64,000 bases of DNA, from positions 847,972 through 911,971 of the forward strand of contig CAMXCT020000313.1 of assembly GCA_947184155.2 (NCBI GenBank), given 5' to 3'. Under the pieces are notes generated by a model. It searched no databases and was not told the DNA's origin. It saw nothing but the letters and a program-made list of their open reading frames with translations. Below, piece by piece: positions 1-64,000 of this stretch; positions within the stretch are counted from its first letter, which is position 1; each line of letters begins with the position of its first letter. Source of the DNA: Cladocopium goreaui (taxonomy: Eukaryota > Sar > Dinophyceae > Suessiales > Symbiodiniaceae). Position numbers and translations under genes: made by a program.

Positions 1-1550
1 CTTCTGTTATTCTGGGATTTCTGATGCATATTGACGGGGCATTCTCTGAAGGCGTCCCTCATACTTCAAAGCATGTTTGAAACATTGAGTTGGAGTGGAA
101 GAGGAGGTGGAGAACACTTGGGGTTGAAGCTTGACATGTGGCACTACCTGCAAAATAATTATGTGAAAGAGGGTCAAAATGTGTTTGAAATAATATCATT
201 CTAGGGAACCCCTGGGGAAAGACATTTTGAGGGGGGGGTTAATGGATTTTTTTCCAGGTGTTCCTAGGTTAAGTCGATGAATCGAATGTATGTCAAGCCC
301 CATTGAAATAGTTATGTTTTCTGAAGCTTCGGCAGTTTCATTGGACAATGGACAAACATTCTTGACACCACAAAACGGCAATGCTACGATAGGCTCAACC
401 AAAAAAAATCGAAATAATTGTTTGGCACCTGACCCCTCGTTGGAAAATTATTTTGATGGGGTCGCACCCCGTTAAAATAATTTCTAGCCCAGAAATTATT
501 TTTGCATGGTTTGATTTATGCCAGAAGTATATGGTTTTCGCATGGAATTGACAATTATTTCTGAAAAATTATTTTGGTACGTGACCCCCCCCTGAAATAA
601 TATAGCTACGGTAGCAGTGATATATCATATCTAGTGGGGATGCACTGGGGGATGAACATCGGTTGTAGATTGTCGCCCCAGACGCCCAGAAATCGCCAGG
701 AGAATCCCACCTCTTCCGCTGGTGGGGCCTGGAACACCAAGGCTGGCTGGTGATCGCTGGATATGAATCACCATTTTTAATAGGTAAGTAAACCATCTAT
801 AAATGGGCCATTTTCCATGGCTATGTTAAATAACCATATGGTATGAAATTCGGTTTAGAATTAGGGTTTATGGATGCGACTAAGCAGCCAAAATATGGTA
901 TAGGTTTTGATCCATCCCCATATCTGATTGTATTGCGCTATCCAATTTGGTCAATAATTTTGAGTCAAGGCAGTACTAAAATTAAAGGTGTGAAAGCCAA
1001 GATTGATTCTTATGATTATCATGTGTGACTACATTGTTGGTTTTGGATTTTTGCAGCTGTCATCGCCAGCTTTAGGCCTTTTTTTGTACAAACCTCCATG
1101 GCGATGCTACCCACTGTATTTTACACACATAGTTCAACTCTACGTAGCTAAACTGCAATATCCAGAAGGTCATAGCATTGGTGGAGTGTCCACTTTTCGA
1201 CTCCATACTTTTGCTGGCACTATTTATTGGTTGTCTCAATCCGCCCAATCCCACCTTATCTTGGTCGTCATTCTTATTGATGAAGTTTCATTTCCCTACA
1301 CGTCTTCGTCAAAACCATCATGTTTTTTTTTTTAAATGATATGTTTTAGCTTGCAAAATCACCTGATTTCAATCCTAAAATCTGAGGCCGAAAGAAACAA
1401 CGAAACAACTTCTGGGGCTTCGCCTGACCTTGGGGCTTCGCCGCGCCTTCCGCTGAAGGATGCGGATGGGCTCTTCGCCAGTACCAGTACCACCAGTACC
1501 TGACCGGTGAAAAAACAGAGGGATGCGACATGACAAATTCATGGACTATT
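1..1550. other. AT-rich stretch, no gene recognised
   Basis: Short open frames occur on both strands, but none has convincing protein-like composition, splice signals or a GC-rich codon pattern. A one-ended copy of inverted-repeat family A (TAAATAACCA, then TATGGTA) is visible around 825-843. A small GC-richer patch at about 1400-1500 has no clear reading frame. Confidence 0.5.
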
Positions 1551-1555
1551 CATGG

Positions 1556-1682
1556 ATAGCCTCTGGTAATGACTAACAAAAAGCTATTGAAAATGACCAT
1601 AGAAATTATAGAAATAGTGGATTTTCCCATTGAACATGGTGATGGATTCCATAGTTTTTTGTAAACGTTTACCAGAGGATAT
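1556..1682. repeat. Inverted-repeat element, family A
   Basis: The element opens TAGCCTCTGGTAATGACTAA and closes with TTTACCAGAGGATA, so the ends are imperfect inverted repeats. The interior has the family words TTTTCCCATT and GAAATAGTGGA. It has no coding capacity. Read with splice logic, the ends supply CTG|GTAATG at the left and TACCAG| at the right. It belongs to the group of about ten copies described in the findings. Confidence 0.7.
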
Positions 1683-1812
1683 CCATGTATAGTCCATGTT
1701 GAATCGTAATAATTATCCATGTTAGTTTCCATGTATAATATCCTACTGTTGTGGAAAATATGTGTTAATATCATAATATCCCTCTGTAACATTAATTGTA
1801 TAATCAGTGGTT

Positions 1813-1970
1813 AGATATCCCTTTGATCAATGGATATCTGGTTATGACTAACATAGCCATGGTATAGATGGCCCATAGAAATAGATGGTTCACCTATTAA
1901 ACATTGTGATTTTCCATGGCAAACTGTTAAATAACCAGATGGAAGTATCCCTTTGATCAATGGATATCCA
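1813..1970. repeat. Family A element flanked by a 24-bp direct repeat
   Basis: The core runs from about 1838 (CTGGTTATGACTAACATAG) to 1938 (TTAAATAACCAG). It is bracketed by direct copies of a word containing ATCCCTTTGATCAATGGATA (left from about 1817, right from about 1947). The flanks could be an unusually long target duplication, or a pre-existing repeat into which the element moved. Neither is proven. Confidence 0.6.
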
Positions 1971-2165
1971 TGTATAATCGATGTTGATGGATATCAATCT
2001 ACGGATATCCATATTGCTGTATTCTGTATTAAAAAAATATGGATATCCATTGATTAGAATAATGAAATTTAGGCAATCGGTACTCCGTAATGTTCTGTAA
2101 CTATTCCATCTGTATTTACTGTTTCCTGCAATATTACCATATTCTGCTACATGACAGATAATCAA

Positions 2166-2400
2166 ACAGATAGATAGATAGATAGATAGATAGATGGATA
2201 GATAGATAGATGGATAGATAGCTAGCTAGATAGATAGAGAGAGAGAGATAGAGAGATAGAGAGATAGACGGATAGATCGATAGATGGATAGATGGATGGA
2301 TGGATAGATAGGTAGATAGGTCGATCAGTAGATAGGTAGATAGGTCGAACTGTAGATAGGTAGATAGGTAGATGGAGAGATGGATAGATGGATATATATA
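2166..2400. repeat. GATA/GATG microsatellite
   Basis: About 235 bp of GATA units with GATG, GAGA and TCGA interruptions, ending in a short TA run. The 95-residue Ser/Tyr/Leu-rich open frame on the minus strand across it only reflects the repeat. Confidence 0.95.
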
Positions 2401-2423
2401 TATATATTCATATATGGTCAACG

Positions 2424-2650
2424 AATTATTCCGTAACCAAAACGTATTATTCTATAACCACAGCGTATTATTCCTCAACCAAGGATTATTCCATAACCAA
2501 CACGTATTATTCTTGAACCATAAAGTGTTATTCGTCAACCAACGATTATTCCACAACTAAGAAGAAATGTTCTGGAACCAAACCGTATGATTCCTCAACC
2601 AACAATTATTCCATAACCAAAACGGGCTTTTCCAAAACCAAAAGGGATTT
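2424..2650. repeat. ATTATTCC-AACCAA minisatellite (array 1)
   Basis: About ten imperfect copies of a 20-22 bp unit built on TTATTCCATAACCAAAACG. Its reverse complement, TTGGTTATGGAATAA, closely matches the unit of the array at 2955-3250 (TTGGTTGTGGAATC). The two arrays therefore look like diverged inverted copies of one minisatellite family. Confidence 0.85.
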
Positions 2651-2698
2651 GAACCAAACCAAGACATGAACTGCTCTAACCCAAGTTCCGGTCGCATC

Positions 2699-2953
2699 TT
2701 CTAAGAAGCGGGGCTGCTGGCTGAATACTTAAATTTGATCTTTTGGTTTGCGGGGGTGGGGGATTTTGTAAGTTTCTTGTAACTTGTCAAGAATCTTCTA
2801 TAATGAAAGTAAGTAGCGGTAGTCTTCCCTAGGAAGCAGGGCTGCTTGCTGAATACTTAAATTTGATCTATTGTTTTGCGGGGGTGGGGGATTTAAGTTT
2901 CTTGTAACTTGTCAAGAATTTTCTACAATGAAAGTAAGTAGCGGCAGTCTTCC
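2699..2953. repeat. Tandem duplication of a ~128-bp unit
   Basis: Two head-to-tail copies share GGGGCTGCT-GCTGAATACTTAAAT, GCGGGGGTGGGGGATTT and AATGAAAGTAAGTAGCGG, and differ by small indels and substitutions. The duplication separates the two inverted minisatellite arrays. No coding potential is seen. Confidence 0.85.
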
Positions 2954-2954
2954 T

Positions 2955-3250
2955 GGTGGAATCAATAGTTGTTAGTTGTAGAATCGCGAGATTTTGGTTG
3001 TGGAATCCTGAGATGTTAGTTGTGGAATCGTGAGAGTTTGGTTGTGGAATCCTGAGGTTTTGGTTGTGGAATCTTGGGAGTTTGGTTGTGGAATGAAGAG
3101 ATTTTGTTGTGGAATCGTGACATTTTGGTTGTGGAATCGTGAGAATGTAGTTGTGGAAGCGCGCCGGCTTTGGTTGGGGAATCGCGTGGTTTGGTTCTGG
3201 AATCGCGTGGTTTTGGTTCTGGAAGCGTGAGAACGTAGTTGGGGAATCGC
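2955..3250. repeat. TTGGTTGTGGAATC minisatellite (array 2)
   Basis: Thirteen or so copies of a 20-22 bp unit, TTTTGGTTGTGGAATCGTGA, with single-base variants. Open frames cross it on both strands (up to 162 residues on the minus strand), but their sequence only repeats the unit. Confidence 0.9.
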
Positions 3251-3339
3251 GCTTTGTTCTATATACATAAATATGTATATATATATATGGATATATAATT
3301 AGATGGATAAACAGAATAGAAAGTAAACAGAATTCAAGA

Positions 3340-3470
3340 TAGACAGAAAAGATCAACCGAATAAAAGATAAGCAGAATCAAAGATAAGCAGAATAGAAGA
3401 TACGCAGAATAGAAGATAAGCAGAATAAAAGGTAAAACAGAAGAAAAGAGAAACAGAATGAAATAAAACA
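3340..3470. repeat. AGATAAGCAGAAT short tandem repeat
   Basis: Six or more degenerate copies of an A-rich unit of about 20 bp (AGATAAGCAGAATAAA). No coding potential. Confidence 0.75.
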
Positions 3471-3704
3471 CAAAGACGCAAGTTGAATTGATTGAATCAG
3501 ATTGAGTCTGAATTGGGATTCAAAAACAAAGAAAGTAAGACCGATGAGGAAAGGATGGACGGGATAGATAGGACATTAGTGATGCTTTGTTTTCGATCAC
3601 GCACATATCACCGTTGCAGCCCCACCCAAATTGGCTGAAAAAATCACCATTTTCCCACCATTCTCCCCCGGATTTGCCCCATCCCATGGCCGGCCGCCTA
3701 GCCA

Positions 3705-3840
3705 ATTGGTGGCCGTGGGCGGCGTGGGCACCTCCCGCAGCACCGGCGGCGGCGGCACCGCGGCGTGTTTCGCGCCCCGCGGCGGTGCCGGGGGCACCAC
3801 GGTGGCCGCCGGCAGCGGCGGAGGCCTTGGGGGACGTGTG
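3705..3840. other. Strongly GC-rich island, possible Gly-rich exon
   Basis: About 135 bp of very high GC stands in otherwise AT-rich sequence. On the plus strand it reads VAVGGVGTSRSTGGGG, then FAPRGGAGGTT, and ends next to GTGTGG, a possible donor. Nearly every third codon position is G or C. The minus strand also has an Ala/Gly/Arg-rich open frame, so the strand is not settled. The island resembles the exon islands seen elsewhere in the window. Confidence 0.35.
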
Positions 3841-3984
3841 GGTAAAACAATGCCATGTTTACCATTGTTTTAAATTAGGTGGTTTACCCAACTTAAATTT
3901 ATGATAATTATAGGTAATCACCAATTAGACTAAGTGTTTCATTGGTAACTTTATGATCAACACGAATGGGGATGATCCATGGGG

Positions 3985-4110
3985 TTTACCTGCTAGCTAT
4001 TTGTCACAGTTTGCTATGGAAAATGCCCTACTTACAGATGTTAAAAATGATAATTGATCTATTAAAAATGGTGATTTGCCATAGCAAACTGTTCAATAAC
4101 CAGGGGGTAA
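3985..4110. repeat. Degenerate family A element
   Basis: The inner inverted repeats CAGTTTGCTATGG (4007) and CCATAGCAAACTG (near 4079) survive, and the right end retains AATAACCAGGGGGTA. The left end has decayed. Confidence 0.5.
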
Positions 4111-5140
4111 CATCAAGGGGAAGGATTATCACAACTCATCCAATTAGGGGAAATATTTCTAAAATATAATGGTTGTGATCTTCCCTATTAACTATATTGC
4201 ATTCAATATAATGTGTATATATATAATGCTAGTGATATAGGGGCCCATACCAACCAATAATACTGGGGATTGTACCCCCTAATGCTATTGATACTATTGG
4301 TTGGTATATTGATATTGTGATAGTGGTTGGTATCATCCACGAACTAAGCCCCCATTATGTTGGTGAACGCATCGTCCCTGCACTAATCAAGAAAACCAAC
4401 CGGGGTAGATCGCAGCCACTGCTCACTGCTCATATATATATAATGAAGATCATTCAATGTCTTCTAAGGAAAAAAAATGTTGTCAAGCAAGAAACAATGA
4501 AATAGTTGATGAACAGTCATGCGCAAATCAAATGAGCAATGTTCAAAATCCTGTTTCACACGTACGAAGACTCACATGATTCTTCATCCCCCCTTTTTTG
4601 GAAAGGGGATGACAAGCAACAAAAAAGTGGTGAACAAACATAGAAATCTAAGCAACCAAAATAGTGATTTGAAATACAGATTAGGATTGGATTGCCAATC
4701 ATGGGGAGTTATTTTTATGCAGTTCCTCCCAAAAGTTTCACAGCTGAACATTTTGGGAAAGAACCAACAAAACATTTCTGTTGCAAAAAACCAAGGGTCC
4801 ATTTTGAGCGACCTAGTTTTGGCTGATACTCACGTAAATTGGGGAGAACGACGCAAAACACTCGGGCTTCGCCTACTACTTGCAGATGCTCTTGTGGCTT
4901 ATGTTTGCCACAAATGACCGGCGATTCTGTATTTCTTTAAGTTCAATCATGTGTCCACGCGACATGTGTTCCAGATCATCCCTATGGGCAGATGTAGCGA
5001 GATTTTTTGGGGATCTCTCACATATATCAGATTGTTAAAGTAAAAAACTAAAGATTGGTTCAAGTTGTGATACTAATCACCAATTCTATATTTGGGTATG
5101 ATCATTCCGCCACATCCCCGAATTGGTAAGGACTTGCTAG
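4111..5140. other. AT-rich stretch, no gene recognised
   Basis: A 132-residue open frame on the plus strand (4519-4917) has Lys/Asn/Ser-rich AT-driven composition and no domain I recognise. I leave it unassigned. Confidence 0.45.
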
Positions 5141-5258
5141 TACCATATTGACTAACAGTTTGCCATGGTATAGATGGCCCATTGAAATAGATGGTTTACC
5201 GAACTAAAAAATGGGTGGATCTTTCCATGGCAAACTGGCAATGTCATAACCAGATGGT
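5141..5258. repeat. Family A element
   Basis: The left end (TACCATATTGACTAACAGTT) is altered, while the right end (CATAACCAGATGGTA) is typical. The inner arms TTTGCCATGG and CCATGGCAAAC are complementary, and the interior has the family word AAATAGATGGTTTACC. Confidence 0.65.
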
Positions 5259-5503
5259 AGTACCATATTGCCCACATCAAATACCGATGTTTTGAACCAC
5301 CTAATCTTCATCCCGGGGACTGCTGGGCATCTTCAGCTTCATCTCGCACCTACCGCGGTAGGAAGTGTTGTGTGGCTTGGTGTGAATGGTTACCCGAATT
5401 GAAAATAAAGATTCAACGTGTTTAACGGATTTTAACGTTTGAACATGTGAAATTCATCTGCAGATTCAGCTCGGGTGCTCAAAAAGCAAGTGCCCTTTAA
5501 AAA

Positions 5504-5622
5504 TACCATCTGGTTATTTAACATAGCCATAGAAAGATCCACCCATTTTTAATAGGTAAACCGGTAAACCATCTATTTCGATTAGGGCCGTCATGGCTAT
5601 GTAACAGTCATAACCAGAGGCT
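5504..5622. repeat. Family A element
   Basis: It opens TACCATCTGGTTATTTAAC and closes with TAACCAGAGGCTA. The family words CCACCCATTTTTAATAGG and AAACCATCTATTTCGATT are present. The termini read CTG|GTTATT and AACCAG|. Confidence 0.75.
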
Positions 5623-5639
5623 AATGGCCCATCTCACAT

Positions 5640-6478
5640 CGAATATTGGAGGATGCCAGCCGCAAATCCTGTTAGTGCTTCTAGCGCAAGAGAAAGTCAA
5701 TTGGGCTTACCCTCTGATAACCAAAGCAATGGAAATCCACCATTTATAGATGGTTTTCAAAGGATAATCTCCATTTATAGGGTTTTGTCCATTGCGCTGC
5801 CCACGGTTGTGCAGCCGTTCAACCTCGTGTCGTCATGTTTGTTCACATATGAAAATAATCACGTCCGGGACTCCCTGATCACTGAGTTTGTTCCCTTTTG
5901 ACCAGGCATTCCAAAAATATTGCTTCTTTCCGTAGGTCGTTCGAACTGACACCTACACACATGATATATCATCATATAACATCATATATCATTGTATATC
6001 ATCGTATACCATCGTACATCATCATATATCATCGTTATATATAAATATATCGTCGTTATATATATATATCATCGTTATATATATATACAGTACAAAGACA
6101 GTATATATCCTCATTGTATCCCGATTCTATCTCATTAAATTCCACCGATTCTTGCTGCGAACTGGAAACCCCCCACCACATCGCCTGGCGCTGCAGAATC
6201 TTCGGACGTCCCCACACCTTTTCGGACCGTTGTCTTTTCATCATTCAGCAAAATCAATACATCATAATATTATATATATATATAAGATTCATAATACATG
6301 AGATCCTTCATCTTTCAGCTTCATCTTAAATCATTCATAAATTCCAAGTCTTTAAGATGCTGCCCTGGTGACGATTTCCTGCCCCGGTGACCATAAAAAT
6401 GGTGTTTTCTGAACAGACCGCCTTCACAGCCAGAATTTGCGAGCTCGGGGATGTGTGATATCTCTTGGGTATGATTCT
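5640..6478. other. No gene recognised; ATCAT-type repeat at 5960-6090
   Basis: The stretch contains degenerate CATATATCATCGTATA repeats. A 82-residue plus-strand open frame at 5653-5901 (PAANPVSASSARESQLG...) is protein-like at its start but cannot be tied to splice sites or a family. Confidence 0.4.
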
Positions 6479-6479
6479 G

Positions 6480-6626
6480 CTGGGCAAGTCTTCGCATTTC
6501 TGCTGGGCACATCGGAGTTTTTCCAGTGGCTCAGCGGCATCCAAGTCCTGCTGACTCAAAATCCCTGCTGCGATTGCTGCTGTTGCTGTGCTCAACATTG
6601 TTCGGTTGGCGTGTTCAACACCCAAT
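6480..6626 (-). CDS. Coding exon, unknown protein
   Basis: A good acceptor (TTTTGTTTCAG, just above 6626) is followed by an open frame reading LGVEHANRTMLSTATAAI, AAGILSQQDLDAAEPL, EKLRCAQQKCEDLPS. The peptide has the composition of a soluble helical segment. The 3' boundary is not clear; the frame stays open past the GC-rich part and no good GT donor lies at 6480. I do not recognise the family. It is the best-supported coding signal in the first 12 kb and lies on the minus strand like the other exons. Confidence 0.5.
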
Positions 6627-6759
6627 CTGAAACAAAATAAACATTAGTTTCATTGCTTCACCGGGTGAACATTATAATGTTTATAACAATGGGACGAACA
6701 TATAATCTGAAAATGGGGTGAAGATTAGTAATCGTCCCATTTTCAGTTCATATGTTCAA

Positions 6760-6912
6760 ATGACCACTGAAACATCCGAGGAAACTACTCCAACTACAAC
6801 GGCTGTTGCTCGAGCATCGCTTTCGCAAATGCCATTCCAGGAAGAGGTGAACTGTGGATTCCTTGACTTCCTCCACAAACATCAAAGGGCTCACAATTCA
6901 CGATTACAGTAA
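6760..6912 (+). CDS. Small open frame, doubtful
   Basis: An ATG-started frame of 50 residues (MTTETSEETTPTTTAVAR, then SLSQMPFQEEVNCGF) ends at a TAA. It is more protein-like than its surroundings but has no family match I know and no splice support. It could be a terminal exon or chance. Confidence 0.2.
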   Translation: MTTETSEETTPTTTAVARASLSQMPFQEEVNCGFLDFLHKHQRAHNSRLQ

Positions 6913-6924
6913 CATCCATGGCTC

Positions 6925-7080
6925 TGTATATATATATATATATATACATACATACATTACATTACATGACATGACATGACATGACATTACATTCCATTAC
7001 ATACATACAAAGGCATCTAGCAGAATCTAGCCATGTATGTGCATATGCTCTATGTATGTGTAAATTTATAGTATATGTAT
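6925..7080. repeat. TA, ACATT and ACATG short repeats
   Basis: A TA run, then TACATACAT, ACATTACATG and ACATGACATG pentamer repeats, then TATGTATGTG. No gene. Confidence 0.85.
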
Positions 7081-7084
7081 GTGT

Positions 7085-8985
7085 ATTCTATGTCTAACTC
7101 CCTGTTCCCTGTTGCGGCCTTGGGCTCCGCGGAATGGCGGCCATTAATGGGACCCTCCCCTCAGAGCACGGGGAAGGTCAATGGTGATATTATGGGAATA
7201 TGATTGGAGAAAAACATATATATTATGTATATAGATATTAGATATAAATATATAGTTAATATATATATATATTTGCAAATATCATCAACGACACTGTCAT
7301 AGGTTCCGGTCGTGACAATAAGTTGTGTAAGCACAGTTTTGTTCAGGTTTGTTGGCCAAAAGAACAGGTGACAACATGTTGCATATTTCAATGTTTTGCT
7401 ACGGCCCATCGGGTGTATTCCTTGGCTAAAAGCGGCTAAAATCACGAAGCAAAATCATGGCTGGGCTCAATCATCCCATTCGGCTTGTTCCCAAAGAATC
7501 TCGGTGAAGCAGTGCATTCCCAAATCGACCAAGAGAACTTGGCTATTGCCATGTTGGGTACCACCTCATGTTTACCCTGGAAAATTGAAGAAGCGCATGA
7601 TACAAATCCCCAAAATGATTTTTGATAGATCCATCTTGAGAAAATACATTTCGGTTGGGTAAACATCATGTTTTTCTGGTCTATTGGTCAAAGCAGCATT
7701 GTGGGTCAATCTCCATTTGAAACCTAAAATTCTGATCCCGCGTCAGAGAAATCACAATCTTTAACTCCTATGTTTCTAAAAAATCACCATGTAATCACCA
7801 TTTGCTATTCGAAGGTGTTCTCTCAAGTGGGGGTACCCCCAAATCATCCAGTCGTCATGGATGACCATGTTCCACTAACCATTAGTAACCACTATAAACC
7901 ACTATTAACCACCATTATCCACCACCAACCTGTTTCTCATCAGGTTCAAAATCTTCGTTCACCGGTTAAACCCATGGTGACGACTGGGGATCCCCCATGA
8001 CTTAAGCTCGGCACGAGTCGACTTCCGGGCCTTCGCCTCACCATAGGTTGGAAACCCAATGTTTTGAGTCACGATCAATGACGGATCATAGATAAGGGGG
8101 TCCCCCCATTTTGGGAAACCTAAATGATATGATTTATATATATAATTATATATATATGTATCGGAAATGATATGGTTTATATATGGGGTAACTATGCCAA
8201 AATCACAAAATAGAATATTCCCTAGCTGCAATGTTGGTTTATTTTGGGATAGTTTCCCAATTTCTTCAACCATCATTCCACGGACGTCGCAGTGAGGTCG
8301 TTATATTTTTTTCGGATGGATGTTGTACCATGTTGTACCCTATGTTCTTCAAGAATTTGCAGGCCAAGTTGACGGAAAAAATCCATTGCACCACATTTAA
8401 ACAGCAAAGATCATGATGCCTTATTTGAGCATCAAAAACTGTGGGATCATCCACAAAAATAAGACGTCACAGCACAAATTGGTATGTTCCTATTTTAACT
8501 ATATTGATTATGTTCTTGTTTTTCTTGTTCGACCGACAAAATGATGATGATGATGATGATGATGTAAACGACAGAGAAAGGTGGTTTCACCACCCAAAAA
8601 TGATGTTTGACCAGCGGAAATTCTTCTCATGTCCTCAGTAATCCAACCGGTTCCCCACCTGCGATGGCGCAATTTTGCCTGGCCGAGCGTCGACCAACAT
8701 TGTCATCAAACATGTTTTCTTTGCTGGAAAATCCCGTGAAAATCCCTTCTAAATGAACATTTAAATGATAAGATCATGAAAAAATCTGGGAAAATCCTCT
8801 ACATGGAGGTCTATCGCTGGGAAAATCATGGAACTAAATGGGAGATCCGCAAAGTTGGATACATGGATACGGGGGTGCCCTGTTCTTGGACGCAGATCAT
8901 GACAGGATAGGACATATGCAACCGTTTGCGGGACAAACACATGTTGTACAATATGCATACACAGTGTACTACACGCATGTCTATA
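7085..8985. other. No gene recognised
   Basis: Mixed AT-rich sequence with short TA runs and a GATGAT run near 8543-8563. Open frames up to 105 residues lack protein-like composition and splice support. A small GC-richer patch at 8655-8695 is too short to judge. Confidence 0.45.
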
Positions 8986-9040
8986 TATATATATATATTA
9001 TGTATGTATGTATGTATGTATGTATGTATGTATGTATGTA

Positions 9041-9083
<43 letters not shown>

Positions 9084-9305
9084 ATGTATGTATGTATGTA
9101 TGTATGTATGTACATTATGTATGTACATTATGTATGTATGTATGTACGTAAGTATGTATGTATGTATATATGTATATATGTATATTTATATACAGTGTAT
9201 GTATATGTCTAATATTAATATTATATATATATTATAATATTATATTTATATATATAATATAATATAATATAATATAATATAACATAATATAATATAATAT
9301 AATAT
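8984..9305. repeat. Compound microsatellite (TA, TATG, TGTC, TAATA)
   Basis: Successive blocks of TA, TATG (about 9000-9040), TGTC (about 9042-9080), TATG again, and AATAT/TAATA pentamers (about 9240-9305). Open frames of 100-124 residues over it are repeat translations. Confidence 0.95.
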
Positions 9306-9355
9306 ACAGAAAGGACTGTTGTGGCCGCCCAAATCTCACACTTAATATGTATAAA

Positions 9356-9456
9356 GAATACTTCTTGTGAGATTTGGGTGTCACAACATTCCCTTCCGAT
9401 AACTTGTGTTCTTGTGAGATTTGGGTGTCACAACATTCCCTTCCGATAACTTGTGT
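9356..9456. repeat. ~47-bp tandem direct repeat
   Basis: Two copies of a word containing TTGTGAGATTTGGGTGTCAC and CCCTTCCGATAACTTGTG lie head to tail. A related inverted piece (GGCCGCCCAAATCTCACA) lies just to the left near 9320. Confidence 0.85.
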
Positions 9457-9478
9457 GTTGATATCTGTTCAAGCCCCA

Positions 9479-9690
9479 AGGATTAATCTGGATTAATCTG
9501 GGACCAAAAAAAACAAAAAAAACAAAAAAAACAAAAAAAAAACAAAAAAAACAATGTTTTCAGGACTACTTGGATCAGGGCTATCTTTAGACTAGTCTCC
9601 AAAACATTGGGTTTTTTTGGTTTTTTTGTTTTTTTTGTTTTTTTTGGTTTTTTTGGTCCCAGATTAATCCAGATTAATCCAGATTAATCC
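9479..9690. repeat. Foldback (hairpin) element with A/C and T/G arms
   Basis: The left arm GGATTAATCTGGGACC is followed by (A)nC blocks and CAATGTTTT. The right arm AAAACATTG is followed by G(T)n blocks and GGTCCCAGATTAATCC. The arms are reverse complements over about 80 bp with a loop of about 45 bp, so the whole segment can fold into one long hairpin. It has no coding capacity. Confidence 0.9.
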
Positions 9691-9699
9691 AAGCTAATC

Positions 9700-10110
9700 T
9701 ACGATCATCAGATCTATTTAACATTTAAGTACTAACATGTGGTTGGCTAATTTTCTATATTCTCTGGTCATCTGCCTTTATTGGCTTTTAGCGCCGCTCT
9801 CTCTGTGTCTGGACTCCTGAAGCAAGTTAATCTAAGATCATCAGATCTATTTAACTACTACTTTCTAACATATGGTTGGCTAATTTTCTATATTCCCTAG
9901 TCATCTGCCTTTATTGGCTTTTAGCGTCGCTCTCTCTGTGTCTGGACTCCTGAAGCTATGGCATGTGGTTGGCTAATTTTCTATATTCTCTGGTCATCTG
10001 CCTTTATTGGCTTTTAGCGCCGCTCTCTCTGTGTCTGGACTACTGAAGCAAGTTAATCTAAGATCATCAGATCTATTTAACTACTAATTTCCAACATGTG
10101 GTTAGCTAAT
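9700..10110. repeat. Three direct repeats of ~125 bp
   Basis: Each copy carries ATCATCAGATCTATTTAAC (lost in the middle one), TGGTTGGCTAATTTTCTATA, CATCTGCCTTTATTGGCTTT and CTCTCTGTGTCTGGACT. A fourth partial copy begins near 10060. Confidence 0.9.
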
Positions 10111-10132
10111 TTTCTATATTCCCTGCTCATCC

Positions 10133-10276
10133 ATCAAATATAGGCCATGTCGTTTGAATCCACAAGTAAGCATTAGCACATGGAAGTTTCCTCAAGTAAG
10201 GATCCATCAAATATATACCATATTGTTTGAATCCACAAGTAAAGATTGGCACATAGAAGTTTCTTCAATTAAGGAT
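10133..10276. repeat. Tandem duplication of a ~71-bp unit
   Basis: Two copies share CATCAAATATA, TTTGAATCCACAAGTAA, GCACAT-GAAGTTTC and AAGGATCCATCAA. Confidence 0.8.
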
Positions 10277-10514
10277 CCATCAAGTGACCCTCCAAACAAA
10301 GCCTGAGTACTTTATGCCAGGCGCAGGTTCATGTAAAGATCATATCATTGTCTTTTTACCATTTTGGGACCAAGCATCCATAACATTTGAAACATGCTTC
10401 TTTGTTGCAGGCAAAAACCTGGGGATACTTGAAACAGTTTTGGATTTTCCATATACATTTTTCCAATAGTAGCTAGCACTTCAATCTCTATATGTTCACT
10501 GACAGTTTCCTCCA

Positions 10515-10905
10515 AAGATTCTTACTTGAGATTTACATGTGATGCTCTTGGATCTGTACAAATGCTTACTTGTGAATACAAAGAAGTTTATTGTTTTGTT
10601 TAAAACCTCTTGACTTGAGATTTACATGTGATGTTCTTGGACCTGTACAGATGTTTACTTGTGAACACAAACAGAAACTTGTATTGTCCTGCCTAAAACA
10701 TCCTTACTTGAGATTTACATGTGATGTTCTTGGATTTTTGTGGTATATTAGAGCATCTTTACTTGAGATTTACATGTGTAGGGGATGATCCTGGGCCTGT
10801 ACAGATGTTTCCTTGTGAGCCAAAAGAATCTTTTATGGTTCCTTGAAACCTCTTTACTTGAGATTTACATATGATGATCTTGGATCTTTAGAGATGCTTA
10901 CTTAC
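10515..10905. repeat. ~88-bp repeat family, about five copies
   Basis: Repeated blocks of TTACTTGAGATTTACATGTG, then TCTTGGATCTGTACAGATG and TTACTTGTGAACA, start near 10525, 10612, 10702, 10757 and 10853. Divergence is moderate. Confidence 0.85.
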
Positions 10906-11139
10906 TTGTGAACAGAAATAACCTTTTATGATTCTTCAAATCATTTTTGTAAACAAGTGCACTGGGCCTTTGCACTTGCAATTGTTTCAAAGTTTTGGGA
11001 AAGGAAACAAGTTGCTGGCATTGCCAGTTTTGATTGCATCACACTATGAATTTTATATGTCCATATTGGTGTCCAAAGGTTTGGGAATCAGTGGAATCAA
11101 GTCCAAATGTATAATCAAAATCCTTAAAAACCACATGTC

Positions 11140-11345
11140 AGCCCTTGAATTTTCATATAAATTTTATATGAAGTTTATATGCAGTTTATATGCAGTTTAT
11201 ATGCAGTTTATATGCAGTTTCAAAACTACATGTAGTTTATATGCAGTTTTGACCAAACTACATGTAGTTTATATGCAGTTTTGAAAACTGCATATAAACT
11301 GCATATAAACTACATATAAACTGCATATAAACTGCATACCAAAAA
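11140..11345. repeat. TTTATATGCAG 11-bp repeat in a large palindrome
   Basis: The left half has repeated AGTTTATATGCAGTTT and ACTACATGTAGTTTATATGC. After a centre near 11283 (CAGTTTTGAAAACTG) the same units continue in reverse complement (CTGCATATAAACTGCATATA). The segment is a near-perfect inverted repeat of an 11-bp minisatellite. Confidence 0.9.
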
Positions 11346-12158
11346 TCTACAGATTTTGAATGATTTTGACATGCCTGGAAAGCTGAAAGCTTGAGATTTT
11401 GAACTGCTGCTGCAAGAAAATTTGTGATTTTCAAGGATGACAACTTAGAAAGAAAAAGTATATATACACATGCAAGACCTTTTAGGCAGACCACTAACTG
11501 AACCAAAGATACTTTGATGAAATGAACCTGAGGGCCATTGCTGCTAAAGTTTCAGATCCTTTTCAAAACTTGGTAAAGGCTGCAAATAATGTTTCTCACG
11601 AAATAATTTCATATGTGTCCCATGACATTTGTCAAGACTGCCTGGAACTTACCAAATAAAATTGCAAGACATTTGGCTAAACAATGGTTCAAGAGTTATT
11701 CATGACTTTTTTGTGTAGGTTTCCCAGTGAAATAGTTCATGGTTAATTAAAAACTTGACAACAATAGTTAAAAAAGAGGCGGCCACAACAGTCCCCTCCC
11801 ATAATATAATATAATATAATATAATATAATATAATATAATATATATACATACAGTATATGTACAAACAAAAATGCATGAAACCGCCTTTCCAATTGTTTC
11901 GATGTTGCACACATGTTTGGCCATCCATGGAAGATGTAAAGTTATCATTTTTCTGCGCGGACAAACGTCAAGTTTATCCGCGCCGACATTGCAACTTTTA
12001 CTGATCGAACAATTTGAGAGAAGAGCATAAAACATTTTAAAACACAGTGTAAAATCAACATTTTCCATATCCATACAAATAAAATGCAATTGGCTTCCGG
12101 GGAACCCCCAGCCTTTACCCTATATATATATACAATGTGTATATAATGTAGCACTCAC

Positions 12159-12246
12159 CATATGCGCTTGCAATGCCCTGTGGCCTAGTTTCATCTCCTT
12201 CTCCACCATCCCCACCTTGGCTTAAAGAGTTTCCAGCGTCCTCGTC
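12159..12246 (-). CDS. Coding exon with canonical splice sites, unknown protein
   Basis: The minus strand has an acceptor CTCCTGTAG| just above 12246 and a perfect consensus donor |GTGAGT just below 12159. The 88-nt exon reads DEDAGNSLSQGGDGGE, then GDETRPQGIASAY, an acidic, Gly-rich, probably disordered segment. I do not recognise the protein. It may belong to the same long minus-strand gene as the exons further right, but linkage cannot be shown from sequence alone. Confidence 0.6.
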
Positions 12247-12254
12247 CTACAGGA

Positions 12255-12400
12255 GCCATTGTGCATATTTAATGGTGGTTTAATGGTGGTTTAATGGTGG
12301 TTTAATGGGATCTAAAATGGTGGTTTAATGGGATCTAAAATGGTGGTTTAATGGGATTTAATGGTGTTTAATGGGGATTTAATGGTGTTTAATGGGATTT
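12255..12400. repeat. TTTAATGGTGG / TTTAATGGGATCTAAAATGGTGG minisatellite
   Basis: Tandem copies of TTTAATGGTGG grade into longer TTTAATGGGAT units. A one-ended family A terminus (TACCATCTGGTTATGACTAA) begins at about 12401. Confidence 0.85.
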
Positions 12401-12512
12401 ACCATCTGGTTATGACTAACATAGCCATGGAAAATCACACGGGCTACAGAAACCTGGTGAAAATGTTGGTTCAATCCACAAAAAATCCCAGGTGAATGAG
12501 GGCAATTTTCCT

Positions 12513-12627
12513 CTGGTTGGTGGTTTCAACCTACCCCCTCTGAAAAATATGAGTGAGTAACAGTTGGGATGGTGATTATCCCATATATTATGGAAAAATA
12601 AAAGCCATGTTCCAAACCACCAACCAG
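12513..12627. repeat. Inverted-repeat element, family B
   Basis: The termini are CTGGTTGGTGGTTT and AAACCACCAACCAG, exact reverse complements. The interior has the family B word ATTATCCCATATATTATGG. Read on either strand, the ends give CTG|GTTGGT and AACCAG|, i.e. a GT...AG unit of 112 nt. Confidence 0.8.
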
Positions 12628-12629
12628 CT

Positions 12630-15035
12630 ATGAAACTGTAACAAGAACTGGCCACATGAGCAACCTCGGAATACCGAGGAGAAACGAAGAACTGGTGTAT
12701 TCTGGCATGGCTACAGGGTCCAAACCTCGAATGTGGGAAACCCACCAACATGGAACTGATTTTTGCCACTTGGGATTGGAAGATCATCGGAACCAACACC
12801 AATTCTTCGGGACTCCGGATTCCGGTTTTCTACTAGTTACAGCCTCATTGGGATTTTGGCTGAAAATCGTGTGCCCCTAAAATCCATCCAATTCCATAAA
12901 AATCATTGATCATCCGTTTCTCAATAATGTGCAATTCAAACAACCCATGTCTTCTCATTCTAGTCTCACTGGTAACACAACCATTTCTCCACAAAACCCC
13001 CGGCCATCATCGCGCCCATCCGTCCTTCACTGACCTTGAACGGACTTTGCACCGACAAAATCTGGCTTTTGAAACCAGCAAAAAGAGGAAATCCATCAGC
13101 AAGAAGCGGAAATTCACTGCATTTTTCAGCGATGTTCGGCAATCGAAAACCCTGAGATTAAAAAGATTAAACCAAGAAGAGTTGAAAATGTTGAAATATG
13201 ACAAACTTTGGGATGGGAATGGGGTCACCTATGGGATTTTATGAGACAATCACTGGAATGAGGACAATGGCCTCAAAAGCATTCAAAAATCATTCCCTAC
13301 AATCATCACAACTTCCCAAAATCATCCGAACAAAAATAGAACAAAACCAAATTATTCATTAAACTCATCCCTATTTTTCCTTTAAGACAACCAAAAAACA
13401 ACTTTTTGGGCTAAAACTCTCCACTTCTCCGCTTCGTGCTCCGCCAGCTGTGTTCCCGCACTCCGCGCGTACCGGAGGTGGCGGCGTCAGCTCAGTCTTC
13501 AGCAATCTGGGCGACCAGGTCTCGGGGTCGAATTTTCTGTGGTATGAAACGACCCGTAACGACCCCGAAATCCCAATTTCAGACACTTCTGGGGTTTCAG
13601 ATGGTTTCAGTGTTTATTGCATTTTATTGCATGATAATATGCCATGCACCTGATGGAATGCAAAAAAAATCAGCCTGTTTGCTCGACATCGATGCTTTGG
13701 AGTGGAGAGGAAAACAAAAATCCGATGAATACGATTTGCATAGCCCAAAAAAAGCTGTCCGGGGAGCCCAATCTGTGGGTCTTCGGTAAGTCAAAGACTA
13801 CATGGCCCGATGGCTATGAATTCCCCCCGCAGAGACCCATGAAGTTTCGACAAGTTTGTGATGGATTCATGAAGTTTCGCCCCATAGTTCCATATGTTCC
13901 ATGGTTTTTTTCAGTGGAATGAGGTTCCCAAAAAACATCTATGGCATGGGGTCCCCAAATTCAGATCTTTTTTTTTCGCCGACCTGGATTTGTGGTGCCC
14001 AGTTTCCCAGAAATGTCGGCGATTTTTGGGGGTTCATACGGAAACTTGGAAAACTGCTCATGACTCATGACGGTTTCTTCATTTCTTCATCCTTGACCGT
14101 TGGATTCCTGAGGTTTTCATCGGCTTTATGAAGATCCTGCATTGAAATCCAATGTTTTTTGTTGATATTCATAGATGAGGGATCATGGTAATTCAAATTC
14201 TTGCCTTGTCATAGTTAGAAAACCTCGGCCATGAAGTCTTGGGGAAGTTTAGATTGTTGAGGAAAATCCGAATGATCATGTGAATTATTCATGAAAGTAA
14301 AAATGCAGATTGTGGGTATCATGCTAAAAATAATGAAAAAAAAACGACCTTGGTATCAGATTCAGACCCAGATTTGAAAGGTCGCTATATATATGTATAT
14401 ATGTATATGTTTTTTTTCCATTGGGTACTGAAATTGCACGTGCTCCGGGGGTTGGAGGAGATATGTATGCACATACAGTAATGTAGTATGCACTTTCTAC
14501 ACTTCATGCACTTTGGTTGGCACCTTACCTTATTTTGGGGACAAGAAGCAGCCTGGATATGAGGGTCTTCCCAGTTATCCCAATTGCTAGCTCACTACGA
14601 GAATAGTCACTATTTCAGTCGTTGCATATCCTACAATGCTGATGAAATCCCTTCGGTGCTGTCGTTTTTCCCCACAAAAAAAGCACTGCACCAGCCGCAG
14701 CTAAAGCTGTCAGCGAGAAAGCCCAAGGTTCAAAATTTCCTATCCGGCTATCCTGTCCAAAAACTTGAAGCTTCACGAGAGCCAGGGTTCTTTGATGTAT
14801 TTTTCGAGGGACCGAGGGACCATCAGACTATCATTTCCGCTGTCATCAAAGATTGCTGGAAAATTCCCCCTCTAGTTCGATGATTTTCTCACTCAAATCC
14901 CCTGAAAAATAGGGGATTTCCCAGCGGCTTCCACGTTTGATTGCCGAAGGCTATCCCGATTTTGTCGCTTCCACGTTTCAATTTCGGTGGTGACAGAAAT
15001 ATAGTTCCAGGCCACCTTTGGCTTCCAAGAAACAC
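12630..15035. other. No confident gene; GC-rich islands at 13420-13530 and 14690-14735
   Basis: The island at 13420-13530 has a plausible plus exon (acceptor GTGCTCCGCCAG|, donor GACCAG|GTCTCG, reading LCSRTPRVPEVAASAQS) and a rival minus reading (TWSPRLLKTELTPPPP). The second has a plus reading TAPAAAKAVSEKAQ before a GTTCAA donor. A plus-strand frame at 13020-13243 (Lys/Arg-rich, ERTLHRQNLAFETSKKR) is also open. None is decisive. Confidence 0.3.
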
Positions 15036-15039
15036 TTGC

Positions 15040-15107
15040 CGATGACTGGGAAAATGATATTCCTCCTCAGCACTGGCGCACTGGCGATCAACCAAACGGA
15101 AACGGTG
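15040..15107 (-). CDS. Coding exon with GC donor, unknown protein
   Basis: An acceptor TTTTTTTCAG| lies directly above 15107 and a consensus GC donor (CATCG|GCAAGT) directly below 15040. The 68-nt exon reads HRFRLVDRQCASAEEE, then YHFPSHR. GC-AG introns are known to be common in dinoflagellates. No family is recognised. Confidence 0.55.
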
Positions 15108-15109
15108 CT

Positions 15110-16870
15110 GAAAAAAATCCCAAGGCATCATGAGCCAAGAAATCCCATGGGACTTATGTTAGGAGCTTTCCTAAGTCAGGGCACCCAAAAAAAACATCCG
15201 GTTTTTTTTTCGGATTTTCCATGAAATAAACCATCCAGCGAACTTGGGGTACCATGACTGTGGAAACCCCCATGACTGGACTTATGTTACTTATGTTCAC
15301 TAGCCATCGCCATTACATGTAGGTTCAATGGTGGAGCCCTGCGAGTCGCACGTTTTTCTGCTGCGGGATTTGGGCCGGGACAAAAAAAAGCCCCAGCTTT
15401 AGGGGTCCGAAAACGCGGTAGTTCACTACCAAGCATGAAAAAAACTCGTCCCATGAAAAGTGCAGTTTTAACACACCTTCAGTGGCTCAATATTTCAGTC
15501 CTGACTTTTGTTGTACCGATGGAAAAACTGTTCGGTGCAAAATCGGAAGATAGAAAAGCCATTCCAAAGTCATTCCATGTGAGTAGTAGAATGGTTTGTC
15601 TCCAAAATAGGGGATGCGATTGGAAAAGACAACCGTGTTTTTTCAACGAAGAAAATGACCACCATCAACAGTCTTTTTTTGGATTCCAACCATCGATTCG
15701 GTTCCATCACTTTTTTTCGCAGTCTTTAGACACCCATGATATTTTCATCACAAAACACCACCTAGAAGATCTTCAAAATTGTGATTGGGGGTTAAAAAAT
15801 AACTCCAAGTTGTAGTCGGTCTTCAGACACCCTGTTATACTATATACCCGTTACTCTTTTCAGTTCAAAAGCCCATGATCTGAATCTCATACTGTACTAC
15901 GATGAATTCCAATTCCATTTTGATGGTCAAAGCCCGTTTTTCCTTGATGGTCACTCTTTTATGGTCACCATCAATGTTGATATATAGTTACGCGCATCCC
16001 CCTTTTTCTGCTGCTAAAATTCCATGAATTGAATAAACAAAAACAACTCCGCCTAGATGTGTTCCTGTTTCTGGTATCATGATGGTCACTACCAACATTG
16101 ATGGTGTTGATTTGATGGTTAGATGTACAGTTACACCATGTTACACCCCATGTTTTGCTATCTATCACCACCATTCCCTCCAAGTGACTCCAAAGCTGAC
16201 GGATTTCGCCTGCCAAGTTGGGATGGCTATTTCGTCCCCACCTGTTTCTGGTCTCTCATGTCATGTGAAAAATCTCAAAGGAAGGAATGGATAGAAAATG
16301 ATAGAAACTATGAATAGAATACACATAGTAAGTGGAATTATTATAGTTTAAACTATGAATAATTATTATAGTAAGTGTCATGTATAGAAAACACATCAAA
16401 AACAACGTTTCATTGAGTGACATGTTATGGACCGAAAAACTCGCCAAACTGCGGGATCATGTCTGGCGGGGAACAACAAACAAAAAGCCAAACATGCTGG
16501 TCATTATGGAAAGAATTCTGCCAAATCTCTATTCCAGTTTAAGAATATTATAATGTATATATATATTATTAATATTATTGTATTATTATTGTTATTATTT
16601 GTTATTTGTATTATTGTTATTATCATTATTGTTATTATTGTTATTACGTACTATCATTATTTATTATTACTATTATCATATATATATATACACACCTGTG
16701 TAACTGTATGTTTGTAATATATGTAAAAAAAAATGTACATCATGGAGAGTTCATGGGTTTCACCCCTCAATTTCGGGGTAAAATGGTCCAATCGCCCCAA
16801 AACAGCCACTGCAATTGGCAATTATACGTCTCAGCTAGGCACACAGCTATTAGTCCTGAAAAAAAAAACC
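15110..16870. other. No gene recognised; TTATTA-type repeat at 16550-16690
   Basis: AT-rich sequence with a TTATTATTG microsatellite. Open frames of 60-126 residues (for example 15435-15815, plus) have no recognised domain and no splice support. Confidence 0.4.
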
Positions 16871-16875
16871 TTAGT

Positions 16876-16957
16876 TACCCTCTAAATGACCATTAATAGT
16901 GGATTTTCCCATTAAAAATGGTGATTTTCCATAGTTATGTTAGTTTACCAGAGGGTA
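16876..16957. repeat. Short family A element
   Basis: It opens TACCCTCTAAATGACC and ends GTTAGTTTACCAGAGGGTA. The left terminal arm lacks the usual CTGGT, so this copy could not provide the left GT. The interior has TTTTCCCATTAAAAATGG. Confidence 0.6.
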
Positions 16958-17085
16958 ACCCCTTAACTGCCATTAACCCATAATCAGGACATTCTCTAGC
17001 AACGATGGCGCTTCGTACCATGGGCTTCCTTATCTGGCGAAGTTTACGGAGGTCTAACAAAGGAATTCATTGGGTGTTTTATAGG

Positions 17086-17693
17086 AATTTACTATATATA
17101 TATAATGGGGGATATAAATGGGAGATTATCCCTAATATATCAATGGAGATATTATGAAGATAATCTCGGAAAAATCTATGTATAGGAATCTATAGCAACC
17201 AACCAAAGAATGGTTACCCTCTGCTAAGAACTAGCATGGTTTAACATAGCTGTGGAAAATGGCCCATGTAATTTGATGCTTTACCTAGTGAAAATGGTGA
17301 ATTTCCATCACTTCCCTTTTTTGGAAAAACAATCCTCTAAGGAGACTGAATGGGTCATGCAGACTGGTCTCAAAATCATCACTAAAAGAACCCATTCTAT
17401 TCTCGGTTGTAGGACCACAAAAACGTCGGTGAGTTGCAAATGCACCCACGGAAATGTCAACCTACCGAATAGTCATGTTCGGAGTATATCAATGCGGGAT
17501 GTGCCTGAACTGAATTTTTGGGTCTTGGCTCTGCATCATGAGCAATAAACCATGATAACTGATAGCCCTCCAAAAAGTGATGCTGTGAGTTGGTTTATGT
17601 CCCATTTATCACTTTTGGGAGATTATCTCCATAATATCTCCATTGATATATTAGGGATAATCTCCCATTTATATCCCCCACTATATATATATA
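17086..17693. repeat. Long inverted repeat, ~75-bp arms, ~455-bp spacer
   Basis: The left arm (17086-17166) includes GGGGGATATAAATGGGAG, ATTATCCCTAATATATC and AATGGAGATATTATG. The right arm (17622-17693) carries the reverse complement almost without change (CATAATATCTCCATT, GATATATTAGGGATAAT, CTCCCATTTATATCCCC). The spacer has a one-ended family A piece and a 98-residue open frame with no recognised family. Confidence 0.85.
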
Positions 17694-17980
17694 TCTTCAT
17701 TTTCCCCATATGACTCCTGATCCATGAATTTGCGAATGGAACAAGTTTTGCATTTTTCAGGTGTTTGACCCAGAAAAATCCGTGAAAACACAACCCACCA
17801 TTGGGATTCCCGAACCTCAAAATCCCTGAATTGTTTCCCTTATCCCACTTGTTGCTTTTTGCTTATAACACTGTGCATAAATGTGCTAAGTAGGCTTTGC
17901 AAAACAAGAGTTAATTCTTGAGAATGAGAGAAACAAAGCCAATTATTACAGGATTTCAATGAGTTAAAACCATTCAAAAC

Positions 17981-18029
17981 CATGGGAATTTGTGGGTCGG
18001 AAAGCTGCCTCCTGCGCCTCCGGCGATGC
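17981..18029 (-). CDS. Short coding exon, unknown protein
   Basis: An acceptor GAAATCCCCAG| is followed by ASPEAQEAAFRPTNSH and a donor CCATG|GTTTTG. The exon is 49 nt. The Ala/Glu/Pro-rich composition matches the exons between 22 and 30 kb. Confidence 0.45.
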
Positions 18030-18199
18030 CTGGGGATTTCACCATGGGAACTTCATTGACTTCAATCCAATGTTTCACTTATTTTGTCATGCTTGAAATC
18101 ACCCTAAATTGTTTGCTATCAAAAAAAACACGAAGTTCCCCATACTCAGTATAGTGCCATCAAAAATTAATTAAGATTTTTACTGTAAGTAGCGGAAGT

Positions 18200-18500
18200 C
18201 AATAAGTTTTATCTGCATTCATGAATCTACTTGAGAAGGGGGGGGCGAAAGGTAGGCGGGGGAAAATACAGGAGGGACAGGCAAGAGGAGCCGCGACTGT
18301 TTGTGACGCAAGCGCGCGGTCGTTGAGCATCGCCCTGTCATGTCCTGAGATGTTAGCTTTGACCACGGAAAGGAAATCTGCACAAAAATGAAGTTTACCA
18401 TCTGGCGTGAGATGGCGCGGATCCGACACTTGGAATTCAACTTTGACATGGTGTCATAGACATGACAGGTGGGAAGCTTTGCTTTTTGGACCTGCAACTG
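18200..18500. other. GC-rich island, probably coding, strand unresolved
   Basis: The minus strand reads FLSVVKANISGHDRAML, then NDRALASQTVAAPLACPS, after an acceptor TTTTTGTGCAG|. The plus strand gives a short frame MKFTIWREMARIRHLEFN ending in TAG. Both look protein-like and cannot both be real. No family is recognised. Confidence 0.35.
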
Positions 18501-19170
18501 TCCGGATTTATCGCTACCCATGCCTTCTCATTATTTATCTCGCCTTCGCTAATCTCAACCCATTTTACCTCATTATTTCTCATTATTTCTCATTGTTTCT
18601 CGTCGCACCTCCTCTTGTCTCGAAATTTTGCATCATCAAAGATTTCAAAGACTTCAAACCTTTACATGAGAGGTCATATGGTGGAAAAATGTTGCTCAAA
18701 CCATGGAAAGCGATATCGTGACCTACTTGAAACGAGAACGGGTTGAAAGGTGTTGTCGGTTTTGCAGAATTTGGGTGTGTGTAGCAACCCCTGCATTATT
18801 TTAATATTCGTCGGATGTAAATAGTGTAGCTCCCAAATCAGCATCTATCGTGAAGAGCACCCAAAACCATATCATTAGCCAGGGACCAGATGATGTTCGG
18901 CTATTTTGACCCTTAGTTTTGGTCCCAACTCACGGCTTGTCTTAGCTCAATTTATCTCGTGTCCACTGTAACTCATCATATCTCTTCTCCTCTCATCTCA
19001 TCAATCGCATCCCATCCCGTCGCCTCATATCATCTTATCATCTTTCATCATCTCATACATCATCTGCCATCATTTTCCATATCTTTAGTTATCCCGTTCT
19101 TCAATCCAGTGACAAACCATTGTCACATTGCATCGTCTGCGTCCCTTTCCCCTGGGCCTCAAATCTTTCA

Positions 19171-19671
19171 GGACGAGAGATTGGCGATACTCCCTGGTAC
19201 GACCCAGAGTGTCAAAGCATGCAAAGCATTCATCTCACAAATGTTCGACGCGAGGACAGTTACGACAAATGCTCGATGGAGCCGCTGAGCGCTGGAGCCG
19301 CTGGAGCCGATGAGGCCGATGAGGCCGATGGAGCCGCTGGAGCCGATGAGGCCGATGAGGCCGATGAGGCCGATGGAGCCGATGAGGCCGCTGGAGCCGA
19401 CGGAGCCGCTGGAGCCGATGAGGCCGATGGAGCCGCTGGAGCTGATGAGGTCGATGGAGCCGATGAAGCCGATTTAGCCGATGAGGCCGATGGAGCCGAT
19501 GAGGCCGATGGAGCCGATGGAGCCGGAGCCGATGAGGCCGATGGAGCCGATGAGGCCGATGAGGCCGATGAGGCCGATGACGCCGATGAGGCCGATGGAG
19601 CCGCTGGAGCCGATGGAGCCGCTGGAGCCGCTGGAGCCGATGAAGCCGATGGAGCCGATGACTGGAGCTGA
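19171..19671 (+). CDS. Possible terminal exon: unique head plus Ala/Asp/Glu/Gly repeat tail
   Basis: After an acceptor-like AATCTTTCAG|, the plus strand reads REIGDTPWYDPECQSMQ, then SIHLTNVRREDSYDKCS. It then runs straight into about 140 residues of ADEADGAAGADEADGA-type repeat and ends DWS at a TGA (19669). The head is protein-like and in frame with the repeat. The minisatellite is open in other frames on both strands too, so the reading is not proven. If real, the product would have a highly acidic, low-complexity C-terminal tail. Confidence 0.35.
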   Translation, partial: GREIGDTPWYDPECQSMQSIHLTNVRREDSYDKCSMEPLSAGAAGADEADEADGAAGADEADEADEADGADEAAGADGAAGADEADGAAGADEVDGADEADLADEADGADEADGADGAGADEADGADEADEADEADDADEADGAAGADGAAGAAGADEADGADDWS

Positions 19672-20192
19672 TGAGGTCGATGGAGCCGATGAAGCCGATT
19701 TAGCCGATGAGGCCGATGAGGCCGATGACGCCGATGAGGCCGATGGAGCCGCTGGAGCCGATGGAGCCCCTGGAGCCGATGAAGCCGATGGAGCCGATGG
19801 AGCCGATGGAGCCGATGACTGGAGCTGATGAGGTCGATGGAGCCGATGAAGCCGATTTAGCCGATGAGGCCGATGAGGCCGATGAGGCCGATGGAGCCGA
19901 TGGAGCCGGAGCCGATGAGGCCGACGGAGCCGATGAGGCCGATGAGGCCGATGAGGCCGATGAGGCCGATGGAGCCGCTGGAGCCGATGGAGCCGATGGA
20001 GCCGCTGGAGCCGCTGGAGCCGATGAAGCCGATGGAGCCGATGAGGCCGATGGAGCCGCTGGAGCCGATGGAGCCGATGGAGCCGCTGGAGCCGCTGGAG
20101 CCGATGAAGCCGATGGAGCCGATGAGGCCGATGGAGCCGCTGGAGCCGATGAGGCCGATGGAGCCGATGGAGCCGATGCAGGCCGATGGACA
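19268..20192. repeat. 9-bp minisatellite GCCGATGAG / GCCGATGGA / GCCGCTGGA
   Basis: About 100 copies of a 9-bp unit vary mainly at two positions, with a higher-order pattern: a block with ACTGGAGCTGATGAGGTC recurs near 19660 and 19817. All positions are multiples of three, so long frames stay open on both strands (183 residues plus, 266 residues minus). The minus reading (His/Arg/Leu repeats) is an artefact of the unit. Confidence 0.95.
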
Positions 20193-20199
20193 GGCCGAT

Positions 20200-20590
20200 G
20201 GACCAGGCGCGCCACAATGCAAAGCACCCATGCTCTGAAAGTGGCGCTTGGCGCCAGAGATAAATTCTATGCAATATTGCCAGTATAAAGAGAGTTGCAG
20301 GTTACAGCTACATGTATCGAGACACCTTAACCCATTCCACCCTGCCTACATGCACAAGAAGTGGTGCCGCAAAATCGACGCCAACCGTCAATGGCACGGG
20401 GGGCCCCCCCTTAAGTGGAGATTCAATACTCTCAGCTCTCAATTTCCGTGAAAGGGCCAGCCACCTCCCCCAGTACTAAACTAGTACTACAGTACATAGA
20501 ACTCAGGTAGCCTAGGCTACCTTTCGTGATCAAAGTTTGATGGTTGGTTCATTAATGTCGTAAACCCAATAATCTCTTCCCCCTACTACT
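20200..20590. other. No gene recognised
   Basis: A GC-richer start (20200-20260) fades into AT-rich sequence. There are no splice-bounded coding islands. Confidence 0.4.
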
Positions 20591-20599
20591 AAACGTAGC

Positions 20600-21150
20600 C
20601 CAAATACTAAAAACTAGGGTCCATTTCCAATGTTGGGAAATGTCAGATTGACCAATTTGATTTCTAATTGATCCCCTTTAGAAAACAATGTAAAAATGAA
20701 GGTCCGACCCTAATAATAAAAACTATAGTCAACACCGGGGTGTTTTCTATTAGGATCCATTCTGTAAAATCGAAAAAGTGCGTTTTTTAAGATGAAGGTG
20801 TTTAATTCATTATAAGCTTTGAAATCCAATTGTTGGCAATATTTTAATAGATTTTAAAAGGGAATTTTATCGATTTTGAAATATAGACAAAAATTGGGTG
20901 TTTATATTGCGGTTTTTAGTTTAATATTAGGGGAACCTTCGAAATTCCTTGTTTGGCAATATGTTAATTAGATGTTAAAAAGAATTTAATCGATTTTGAC
21001 ATCGAAAAGCTTAGCTTTCTTAATTAATGTGTTTAATTTAAGATTAGGGGAACCTTCGAAATCCAATTTTTTGACAATATTCTAATCCGATTTGAAAAGG
21101 AATTGAGTCGATTTTGAAATAGAAACGTTGAGTTTGAAGCTTTAATACAC
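20600..21150. repeat. Degenerate ~115-bp tandem repeat
   Basis: Four diverged copies share GGGGAACCTTCGAAATCC, GGCAATATTTTAATAGAT and TTTATCGATTTTGAAAT. It is AT-rich and without coding potential. Confidence 0.7.
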
Positions 21151-21159
21151 CCTGCTAAA

Positions 21160-22685
21160 TACCCCCATTACTAAGTTAACTTCTCCAGGGATTTTTCAAA
21201 AATCGCCTCACTGAGATCACACCACCGGGGGTTTCTCGGCCGCGGCGAAGACGGCGAAGGTAGAGGCTCCTCACAAAATGATGCGCTCGATTTGAGCAAG
21301 AATTTTCTTGGGATGTTTATTGATGTTTATGATTTAACCAAAGTACAGGGTCTTTATTTGCCGTGAAAAAAAAAAGAAAACATCATTAAACGGATTGAAT
21401 CTGTTTGACCTGGCGATGAACCAGGAATCGTTTTTTGGGTTAATTCACCCCAAGTAGGGTGAGCAGGGTTACTGCAGTTATGACAAAAACGATTCCGGCG
21501 AAGCAAGTAGCAAAATTGATCAGTCAAGTGGCACAGTTTCACCATGTTTCACCAGAAAATGTGGGATTTTACCATATGTTACCATATTTTACCATATTTT
21601 ACCAGCAAATTTGATAGTTAACACAAATGGTCTGACCAACAAGAGAATCGGATCCGAAAAAAAAAAAACGGGAGGGCAACATGTTGCCCGGCACCAAAAA
21701 CATCCAAAACCCATGGGATTTCAACCACATCAACTGGGATTTCGGCATTTGAAACACTTCAGTTTTGACAAATCAACATCACATGAATCACATGCATTTG
21801 TCCTATGTCTCCTACTGCCACATGTACCACATTTCACACCACCTACTGAATCTAAACTCCAATTCCACTTGCAGACATGTCAGTGTGCAGTGGATTCTTC
21901 AGAACCTTCCACCTGGTCGACCTGATACCAAGTAAGGCACGGAGCCAGGGTTAGGGTTGTGGTTAAACTAGTTGTAACTAGTTGGAGCAATACTAGGGAG
22001 GCCCTTTTGAGCTTTTGCCGGTTTTGAGAAGGTTTTCCGGAAGAAAAACAAGGAGTTCAACCAAGGCAATGTGGTGAAATAAGCAACCCACCTTGCGATG
22101 TCAGCTGAGGGATGAGATCACTGGAGAGGAAACTCATCGGACCGACCATTGATCCAATTTTTGCAGAAATACCTGTTTTCGATTCCCCTAAAATACAACT
22201 TTTTTGCATCCTCCAGGATGGAAGCTGGCCATTTTTTTCAACGAAAACGGAGAATCCCTTGGGATCCCGACGTCGACGTCGACGTCCGCAGTTGGTACCG
22301 CCCTTGAAGGCTCTGGCTCCTGGCGAACACGGCCGAATCAAGCAGAGATTACTAGAAATCATGTGACGATTGATGTTTTTAAGGAAAAACCTATGGGTTA
22401 TATAATGTTATATACTGTGATATACTTGGTATATGGCCTAGTACAGGATGGTTAGTTGTAACTGTAACAAAATAATACCAAACGTTTCAGGCCTGTGAAT
22501 TGTAGTATCATTTTCCTAGATGTTCGATCTATTCCACTGCAACCAGTTTAAACCTTGGAGGCATCTTGCTGGCGGGTCAAACATTCGGAATGGCCTAGCT
22601 CCAGTCTCAGTTTCAGGATTGGTGTCAGGGAAATTCTCCGGAAACTCCACCATCAGATGTCATTGGAAAAAAGCATGCTAAAACC
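21160..22685. other. No confident gene; small GC islands
   Basis: Islands at 21225-21270 and 22265-22340 (with a CGTCGACGTCGACGTC run) could be exons but have no decisive frame. A TTTTACCATATTTTACC short repeat is at 21570-21606. Confidence 0.35.
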
Positions 22686-22688
22686 TTG

Positions 22689-22799
22689 CTGGTTGGTGGT
22701 ATACCTACAAGTACCCCTCGGAAAATGATGGAGTTCGTCAATGGGAAGGATTATCCCATATATTATGGAAAATAAAAAATGTTTGAAACCACCAACCAG
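22689..22799 (-). repeat. Family B element that appears to be an intron (introner)
   Basis: The termini CTGGTTGGTGGTATACC and AACCACCAACCAG are inverted repeats, with the family word ATTATCCCATATATTATGG inside. On the minus strand the element begins CTG|GTTGGT at 22796 and ends ACCAACCAG| at 22689, a 108-nt GT...AG interval. The exon at 22797-22916 ends in phase 0 exactly at the CTG. The sequence downstream of the AG continues in frame as QGFSMLFSNDI and then a TGA. The inserted element itself therefore seems to supply both splice sites. Confidence 0.6.
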
Positions 22800-22916
22800 C
22801 TTGGCTTGCTGTTGATATGTTTGACTCAAATCCTCTAAGACTGCGCGGTCCTGCACGACTTGGGCCTCATCCGGCAGCGCCGCTGCTTCCGCGGCCAGGG
22901 CCGTCGGCGCCAGCGC
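22797..22916 (-). CDS. Coding exon (40 codons), unknown Ala-rich helical protein
   Basis: The acceptor CTTTTTCAG| lies just above 22916 and the donor CTG|GTTGGT just below 22797. The exon is exactly 40 codons, phase 0: ALAPTALAAEAAALPDEA, QVVQDRAVLEDLSQTYQQ, QAKL. The composition is Ala/Gln/Leu-rich with heptad-like spacing, so a helix is likely. The donor is part of a family B inverted-repeat element. Family unknown. Confidence 0.65.
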
Positions 22917-24230
22917 CTGAAAAAGATGAGGGAAAAGTTTGAGATTACAATTTTGTCCGGCAATTCCCAAACCTGAAAGGTGGGCCCGTTTTGGAGTGGT
23001 TGCCCTTACCCTCAATACGAAATCTGGATATATATATATATATGCCATCCAGAAAACATTCAAAAAACTGTGGAAATTCATGGTTGTTTCCCGTTTGGAA
23101 AATGCTCTACTTCCACGGTGGACCATGAGGTGGTAGTTGTTCTTCATGCAACTTCACCATTGAATTGCTAACAAAAGGGCTTGGCCAAGAATAATTATGG
23201 ACTTATTCGGGTTTATCGCTGCTCTTTTTGAATGGCAACATGAGGTGGTTCACAGAAAAATGGCGGCTCATCGCCTAGAAAAATGGTAAACCTTCTGCCA
23301 GGATGCATGTATTCCCATCCCGGATGATTTCATCCTCCCCAAAAGCAATCTGACCCCAAAATCAACGAACAGTTAAACAATCCGCAACCAGGGTTTCTGG
23401 ATGTTTCTGGTGTCTGGTTGTTCTTGTTTGGTAGGGATTTTTTATTCATTTTCGGAAGTCTTCTATCCTATCCATCAAGAAAGACTGGAAACGGTAATCC
23501 CATGGAGAAATATTCAGAAGCTGATCACGATTGGCATCTAAAACAAAGGTTTGTGGATTGGGATCAAAGGAAAAGAAAAAAAAACGGTTGTTCGTTCGAG
23601 CTATCCTAGTAGTTGTTTTTGATCAAACAAATATGAGCTCTTAGGGTTTCAATATTTCAATATCAATTGCGATTTTCAAAAAATGGACGCCTCGGAAGCC
23701 AGCACTTAACCATTCATCCCAAATAGAAAGGAAACCCGTGGGCAGGCTTCATGCCGTCATCAAAACTTGGTTTTCATATTGAATCAAATCTAATCTATTC
23801 ATTTCGGGGACCAAGGGATGATGTTTGATTTTTTGATATGATCGGGACAAGAAGATTTTGAGCAATTTGCATGCTCTTCTGATTGCTCTTCCAAGATGTT
23901 CCAAGGGGGTATTTATTTGAGCCGTGAGAACCGCATTCCCAGTTCACGGATGATCATCCCCGATTCATATGCAACCAACCATCATTTATCCATTATGTCC
24001 CCATAGTTTTCATGGTCAAAACCCTTAAAAGAAACAAAATCATGATATGTAGGCCATATTTATCATATCTTCGATTGAAAAAAAGACACTGTTTTTTTAA
24101 TCCGCATTAAAAATCAGAAAATGTTAAACATATATATATATATGTATATGTATATACATAATTTAATAGTTATCATATCCCCATCAAATCCCCATGCTTC
24201 AACTGTTCAACGCAGCAAATCGAACCAACC
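22917..24230. other. Intron-like sequence, no gene recognised
   Basis: AT-rich with scattered open frames of 60-67 residues lacking support. If the exons at 22.9 and 24.2 kb belong to one gene, this is an intron of about 1.3 kb. Confidence 0.4.
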
Positions 24231-24235
24231 GAAAC

Positions 24236-24274
24236 CTCGGCAGGATCAGGATCCTTCGACACCGTCGGCGCTTC
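24236..24274 (-). CDS. Micro-exon, 13 codons
   Basis: The acceptor AGCTCACCAG| and donor GCCGAG|GTTTCG bound a phase-0 exon of 39 nt reading EAPTVSKDPDPAE. Size, phase, acidic composition and donor type match the exon at 26057-26110. Confidence 0.45.
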
Positions 24275-24315
24275 CTGGTGAGCTTTTCGTCGCCAGAAAT
24301 CGTCGCCAGAAATGA

Positions 24316-24376
24316 CTGGTTGGGATTATGAAGTTCCCAATATATGGAATAAAAAATGTTCCAAACCACCAACCAG
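24316..24376. repeat. Short family B element (61 bp)
   Basis: The termini are CTGGTTGGGATTATG and AAACCACCAACCAG, a deleted form of the family. GT...AG can be read on either strand. It sits about 40 bp upstream (minus sense) of the micro-exon at 24236-24274. Confidence 0.65.
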
Positions 24377-24516
24377 ATGAGTTGTTGTGCAGTATTTCCA
24401 TTGTATGACCACATTTGATTTGTAATGTGAAATTGAGTGGGAAAACTCACCTATTTCTATGGCCATTTTGTATGACCATTTGATTTAAGTAACACAACCA
24501 TTTTTGGATCAGACGC

Positions 24517-24572
24517 CTGTCCTTCGGATCATCTTCCTTCACTTCGACAGCTTCGACAGCTTCGACAACCTG
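24517..24572 (-). CDS. Coding exon with GC donor, Val/Glu repeat peptide
   Basis: The acceptor CACAAACCCAG| and the donor GGACAG|GCGTCT bound a 56-nt exon reading QVVEAVEAVEVKEDDPKD. The inside has a 9-bp repeat (GTCGAAGCT three times). Confidence 0.5.
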
Positions 24573-24945
24573 CTGGGTTTGTGGAGAGCTCCCACGGTTC
24601 CCATGAGCCAGTGCTGTAGGAAACACAGACAGAGGCGCCTATCATGGGGAACAAAACCACCCCTTCTTGTCAGATGTTTGTTGTCTTCAATTTGCTATTG
24701 CTAAAATGCTGGGGGATGCCAGAAAACATTACAAAACATGGGTTTCAATGTAAGTTTCAATACTAAACTGGTCCAACTTTGGAAACACCCAATTGTGGTG
24801 GGGATGTTTCCCAATTGCTACTGGAACAGTCTCCCGGATTTGTCTCAGAGGATGGGTCCCCATGGCCAGTGGCCAATTGGAGTGACAATAAAACATCAGT
24901 TTTAAAGCTGGTTCCAGGTTCGAGGCAGCCTCAAATCTGGGCTCA

Positions 24946-25386
24946 ATATACATATATATATATATATGTATATTATATGTAAATTATATATACGTATATT
25001 ATATATATATTTATTTATGTATATATATATATGTATATGTGTATATATATATATGTATATTATATATATATGTGTGTATATATATGTATATTATATATAT
25101 ATATATATGTTATATGTATATTATATATATGTATATATATATATGTATATATATAACATATATATATATATGTATATATATACATATATATATATATGTG
25201 TATTATGTATATGTATATTATATGTTTGTATATTATATATATATGTATTTTATATATATATATGTATATGTATATTATATATATATATGTATATTATATA
25301 TATATGTATATTATATATATATATGTATATTATATATATATATGTATATTATATATATTATAATATATATGTATATTATATATTAC
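24946..25386. repeat. TA-rich microsatellite (TATATG/TATATA), 440 bp
   Basis: Almost pure TATA, TATG and TGTA repeats. The 128-141 residue Ile/Tyr frames over it are repeat translations. Confidence 0.95.
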
Positions 25387-25401
25387 AGTAGCATAGTTCA
25401 A

Positions 25402-25835
25402 AAGACATGCACTAGTGGGATATGAGAAATCACGACGGGTCGATATGACGATGGAGACGACGGCACGACGACAATGTGCCGACGGCCTGACGACGATAGC
25501 TCGGCAGCACGACGACGATGTGCCGACGGCACGACGGCGATAGACCGACGGCATGACGACACTTGACGACGACATGACGATGATGCGACGACAGCGCGAC
25601 GACCGTCACAAGCCCGGGTTTGACATGTCATAAGCTGGGGTTGGACGCCGAACCCGGGCTTATGACGGTCGTCGCTCCGTCGTCGCACCGTCGTGGCCTC
25701 GTCGTCATGCTGTCGTCGTGCCGTCGTAGTGACATAGCCACTCCGTCGTCATAGGGCCCGAACTATCGTCAAAAGCCTCCCGTCGTGGAGCTCCTGCTTC
25801 CACTAGAAAACCTGGTTTGCATGTGTTTAGAATTC
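25402..25835. repeat. CpG-rich foldback element between two TA tracts
   Basis: The left half is full of CGACGACGG and GCACGACGAC words, the right half of their complements (GTCGTCGTGCCGTCG). The centre folds exactly: GACGACCGTCA then AAGCCCGGGTT opposite AACCCGGGCTT then ATGACGGTCGTC. The outer flanks ACATGCACTAGTGG and CCACTAG...TGCATGT are also complementary, so it looks like a complete foldback element. CpG is far denser here than around it. Minus-strand frames (96 residues, Ser/Arg/Val) follow the repeat. Confidence 0.75.
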
Positions 25836-25844
25836 AGCTAAATT

Positions 25845-26005
25845 ATATTATATATATATACATTATATATATATATATTATATATATACATTATATATAT
25901 ATTATATATATATGTATATTATATATATATATGTATATTATATATATATTATATATATGCATATTATATATATATATGTTATATGTATATGTATATATAT
26001 ACACA
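25845..26005. repeat. TA-rich microsatellite
   Basis: TATATATACATT and TATATGTATATT units. It may be the right half of the TA tract at 24946-25386, split by the CpG-rich foldback. Confidence 0.9.
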
Positions 26006-26056
26006 TAAATCATAGTTTCACTTCAAAACCAGAAATGTCCCAGGATTCCAAGAAAC

Positions 26057-26110
26057 CTCCAGCGCGTTCTGTGTCTTCTTGGCGCATGGATTCACGGCTT
26101 CCACCATGGC
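26057..26110 (-). CDS. Coding exon, 18 codons
   Basis: The acceptor CCAACGATAG| and donor CTGGAG|GTTTCT bound a phase-0 exon reading AMVEAVNPCAKKTQNALE. The family is unknown. It fits the chain of short minus-strand exons from 22.8 to 36.4 kb. Confidence 0.5.
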
Positions 26111-26827
26111 CTATCGTTGGATCATTGATCCTTTGGCGTCAACATTATACCCACTATGGTTATAGCAGTTACTATAACAAAACTATGGCTATAACCAAGG
26201 TATAATAACCATGTTTTTTTAGCATTACAATGATGATAGATATAAGCTTTCGAAACGCCACTGATGCTATGGTGCCCGGTGCCCATCAGAATGGGATGAT
26301 TTCTGAGCACTAGACATGATCCAGTTGAGAGTGAACATTTCAAGGTTGGTGAGTGACCCATTGAAACATCGGATAAGTAAAAAACCGCTGAGTAACCTCA
26401 AATCAGGAGAAAAATATGTCACTTTCAATGGGTGTATTTTGCAGTGCACCCAGGGACAACTCCAAAAAATGGGTGCTACAGACAGAATTTGATCTGATTT
26501 TTTCAGGTTTCCTCCCTTTTCAAACCGAAAATTCTTTAACAACAGAGATAGTGACTAAAACTATGGCCCAAAAATAGGACTCTAAGGGAAGGAGAAACAA
26601 ATCTTGCTCGGGTCACCATCCTCGACCCTGGAATCACATGGGATCGACGAATTGCCGTTTCACCAGCCCTTTGTGACCAATTCTTGCCGCAGAAAAACGC
26701 GTGAGTCTGATCGAATCCAGTGCACATTGGTGGGTTATCCAACCTCAGAAAAACACCTGGAGGATCATAGCGTGGCAAAAATTCGGCACACCAAAATTCT
26801 GTCCCAAAGTTGTGGGTTATCCCCCAC

Positions 26828-26888
26828 ATGGCTGGCTGGTTGCGCCCCTAGCGAAGAGACCTCCACAGCTGGCTCCGAAGGATCCAGG
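26828..26888 (-). CDS. Coding exon, unknown protein
   Basis: The acceptor GAAACCCTCAG| lies above 26888 and the donor GCCAT|GTGGGG below 26828. It reads LDPSEPAVEVSSLGAQ, then PASH. The composition is acidic and Pro/Ser-rich. Confidence 0.45.
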
Positions 26889-27171
26889 CTGAGGGTTTCC
26901 TCCAGGGGGTTATACAAAGTGGCTTATCGGGGATAAGTAAAAACATAGGATATAACAGGCATATTTACTAACCATACTATGAGATAGCGGCTAAACCCTT
27001 CATTAAACAGTAGTAAACCATAGTAAACCTGAAAATGGTCAAGTTTGGAAACGAATCTTCCAAGCCCCAAGTGAAGGCAGTGAATCAGCTCTTTACTGGG
27101 ATGGCCATACAAAAGGCGTCGAATCATGCTTGCCAGTGACAAAATCGATCTTGGTAACAGATCGAGAGAGA

Positions 27172-27480
27172 TGTTATTACATTATATATATATTACATTA
27201 TATATATATATTAAATTATATATATATTACATTATATATATATAACATTATATATATATAACATTATATATATATATATTTATGACATTATATATATATA
27301 TTTATTTATTTATTTATTACATTATATATATATCATATATATATATATCATATATATATATATATCATATATATAATATTATATACATATCGTATATATA
27401 ATATTATATATATATCATATATATATAATATTAATATATTTTATAGTAATTATTATATATATATTGTCATTTAATATCTA
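27172..27480. repeat. TA-rich repeat with TTATATATATTACA units
   Basis: Repeated ATTATATATATATTACATT and TTTATTTATT words. No coding potential. Confidence 0.9.
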
Positions 27481-27560
27481 ATATACTGCAATATGATCCC
27501 AGTTCCCCATGTTTTTCATGAATCCCCCTTACAACGCCCAAATCCACAAGTTCTCTCAGC

Positions 27561-27624
27561 TGTCCTGCGTGCTCTCCGGCATATCGGCTAGCACAGCGTC
27601 AGGCACAGTGTCTGGCACTGGCTC
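27561..27624 (-). CDS. Coding exon with GC donor, unknown protein
   Basis: The acceptor CCAACCAACAG| and donor GGACA|GCTGAG bound a 64-nt exon reading EPVPDTVPDAVLADMPES, then TQD. A competing plus-strand reading (acceptor GTTCTCTCAG|, peptide LSCVLSGISASTASG) exists. The minus reading is preferred for its composition and its agreement with neighbours. Confidence 0.45.
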
Positions 27625-28369
27625 CTGTTGGTTGGATGGTATGACAGGTTCCTCAAAAATTATGGACATGTTGGGGTTTGAAAATTGCGATATGAACAAA
27701 AAACATGATCATAGGCTGATTCATAGGCAAAACGATGATTTGCCACTGGATTTTGGGGTACCCTGTTTTCAGACAAACCCACTCGGATCTGATGTCGGTA
27801 TCGAAAGGCTTTTGCCCCACTTCTTGGGGATTCTTTGCAACCAAGAAATACATGGCTATAAATCCATGGCAAAAAGGTCAAGAAAAATCGGGTAGTTTGG
27901 GTCACCAGGTTCTCATTTATCGAAGCATCGGACCTTTAGATGAAACTCATTGCCCATTTTGGATATGTTTGGATCATAGATTTAGTAATTCTTTTCACAA
28001 ACCCTCCATTTTAGGCGTCCAATGATTTTGACCCATCAATTTTTCAACCGCCGGTTTTGCCTGAGAATTCTACCCACTATTTTTAACTGGCGGGATCGGG
28101 ACTTAATGCATAGATTATTCTTGGAATATCCATGAAAAATGGTGTGCTCCATTCATACCAGAATGGGTTGAAGGGAAAAATCTGCAGCAAAGCGTGATAT
28201 CTGGAGGCAAAAACCAATGGTTTCGTGTAGATGTTCCTCAAACCCATGGAATTCAACTACCCAACCAATGTCTACTCCAAAAATAGCAGATGTTCCCTCC
28301 AGAAATCACCACTTTCCCCAGTCAAATCCCAAGTTCCACTTTCCCCAGTCGATTGATCTTCATCTTCCC

Positions 28370-28446
28370 GTGAACGTCAGCTCCTTTGCGACATTCACCG
28401 TCGTCACTCCGCTCGGCACGGTTACGCTCGGCTCCAAGGGCGGCGC
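28370..28446 (-). CDS. Coding exon, unknown protein
   Basis: The acceptor TTTAATGGCAG| is followed by APPLEPSVTVPSGVTTV, then NVAKELTFTG. No GT or GC donor is obvious at the 3' end. A GA donor (CACGG|GAAGAT) is possible and would match the GA-AG intron of the light-harvesting gene. Confidence 0.45.
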
Positions 28447-29030
28447 CTGCCATTAAAGGATTAGATCCAACAGAAATGCTGTTTTGGCCAACAAAAATTG
28501 TGATTTGGGAATGGGTCAACTGGTCAACTTCTAAGACAAAAACCCACAGATATTTTAGTCTATTTTAGTGTAAACGCAATCAATCTTAGTGTCTTTATGG
28601 TACCTCATTTTGACTCATGCCCATTTGACCAACAGACCAAAAATATCAAAAATCTGATTTCACGAACACTTGTGTGGATATTGACCCACAACAACTGAAT
28701 GGGTTCACCGACCAAAAAAGAAAATGTTTGAGTACCAAGAATGGAGGGTCTAAGCAACAAACGCATGGTTTTCACCCCCGTTGCAGATGCGATTTTTTCC
28801 TTTTGAAAATTTGGAATTCCGCATGGGTAATGTTAGAGGTTTGTTGGCCTATGCCCTTAGTGATTTTTCAGGGCTTAATTCCTTCCGCCCAATCAATCTG
28901 AAATGTTCCCATCAACACGCTCAACCAGGGTTTCGTGTGAGATGTGTTCAATATTCGGATGAGATTCGTTCTCCATTTCCGTCAAGGATTGATTTGGTAT
29001 CATTACACTAATCCCTTCCACTACATAAAT

Positions 29031-29145
29031 TACCCTCTGGTTATTTAACATAGCCATGGAAAATGACCCATTTGTAGATGATTTTCCCATTAAAACCTCC
29101 ATTTATAAGGGATTTTCCATGGCTATGTTAAATAACCAGATGGTA
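29031..29145. repeat. Family A element, well-preserved copy
   Basis: The termini TACCCTCTGGTTATTTAACA and TAAATAACCAGATGGTA pair over more than 30 bp, including TAGCCATGGAAAAT opposite ATTTTCCATGGCTA. GT...AG can be read from 29040 to 29139 (100 nt). Confidence 0.85.
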
Positions 29146-29216
29146 AAAATCGTGGTTTAGTACTGGATCATACTGGATCCCTTGATTTTTGGGCTCCCTT
29201 GAGAAAAAAAAAACGC

Positions 29217-29296
29217 GGTCGCCGTTGCCCTGGCGCCTTCTCCGCAGCTGTTGGCGAAGCGGATCCCATAGGTTTGGGTTCAGCGTCTGCAGCGGC
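29217..29296 (-). CDS. Coding exon, unknown Ala/Pro-rich protein
   Basis: The acceptor TTACCTATCAG| and a GC donor (CGACC|GCGTTT) bound about 80 nt reading AAADAEPKPMGSASPTAA, then EKAPGQRR. A second possible exon lies at 29531-29572 (GATVPEAWPEACS), again acidic and Ala/Pro-rich. Confidence 0.5.
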
Positions 29297-29699
29297 CTGA
29301 TAGGTAAATCGCGGGGGTTTGGTGTCCACCATTTTCTAAAGCCGGCGCCGCATTCTTTAAAAAAAAGGCCGTATACGGATGTAATATGTGTAATATGATG
29401 TAATCACATTCCATGATCATAATGATCATATGAAATTTCCCAATGGGGGTTCCCATGGGCTCCCCATTTTGAAAAGAGGTCCAATCTGAAGCAAAATTTG
29501 GGCGGAAATTCATGGAGGTCCAAGGTCCGACCATGCTGCACGCCTCCGGCCAGGCTTCAGGCACCGTCGCACCTGTCGCACCGTCGCAGGGGGTCAGCTG
29601 TCGCGCCATCCGACCCAAGTTGGATGTCACCAGAGGTCAAACCACCCCCAAAAAGGGATGTTTTACCCATTTTTATTGAGATTTTACCATGAAAACTTG

Positions 29700-31105
29700 C
29701 AGGTGAGTGGCTTGAGTTCTTTGACCACGAAATGGGTTTGTTCAGAAGTTGAGTAGCGGAAAGGACCATCCATGTCGGGAGAAAACCATTTGGATGTGCT
29801 GAACGATGGTTAGTTGACCCTGGTTTTTCTCATGTGTGGCATGCCTCCATGGATATCATCACTATGTGCGAATGGATCAAGTTACATGGGAATCCTGAAG
29901 CGATGCCACTCATGGGATCAACAAAACAGACCTTTGAAGCTATGAGACTTGGGTTTTCGAACATCCCATGTTTATCAGTTGTACCAGTTGTTCAAATTTT
30001 ACATGTTATGTGTATACATATATATATATACCATATACCAGATGTATGGCAGTTCACGCGTTATTTTCGGATCATACGGGTCACGTTACGATTTGAGATG
30101 GCAGCTGACCTATTGACGTGGATATATCGAGCTAGACGAAGAGATCCGATGTGTATCCAATGGTTTATAACCAATTTATGGTTTACAATTTACAATTTGA
30201 AAGTTATCTATGAATATGTATGGTTCAAAACCAATTCAAAGTCAGAAGTTACATGCGATTTTAAACCAACTTAGAAGTTATGGACCAAACTATATTTATA
30301 CTTAGATGGGGTTAACTATACCCAACTTAAGAAATCAGTTCTGGGTTAACCTTGTCATTTTCAGGATCATGGCGATACCTAAAGTTTCACTAACCACAAA
30401 TCTATATTGTTTTTACATGTTTTGATCATTGTGTATGGGGATAACCATGGAGTTTGGTACCTCCAATAACTTGAGAAACGTCCAAAATTGTCCAATGACC
30501 ATGGATGCAATCCACACATCGACGTTTCACTAACCAACATGTCCTCGCCTTTTCTGGGGTGGTTATGACTATGACAGACTATGACCACTTAAAACGAGGG
30601 ATTGACCATGGCTCCAACCCACAAATACGGGACGTATCCGGAGGTAAGCCGGAATAGATGCGGAAAATCCGTGGTTTTGTTGGAGAAATCATCTACAAAA
30701 CATGGAATTGACACAGTTTCCATCTAAGTTTACTGAAGAGTAACCAAATATGTCCATATCATACAATGTCTTGTTCAACGTCAAGTTCGTCGCGCAATCT
30801 TACCCCAAGTGATCATCCAAAACCGGGCATAGTCTTTGGTTCGAAACCAATGGTGGGGGACTCCCATAGTCCCCCTAACCCCCAGTATCCACTGGCGTGG
30901 TTGGTGATAGAACCCAACAAACACCCGCATGAATTGAATCTCATAGCCAAAAGGGCCAATGTTAGATACCCTGCCAAACATATCTGTGTTAGCTGGTCAA
31001 GTAGAATATTTACCCTATGCGTGTATATATATATATAGTTATTTATTTAGTCATTTATTTATTTTTTGTTTATTTACTTATTTATTTGTATATGTGTATA
31101 CGCAC
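29700..31105. other. No gene recognised
   Basis: AT-rich sequence. A 146-residue plus-strand frame at 29834-30274 is interrupted by a TA run and has no recognised domain. A TTTATTTA-rich stretch is at 31035-31090. Confidence 0.4.
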
Positions 31106-31110
31106 ATATA

Positions 31111-33677
31111 CATGTTGACCTGCACTCCCTGCTTGAATTCTTTTCACTCCAGCCATCTAGCCTGTGCGCACGTCGCTCCTCATCGGAGTCGCAGCTGGCC
31201 AGCGAGCAGCTCTGGCTGCTTTAAAGTTAGTTGGCAAAAACTCAAAAAGCGGTTTGCCATCCATGGAAGCCAAAGGCTTGGGAGGTGGGCCTGAGAGCCG
31301 CAAGTTTCTGCAGTCCATGCGGTAAACATGACTCCGGCATGTTGACCCGCACTCCCTGCTTGAATTCTTTTCACTCCAGCCTTCTAGTCCTCATCGGAGT
31401 CACAGCTGGCCAGCGAGCAGCTCTGGCTGCTTTAAATTAGATGGCAAAGACTCAGAAAGTGTTTTGCCATCCAAAACACTGGAGTGGCCTACAGCGAAAA
31501 ACAATGAGCTCACGTGTTAGCTGCGCGCTGCTCAAATGCTTCGAAAAGGAAGCGCATCAGCGCCTGTCGCGCCTGGATGGACTCCCGGACATTCTGCCCT
31601 AACGCTGGAAGGGTCGAAACTGCAGTTGTTTCTTGGAGGTAGTAGGTCAAAGTCTTGGTGTGCGCCAGACGCATCCGCCAGCAAGGTCTTGAATCTGGAT
31701 GCCCTGTCTGTGGGCGCAGACGCAGACCCCACCTCGCAAAGAGCCAGGAGTCAGCTTGTGCCACTTCGGCACGCCGATCCCTTCCGGTACTTTGTCCCAA
31801 CGTCTTCTGAAGTTACTAGCGCTGCTTGGGTAAAGCTGCCTTTTCCGGCCAAACTTCTGCCAAACACAACTTGCACGTTCTTGACGGTGACATACTGAAC
31901 CTTAGGTCCCCGACCACGACTTTTGGGCTTACGTATCTGCAAACTCCACCTTCCTCCTCCTCTTCCTCTTCCTCTTCCTCCTCGCTCTCTCTGAAAGCAC
32001 ATTGCTGCGCTTCGCGCGTGTGTGAGGGAGCTCCCCCATGTCCGGTTTCTTGTTCATGAGCTTGGCAATCTTTACTAACTGGGCTTCAGGACCACCAGCC
32101 TGTCTGGCTGAGGCTACAACTCCAAGCTCCATCGCGTCCAATTCGGACGCAGTAGCTGACTTCAAAACTTTCCCTGGGGCAGTCTTTTCGGCTTTCAAAG
32201 CGGCTAGCTGGCTAGGAAGCTGCTCAACCACACCCTTCAAACGAGACAAAGTGTCCTCGAGGACTTCCAATCGATTCTCACCGGATGGCTCTTCTGCTGC
32301 ATCAGCTACCTCCTCCGGCTAACCTAACCCACTACCCGCTGAATAGAACTGAAATCGTCATTGGTGACTTCGACAAGCGAAGTGCTCAAAGGCATGCAAG
32401 CAATCTCATCATTATCAGCAAAGTCTAAGGCGTCAGCAGAATCAGCCCGCCCAAGGGCTAAATTGCGGGCGAGCTCTGAATTCAAGAACCCTACCCAAAC
32501 CTGCAACTGCCGCACTGCTTCACCTGCTTCTGGAAATTCCTCGGGCAGCTCAATTCGAACCGCTTTGGACAAGCCATTGGCGGGCAAAAACCGTTGTGCA
32601 ACTAAGTGTACGGTGCCAGGCGAGGCGAGGAACAGCAACTAACAACTCCGCATCAGTCACTGCTAGTGGAATCACATTGCAACCTGCTGTAGCGAGAAGT
32701 GTGGCTTGGAACTCCGCATCACAAACATCGCAGTGGTCTCGTGCACCGCCCTCCCCAACTAACACACGGACACACGGTCAGAAAGAGCAGTTCCTCCTCT
32801 CAACTGAAGGTCCTCCATCAGGGCTCTGGCCAAGCAAGGCCAGCGCTCTCAACTGCCAGCTTCGCTTCCCAGATCGTGGCAAATCCCACGAAAATGGTGT
32901 CTCCGCAAGATGGACCTCGTTTGCAAAAGATTGCAACTGAACTGAACTCGCGCAGAACTTTCGGCTGACTGAACTTGTGGCCGTTGTAATCAGCAAGCAC
33001 CACGTACAGACGGTTCTGGAGATTCAGACGGCTGCGCCCGGAACTCCCTCTGGTGTCCCCTTCCAAACAACGTCTAAAACAAGCACCGATGCCGCGAGCA
33101 ACTTCTGCTCTGCCCTTGTGATCGCCTACTGCAACCGGTTCGACTGAACTAGTACCACTTCCACCTGAAACCACACTATACCCACTAGACAGACCACCTC
33201 GAGCTGCACTGGACGAATGGGGCAAATCAGCAAGAGTGTACTCTCCACCGTCTCAACTCGCACTCGCAAATCACCTATGGTCAGTCGCAAACTTTGTACT
33301 AGATTCCTCAGGCTTTCGATCTCAGCACGAAGGGCTTTGACTTGAGCTCCAGACACCCGTGCCCGAAGCTGGAGGAACCACAGCTGACGCAAAAGGCAGA
33401 TGCAGTCAATCACTGGTCCCAAAACGGGTCCAATCAAAATACCCAAGCACATGCTTTTGAGATCAAAAACAGCCGAAGTAGTATTGGAACTCCCAACCAA
33501 GGAGAAATCACAAGGGGGGCCAGTTGATGGTTTCCCAGATGCCAGAAGAGGAAGGCTGGTCACGAAACAGTTGGAAATTAGGGCAGATACCAGACCTCCG
33601 GAAGCTCCAGCTGAAGCTACAGGGCGCAAGTGAGCCGCAAGTTTCTGCAGTCCATGCGGTAAACATGACTCCGGCAT
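31111..33677 (-). mobile_element. Decayed, internally deleted retroelement with split direct repeats
   Basis: Read on the minus strand, the order is A1 (33632-33677), gag-like sequence, B1 (31338-31473), A2 (31295-31340), B2 (31111-31263). The A copies are identical 46-mers starting GAGCCGCAAG on the plus strand and ending CCGGCAT. The B copies share CACTCCCTGCTTGAATTC and CAGCTCTGGCTGCTTTAAA, and differ by a 17-bp indel and several substitutions. The A-B junction keeps CTTGGGAGGTGGGCC, close to the junction of the larger element (CTTGGGAGG...GTGGGCC at 47904-47923). No reverse transcriptase, methyltransferase or recombinase region remains. It reads as an old, gag-only relative of the 47.6-55.4 kb element. 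Confidence 0.65.
31510..33620 (-). pseudogene. Frameshifted gag-like retroelement ORF
   Basis: Overlapping minus-strand frames, broken by several frameshifts, form one ancient reading in order. First a coiled-coil segment (VKALRAEIESLRNLVQSL, about 33280-33340), then LYVVLADYNGHKFSQP and GDTIFVGFATIWEAKLAV (about 32860-33000), then SKAVRIELPEEFPEAG (32560), LEVLEDTLSRLKGVVEQL (32215-32270), and a basic Arg/Lys run (31930-31980). A CDVCDAEF patch near 32720 could be a zinc-finger relic. From general knowledge such proteins occur with retroelements in dinoflagellate genomes; the exact family is not certain. No single frame is intact. Confidence 0.6.
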
Positions 33678-34010
33678 ATATATATATATATACATACATA
33701 CATATATATATATATCAATACATATACACATTTTTATATATACATATATATATATACATATGTATATATACACATATTTATATACATATATATACACATA
33801 TACATATATACATATATACATAGATATATATATATATACATAGATTTATATATATATATACATAGATTTATATACATATTTATATGCCTATGCATATGTA
33901 TCTATGTAGATGTATTTTTAAATATATGTATATATACATATATATATATACATATACGTATACATATATATATATATATACATATAATATTATATATATA
34001 TATACGACCA
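33678..34010. repeat. TA-rich microsatellite (TATATACATA)
   Basis: TATATACATA and TATATATACACATA units directly abut the A1 end of the decayed retroelement. The larger element is also flanked by TA at its B2 end. Confidence 0.9.
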
Positions 34011-34370
34011 AAAATAGCTGGTGGCAGTGGAAAAAAACTACCCAAGGTCAACCCTTAGCCTTCAGGACGTTGGAATTGCACGTCTGAAGTACCCCAGCGT
34101 GAAGGTGTCCTTTTTGGCTGACTTTTTTTTGCAGCTGAGTGGAGTAGAGGTTCATATCCAAATCATCTATAAAAATTGTACATTGCATAAAAATTGTATA
34201 AAAATTGTATAAAAATTGTATAAATGAGATGTTTCGTCGGAGATTCCTAGATTTGGATTTGTCCAGTGGCCATTTCGTCTCGGGTCATGTGGGTCATGTT
34301 CATGAGAAAATGCACAGTGGGCCAGTCATTCACCCTTGAGTCCCAGTTTTACTTCGAACGTCATCCTATT

Positions 34371-34477
34371 TACCCTCTGGTTATTTAACATAGCTATAGA
34401 AAATGGCCCATAGAAATAGATGGTTTACCTATCAAAAATTGTGATTTTCCATGGCTATGTTAAATAACCAGATGGTA
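34371..34477. repeat. Family A element, well preserved
   Basis: The termini TACCCTCTGGTTATTTAACA and TTAAATAACCAGATGGTA are inverted repeats. The interior has AAATAGATGGTTTACC. GT...AG readable. Confidence 0.85.
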
Positions 34478-34764
34478 AATGTAGGCGTCCTTATCGCATA
34501 TCAACCTTGAATAGGGATATGTGTGTCTGAAAATGGAAAGTGTCCCAAACACTAATGTTTGATCATCAGTTCTAGCTATAGACAACCCATGTTAACCATC
34601 TAGCTTCTCAGCTAGATCGGCGGCCAATGTCAACACATAGAAAAGTGGGAGAAGCATTCCCAACAAACCTCGGCCCAATGGCGAAAATCAATGCCCCAGT
34701 TCACCCAGCAAGTTGTCCCCTTGTTTTCCCCCGGAAAACATCATGTGCCATGGAAAGTGGGGGG

Positions 34765-34887
34765 TACCATCTGGTTATGACATTGCCAGTTTGCCATGGA
34801 AAATCCACCCATTTTTTGTTGCTAGGTAAACCATCTATTTCTATGGGCCATGGCTTAACCATGGCTATGTTAAATAACCAGAGGGTA
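34765..34887. repeat. Family A element
   Basis: It opens TACCATCTGGTTATGACATT and closes TTAAATAACCAGAGGGTA, with the family interior words CCACCCATTTTTT and AAACCATCTATTTCTATG. It lies about 50 bp from the exon at 34936-34977, whose donor side faces it. Confidence 0.8.
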
Positions 34888-34935
34888 TCTGGATAAAACA
34901 TGAAAATCTCACCACCCATAAAACCGCAGAATCAC

Positions 34936-34977
34936 CGGGAACTTGGCACTCCTGTGCGCCGTCCAGGTTCTTTTCGC
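34936..34977 (-). CDS. Micro-exon, 14 codons
   Basis: The acceptor CTTTTTTTGAG| and donor TTCCCG|GTGATT bound a phase-0 exon of 42 nt reading AKRTWTAHRSAKFP. The acceptor ends GAG, like that of the light-harvesting intron. Confidence 0.4.
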
Positions 34978-35580
34978 CTCAAAAAAAGGGGTCGCCCAAC
35001 ACCATTGGAAAATGATCTGGATATGTCATGAACCAACCATTTTCGTGTTCTATAAGTTCCATATCACCAGTTGAGGCAGTCAGAAAAAATCCCTATGACA
35101 TCAAAGTCAGACCTCAAGGCGCATTCAATTTCAGTCGCTTCCAGGTCTTACTTTCGAAGGATTTCGCGGGTGCTAATTCAAAAAACCATCGTTTGGGTTG
35201 TAATCCCCATTTCTGTTGCTCGCTCTTCCACATGACTCAGCTCTTTCCCGCTGAAAAAATTCTATCATCAAGACTACAGAAGACCAATCCTGGTGGAAAT
35301 CCTGGTTGATCCTTACTGGTTTCACCAGTTCCAAATCCTGAAGAAACCTGGGACTCACTGGATTTCAGCGAATCCCCATGACTTGCTGAAAAATCCTCCG
35401 CGAAAAACCCATGCTTATCAACCCATTTTTAGCTTGGCTGGTGAACCCCACGCTTCGCTGCTTCCAACCCAAAAAATGTGGCGTTGTCTGGAAGGGTTCA
35501 AAATTCCGATGGTTTATCATCATCTTTCCATATCTTTCCTATCCAAATTTAGCCATTTGTGGGTATACATAGTATCCCAC

Positions 35581-35649
35581 ATTTGCAACGTCCCCTCCAG
35601 CTGCCTCACGCTCTGTCTCAGAGGCAAGCTTCATGGCTCGTTCGCGCGC
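35581..35649 (-). CDS. Coding exon, 23 codons, canonical splice sites
   Basis: A strong acceptor AATTTTTTTCAG| and a donor GCAAAT|GTGGGA bound exactly 69 nt in phase 0, reading ARERAMKLASETEREAAG, then GDVAN. The charged Ala/Glu/Arg composition suggests a helix or coiled coil. It is one of the most convincing exons of the minus-strand chain. Family unknown. Confidence 0.6.
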
Positions 35650-36142
35650 CTGAAAAAAATTGGCGACTGCGGGTCATTTCAGGTCATATTCCAATAGGGG
35701 TATACCCAATGGGGATGGCTTATCATTTAGGCTTACTACAGGATATGTTGATATATGTTGTAGATAATGATTGATATGCACAGACTGCTGCATAGATACA
35801 AATGATATAAAATAAGTTGGTTGTTACAACCCCCGATTTACGCACTACTTCGATCTGCCTACCATAAACCCAACAGTTTGAGTTGCCAGGGACCAGCAAT
35901 TTGTCTCCGGACTTTTTTGTTGGAGATTTGGTCATGGGAAGCTGTGAAATATCGGACGGGGATTGGGTCATGAGTTCGCAAAGTTTTTTATCCATCCCAG
36001 TTGAGCTCTTCGAAAATCATAGCCTAGTTTACCAATTAGGGCTTCGAGAAAAGCTTGTATCTTCCAGAGAACTAACATATGGAAATCGCTTTTGATCATA
36101 GTTGTTTTCCTTGAACAGTTTCTTTTAAAATGGGGACCTTTT

Positions 36143-36237
36143 CTGGTTGGTGGTTTTAACCATCTTGAAAAATATTAGTCAATGGGAAGGATTATCCCAT
36201 ATATTATGGAAAAAAAATGTTCCAGACCACCAACCAG
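36143..36237. repeat. Family B element
   Basis: The termini CTGGTTGGTGGTTTTAACC and GACCACCAACCAG pair, with the family word ATTATCCCATATATTATGG inside. GT...AG readable on either strand. Confidence 0.8.
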
Positions 36238-36404
36238 GATGTTTACCCATGGATAGTGATAGTGATGGATAGTAGTAATATATATATATAATGGAAAATT
36301 GCCCATTAAAAATCATGGTTTACAATGGTTTACCATGGTTTACCATTTAAAAAATGGGTGGATTCTCACATCAAAATCAGATGATGCCTAGCAATTTATT
36401 TCGC

Positions 36405-36446
36405 CTCCTTGAGCGATCCAGGCATATGGTCCCATTCCGGCTCCTC
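36405..36446 (-). CDS. Micro-exon or terminal exon, unknown protein
   Basis: The acceptor CACCTGATGCCAG| is followed by EEPEWDHMPGSLKE. Either a GC donor (GAG|GCGAAA) ends it in phase 0 after 14 codons, or it runs two codons further to a TAA stop. Confidence 0.4.
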
Positions 36447-36449
36447 CTG

Positions 36450-37785
36450 GCATCAGGTGGAATGGAAGTCACCATGGAATCTGGAGAAAAACGACACTGA
36501 TCCGACTCGTAAAACATGGCAAACCATGGGAAAACCATGACAAAACATGAAAACACATCGGGAAAACCATCGTTAAAGCTCATCTTCCCAGTTTCCCATA
36601 AAGAGTACCATAACGTCAGATGGATCAATGGTAAAACTCATCATTTTCCCAACATAGAAATTGGCAGTATATAATTTGGGTTAATTTGGATATTCTAAAC
36701 CCAGTTTTCAGACACACCCCCATTTTTTAAGAACTCTTCCGACGTTTTTCAAAGCTCCAGGACCATCAGGATGAAATTCACTTCGAAAACTGCGCTTTCC
36801 CATTGACGCATAATAAGTGCCAAAGAGCAAATAAACAAACAAATTTGTGTAGGATATCGGGAAAAATCCTGGCTCTTACCAATACAACTAGACCAGCCTT
36901 GACCAATGCAACTTGGTGCTGGAAGCCCACAAGTTCGTTTCACATGTCACGTCAGGTTCCAACTGCCCACCACGAAGTACCCTGCGGTTCTCTCACATTA
37001 AAATTGGAAAACTTCTTGGATGGGCCAGTTTTTAACCCGATAATTCAGTCCATGGTCATCTAAGTAGCAGTTGATTTATGCTTTCATAGTGTTCTCCACT
37101 GCCATGTGACTGCAAATACAGGACGCATTTTTTCTCCGCTAATGACCGCTAAGCCTCTGTGGCCGGCGCGCCCTATCATATTGACAGAACCAGGCTGGAG
37201 ATTCTAAGCCATGCGCCAAACTTCACATCAGCAGAAACGTCAACGGGTCTATGTGTTTCGATTTCAACGGGGCCAGGACATGTCTCCAAAATTCAGCGCC
37301 TCAAAAACCTAAGGAAAGGTAGGACCTTGCAAATCTGATCTGATCATGTCAGGAATATGGCCCGAAAATGCCCACATGTCAGAATTTTGACCCAAATCCA
37401 GTCTCGCACAGTCATCCACACAGACTCACCACGACATTACATTATTTGGGTTTGTCTGAACATAGGTGCCCAAAGATTTGATGACGGAAAAACATCGAAC
37501 ACATCATATTCATTCAGCTCATACATATTTCAATGACCATAAATCGGGGGGTACATAATCCATAATTTTAAGAGAAATCCCTCTTAAAATGTTGATTTGC
37601 TTAAGGGGGCTATAGGAAATTACAAACATTGCAACCACATCTCCCAAATAGTGGATGAACCAATGAGAAATAAACTCAGGTGCTATCCCCAACAGCTTGA
37701 AAGCTTCTGCGTTTTTGCCATAAAAAGCGCTAATGCCCGAAACAATAAGTGCTTATGCCATTAAAAAAAACATCGGAACCCTTTG
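36450..37785. other. No gene recognised
   Basis: AT-rich sequence. GC patches near 37160-37190 are too short to judge. Frames of 60-86 residues lack support. Confidence 0.4.
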
Positions 37786-37789
37786 AAAT

Positions 37790-37975
37790 TTCACAAAGCA
37801 TCTGCACCAGAACCCTCCGGAACCTTGCAAGGTCCGGAACCTCACGAGGTATCTGCACCGGAACCCTCCGGAACCTTGTCTGGAACCTGGTGTTGAAGCT
37901 GCACCAGATCGCACCGGAGCTAATCTGGGCTAAAGACCCCATAGCAAAGTTTTGCTGTTGGGGAAAAAGATCCTG
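37790..37975. repeat. GGAACC-type short repeat followed by a hairpin
   Basis: Two and a half copies of ATCTGCACCGGAACCCTC and CGGAACCTTG lead into AAGACCCCATAGCAAAG, TTTTGCTGTTGGGG, which can fold (AGCAAA opposite TTTGCT; CCCC opposite GGGG). The same repeat-plus-hairpin pairing borders the large array at 56.1-57.6 kb. Confidence 0.65.
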
Positions 37976-38149
37976 GATTCAGCAAAATCGGGAAAATCAA
38001 TAGCCATTTCAAGTACCTGAATTGAAGGTACCTACCAAATAGAAGGCTTATGTAAGGTAACCCCCACATATGGCTTTATATGGTACACCTCTACTTTAGG
38101 GTCATGAAATTCCCGAGAAAATCTCCTGAGACATATCCCAGAATCTACG

Positions 38150-38279
38150 GGTGCAATGGTCATCTCGCATTTCGCTTCGAGGAGCTTGTTAGCCGCGCTG
38201 AACGGACTGGAGACTGCCGTCGTCACTTCGTACCAGGCGCCCGAGGGCCGCCAGATCATGGGGAGAGATTCAAAAAATC
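38150..38279 (-). pseudogene. First tandem copy of the exon, frame disrupted
   Basis: It is the same as the middle copy except for an extra T in the T-run after the acceptor (shifting the frame if the same acceptor is used) and Phe/Glu instead of Cys/Asp at two positions. It could still be read if another upstream phase is used. Confidence 0.35.
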
Positions 38280-39163
38280 TGCAAATCAGCCCATAGTCGA
38301 GAAAAATATGCGAAAATGCATGCTTATTTCATGATAAATCATCCGAACTTGGTTTTTGTTCTTGAATTCCCATCGTGGGTAGGAAAAATAATGCAAAATA
38401 GTCGAGAGTTGCACCTGAAGAAAACCAATGTGGGTTGCAGGTTCCATCGGGGGGTGACATGTAGGCCATTGTTTTTTTGTTTTACACCTAGGGTTCAGCT
38501 TACATTGTCAACTCCAGAACCGAAACCCGATACGAGAGATACACACGTACTTCTTGATGGAAATTTGGGATGGGGCCCAACCTATGATACTCGAATTAGG
38601 GGGATGAAAATTCGCTTACACTTACACTGTCTATTCTGATGTAGTTTTGCTGTTCTTTACGTGCCTAAAGGTGCTGAGGCACAGGAATTTCCATGGCAAC
38701 TGCCTCCATTCTTTGCCGTGACAGCTGGCAATGCTCAACTCGTTTCTGTTCCAGCAGCCATAGGATGGCACGAAGGGCGCAGGATTTCAAATCTTGCCAC
38801 AGACTTTCTCAAGAAAATGGATCACAAAGATGTGCGTGTGTATGTTTAAATCTGTTACTCAAAATTAATAATTATTGGAACTGGGGGCATCCCTCAACCC
38901 TAAGGATTTATATATATATACATATATCTAATACAACACCATACATCACAATACAGACATATCTTCGAAAAGTTCTTGTGTGTTGGTGTGATATTGACAT
39001 TTTTGGATCCATTTTTGTCAGTGCTTGTGACTCCTCCCACACCGAACTCGGGCTCGCTCAGAAGTGGCACAGTTTTGCGGACTTTTATGTGGTAGATTAC
39101 CTCTACTCAAGGGTCATGAAATTCCCATTGAGAAAATCTCCTGAGACATATCCCAGAATCTAC

Positions 39164-39292
39164 GGGTGCAATGGTCATGTCGCATTTCGCTTCGAGGAGC
39201 TTGTTGGCCGCGCTGCACGGACTGGAGACTGCCGTCGTCACTTCGTACCAGGCGCCCGAGGGCCGCCAGATCATGGGGAGAGATTCAAAAAT
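39164..39292 (-). CDS. Intact coding exon in the middle tandem copy (43 codons)
   Basis: The acceptor CTGATTTGCAG| lies just above 39292 and the donor GCACCC|GTAGAT just below 39164. They bound exactly 43 codons in phase 0: IFESLPMIWRPSGAWYEV, TTAVSSPCSAANKLLEA, KCDMTIAP. The third codon positions are GC-rich. I do not recognise the domain. The plus strand over the same bases also has a fairly protein-like frame (SHFASRSLLAALHGLETA), so the strand rests on the splice sites and the minus-strand trend. Confidence 0.5.
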
Positions 39293-39950
39293 CTGCAAAT
39301 CAGCCCATAGTCGAGAAAAATATGCGAAAATGCATGATTATTTCATGATAAATCATCCGAACTTGGTTTTTGCTCTTGAATTCCCATCGTGGGTAGGAAA
39401 AATAATGCAAAATAGTCGAGAGTTGCACCTGAAGAAAACCAATGTGGGTTGCAGGTTCCATCGGGGGGTGACATGTAGGCCATTGTTTTTTTGTTTTACA
39501 CCTAGGGTTCAGCTTACATTGTCAACTCCAGAACCGAAACCCTATACGAGAGATACACACGTACTTCTTGATGGAAATTTGGGATGGGGCCCAACCTATG
39601 ATACTCGAATTAGGGGGATGAAAATTTGCTTACACTTACACTGTCTATTCTGATGTAGTTTTGCTGTTCTTTACGTGCCTAAAGGTGCTGAGGCACAGGA
39701 ATTTCCATGGCAACTGCCTCCATTCTTTGCCGTGACAGCTGGCAATGCTCAACTCGTTTCTGTTCCAGCAGCCATAGGATGGCACGAAGGGCGCAGGATT
39801 TCAAATCTTGCCACAGACTTTCTCAAGAAAATGGATCACAAAGATGTGCGTGTGTATGTTTAAATCTGTTACTCAAAATTAATAATTATTGGAACTGGGG
39901 GCATCCCTCAACCCTAAGGATTTATATATATATTATATATATACATATAC

Positions 39951-39982
<32 letters not shown>

Positions 39983-40006
39983 GTATACATATATGTATAT
40001 ATGTAC

Positions 40007-40038
<32 letters not shown>

Positions 40039-40346
40039 GTACATATATACATATATATATATACATATATACATATATATATATATACATATCATATCTA
40101 ATATAACACCATACATCACAGTACAGACATATCTTCGAAAAGTTCTTGTGTGTTGATGTGATATTGACATGTTTGGATTCATTTTTGTCAGTGCTTGTGA
40201 CTCCTTCCACACCGAACTCGGGCTCGCTCAGAAGTGGCACAGTTTTGCGGACTTTTATGTGGTACAGTACCTCTACTCTAGGGTCATGAAATTCCCATTG
40301 AGAAAATCTTTTGAGACATATCCCAGAATCATCCAGAATCTACGGG

Positions 40347-40485
40347 TGCAATGGTCATCTCGCATTTCGCTTCGAGGAGCTTGTTAGCCGCGCTGCACGG
40401 ACTGGAGACTGCCGTCGTCACTTCTTACCAGGCGCCCGAGGGCCGCCAGATTCAGCATGGGAAAGATTCAAAAAATCCAGCTGCG
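40347..40485 (-). pseudogene. Third tandem copy of the exon, rearranged 5' end
   Basis: The segment before IWRPSGAW has a small insertion and lost sequence. From the nearest acceptor (GATTCGCAG|) the reading is out of frame with the middle copy. One codon near the middle also changed (GTAAGAAG instead of GTACGAAG). Confidence 0.35.
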
Positions 40486-41261
40486 AATCCGAACTTGGTT
40501 TTTGTTCTTCTTGAATTCCCATCGTGGGTAGGAAAAATAATGCAAAATAGTCGAGAGTTGCACCTGAAGAAAACCAATGTGGGTTGCAGGTTCCATCGGG
40601 GGGTGACATGTAGGCCATTGTTTTTTTGTTTTACACCTAGGGTTCAGCTTACATTGTCAACTCCAGAACCGAAACCCGATACGAGAGATACACACGTACT
40701 TCTTGATGGAAATTTGGGATGGGGCCCAACCTATGATACTCGAATTAGGGGGATGAAAATTCGCTTACACTTACACTGTCTATTCTGATGTAGTTTTGCT
40801 GTTCTTTACGTGCCTAAAGGTGCTGAGGCACAGGAATTTCCATGGCAACTGCCTCCATTCTTTGCCGTGACAGCTGGCAATGCTCAACTCGTTTCTGTTC
40901 CAGCAGCCATAGGATGGCACGAAGGGCGCAGGATTTCAAATCTTGCCACAGACTTTCTCAAGAAAATGGATCACAAAGATGTGCGTGTGTATGTTTAAAT
41001 CTGTTACTCAAAATTAATAATTATTGGAACTGGGGGCATCCCTCAACCCTAAGGATTTATATATATATATATATTATATATACAGTATATATACATATAT
41101 CTAATATAACGCCATACATCACAATACAGACATATCTTCGAAAAGTTCTTGTGTGTTGATGTGATATTGACATGTTTGGATCCATTTCTGTCAGTGCTTG
41201 TGACTCCTCCCACACCGAACTCGGAACTCCGGCTCGCTCAGAAGTGGCACGGCTTCGCAGA

Positions 41262-42200
41262 CTTCGTGCATCGGGGGATCTGCGAGTTGGCCAGTGGGGA
41301 TTGGCTCTGATCATCATTGAAATCATGGGGATCCAATAATCAGCGCTGATTAAGGGTTTCTGAAGCAGCAACAAGCACTACAGTAATAAGGGTTAACTAA
41401 TCATCTATTATCATCAATTTATTGGTTGAAGCGTTGAACATGGTATAGCTTGCAGGGTCTGCAAGTTTCGGTAGGAAAGCAGTGCCAGATGTTTTGATGA
41501 AGCTGTACCCAATGATTTTTCCAGGTTTCAACATGTTTCAACACCTCACCTGGACTTCGTGCATGTCCACGGGTTGGCTTGAGGGGAAGATAGACTCAAA
41601 GCTCCAACCAGCCAGGCTTGGGAAAAGGCATGTGCTTTCGATGCCTTGGTCGATATGCTTTGGCAACATGGGGTTGGTTCTGGTAATATGTTGTAGTCTA
41701 TGGGAAACACCAATTGGAGGCGGTTTATTGTTAGGATTACCACCACCTTCACGAGGTTGGAGGACCTGGTGAGGCATGTGTCCATGCGTAGTTCAACTGG
41801 CCAACTGGCTAAAACAGGTGAGATACCCAAAAAGATGGTCATCGTCTGGTCGTCTTAGGAAAATGCGTTGACCTTCAAATTATGGGGGAATCCTACAGAA
41901 ATTACACAGTCGCAACACACATCCCAGCGGGTGAACGACCAATAACTGTCCCAGCGGGTGAACGACAATGTCACACACATCTGTCACATCATGTTTTGCG
42001 GTTGTACGTGTGTGATTCATATGCTGTGACACAAATTCATTGCAGTCCTTTCTTGTATGTTTACTTCTTCAAAAAAACTTGATCCTGTGTAAACTGCTAG
42101 CTACTTATGTTCCATCCACTTTCAGCTTTCTGCAAGAATCACCATGTTTTTGATGTTTTTGGCTCAAAACTTGAGACTAATGGTCCCAAGAATTTCAAAT
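41262..42200. other. No gene recognised
   Basis: Mixed sequence after the tandem array. A small direct repeat CCAGCGGGTGAACGAC occurs twice at 41923-41967. Frames of 66-105 residues lack support. Confidence 0.4.
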
Positions 42201-42204
42201 AAAC

Positions 42205-42345
42205 TGAGCCATCTTTTTGGCTGCCGAACGGGCCAAAGACTTTGCCCAAGGCGCCACATTCCTCGATCTCCGCCGCCGGGCTCCTCGGGCTCCAACCGTC
42301 GAGTACATGGACATCCTCACAGCCAATGTGGAGGCGCTTAGGCGA
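42205..42345. other. GC-rich island, almost certainly exonic, strand unresolved
   Basis: The plus strand reads AERAKDFAQGATFLDLRR, then APTVEYMDILTANVEALR. The minus strand reads RLHIGCEDVHVLDGWSP, then EIEECGALGKVFGPF, after GTCGCCTAAG|. Both have GC-rich third positions. The plus peptide looks slightly more natural, while the minus fits the strand trend. Confidence 0.45.
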
Positions 42346-42349
42346 CACC

Positions 42350-45105
42350 AAAGTTGTGGTTGGGTAAAACAATGCCATAACAATAGTGGTTGATGATGAT
42401 TAATGATGATTAATGATGGTTAATGATGGTTAATGATGGTTAATAATGGTGATTAATGGTGATTAATGGTAATGTGGTTAAAACAATGCCATGAACCACC
42501 CATGTCTGGGAATGGTACGTTTGTACCACTTTTTTAGAAATGGTGATGACTGGGGGATGGTAAACATGGCATTGTTTTACCCACATTTGCAACGTTGGGA
42601 GGAAGTTCCCTCACACAGCCATTCTGAGGGTACACTGCTCCCTGGTAATCTGTCTGAAAAGAGGGTACCTCAAAGAAAAAGAACTGGACTATTCCTACTA
42701 TTTAGTCGGCATTTATGGGCATCCATTTTCAATCCCATACCCATCGTCATTTATCCAATGGCAATCAAATATAGCCGTTGATCATCATTTATCCACTCTT
42801 CATTGCTGAAAAAACCATTCGCTTTATTTCATGGTTAAGCCATATTTCTATGGTGAAAATTGGTGTATTTCTATGGAAAGCCATTGATCATCCTCCATTT
42901 TTTCCACTGAAAACGCCAAGTTTCCATGCGAGCACTGGTGGCGACCTGGCGGATGTCTTCCACATAGCCTCAGCGCAGTTTTTGGGGGGAAAAAATCCAA
43001 GCACTTGAAAAAATCAAACCAGTGTGTATATATATATATATACATGGGTATATATATATACATTGGTATATATATATATACATAGGTATATATATATATA
43101 CATAGGTATATATATATATACATACGTAGGTATATATAATCATGGTATATCCCATCAATATCCCATTATTGTCCCATGACTTCCCACCCATCCCCGTCTT
43201 CGTTGTCGGTTGCCGACGGGGCGGTCACAACAGGGCGGATCAATGGTAGACACTTGAACTCTCTTGAAGTTGACTATGGTCAGTGGTCAAACGCCAGAAT
43301 CATTCACCGAAACACCTCCGGCGGTGAACCAATGATGTTGTCACTTACCCTCAAGTGTGATTAGCAAGAATGAACTGAGACTTGTAAAACCGCCGGCAAA
43401 CAACATGTTTACTTGCAACGAAACATCAGCAATTTGAACCAAACTCGATTGTTTTCTCCCCTCATGATAACCATTGTCTGCGGTGGTTGCGGCTGCTTAT
43501 ATATGCATATGTAAATATATACCCAATCTTTAGTTTTGGGAGTTGTCAAAGCCACGAGCCCCGAAATTGCAAATTGTTTATTTGGGGAACACAAAATAGG
43601 GTTTGTCAAATTTACGTACCCAAAAATCGGAATCAACTGATGTTTCTTTGAATCTGACTAGAAAACATGGGATAATAATAAATATAAATAAAGAACTTCA
43701 ACTTTCAGATTACTATGAAAAAAACTAATATAAATAACTTGCGCCTGCCCAATTCCACATCACCAAGTGGCGATGAGTTTCTGCCTCTCGTCGAACCTTG
43801 GGACCATCTTGGAGAAAAGCATCAAGGAGTAGGGAGCAAGCTGATGAGAAGCACTGTTTGAAAAAATCGGTGACCCTTCAAACAAACCCAAGTGGCTTAT
43901 ATCATCTGCTTGAGACACGTCTCTTTTCTAACTGAGACGTCTATGGGCTGTATGGGTCTTCATCACAATGCTGGGCTGCTGCTGCGCACCACCACATAAT
44001 GGTGTTGAAAAGCCATCGCAAGTGGAAAGTCACAGAGAAGCGATGGAAAGTCTGTTACAGTAGAGGGGAAATTCTTCCGATAAATTGAAAAAAGTGGCCC
44101 AAACCAAGAACTCATCCTCCTTACACTGTTTCAACAAAGGGGAAATGCAGCTGAAAACTTCCAGGTTGTCATGATTCCAGCCTCCTGCAACCGTTCCCAC
44201 TCGAAGTTCCAGGAGTTGCCTCATGGCTCACTTCCCTTTTCACCAATTGGAAAAGTAGTTTCGGGGAACTTGAATGGACTTTTATCCCTACATGTTTGGA
44301 CGAACCAGGGCCTGGGCCTCCAAATTTGCGGGAAAACATATGTGTGAAATTCTGAAGCGAAGCATCCTTACAGCAACTGGTTGATAATTAGGTCCTGAAC
44401 ATTGTGGCCCACTGCGGGGTATACCCTGTGTACTCCCAGAAATGCTCATTTGCCAAATGCAGCGGACAGCCACGCCGACATCCACTAAAAACCATATCTG
44501 AGGACCATCCTAGATCTGAGACATGTTGAGGGTGGCGATTCCTTACTGGTCATCTATGGTGAGATCGTGGCAGGTTCGGGTTCGGGTCTATGGTTTGACT
44601 TTCTCTAATCCATGAAACAGAATGAAGGTCTTGCACTAAAATCTCGCAGCTTTGATGTCAGAAGCATTTGGGTTTCAACCATTCTGAAGACAACCATCCA
44701 GAATGCATACACTTTGATGTTTTCCTCATACAACCACTGCACGCACTACTAGCAAACTTCTAGCTGGGATTTCTCCCTTTATCAACGGGTTAGAGCCGTT
44801 GTATCACAACTATTGGTATTAACCTGTCAACTATCCAACCATGGCGTATCTGAGCTTAGTCAATGTTAATTCATTCCTTGGGACGTTTTCATGGACCTTT
44901 GTTGATACCCCCGAGTATGGCAGAAACTTACACGCTGCAGGTGAGCGAACACATCGAATGAATGAACCCTCGGGAAGTGCAAACATGTATATATGTATAT
45001 GTATATATATAATTATGTTATATATGTTATATATGCTATATATATATGAATCATATGATTATAAAATAATTAAAAAAAAAACATCAAAAGCTGGACACGG
45101 GCTCG
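42350..45105. other. No confident gene; repeats and one GC patch
   Basis: A GATTAATGATGGTTAATGAT short repeat is at 42395-42475 and a TATATATACATAGG microsatellite at 43020-43135. A GC patch at 43185-43245 may be an exon (minus reading TAPSATDNEDGDGWE before GTGGGAAG) but has no clear acceptor. Confidence 0.4.
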
Positions 45106-45112
45106 TGTCCAC

Positions 45113-45205
45113 CTCTTCCAGGTTCTCTCATCCAAAGGATCTTTCCCGCTGCCAAAGCACAGCCCGGCGACTGCTCCGTGGGAGCTGTGGGGATCGTCTG
45201 GCGGG
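45113..45205 (-). CDS. Coding exon, unknown protein
   Basis: The acceptor GACGATGTCAG| and donor GGAAGAG|GTGGAC bound 93 nt reading RQTIPTAPTEQSPGCALA, then AGKILWMREPGR. A plus-strand alternative (acceptor CTCTTCCAG|, IQRIFPAAKAQPGDCSVG...) is also protein-like but lacks a good donor. Confidence 0.45.
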
Positions 45206-45405
45206 CTGACATCGTCTTTCAAGATCTATAGTTTCAATTTAAAAAAAAAATCAGACTTAAAGTAAGTATTAAAAAAAATGAGGATCTGAAAATTGCCTTT
45301 TTTTTTGCCGCTATCTTATTCTAACATGGGCGCTGAATCTATGGCCACCAGGGCCAGGAGATGCCGGGTTTGATTCAAACCATGTGGGTTTCGGGACTGA
45401 ATCAA

Positions 45406-45525
45406 TACCCGGCCTGGTAAACGTTAACAAAAAACTATGAAAAACCCACCCATTTTTAATGGGTAAATCCACTATTTCGACTGGGCCATTTTCAATAGCA
45501 AACTGTAACAAATTACCAGAGGGTA
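45406..45525. repeat. Family A element
   Basis: It opens TACCCGGCCTGGTAAACG and closes AAATTACCAGAGGGTA, with the interior words CCACCCATTTTTAATGGG and CCACTATTTCGACTGGGCC. GT...AG readable. Confidence 0.75.
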
Positions 45526-46045
45526 GTCCCTTTCCAATCCTTTCCATCCGCAAATTCTCACCACATTCCGATCAACTGCCAGCCATAAAACCTCCAAATT
45601 TTGGGTGGACAATTTTGAACCATGTGGGTTTCAGATTTCTTATGGTATACAATATGTTATACGACTTTAGTTGCATTCAACCAAAACAAACATCATATGG
45701 TGATCTGGGGGCGTGGTTCACATCTCACCTGCATCTGGTAAACCTGTTCGGGGGGTTTACCCCAAACATGGGTCCCAAATATGGATTTCATGACATTGAT
45801 TTATGGTAGTTTGTGAGTTTATCCGCACAACTTATTCTCATCTCTTGATTCATGAGTATTGAATTGGTGTTCACGACGAACAGTGATCCCAAACTCTCGG
45901 ATAATGATCGGAACATATGTCATTGAACCCGATTTCAACACATTCGACCAATGTCTAGGGTCTGTCTTAAAATGTATGTGTGTATATATATATATGGTCC
46001 CGTCCTCCGTCTCTCCACCCCCCCCTCCCCCCCCCATGGGTTGGG

Positions 46046-47560
46046 TCCCCAGGTAGCAGCCCCCATTCCCTTCTATTTGCAAGCTATTGGCAGCATTTCT
46101 GAGGTCCAGCTTCGTATTTGCTAGGTCTTTGCAGCATTTCTGACTACCAGCCTCGCATTTACTAGGCACATGCTACCTTTTAGGCGACCTGCGTAGCACA
46201 CATACTCCTTCAAAGTACCTACGTGCTACCTATACTCATATATACATGTGCTATGCATCTACTGTATCTACTTCCTATTTACTACCTGTGTACTCTGACA
46301 ACACTACCTGTGTTTAACATATACCGTACCTACCATACATGTCAATGATGCCATGCATACCATACCTATCATATCTATCATACATACCATACATACCATA
46401 CATATGAAATGTAATTACCACACCTACCATACATACAATAGCAAACATACATGCCATACATACCATACCTACCTTACATAGGAAATATTCCATACCCATC
46501 ATAGTAACCATACATACCATACAGACCATACATACTGTCATATCAAACATACCATACCCAACAGACTTACATACCATACCTACCATCCATACAATACCAA
46601 CCACTCATGCCATACATACCATACCTACCATACATACCAAACATACCATACTTTCCAAACATGCCATACCAGACCGACCATACACACCATACATACCCAA
46701 CATACCATACCACACCCCCACCACACCACAGGGGGGGGAGGGGGACAGTGCCACACCCCCACCACACCACAGGGGGGGAGGGGGACAGTGCTGGGTCCCC
46801 AGGTAGCACCCCCCTTCCCTTCTATTTGCAAGCTATTGGCAGCATTTCTGAGGTCCAGCTTCGTATTTGCTAGGTCTTTTCAGCATTTCTGACTACCAGC
46901 CTCGCGTTTACTAGGCACATGCTACCTTTTAGGCGACCTGCGTAGCACACATACTCCTTCAAAGTACCTACGTGCTACCTATACTCATATTTACATGTGC
47001 TATGTATCTACTGTATCTACTTCCTATTTACTACCTGTGTACTCTGACAACACTACCTGTGTTTAACATATACCGTACCTACCATACATGTCAATGATGC
47101 CATGCATGCCATACCTATCATATCTATCATACATACCATACATACCATACATATGAAATGTAATTACCACACCTACCATAGATACAATTGCAAACATACA
47201 TGCCATACATACCATATCTACCTTACATAGGAAATATTCCATACCCATCATAGTAACCGTACATACCATACAGACCATACATACTGTCATATCAAACATA
47301 CCATACCCAACAGACTTACATACCATACCTACCATCCATACAATACCAACCACTCATGCCATGCATACCATACCTACCATACATACCAAACATACCATAC
47401 CTTCCAAACATGCCATACCAGACCGACCATACACACCATACATACCCAACATACCATACCACACCCCCACCACACCACAGGGGGGGGAGGGGGACAGTAC
47501 CACACCCCCACCACGCCACAGGGGGGGAGGGGGATGGGACCCATCCCATCCCATGGAGGG
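46046..47560. repeat. ~750-bp tandem duplication rich in ACCAT units
   Basis: Two copies (about 46046-46797 and 46798-47545) each carry TTCTATTTGCAAGCTATTGG, then GTACCTACGTGCTACC, a long run of CATACC/ACCAT units, and a CCCCCACCACACCACAGG-GGGGGGAGGGGG block. The copies differ by few bases. Frames of 79-99 residues on both strands are repeat translations (minus: MYGMYGRYG). Confidence 0.9.
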
Positions 47561-47603
47561 GGGAGGGGGGTGGTGGCAGGGCCTGGTGCATATATATATA
47601 TAT

Positions 47604-47902
47604 AAACACTCACAACACCTTATTTTCACAAGCTGTGCAGACCAATTTTGTCTAATTAAAGAGTTTGAAATAGGGGATAAATAGATTGTCAGAAGAAGGA
47701 ACCCTCACCTTCTTATGGGTCACAAATGAAATATCTCCCGCCAGACCGGAAGATAATTCATCTACCCGTGTCTTCCGGTTTTCTCGCCACACCAGAGAAA
47801 GTTACCGGACCCAAGACACAGACAATCTTTCGGAAAAAAACGGAAAACGAAATAACAAAGGTAAAAACCCCCCTCCCTTTGTTACAATTTTGGCGCTTTG
47901 CG
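47604..47902 (-). repeat. Split direct repeat B2 (outer end)
   Basis: A 299-bp copy matching 47987-48285 at every base I compared, at an offset of 383. It begins AAACACTCACAACACC on the plus strand and ends GGCGCTTTGCG. The 80-residue frames inside both copies are the same peptide and are probably not genes. Confidence 0.9.
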
Positions 47903-47920
47903 CCTTGGGAGGGGGGGTGG

Positions 47921-47987
47921 GCCCTTAAGCCCAAGCTGCGTTGTGAATGCCGGTGTTTTCGTGTTTACCCCCGAACACGTAGCAACA
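47921..47987 (-). repeat. Split direct repeat A2 (inner)
   Basis: A 67-bp copy, identical to 55339-55405, starting GCCCTTAAGCCCAAGC on the plus strand and ending CACGTAGCAACA. It sits between B1 and B2, joined to B2 by an 18-bp G-rich linker (47903-47920). Confidence 0.9.
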
Positions 47988-48285
47988 AACACTCACAACA
48001 CCTTATTTTCACAAGCTGTGCAGACCAATTTTGTCTAATTAAAGAGTTTGAAATAGGGGATAAATAGATTGTCAGAAGAAGGAACCCTCACCTTCTTATG
48101 GGTCACAAATGAAATATCTCCCGCCAGACCGGAAGATAATTCATCTACCCGTGTCTTCCGGTTTTCTCGCCACACCAGAGAAAGTTACCGGACCCAAGAC
48201 ACAGACAATCTTTCGGAAAAAAACGGAAAACGAAATAACAAAGGTAAAAACCCCCCTCCCTTTGTTACAATTTTGGCGCTTTGCG
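47987..48285 (-). repeat. Split direct repeat B1 (inner)
   Basis: The second 299-bp copy, directly behind the recombinase gene. It overlaps the last 21 nt of that ORF. Confidence 0.9.
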
Positions 48286-49356
48286 AGAGCTTCCACGTCC
48301 CCCTGTCCTTCTCTCTTTGAGGGATTGCTCAAGCGAGGGGTTAAATTTCCAGCCAGTGTAAATTCGGTGAAACGGCAAAAGTAGCGGTTTCGGAATCTGG
48401 ATATCGGAAAGCATGGCTAATCCGGAGTTAATGTAGATGCGGGCAGTCTTGACTGCAGTCCATCTGCCGGCTACTACAACTTTGTCAAGAGACCCACACT
48501 TGACAAAAAGGTGCGTTGCACCACCTCTTCGCAAAGAATATGGCCTGAAATCCCATTTGGTCAATTTCAGCTTGGAAACGCATTCAGAAAAAAGTGCACG
48601 CCAGGCATGAGGCTTTAAAGTAAGGAACGTGTGAGAAGGAACTTTGTTTTTCCAGGCCCATAGATGTGCCAGGACATGTTGTTCGGTGAGAGTTATACTC
48701 TCGGCCGCTCCTTGCCGTTTGCCTGACTTAGTTAAACCAAGGTTGATGACCGCTGGTTTAAATTGGGATTCCATATGTATTTGCCAAGCTTGAATAGACA
48801 GGAGTTCTCCTGTTCGGAGAAGACCATAAAAACCCACCAACAGACTAAGACCAAAGGTGTAGTGCTCCTGAGTTACTGCCCAACCTACCATAGCTTGCAA
48901 AACTGCCTCACTCAATGGGGGAGCCCGTGAAGGGATCTCATGCGTGGTCCATGTACGCATCAATCTCCAAGAGCCCGGGAGGTGATTCTTAAGCTTGGGC
49001 ATATAGTCTTGCAACGCAGCCATGAAATTACTTGCCATTGCCCTGCCTTCTCCTTGTGCCCACAAATATTCCAAATAATCGGAAACCAATGCATCCATGT
49101 CATCCTTTTTTCGTGGTAATTCCAGCTCCTCCTGTTTCAAAAAATCAAAGAAGCTTTGAAGACCTTTGGAATATCGTTCCTTTGTGGTAGTTTGCACTGT
49201 AAGACTTTTTAAGGTGCCCATGTTCTTGCGGATCTTGCTTCTTTCTTCTTTGCTAGCGGCTCCTGAAAGGGAAACTACTTTCTTACCCATCGCTTTTTGA
49301 CCCTCCATCGGGAGGGTCGGTCGGCTGGGTTTTCTTTCGTATCCACGTAAGCCCAT
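48265..49356 (-). CDS. Tyrosine recombinase (phage-integrase fold) of the retroelement
   Basis: The 363-residue protein would integrate the element's circular DNA copy by strand cleavage through a tyrosine. An N-terminal core-binding-like region (about 45-145, YSKGLQSFFDFLKQEE) precedes the catalytic domain. Motifs: first Arg in YGLLRTGE (R181), Lys in LTKSGK (K210), second Arg in PYSLRRGG (R276), Trp in AGRWTA (W299) and the nucleophile in ARIYIN (Y308). The usual His three residues before the second Arg is Tyr (Y273), a deviation worth noting. The ATG at 49356 lies 82 nt inside the end of pol, in the -1 frame. An A5 run in pol sense (49294-49298) is a possible slip site, but reinitiation is equally possible. 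The tail (TGGRGSSRKAPKL) ends inside repeat B1. Confidence 0.85.
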   Translation of the reverse strand: MGLRGYERKPSRPTLPMEGQKAMGKKVVSLSGAASKEERSKIRKNMGTLKSLTVQTTTKERYSKGLQSFFDFLKQEELELPRKKDDMDALVSDYLEYLWAQGEGRAMASNFMAALQDYMPKLKNHLPGSWRLMRTWTTHEIPSRAPPLSEAVLQAMVGWAVTQEHYTFGLSLLVGFYGLLRTGELLSIQAWQIHMESQFKPAVINLGLTKSGKRQGAAESITLTEQHVLAHLWAWKNKVPSHTFLTLKPHAWRALFSECVSKLKLTKWDFRPYSLRRGGATHLFVKCGSLDKVVVAGRWTAVKTARIYINSGLAMLSDIQIPKPLLLPFHRIYTGWKFNPSLEQSLKERRTGGRGSSRKAPKL

Positions 49357-52300
49357 ACGGGCTGGAGTCCACTAGCTAAAAGATAGGCGCTAATCCGCAT
49401 CATCGTTCTCCTCATTTTCCGGGATGATGAACGACCTCTGGTAAGTGCATGTAAAACCACTAAGCTATCCACCAAATGGATACATCTAAGGTTGACCTGT
49501 CGCCTTTGAAATACTCGCCACTTGACTGTTGTAAGAACAGCTCTAGCTTCCAAAACGTTGATATGCTCCACATCCCCGCCCCATTGCCATCCCGCAACGG
49601 TAGCCCATCTCCAAAGTCTAGCTGGGATCCCTGTACGTAAACGGTGGTACTTGACTGGAATCTCTGTGCTGCTTTGTAGTAGAAGATCTTCACCTTTAAG
49701 TGAAACTAGACCAGAAAGTTTTGCCACTAGGCGAGGGGAAGAGCAGAGGGTTTTGGTGCTTTGGGTCAAAGGCGGGCGTAAAAGTAGGCTTTGCAGATCA
49801 ACTTGATGTCCCGGGGTGAGCTGTTGTACAAGTAGGGCCAAAGAAAAAGGTGGAATAATTCCCAAAGGTTTGAGAAGTTGTCCTAGGAGCCATGCTACCA
49901 CCCCAACAGACCAACTGTTTCCTACCAAACTCAACCGACAATCATTGTGGTGTGTTGTACCATGTTCACTTTTCTTCATGCATTGCTTCGTATAGTTAGG
50001 AGGGAAACCAAGTATCACCTCCCTTTCTCGAACACTAGGAGGTCGCAACCTCCCTTCATAGTTCACCAAGCAGTTGCACGACTTGTATTGGTACGGAGGG
50101 AAACGGTGCTCATCTTGCTTCCATCGCAACAGTTCGGATTCATTGCAGTCTTTCAAACCTGCTGGTCTCCGAAGTGGCTTTGGACTTGGCCTCGATGTAG
50201 TGAAAGTTGGGAGGGCTTTCTCTCCCATTCGCTTCCAACCTGGTTCCAGGAAAGCTTTCTCATCAACCTGGGCTTTCAGTTGAACTTCGCCCACTATGGG
50301 CAACTGACCATTGGACCCCAAGTAGATCTCCACACCTTCTTCTTCTTGGAGTTCCCAAGATACCCAGTAGAGCCGTGGTCTGTGAGCCAGACTAATGCCA
50401 TCCGCATCAATGAACCAGGGTTGGGAGTCAAATTCGGCATTCATTGCCTCACAGTCTCCCCTATCCATCGAAGCGACATTCTCGGTGAGGCTGTGTACTT
50501 GGGCCCAAGGAAAATGTGCTTTACACAACTTCACCAACCGAGGAACGTGCTTGAAGAGTTTGCTGCGCTGATCTCGCAAGGCCCCTTTGCGGTCAGCATT
50601 AAGCCCTGACACCCCTTGACAGGGTGGGCCGGAACCAACTAGCACCAGCCCAACTGTAGAGTGCTTGAGGGCCCAGCCAGCCACCACTTCGTCCGTGATC
50701 TGCTCCACATCGTCGTAGGCTTCACTTTCCGGAAAGTGCGCTTCAACCACACGCCGTGCTTCTGCTGACCTTTCCACAGATATGTGCCCAGCAACTGGGG
50801 CATGGATCACATCGAGGGCTACTCGTAAGGCGCTGATTCCGTCAAATAACCCAATGCTTAACACCTGGGTCAATTCCACCTCTTCCGGGATCTCACCTCG
50901 TACATGGCTTAAACTAGCAGCTAAACCATATGGTGTGACCCCTTTACTTCGGCAAATTCCACCACCTGTAGTTGAAGCATCACTAGCTGTCACCACCTCG
51001 TCAAAACCTGAACGCAAGTTGATGAAACTCAACGGGCACAGCCCTATGAACCTGATGAGCTCAATCAGCACCTCCTTCCGCAGGGGTATTCTAGCATGAG
51101 GGGATTTTGGGGTCTCTTCTACAATAGTTCTCCAGATTTGGTTCAAAGATGACAACAAAGGTCTCCGGAACATAGCCACGTAGACGAAACCACCCCCTAC
51201 CACTTGCAACTCCCTCTGGGAGGCGCTTCCTCGCCCAACAAGCTCGAGTGCCAGCTTGATGTACTTGGCCACTTTGCTAGGTTTGGCAGTTATGGTGCCC
51301 TGATCACCATCCACCCAAGCTCCTTGAACTTCTGCTTGAAGAGATTGCTCCACTGACTTCTTAGGATGCCTTGGGAGTTTACTCATTTCGTAATATTCCC
51401 TTATCTGATCCACCAAGTCTGACGTGCTTCCAGACACCAGCAGTGCAGTGGCTCGATCTAACTTCTGGAGCTGGTCAAAGTTGTCAAGGTAGACACGGAA
51501 AAGGTTGGAAAAAGTGCTGAATATCCGGTCCCGTCTAATTTCTTGAACAGTCTTCCCAAGACCCGTTAATGAACCCAAAGCCTTCACAATCACACCACGA
51601 TGTATGTGCTGTGCCACTCCTACACTGTTGAGATATCCCATAGGCAAAACGGTTCCAGCAAGATACCATTTCTTGCCTTCCCCGCCTACAGGCCTCAGTG
51701 ATAGAGGGGCTTCCCGACCAAATCCCATAAATCTACACCAGGCCTGTGGGACTCGAAATAAATAGAAGAAGCACCGCAAGTCCTCAGAGGATGTGACCAG
51801 GACATCATGGTCATGGATATAGAGCGCACTCATTTGGGTGATAGATGGAAGGGTGCCTACCTCTGCTGGCAAACTCCGGCTGATGGAGTTCCAGGGCTTA
51901 AGGTTCATGATCAAACGACTCACTGCGATCTGATTCTTAATCTCATCCTTCCCTACCGAAAAGAGGCCATTAAGTAGTGGTTGAGATCCGATATGATGAA
52001 GTTCTTCTTGACAAACCACCTTACATAGACCACGTTCAACAAGTCCTCGTGCCAAAGGTTCCCAATCCCCATCACAAACCATAACAGAAGGACACTTCAT
52101 AGGTTGTTGAAAATCGGCAGGAACAATGGTCTCATCAATGTTGTTGATAAAGTGTAGAACGCCCCCAGAGCAAAAATCCCTAATATCCAAAGAACCAGCT
52201 TCAGGTGGTAAGGACGCCTCCACACTGGGCCAACTTATGGGCTGAGCTAATCTCACCTCTTCACCAGCATAGTCCAAACCCTTCTGGGTAAAAAAGTTGG

Positions 52301-53084
52301 CAAAATCGATTTCAGGAAGAACTTCATTCAAAATGTGGGAACCCTGCAACACGCTGTCAAGCCTTTTAAGCACCACTTGGGCGGCTGGTGACGCTGCATC
52401 ACCCGGGCCTACATCGCCGCAGCCATGAAGGCTATTGAGGCACACTACAAGCGCCTGGAGAAAAGGATGCCTGCTGTCACCCAGTAAGCCTTGCCTTTGG
52501 ACTGGAAGTGGGAATAAATCGAACTTCCTAGCCGTGGACCCTGGCCTGCACATTTGTGAAGGATTTTCAAGGAGATCAAGGACATGGCTTACCAGGTCAC
52601 CAAGCTCTCCGACTGTGCAACCTGTGCTGAGGCCCGCTAGACGTGTCCTAACGATGCCACTGATTCTCTCACCGCTTTTTTGGGAGGTTCGGCCATCAGG
52701 CAGCTGCCTCCCATCTTCTTTCTTTGCATCAAATTCCTCTTCATTTTGGGAGTTCTTAGATCCACTCCCTTCTTCAAAGCATGCACTTGACTCGCCTTCC
52801 GGCTGGGAGTCCCTCCAGCGCCACCCAGAGTGACTCCCTTGGCTCTTCATGGCTTCTCCTTGAGCTTCGTCAAGAAGACGATCCACGTCGGCCATAGTGA
52901 AACCTTCTATGATATGCTCCTCAGCTTCTTCAGTCACATTTTCTGCAGCCTCTCCTTTTGTCAACCTCTTGTCACTCCTCTCAGCCTCTTCTCTGGGCAA
53001 GCTTTGGGCATTTTTTCTCTTTGCTCGGTGCCTAGGGAGCCCGGGTGAAGGCTCCTTCATCATTTCTCGTTTTTCTTCTGCCAT
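49275..53084 (-). CDS. Pol: reverse transcriptase, RNase H, nested C5-cytosine DNA methyltransferase
   Basis: The protein has 1269 residues from ATG 53084. Residues 1-340 are an acidic leader. Reverse transcriptase spans about 345-690: GLFSVGKDE and RLIMNLKPWN, motif A with D435 (SSEDLRCFFYLF), LPMGYLNS (480-487), and motif C YLDN (532-535), with Asn replacing the second Asp. RNase H starts with D702 (TASDASTTGGG) and resumes only at E1179 (HINVLEARAV), D1206 (HLVDSLVV) and D1255 (ENPADRPSR). Between them sits a whole C5-methyltransferase: motif I GLFDGIS (745-751), II E771, IV PPCQG with catalytic C822, VI ENV (868-870), VIII RPRLYW (902-907), IX around R1019, X GNSW (1055-1058). It would copy element RNA and could methylate cytosines in DNA. 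Gag overlaps its start by 25 nt; the recombinase overlaps its end. Confidence 0.9.
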   Translation of the reverse strand: MAEEKREMMKEPSPGLPRHRAKRKNAQSLPREEAERSDKRLTKGEAAENVTEEAEEHIIEGFTMADVDRLLDEAQGEAMKSQGSHSGWRWRDSQPEGESSACFEEGSGSKNSQNEEEFDAKKEDGRQLPDGRTSQKSGERISGIVRTRLAGLSTGCTVGELGDLVSHVLDLLENPSQMCRPGSTARKFDLFPLPVQRQGLLGDSRHPFLQALVVCLNSLHGCGDVGPGDAASPAAQVVLKRLDSVLQGSHILNEVLPEIDFANFFTQKGLDYAGEEVRLAQPISWPSVEASLPPEAGSLDIRDFCSGGVLHFINNIDETIVPADFQQPMKCPSVMVCDGDWEPLARGLVERGLCKVVCQEELHHIGSQPLLNGLFSVGKDEIKNQIAVSRLIMNLKPWNSISRSLPAEVGTLPSITQMSALYIHDHDVLVTSSEDLRCFFYLFRVPQAWCRFMGFGREAPLSLRPVGGEGKKWYLAGTVLPMGYLNSVGVAQHIHRGVIVKALGSLTGLGKTVQEIRRDRIFSTFSNLFRVYLDNFDQLQKLDRATALLVSGSTSDLVDQIREYYEMSKLPRHPKKSVEQSLQAEVQGAWVDGDQGTITAKPSKVAKYIKLALELVGRGSASQRELQVVGGGFVYVAMFRRPLLSSLNQIWRTIVEETPKSPHARIPLRKEVLIELIRFIGLCPLSFINLRSGFDEVVTASDASTTGGGICRSKGVTPYGLAASLSHVRGEIPEEVELTQVLSIGLFDGISALRVALDVIHAPVAGHISVERSAEARRVVEAHFPESEAYDDVEQITDEVVAGWALKHSTVGLVLVGSGPPCQGVSGLNADRKGALRDQRSKLFKHVPRLVKLCKAHFPWAQVHSLTENVASMDRGDCEAMNAEFDSQPWFIDADGISLAHRPRLYWVSWELQEEEGVEIYLGSNGQLPIVGEVQLKAQVDEKAFLEPGWKRMGEKALPTFTTSRPSPKPLRRPAGLKDCNESELLRWKQDEHRFPPYQYKSCNCLVNYEGRLRPPSVREREVILGFPPNYTKQCMKKSEHGTTHHNDCRLSLVGNSWSVGVVAWLLGQLLKPLGIIPPFSLALLVQQLTPGHQVDLQSLLLRPPLTQSTKTLCSSPRLVAKLSGLVSLKGEDLLLQSSTEIPVKYHRLRTGIPARLWRWATVAGWQWGGDVEHINVLEARAVLTTVKWRVFQRRQVNLRCIHLVDSLVVLHALTRGRSSSRKMRRTMMRISAYLLASGLQPVWAYVDTKENPADRPSRWRVKKRWVRK

Positions 53085-54470
53085 TGGCCTCGGTTCTCCT
53101 CTCTGCCTCCTTGACCTTTTCCTTTGCCACTTTCACCTGGAGATCCCTTGTTGGCACCTTTCGAGTCTTTGCCCTTGCGATTCTTGCCTCCTCCTGAACT
53201 GTCAGTTCCTTTGCCCCCTGGTCCTCTGCTCATCAGCGACTTCAAGCGCTCTTCTTCTTTGGCTCTTCGCGCAGCTCCAAGACGTTCTTGTTCTTCGGTC
53301 ATTCCTCCTTCGTCGACTTTGATGAGTTCGAATTGTCGACAGAGCGTCCAATGGGCGCCCTTTCCCAGAGCTTCAAGAGATTTTAATCTCTGGTTCAGCA
53401 AGTCCATGCACGAAGCCACATAGCCTTGAGCCAGCAAATCCAGCCCTTGACAAATTGTCAGGCTCTCTTGCTGTAAGCTGGCTGACATGCCTTGCATGAC
53501 CACTTGCCGCCCATATTGGGTATACAATGGGGGCAAAGCAGCTTTGTTGATGTCCCACACTGATGGAGCGGGCAGCCAAGGCGCCTGGGCACCTCTTCCA
53601 GATGGACCTTAACCTCTTCTCTTCTTCGAAAAGGCCTTCTTCCCCATAGTCACTGGAGTCGCTGGAAGTGGAACTGGTAGAGCTTGATCTCCTCGAAGAA
53701 GAGCTGGCCTTCTCCTTTTTCTTACTTCTTTTCTTGCCCTTCTTCCCCAAACGGCGAGCCCTCTTCAAAATCTTTGCCCGCCGACTGGGGTCTGGATCCA
53801 TTCCAGTGAACTTGAAGATGTCCTCTAGCGGCCTCTGCCCAACTTCAAGCTGCTCATCCTCCTTTTTGGGAGACTTCGTCACTCTCCCCTCTTCTCTTTC
53901 TTTCTTACGCTTTCGTTTCTTTTCTTTGGATTCTTTCTTCTTTTCAGCTTCCTTAGCTCATGCCTCCATTCGAGCCTGCTCTTTTCGAAGCTCTGCCATC
54001 TCGTCAACCTCTCCTCCATCATCCTTTTCTGGCTTCAAGTTCGTGAGCCATGGCACTCTTGAGAGATCCGTCTCTTCGAAGCTCTGGGCATGAAGGAGAA
54101 CTTCATCGCTGAGTAGTCCCGTGCATCCTTCATCGCACGCATGGACATTGACGAGTTTGTCCTTCTTCCCACTCAGGATTCTCAAGAGTTCTTCATTTTT
54201 TGTGCCACTCACCTTCAACTTCACGAAGACGTTCTCGCCTTCCATGTTGAGACCTTTGAAGTGCCCCGCTATGGGAGCAGGCTGTCCATAGTACCTGGCT
54301 TCTTGAAGCACCACGGCTCCCAACTTCGAGAGGCCCTTCACGTCCACCTCAGAGAACTTCTTGACCTTGCTCTCAACCTCCTCAGCGGCTCCTTGACGGG
54401 CAGGTCTTCGCATCACTCCTGGCGCTACTGCTGGCCTCCTCAGAACTCCTCTGCCAACCTTGGGAGCCAT
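53060..54470 (-). pseudogene. Gag-like ORF broken by one stop and one frameshift
   Basis: It starts at ATG 54470 (MAPKVGRGVLRRPAVAPG) and reads 170 codons to a TGA at 53958. The same frame then continues at once with a Lys/Glu-rich stretch (AKEAEKKKESKEKK) and SPKKEDEQLEVGQRPLED to about 53575. There the reading must shift to another frame, open from 53606, to continue as VWDINKAALPPLYTQYG and so to 53060. The TGA could come from CGA by CpG decay, as expected if the element is methylated (inference). Segments: Arg/Pro basic head, globular VFVKLKVSGTKNEEL part, Lys/Ser-rich linker, helical part (LLAQGYVASCMDLLNQRL), Gly/Lys-rich basic tail. Capsid or RNA-binding roles are inferred from position only. 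Confidence 0.65.
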
Positions 54471-54481
54471 TGCTCCCCTTG

Positions 54482-55333
54482 CTAGCGACGCTGCCTTCTG
54501 TTGAAAAGCTCCTGTTTGGCCCTCTTTACTTGTCCCTTGTTCTCGGAGGACGTCCACCTAGGATGCGTGGACACAGGCAATTCGCCGACCCAACCACGGC
54601 CTTGTCGAGCCGGCGGTGGGTAATTGGGTTCACGTGGTCCCCAGTAATCTGCTCCTCCTCGATGAGAAGGGGGAAAAGCCGGCTCTGGTGGCTTCTCAGG
54701 GTGTCGCTTTTTCTCTTTGCCTCCTTCCGACTTCTTTTCACGTGATGAGGTGCTCCTTCGCCGCTTTCGATCTCGATCCTTGCTTCTTTTCCTTTCGGGG
54801 GCAGCTCGAGGGCTGGGAGTCCTGTGTACTCCCCTTCTTTTGTCTTCGGTTCGAGGACTTCGCCTTCTTTCTCGGCTTCTGGACCTTCTTCGGGGTGATG
54901 AGGTAGTGACTTCTTTCTTCTCAGCTGCTTTTGGACTTTTGTGACTGTCTCCGGATCCTCGTCGATCTGGCTTGTCCCCGCTACTTCCTGGGGCTGTCAA
55001 TTGAGGAGGCGGTACTGGAGGTGGTACCTTAGTTGCCAGCTGCAAAGGTTGTGACGGCCCTTTGCTCGGCGGGTTGGCTTGGGAGACTGCTCTTGTCTCC
55101 CCTTTTGGACCCTGAGCTGGTGGCGCAACTCTGGTCTCGTTGAAAAGTCCAACCCCTGGGAACCTCCGGGCTACCTCGTCCCTGAGTTCCCCCTCCAGGT
55201 GCCTCAAGTGACTCCCCAGCACACTCACGTAAGCTGGGTAGTCTGGCAGCCCCGTACCAGTGCCGATCAGCTGGAAGATTCGGGGCAAGCTATAGCAAAC
55301 CGGGCAGTCACAGTGGGGTTTATGGTTCCACAT
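54482..55333 (-). CDS. ORF1, Arg/Ser-rich protein of the retroelement
   Basis: The 283-residue frame starts with ATG at 55333, only 6 bp inside repeat A1, and ends 12 nt before the gag ATG. The N-terminal part (1-75) is compact, with HCDCPVC (7-13) and LRHLEGELRDEVARRFPG. Residues from about 140 on form an RS-like region (SPRRRSRSRERRRSP, then KRSKDRDRKRRRS), followed by a Pro-rich tail. RS domains are known from splicing factors; here it may bind RNA or mimic splicing proteins (speculative). It may instead be the N-terminal part of gag, separated by a frame change. Confidence 0.6.
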   Translation of the reverse strand: MWNHKPHCDCPVCYSLPRIFQLIGTGTGLPDYPAYVSVLGSHLRHLEGELRDEVARRFPGVGLFNETRVAPPAQGPKGETRAVSQANPPSKGPSQPLQLATKVPPPVPPPQLTAPGSSGDKPDRRGSGDSHKSPKAAEKKEVTTSSPRRRSRSRERRRSPRTEDKRRGVHRTPSPRAAPERKRSKDRDRKRRRSTSSREKKSEGGKEKKRHPEKPPEPAFPPSHRGGADYWGPREPNYPPPARQGRGWVGELPVSTHPRWTSSENKGQVKRAKQELFNRRQRR

Positions 55334-55338
55334 ATAAT

Positions 55339-55405
55339 GCCCTTAAGCCCAAGCTGCGTTGTGAATGCCGGTGTTTTCGTGTTTACCCCCGAACACGTAG
55401 CAACA
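55339..55405 (-). repeat. Split direct repeat A1 (outer 5' end of the element)
   Basis: A 67-bp copy identical to A2 at 47921-47987. It marks the 5' end of the element on the minus strand. ORF1 begins almost at once, so the promoter must lie in or near this repeat, or transcription starts outside. Confidence 0.9.
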
Positions 55406-56085
55406 TACATATAAGTATCACGCATGTGAATCCACAAAGGCGTTTGTTTGATTAAGCCATTTGCCATTGCCATAGGTTTTTTGTTGCAACAAATCACTTA
55501 ATTACAATCATAGAAATCATAGAGTCATAGCTTGTTATACGGGTTTCACAAATCCAACTGCCTCCTGAGGCATTTGGATCCTGGGGCATGGGGCTTGGAC
55601 CACGTGACCATTCCACTAGAAAGTGCTTTTCCCCAGTTACAAGTCCGTTTTACAAACCCCATGCACCAGAGATATATCATATATTCACCATGCCTAGTTA
55701 CCTAGTTATACAAGTTAACACTGGGGCAGTACCCTAGGGCGCCCGCCTCAGTTGACTCCGAGCGAGAGATCTCCCAGAGTTTTAGAGGTGGAACTCGTGG
55801 TGGTCTCACAAACCCCCCTGGCGCAACGGCGCCAGAAATCGCCGAGGGGAAATGATCCACTGGTCATTGAACATGACCTACTTGACCAATGGGAAATTAG
55901 CAATATATTAGCAATTATATTACTATATTATATTAAATTAAATATATATATATATTGATCAACATGTTCCTCTGGCCATATTAATTAGCAATGGAACATG
56001 ACCTACTTGGTCACCTTTTTTTTTCGGTGGGACTTGTGGTTATGCTTGAGGTATGAAACAACAAGTCATTGCCTCTGTTTCATCA
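55406..56085. other. No gene recognised
   Basis: Flanking sequence of the retroelement: AT-rich with a TA run at 55918-55955 and two near copies of a short word (AACATGACCTACTTG at 55870 and 55995). Confidence 0.5.
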
Positions 56086-56089
56086 CCAT

Positions 56090-57560
56090 CTCATCGATGA
56101 TAAGTTTGGCTGGTCTTGCGAACCTTGCTTGGAAACCTGTTCCCAGGAACCTTGCCTGGAAACCCCTTGCTTGCGAACCTATTCTTGGAAACCTTTTTTG
56201 CAACCTTTTCTTGGAAACCTGTTCCTGGTAACCTTGCTTGCGAACCTGTTCCTGGAAAATTTGATTGAAAATCTTGTTCCTGGGGTGGCTGAAGACCCCA
56301 AGCTTTCGCTGTTGGGGAAAAACGTTCCCAAGCAAGTTCCCAGCAAAAGGTTCCCAAGCAAGGTTAAGTTCTTAGGAACCGCTTGCAAGTACGGTTCCCA
56401 AAAACGGTTCCCAAGCAAGGTCCCAGGAACCGTTTCCAAGCAAGGTTCCAAGAGGGAACAAGGCTCACAGGAACAGGTTCTCAAGCAAGCGTTCCCAGGA
56501 AGAGCTTGTTCCAAAGCAAAATTTCCAGGAGCAACTGGGAACCCTTGCTTGCGAACCTTTTTGTGGGAACGTTGCTTGAGAACCTCTTCCTAGCAACCTT
56601 GCTTGAGAAGCTGTTCCTGGGAACCTTGGGAACCTTTTGTTGGAAACATTGCCCGGGAACTTTTTCCGAGAACCTTACTTGTGAACCTGTTCTTGGGAAA
56701 CTTGTTTGGGAACCTTGTATGGGCACCTGTTCCTGGGAACCTGTGGCTGGGAAACTTGCTTGGGAACCTCTTCCTGAAAACCTTGCTTGGGAACCAGCTT
56801 GCTGGGAACCTTGCTTGGACACCTCTTCCTGGAAACCTCTTCTGGAAACACTTGCTTGAAAACCTGTTCTGGGAACCTTGTTTTGCTTGGAAAAACATGT
56901 TCCTGGAAATCTTGCTTGGGGAAACTTGCTGGGAACCTTGCTTGGACACCTTTTCCTGGAAACCTCTTCCTGGAAACACTTGCTTGAAAACCTGTTCTGC
57001 GAACCTTGTTTTGCTTGGAAAAACATGTTCCTGGAAATCTTGCTTGGGAAACGGTTCCTGGAAACCTTGAAAACGGTTCCTGAAATCCGTGCTTGCAAAA
57101 CCTGTTCCTGGGAACCTCTTCCTGGGAGCCCTTGCTTGGGAACCTCTTCCTGGGAACCTTGCTTGGGAACCTCTTCTTGGGAACCCTTGCTTGGGAACCT
57201 CTTGCTGGGAACCCTTGCTTGGGAGTCTGTTCCTGGCAACCTTGCCTGGGAACCTTGCTTGGGAACCTGTTCCTGGGAACCTGTTCCTGGGAACCTCCTG
57301 GGAACCTTGCTTGGGAACCTCTTCCTGGGAACCTTGCTTGGGGGAACCTCTTGGGAACCTCTTAAAAACCTTGCTTGGGAACCTGTTCCTGGGAACCTTG
57401 CTTGGGAACCTGTTCCTGGGAACCTGTTCCTGGGAACCTGTTCCTGGGAACCTGGGAACCCTTGCTTGGGTTTCTCTTGGAAAAGGAGACCCCTTCTTGG
57501 GAACCTGGTTCCCAACCTTGCGCGGTGCGGATTTGGCTGCTCCGACCGGCTCTGGGACCT
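56090..57560. repeat. GGAACC/GGTTCC minisatellite, ~1.45 kb
   Basis: About 80 imperfect copies of AACCTTGCTTGGGAACC and CTGTTCCTGGGAACC units. The basic word GGTTCCCAGGAACC is self-complementary, and around 56320-56520 the unit orientation is reversed relative to the rest, so the array can form many hairpins. Frames of 174-372 residues run through it on both strands (Trp/Glu/Pro/Leu-rich plus, Phe/Pro/Ser/Lys-rich minus) and are not genes. Both ends carry a near-identical word, GGCTGAAGACCCCAAGCTT, GCTGTTGGGG (56284-56318 and 57569-57598). Confidence 0.9.
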
Positions 57561-57608
57561 TTACTATGGCTGAAGACCCCAAGCTTACGCTGTTGGGGGA
57601 ACATGGAT

Positions 57609-58054
57609 GGCAACGACAACGACGTGGATCAAACATAATCAGAATTTGTCTAGCAGCTGCCATCTGATCCCATGCGTCGCATATATTTTTGCATATACAT
57701 CTATGCATCTATACATTATATTGGGATCTGAACACAAAGTCTTGCAAACCACTTCCTAGCTATTTAAGTTTCTTCACTGTGTTTCAATCTGAACTTCACC
57801 ATTGCTGCTGATTTTTTCTTTTAAATCAATTTGGTTTGCAGGTGCTGCGGGCAACTGGGAAATTTCATTGACAACTCTGTCGCCTCAATGATTCCTACGC
57901 TCACATTCTATACTCCAGCCGCTGAAAATTAGATACTAAGAAAAGTTTCACCGACCACGGCCACAACATCATGTATACCATGTTCGGTGGCGCTCAGCTC
58001 ATCTGTACCAAAAAAAGGAGCCAGCACCCGAAAATGTGGAAAACACGCAGACGT
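57609..58054 (-). other. 3' flank of the light-harvesting gene, duplicated at 59207-59607
   Basis: It shares GGCAACGA-AACGACGTGG, ATCATAATCAGAATTTGTC-type words, CTGCCATCTGATCCCATGCG and AACTGGGAAATTTCATTGAC with the copy 1.55-1.6 kb to the right. It follows the stop codon of the gene and may be its 3' UTR plus intergenic spacer. The repetition marks an old tandem gene duplication. Confidence 0.75.
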
Positions 58055-59112
58055 CTACAGCCCGAACTGCTCAACGGCATCCTTTCCCGTGTACAGCTCC
58101 GCGGCAATGATGCCAATAGCCGCGAACATCGCGAAGCGGCCGTTGTTAATCTCACGCTCCTCAGTATGGTTGCCGTTAAACATGCTATGAATCCAGCTAG
58201 CCAGAAACCAAACAGAATCTGGGGCAGGATGCTAGAAGTGACTCTGCACTTGTTGTGAAATACAGTGAAGACCCCTGATATGCTACCCACCTTGAACTGG
58301 GGATGCGCTTTCTTTAAGGCATCTACCTTGATCTCTCACTGCAATTGAGTGTCTCTCATTTCCTGGTTGTACTGGTTCAGGCCAAGGGGGTCACCGAAGT
58401 TTCCTGGCTCCTTGTCATCACTCTCAGTCCACGCGCCCAACTCAAGGATGCCAGCCACAGCGAAAAGAGCCACAAAGCCATAGCTTCCTGGAGCTGTGAT
58501 GGAAGCAGCAAGGCCACTTGGAACAGACTCAAAGCCAGGGAACTTCACATAGTGTTGCACCACTGCACCAAGGGCTGCCATCATCGCAGCGCGGCCATGC
58601 TTGATTTCAGCAGCACGAAGGTTGCGGAATCCGGCCTCATCGCCCTTCTTGCAAAACCCTACCGGGTCAAAGAAGCCCAAAGGAGCCATAGCGCCAATCT
58701 GGGTAGCAGGGTCAAAGCTTGAACTTCCTCCACCCTTGCCTGCAACGGTTTCCTCTCCCTTTTTCAAGGAGCCAACACCAGCAGAGCCTGCAACAGCTGA
58801 GGTGGTTGCAGTCGCTCCCTTGGCTGCAGCAGCTGCTTTTGCAGCAGCAGCGGCAGCGGCAGCAGCAGACACGGGCTCAGCTCGTCGGGCCATGCGGCTG
58901 CGTCCAGCAGCCACGGCTCCGACGCCAACGAGGCCCATCAGCGGCAGTGCGCTGCCGAATCCCTGCGATGGGGCAGCTGAGGCACCACGCAAGTTGGCCA
59001 CGGCTTCAGTGCTCACAACAGGCCCGGAAGCACTTGGCACAAATGCCTGCGTGGCCACGTAACCACCGGCGACAAGGCCGGCAGCTGCCAAGATGGTGTT
59101 GCGAGGAGCCAT
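58055..59112 (-). CDS. Chlorophyll a/c-binding light-harvesting protein, plastid-targeted
   Basis: Exon 1 (59112-58354) encodes 253 residues and exon 2 (58159-58055) 34 more, joined in phase 0 to give 287. The protein would bind chlorophyll a/c and carotenoid in the thylakoid antenna. N-terminus: signal-peptide-like helix (1-22), AFVP motif (23-26), second hydrophobic segment (57-70) before RRAEP, the bipartite leader of peridinin plastids. A long Ala-rich linker (82-100) follows. LHC helix 1 is AAEIKHGRAAMMAALG (167-182), a middle helix lies at about 208-228, and helix 3 is EINNGRFAMFAAIGIIA, in exon 2. Without splicing the frame stops after five more residues and loses helix 3. The intron (58160-58353, 194 nt) reads GA...AG. 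A relic of a tandem copy lies upstream. Confidence 0.9.
58160..58353 (-). other. Intron of the light-harvesting gene with GA-AG ends
   Basis: Exon 1 ends ATGAGA and the intron begins GACACTCAAT; it ends ATACTGAG before GAGCGTGAG. The choice is forced by protein similarity (EMR joined to EREINNGRFAMF) and by exact phase. Shifts of a base or two using the shared GAG are possible; none gives a GT donor. Non-canonical donors are known for dinoflagellates. Confidence 0.65.
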
Positions 59113-59151
59113 TGCAACAAAAGTGATTCAAGGGCGTGGGGCGCAGGGCTG
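59113..59151 (-). promoter_or_regulatory. 5' UTR with possible trans-splice acceptor
   Basis: Above the ATG the minus strand has GTCACATTTTCAG| with the AG at 59150-59149, giving a 36-nt leader. Dinoflagellate mRNAs usually receive a 22-nt spliced leader at such a site. No promoter motif is visible. Confidence 0.45.
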
Positions 59152-59206
59152 AAAATGTGACAGATCTGCGTTAAAATACTGCGGCAATACAATACAAAAA
59201 ATGCAT

Positions 59207-59629
59207 GGCAACGAAAACGACGTGGATCAAACATAATCAGAATTTGTCTAGCACCTGCCATCTGATCCCATGCGTCGCATATATTTTTGCATATACATCT
59301 ATGCTTCTATCCATTATATCAGGATCTGAACATAAAGTCTTGCAGACCACTTCCTAGCTATTTAAGTTCCTTCACTGTGCTTCAAATCTGAACTTCAACA
59401 TTGCTGCTGATTTTTCTGCAACGTGTTCTTAAAGGAAATCAATTTGGTTTGCAGGTGCTGCAGGCAACTGGGAAATTTCATTGACAGCTCTGTCGCTTCA
59501 ATGATTCCTACGCTCACATTCTATGCTCCAGCCCCTGAAGTGGCTCTCAGCTCATCTGTACCGAAAAGAGGAGCCAGCACCCAAAAATTTGGAAAACACG
59601 CAGACGTCTACAGCCCGAACTGCTCAACG
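59207..59629 (-). pseudogene. Relic of a tandem light-harvesting gene copy (last codons and 3' flank)
   Basis: The minus strand keeps only VEQFGL and the TAG at 59608-59610, followed by the same 3' flank as the intact gene. Upstream of this point similarity stops abruptly (59630 on). The relic is thus a truncated tandem neighbour with its coding part lost by deletion. Confidence 0.7.
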
Positions 59630-59875
59630 GTAACACTAACACAATTGGTTTCCTGTCATCGCGTGGATCAATGTTTCATTCCACCCATAGCTCGAACGAT
59701 ACAATACGATCCCGTCGCTAGATTCTCCCATTCTTTGCCACCAGAATGCTTGAAAAACACATGAAAAACATCACCAAGAATCACCAACCCAAACATCAAA
59801 TTTTCAAGTCACTAGAGAAATTCTCGAAATTTGCGCTCTTGGGGATTGTTTGGCTTCGTTTTTGTTGAGGAAATG
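59630..59875. other. No gene recognised
   Basis: Unique sequence replacing the lost part of the tandem copy. Nothing supported. Confidence 0.4.
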
Positions 59876-59876
59876 A

Positions 59877-59920
59877 CAGGCCCCATGGCCTCGCTTCGGT
59901 GCCGACACCGTGACCGGGGC
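59877..59920 (-). CDS. Short coding exon, unknown protein
   Basis: The acceptor AATCCGTGCCAG| is followed by APVTVSAPKRGHGA and a donor GGCCT|GTCATT. The frame stays open for a further 20 residues if that donor is not used. Confidence 0.4.
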
Positions 59921-60663
59921 CTGGCACGGATTCCACCACCGTCAGGGGAAAAATGCCACCGGATTTCACCAGGAAAAATGGTGGTTGAACCAGAAAAAAA
60001 TGGTGTTTTAACCAGCTTTAACCAGCTTTAACCAGCTTTAACCATGACTTTTCGCTCCAAAACAGGAGGCTTCACCATCAGCTGGTCATCGATGGGGACA
60101 TTTTTCACAAATCTCACCAGTCGTAGGTCCTAGGAATTTTCACGTGAACCGAATGATGATAGGAGCTTCATGCTTTAAACATATATTTAAATAAATTCCA
60201 AAAAAAAAACTTGATTTACCAATCGCTAAATGAGAATTACATCAAGAAAACATGCTTTCCCATCCGGTGATCAAACACGGCAGTGGATATCTATTTATAT
60301 ATATATATGTGGTTGGCGGTTTCAACCCCTCTGAAAAAATATATATATATATGATGTAGATAGATGTTCCCCCGTCAATGTTGGTCATTTGGTCACAAAC
60401 TTCAAGATTGATCGAAGCTTGGTAACAGCCGAAAAATTGTTACAAATCCCGAAGTTCAGCTTTTGCAGTTCCAATCTTGGATCACTTTAGAAACTCCAAC
60501 TTCCAGTGATTCGAGAACTGGAAAACCCCTCGGTTTTAACCCAAGACAATGATCCACAAATACGGTGGGTTTTTGTTTTGTCTATGTTAAACATGGTTGA
60601 AACTATTGGTGGGTAAACATTTTGCCAAACAGGGCACGATATCACCTGTTTTGAAGTTCTAAC

Positions 60664-60764
60664 CTTCAAGACATCTCCAAAACGCATCCCCGTCGCCACC
60701 TCAGTCTCTGGGAAGAGTTGCTCGATGAGCGCAAACAACATGGCTTTCCGGCAAAGATCCGCTT
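60664..60764 (-). CDS. Coding exon, unknown helical protein
   Basis: The acceptor GCGCTTTGAG| and canonical donor TTGAAG|GTTAGA bound 101 nt reading ADLCRKAMLFALIEQLF, then PETEVATGMRFGDVLK. The peptide is strongly protein-like (amphipathic helix). The plus strand also has an open frame (HPRRHLSLWEELLDERK), so the strand rests on splice sites. Family unknown. Confidence 0.5.
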
Positions 60765-61241
60765 CTCAAAGCGCGTCACGGCGTCACGCGTGCTAAACTT
60801 CGACTCGAGCGCTGGATCAGCTACGTGACAGATTCAAATGTTGGTGATACCTGGCGACCTCTGGAATCCTCTGAATTTATTTCAGAATGTGACCCGATGA
60901 TGGAATTTAAGAGGCCAAGTTGCTTCGTCTCTATTGTATTCAATTGTGTTTTTTTTGGGAATGTCATCTTTCTTTGAGCTGACATTTTAACATACTTGAT
61001 TGCAACCAGAGTTGTTGGAACGAGTATGCGCAAGCTGCGAAAAATTCATGGAAGTGTTGACCAAAATGACTTGCCCCGATATCCACCGAAAGTACCATAC
61101 TCCACGAAAAAAAAAAAACTCTTTCCCTGCAGCAATTCCGGGGTCTGGGACCATAACTCCACCATACTCCACCAGTTTCAGTGATCATACTGTAGCAAGG
61201 AACGCTCTAATAAAAGAAAACAAATGCAGTAAGTAAGACGG

Positions 61242-61352
61242 TACCCTCTGGTAAACTAACGTAGCTATGGAAAGATCCACAATTTTATAGCTGGGTAAAT
61301 CAACTATTTCGACTGGGCCATTTTCAATAGCTATGTTAGTTTACCAGAGGGG
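61242..61352. repeat. Family A element
   Basis: It opens TACCCTCTGGTAAACTAACG and closes GTTAGTTTACCAGAGGGGA. The interior has AACTATTTCGACTGGGCC. Termini give CTG|GTAAAC (a good donor) and TTACCAG|. Confidence 0.8.
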
Positions 61353-61475
61353 AAAACTGTAATTTGATCAGAACTCCACCATGATGTCATTCGATGTTAA
61401 AATCCTCTTGCTTCAGAAGGAGATTCCCATAGGTGTATATAGTCTTACACTATTCATGTTCCCATATGGATATAA

Positions 61476-61550
61476 TATTATATATATACATATACATATA
61501 TATATATACATATATATATACATATATATATACATATATATATATATTGG
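61476..61550. repeat. TATATACATA microsatellite
   Basis: A TA-rich run with TATATACATA units. No coding potential. Confidence 0.9.
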
Positions 61551-61757
61551 GTAATAGATATCCATTGATGATTCCTCAACATATTGGGTAGTATGAAAAT
61601 CAACGAATCATCAACCAACCAAGGTTCCCTGGGAATCATAGCAATTATGGACGGTATACTATGGTGCTCATTCTATCATATAGTGTAGCAGTGAGAACTT
61701 GCCAAATATCTCTGGTCTCCTGAGTTTGGTACCTGCCATCCTGAAAAAGAACTACAC

Positions 61758-61841
61758 CAGTTTGACGTGACCCCTTCGTCCTGTTCAACGGTCTGTTGCC
61801 GTTGCCTCGATTTTGCTGCAGGGGTGGTGCAGGTTTCGAGG
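61758..61841 (-). CDS. Coding exon, unknown Gln/Arg-rich protein
   Basis: The acceptor GAGCATCTCAG| (or the AG 9 nt upstream after TTTTTTTCCTGAG) and donor AACTG|GTGTAG bound about 84 nt reading LETCTTPAAKSRQRQQ, then TVEQDEGVTSNW. Confidence 0.45.
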
Positions 61842-61859
61842 CTGAGATGCTCAGGAAAA

Positions 61860-62510
61860 AAATATAAACTCAATGTGTGTTTTCTCATCAAACCTTGACT
61901 TTGTTATCTTTGTTGCTTAAATACCCATCACAAAACTTGGCTGTTCGCCTTGTTAATCCCCAGAAACATCAGACCATGTGTTGTGGCAAAGACACCGGAT
62001 TAGTGCGATGGCGATCTGTCGAATAATTTTTCATCAAAGAACTCTAAAAACCGAAAACTGGTCCCGTCTGAACATAAAATCAAAAAAATAGAACAGTATG
62101 TCTTGCATAAACTGAAATTGATATGATTCCAAATCCTTATGTAGCTTAGTCTCCAAATGCTTTTCTTCTGGGAAGTGTGTTTGTCGAAATACAAAACTAC
62201 TACCCAGCAACTGCTGAGGGTGCATAGCCCATAACATATCCCAAAATCTGGCTCTTGGTTGGACTGGGAAAGGATCCAAAATCCGCATGTCTCGCAACAC
62301 TGAGACACCAAAATTCTTGCAACAGTGGCAAAAAATAACACTGAGGTATAGCCTTGATTTTGCTTTTGGAACATCAAAAAAGGGACCATTACCCTTAAAT
62401 CTGTCAAAGGTCAAAACCCAACCCCTGGTAGAATCCTTGGAAAATGGATGTGTGAATTCCTTCTGACATAGTAAGAAAATAGTTGATATAGCTTGTAACC
62501 CATCCCCAGG
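61860..62510. other. No gene recognised
   Basis: AT-rich. Minus-strand frames of 126-135 residues at 62000-62414 are open but Phe/Cys/Leu-rich, without a recognised domain. Confidence 0.35.
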
Positions 62511-62514
62511 TTAC

Positions 62515-62584
62515 AAACTTTAAGCGGACACGGGCGGTCGCGCCTATGGAGGGTTTGCATGGTCTTTCTCTCGCTTTTCTTGGC
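62515..62584 (-). CDS. Coding exon, unknown basic protein
   Basis: The acceptor TCCTCATCAG| and donor AAAGTTT|GTAACC bound about 70 nt reading AKKSERKTMQTLHRRD, then RPCPLKV. Another frame (CDTCDILIRPRKARERP) starts upstream. The GC-rich island is real, but the exact frame is uncertain. Confidence 0.4.
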
Positions 62585-62673
62585 CTGATGAGGATGTCGC
62601 AGGTGTCGCAGGACACTTCGACTTATTTTGGATCAGCTGGATCAAAGAAGATTGGAATAAAACCTCCATATTG

Positions 62674-62795
62674 TACCATCTGGTTATGACTAACATAGGT
62701 AAACCATGGAAAATCCATCCATTTTTAAGTTCGGTAAACCATCTATTTTGATTAGGGCCATCTATACCATGGCTATGTTAAATAACCAGATGGTA
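62674..62795. repeat. Family A element
   Basis: It opens TACCATCTGGTTATGACTAA and closes GTTAAATAACCAGATGGTA, with the interior words CCATCCATTTTTAAG and AAACCATCTATTTTGATT. Confidence 0.8.
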
Positions 62796-63182
62796 TATGT
62801 GTTTTCCCATCTATCGGATAAGTCATGATGCTCATGGAAAAAGCATCGGTGTGGGTCCAGAATCAGAAAAACCACGAGGCATGAGGCGTTGCTGGCAACT
62901 CACATAAGGATGACCTAATGTAGCCTTGACCCACTTATGATTGGCCCTGGATGACTCAACATGCCATATTCCAAGCCCACGTAAGTTGAGTGTCATCTTT
63001 TTTTGGGACAATTCCGGTGAGATTCAACAGGCCCCGGCTGGTGCCACCAGAACCAGCTGAATGGGTGGAGGACATTTCCGGCAGGTCGTCATAAGAGGGG
63101 TTCTGTCGTTCCTGGCAAAATACAGTATCCAGGGAAGCCTAGTTTATTGTTGTTGGGTCCCAAAACAAAATTCGCAGCACTT

Positions 63183-63230
63183 CCAACGCTGCAGCCACTA
63201 TCAAACGGACCTCCTCAAAAACGTCTTTAC
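63183..63230 (-). CDS. Possible coding exon, strand competing
   Basis: The minus strand reads GKDVFEEVRLIVAAAL, then EVLRIL, after the acceptor TGACCTCCCAG| with a GTGCTG donor inside. The plus strand over the same bases also has clean sites (ATTCGCAG|, GGGAG|GTCATC) reading HFQRCSHYQTDLLKNV. One of the two is probably an exon. Confidence 0.4.
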
Positions 63231-63239
63231 CTGGGAGGT

Positions 63240-64000
63240 CATCAGATCAGGGTCCGAGTGGTGGGTGAAAAAATATCCACATCTGGGAACCTGGGTGAAG
63301 CTGGGTTTTTGTATCTCGACTGGAACCTTTCTTTCGAAGCGACTCGAAAACGGACTTATTTTTCCTGGCAAAACTTCGGAGTTTTTTCGACAGTTTAGAA
63401 GACAGTCGGCAAGTCTGTCTTTGTCTAAACATGTCTAAACCAAGACCCCAAAGAAAAATGTTGCCTTTTCTATCCAAATCTTGGTTTTGGTGATCCAAAT
63501 GTTTACCCCAAAAGTTCTTGGTATTTGACCCTAATCCGAAACCAGGGATTCCCAGGGATTCCATGATTCCATGGCAGTGCTTCTTGAATCAGCCAAGGCC
63601 ACATGATGTTTTAATATTAATTATAATATATATTATGATTAATTATTTAATATATTATAATATCTTAAAATATATATTATTATATATTATATATCGGGAT
63701 AGTCTGGTTAAGAGCCCTCAATCACTGCAAAGAGCTCTCAGTCAGTCAGACTATATATACCCATATATATATATATGTTTATTTGGTGAGCCTCCCATCC
63801 TTGAAATACAAGTCAAGTATGGCTCAACATCAGGTACCAACGGACCAAAGAAGGTGGTTTTTGGCCGGAGTGTCGCGTCAGTCTTGGTATGAAACCATCC
63901 AAGGTTGAGGTATTCAACGAAAATTGTTGCAGAAATCTCCCATTTTGACCCATTTTGGTGGTCAACTAAGGCAAACCTTCATGTCTTGGCGGTCAGTTTT
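63240..64000. other. No gene recognised; TA/TTA repeats at 63610-63780
   Basis: AT-rich sequence with TATTAT and TATATA runs. An imperfect repeat GAGCCCTCA-TCA-TGCAAAGAGCTCTCAGTCA is at 63711-63750. Confidence 0.4.

Follow-up and report, generated by a model that had tools for sequence, protein, structure and literature searches.

We analysed a stretch of 64,000 nucleotides from Cladocopium goreaui (the window) and found a DIRS/PAT/Ngaro-type (tyrosine-recombinase) retrotransposon in which a DNMT3-type C5-cytosine methyltransferase, together with a helical adaptor, sits between strands 2 and 3 of the RNase H of Pol. The piece of RNase H that lies N-terminal to the methyltransferase carries VTASDAS..GGG, and the C-terminal piece carries EHIN.LE, HLVDS and NPAD.PSR, all of which we take to be RNase H motifs of DIRS-type elements. 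The family to which the element belongs is already known; the nesting inside RNase H and the YLDN motif of the reverse transcriptase (RT) appear to be new, being undescribed as far as we searched.

Conservation of the split RNase H

An earlier note on this DNA had claimed that a complete methyltransferase lies between RNase H motif 1 and motifs 2-4. To this we can add the family, a set of 238 proteins, many of them fragments (the best 120 of 872 relatives, plus a further 118 found among the best 120 of 326). Of the 111 proteins with a readable residue at each of the five positions D702, E1179, D1206, D1255 and C822 of the methyltransferase, 109 are intact throughout, the deviating proteins being P0096 and P0102, and the claim holds. 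Taken singly, D702 is retained by 208 of 209 family proteins, E1179 by 118 of 118, D1206 by 115 of 115 and D1255 by 112 of 113. RT, methyltransferase and RNase H also diverge in a correlated way, with plain r values of 0.76, 0.65 and 0.70 for their distances over 98 rows.

The note had also pointed out about 477 residues between the first Asp and the Glu, where a few dozen are usual. We found the same spacing of 477 in the window Pol, compared with 32-33 in control Pols, a range obtained for 105 of the 120 controls, those with both motifs inside the script limit of 100 residues. The control proteins (the best 120 of 1129) show RT and RNase H Pfam domains in most rows and come from fish wherever an organism is named. 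No record name among them says DIRS, and we assume that they are DIRS-type from the probe and from recall. A second, uninterrupted RNase H, which by the note would speak against the nesting, was detected in Pol neither by Pfam nor by HHalign.

The first search for relatives was scored on a region that contains the methyltransferase, and it says nothing on how often the domain is missing. An RT-only search (275-875 aa, best 120 of 326) gave the 118 new proteins, and no close relative without the DNMT was among them. A motif script found no HIN.LE-type motif in these 118, so none has a readable uninterrupted RNase H. Where these proteins have the SDAS motif, tails that are long enough enter the methyltransferase, and a few enter frame-shifted sequence. 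A scan of viral contigs gave 38 pattern matches, with no relative among them.

Placement of the insert by profile alignment

We aligned the pieces to a template profile built from 65 non-redundant control RT-RNase H sequences, drawn from the 82 that have a readable upstream RT motif. The C-terminal part of RNase H (aa 1144-1269) aligned to template columns 441-535 with an HHalign score of 39.5 and a probability of ~70%, and none of 60 shuffles reached this score (mean 14.8, sd 2.6, maximum 22.3). From the hairpin (aa 690-735), aa 694-712 aligned to RNase H columns 414-432 with a score of 18.8 and an HHalign probability of 2%. This score was equalled by one of 60 shuffles and, in a larger run, by 8 of 500; 14 of the 500 fell within 4 columns of column 414, and score and place were matched together in 1 of 500. 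By itself, the match of the hairpin to RNase H appears weak. Hairpin and C-terminal part are successive on the template with eight columns between them, at the place expected for the beta2-beta3 turn. At the level of profiles, these alignments show that the two pieces match successive parts of a contiguous RNase H.

The border of the insert does not look sharp by HHalign, because the C-terminal part extended by the adaptor (aa 1085-1269) gave an alignment that starts at column 421 and covers some of the hairpin columns. The RT-only profile did no better than shuffles against the controls (33 of 60 reached its score), and the profile of RT plus hairpin had an HHalign probability of 0.7%, with a score reached by 2 of 60 shuffles. 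A full-length run matched the methyltransferase stretch to the control RT with an E value of 4e-4. We rejected this match as chance, since 47 of 60 shuffles reached its score, and for this reason all placements were judged by shuffles. A PDB search with the profile of the C-terminal part returned one match, to an unrelated fold (E 1.2).

Structure model and covariation

The AlphaFold2 model of aa 640-1269, built from 46 sequences, had a pLDDT of 86.4 and a pTM of 0.85. In the model, strands 60-64 (with D702) and 68-77 lie in blocks of pLDDT 88-95 and are followed by the methyltransferase, with a linker of low confidence near residues 91-100. The adaptor lies past the DNMT3 match and ahead of the RNase H match; its block values are 90-95 as far as model residue 480, then fall to 65-81. 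After it come strand 519-528, helix 536-554 (with E1179) and strand 560-566, then D1206; at the C-terminus, strand 602-607 precedes a helix beginning at D1255. The earlier note had asked for such a model, and the predicted order is beta1-beta2-[methyltransferase]-beta3-alphaA-beta4, as in RNase H. Model and alignment together give the window Pol the D-E-D-D acids and the beta1-beta2-beta3-alphaA-beta4 order of a retroelement RNase H. Folded alone without an alignment, the C-terminal part reached a pLDDT of 39 and had no usable fold.

Fold searches of the model were dominated by the methyltransferase. Methyltransferases filled the PDB list, so that the lack of a listed RNase H is no evidence against RNase H. 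They also headed the Foldseek list against viral models (BFVD), in which 5 of 50 listed rows were RNase H-named and two were pararetroviral polymerase or polyprotein (E 0.006-0.036), with the matching residues of the RNase H rows unspecified.

The covariation set consisted of 123 sequences and overlaps the sequences of the model, so model and covariation are not independent. Strands 68-77 and 519-528 are arranged symmetrically around a sum of 596, and sums 595 and 596, the beta2-beta3 register, rank 2nd and 5th of 519. The D702-D1206 offset of 504 ranks 7th of 505, with neighbouring offsets not raised. Stronger covariation than in 71-524, the best beta2-beta3 pair, is seen in two other pairs of the hairpin, 76-473 and 67-211. 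The signal is noisy, and covariation weakly backs the beta2-beta3 register.

Architecture of the element

The element has repeats in the order A-coding-B-A-B, that is, split direct repeats (Table 1). Among the 25 longest of 33 inverted repeat pairs, none lies at the element ends, where DIRS1-like elements in the strict sense have such repeats. Since the copies of A and of B are near-identical, the insertion seems to be recent. The gag-like ORFs are broken, and a defective copy, frameshifting and splicing are all possible causes. This copy may be dead, because its gag region is in pieces. An RS-rich stretch is present within the gag-like region. The recombinase ORF shows an apparent YSLR at the position where tyrosine recombinases usually have the motif HxxR.

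Table 1. Features of the retrotransposon in the window (aa, residues of Pol)
Feature	Position	Strand	Basis
Whole retrotransposon, A1-gag region-Pol-YR-B1-A2-B2, 7.8 kb	47604..55409	-	split direct repeats flank the ORFs
Repeat A1, element 5' end	55339..55409	-	71 nt, 99% identity to 47921-47991
Gag-like region, several overlapping ORFs in two frames	53060..55333	-	position and composition, no family match
Pol ORF, 1269 aa	49275..53084	-	ORF list and translation
Reverse transcriptase core, ~aa 370-690, motif A D435	51015..51977	-	RVT_1 in 16/42 members
RT motif C, YLDN for YxDD, aa 532-535	51480..51491	-	family alignment
RNase H part 1, aa 694-729, with strands beta1-beta2 and catalytic D702	50898..51005	-	model strands and HHalign
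DNMT3-type C5-cytosine methyltransferase, aa 733-1078; C822, E868, GNSW from 1055	49851..50888	-	sequence and structural matches
Helical adaptor, ~aa 1079-1143, conserved	49656..49850	-	model helices 443-450, 458-463, 478-485
RNase H part 2, beta3 to alphaE, aa 1144-1269, E1179/D1206/D1255	49278..49655	-	HHalign
Tyrosine recombinase ORF, 363 aa, overlapping the Pol end	48265..49356	-	PF00589 E 9.7e-4, below Pfam cut-off
Repeat B1	47987..48285	-	299 nt, 100% identity to 47604-47902
Repeat A2, sharing 5 nt with B1 where the two join	47921..47991	-	repeat comparison
Repeat B2, element 3' end	47604..47902	-	100% match to B1

The reverse transcriptase and its YLDN motif

The best RVT_1 match among the family members had an E value of 3.5e-6, and the window protein itself had no match. 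Motif A is strictly conserved, with D435 kept in 224 of 224 family proteins. In motif C, the window Pol has YLDN and lacks the YxDD active site of retroelement RTs. The first Asp is kept in 230 of 231 and N535 in all 231 of the family proteins with a letter there; the corresponding residues of 82 control Pols are DD in 81 and DN in one. We found no description of YLDN together with "reverse transcriptase" in the literature searched.

The motif occurs naturally where an RT mutant made in the laboratory has the same change. According to PMC2148107, replacing the second Asp in Ty1 (D211N) leaves a polymerase that works in vitro with a 223-fold lower kpol and abolishes transposition, and suppressor mutations that relieve this defect in part lie in RNase H.

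Relation to known elements

As the earlier note says, C5-methyltransferases are known from dinoflagellate retroelements. Symbiodinium retrotransposons carry hundreds of DNMTs (de Mendoza et al. 2018, PMC5890265, main text). One of these families, SymbioDIRS-Dnmt3, is described there with two structures that differ in Pol domain order and with a DNMT under purifying selection. The window element resembles SymbioDIRS-Dnmt3, as presented in that text, in having the DNMT3-type domain in the same, uninterrupted Pol ORF as the RT, a separate tyrosine recombinase ORF and A-coding-B-A-B repeats (PMC5890265). The window gave 0 matches to a spliced-leader relic. Relatives with Skav names, presumably S. 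kawagutii gene models, reached 59-65% identity in the searched region among the best 120 of 872; these names point to a probable dinoflagellate host of the Symbiodinium group. The element most likely belongs with the SymbioDIRS-Dnmt3 elements already published.

A DNMT inside RNase H is not stated in the text of PMC5890265, figures and supplement aside, and the words nested, interrupt and split are absent from its main text; a figure may show the order RT-DNMT-RNase H. DNMT-bearing retrotransposons are mentioned without nesting in the sections covered of PMC6338049 and PMC12344493, and have no mention in the passages covered of PMC9998398.

Other elements share part of this inventory, as described in the portions covered of PMC3266345 and PMC3783388. 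Some DIRS1-like elements combine RT, RNase H, a Dam-type N6-adenine methyltransferase and a tyrosine recombinase, as the window element combines its enzymes; however, their domains stand in series (RT-RH-MT) and the methyltransferase acts on adenine, and DIRS1 has inverted terminal repeats. Ngaro and PAT are similar to the window element in their split direct repeats and tyrosine recombinase (PMC3266345, PMC3783388). The A-coding-B-A-B order is the one described for Ngaro, which differs in being without a methyltransferase (PMC3783388, PMC3266345).

Cas9 and IscB are proteins unrelated to the window Pol, and they carry a nuclease as insert where Pol has a methyltransferase. In both, HNH is positioned inside RuvC. 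Like the window Pol, they combine a second catalytic domain (HNH) with an interrupted enzyme of RNase H fold, RuvC, in which motifs I-III are scattered along the chain (for IscB, PMC9640706, in the passages covered).

Proposed mechanism and alternatives

We consider it probable that this is a SymbioDIRS-Dnmt3-like element whose Pol has a DNMT3-type CpG methyltransferase inserted in the beta2-beta3 turn of RNase H. The chain would return after the methyltransferase and bring D702 together with E1179, D1206 and D1255, and these acids would make up a single, active RNase H. The RT would copy the RNA and RNase H would strip it. The methyltransferase on the same polypeptide would methylate CpG sites of the freshly made double-stranded DNA prior to its integration by the recombinase, and the new copy would resemble the CG-methylated host DNA. 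A coupling of methylation in space to RNA removal, as the note suggested, is plausible. In RNase HI, however, the beta2-beta3 turn occupies a sheet edge remote from the catalytic centre, which would allow the two active sites to lie apart. Being nested, the methyltransferase could not be released by a single protein cut unless RNase H were cut too, and the enzymes should therefore stay together. The idea of self-methylation, in which cDNA is methylated on synthesis, has already been published (PMC5890265, main text).

The split RNase H could instead be a scaffold only, whose fold presents the methyltransferase while a host enzyme removes the RNA. An insert of roughly 450 residues might slow or stop catalysis, and Pfam recognises an RNase H domain in 0 of 42 family members. 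Such a scaffold would have no need of the four acids, yet they are kept in nearly every protein, and D702 is retained down to ~40% RT identity. We regard this explanation as decidedly unlikely. Another reading concerns the SDAS..GGG hairpin, which might belong to the methyltransferase, comparable to what precedes motif I in plant DRM enzymes, and leave an RNase H without its first strand. The weak match of the hairpin to RNase H by itself would fit, and the profile of RT plus hairpin places the segment on the plant DRM methyltransferase 4onq from residue 193 (E 1.9e-7 for the whole match). Against it, structural matches to DNMT3 begin at model residue 89-98, beyond strands 60-77, and GNSW, which we take to be motif-X-like, is already reached at aa 1055. 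In the control profile, the hairpin also falls on the beginning of RNase H, and the beta2-beta3 covariation speaks for its place in RNase H. This assignment of the hairpin is very improbable.

The target of the methyltransferase is a separate matter. It may be something other than the element's own cDNA, such as RNA or host DNA near the insertion, or the enzyme may act as a brake on transposition. RNA methylation (for a LINE family) and a brake are discussed as options in the text of PMC5890265, which also reports that elements without a DNMT transpose in these genomes. But the methyltransferase is DNMT3-like, and isolated SymbioDIRS-Dnmt3 domains carried out de novo CG methylation in yeast (PMC5890265, main text). 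A target of this other kind is possible, though somewhat unlikely.

The nested methyltransferase and the YLDN RT might further be co-adapted parts of one timing device, an idea that we put forward as unlikely. By analogy with Ty1, the polymerase would be slowed by the Asn that replaces the second catalytic Asp. A slow RT would need a slowed RNase H, as the template would otherwise be destroyed too early. The beta2-beta3 insert would slow RNase H and put CpG methylation on DNA that is turning double-stranded. If true, this would be a natural coupling of three enzymes, with polymerisation, RNA removal and epigenetic marking mutually tuned.

For the insertion in the beta2-beta3 turn, the consequences are more general. 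A methyltransferase built into an essential domain would tie RNA removal and CpG methylation to one polypeptide, and its long conservation would be partly explained. The question why some retrotransposons carry DNA methyltransferases would become testable with one purified protein.

Surroundings of the element

On one side of the element, two 300-nt blocks that are 98% identical and 749 nt apart lie at 46060-47568, adjoining CATACC-type units that are arrayed at a spacing of 9 nt. On the other side, a minisatellite at 56110-57452 (units of ~13-27 nt) yields long ORFs on both strands, which are probably artefacts. Repeats of 31-188 nt with 94-97% identity and a spacing of ~1.55-1.61 kb, located at 57600-59630, surround a chlorophyll a/b-binding ORF (58336-59112), and this arrangement resembles a tandemly duplicated light-harvesting gene.
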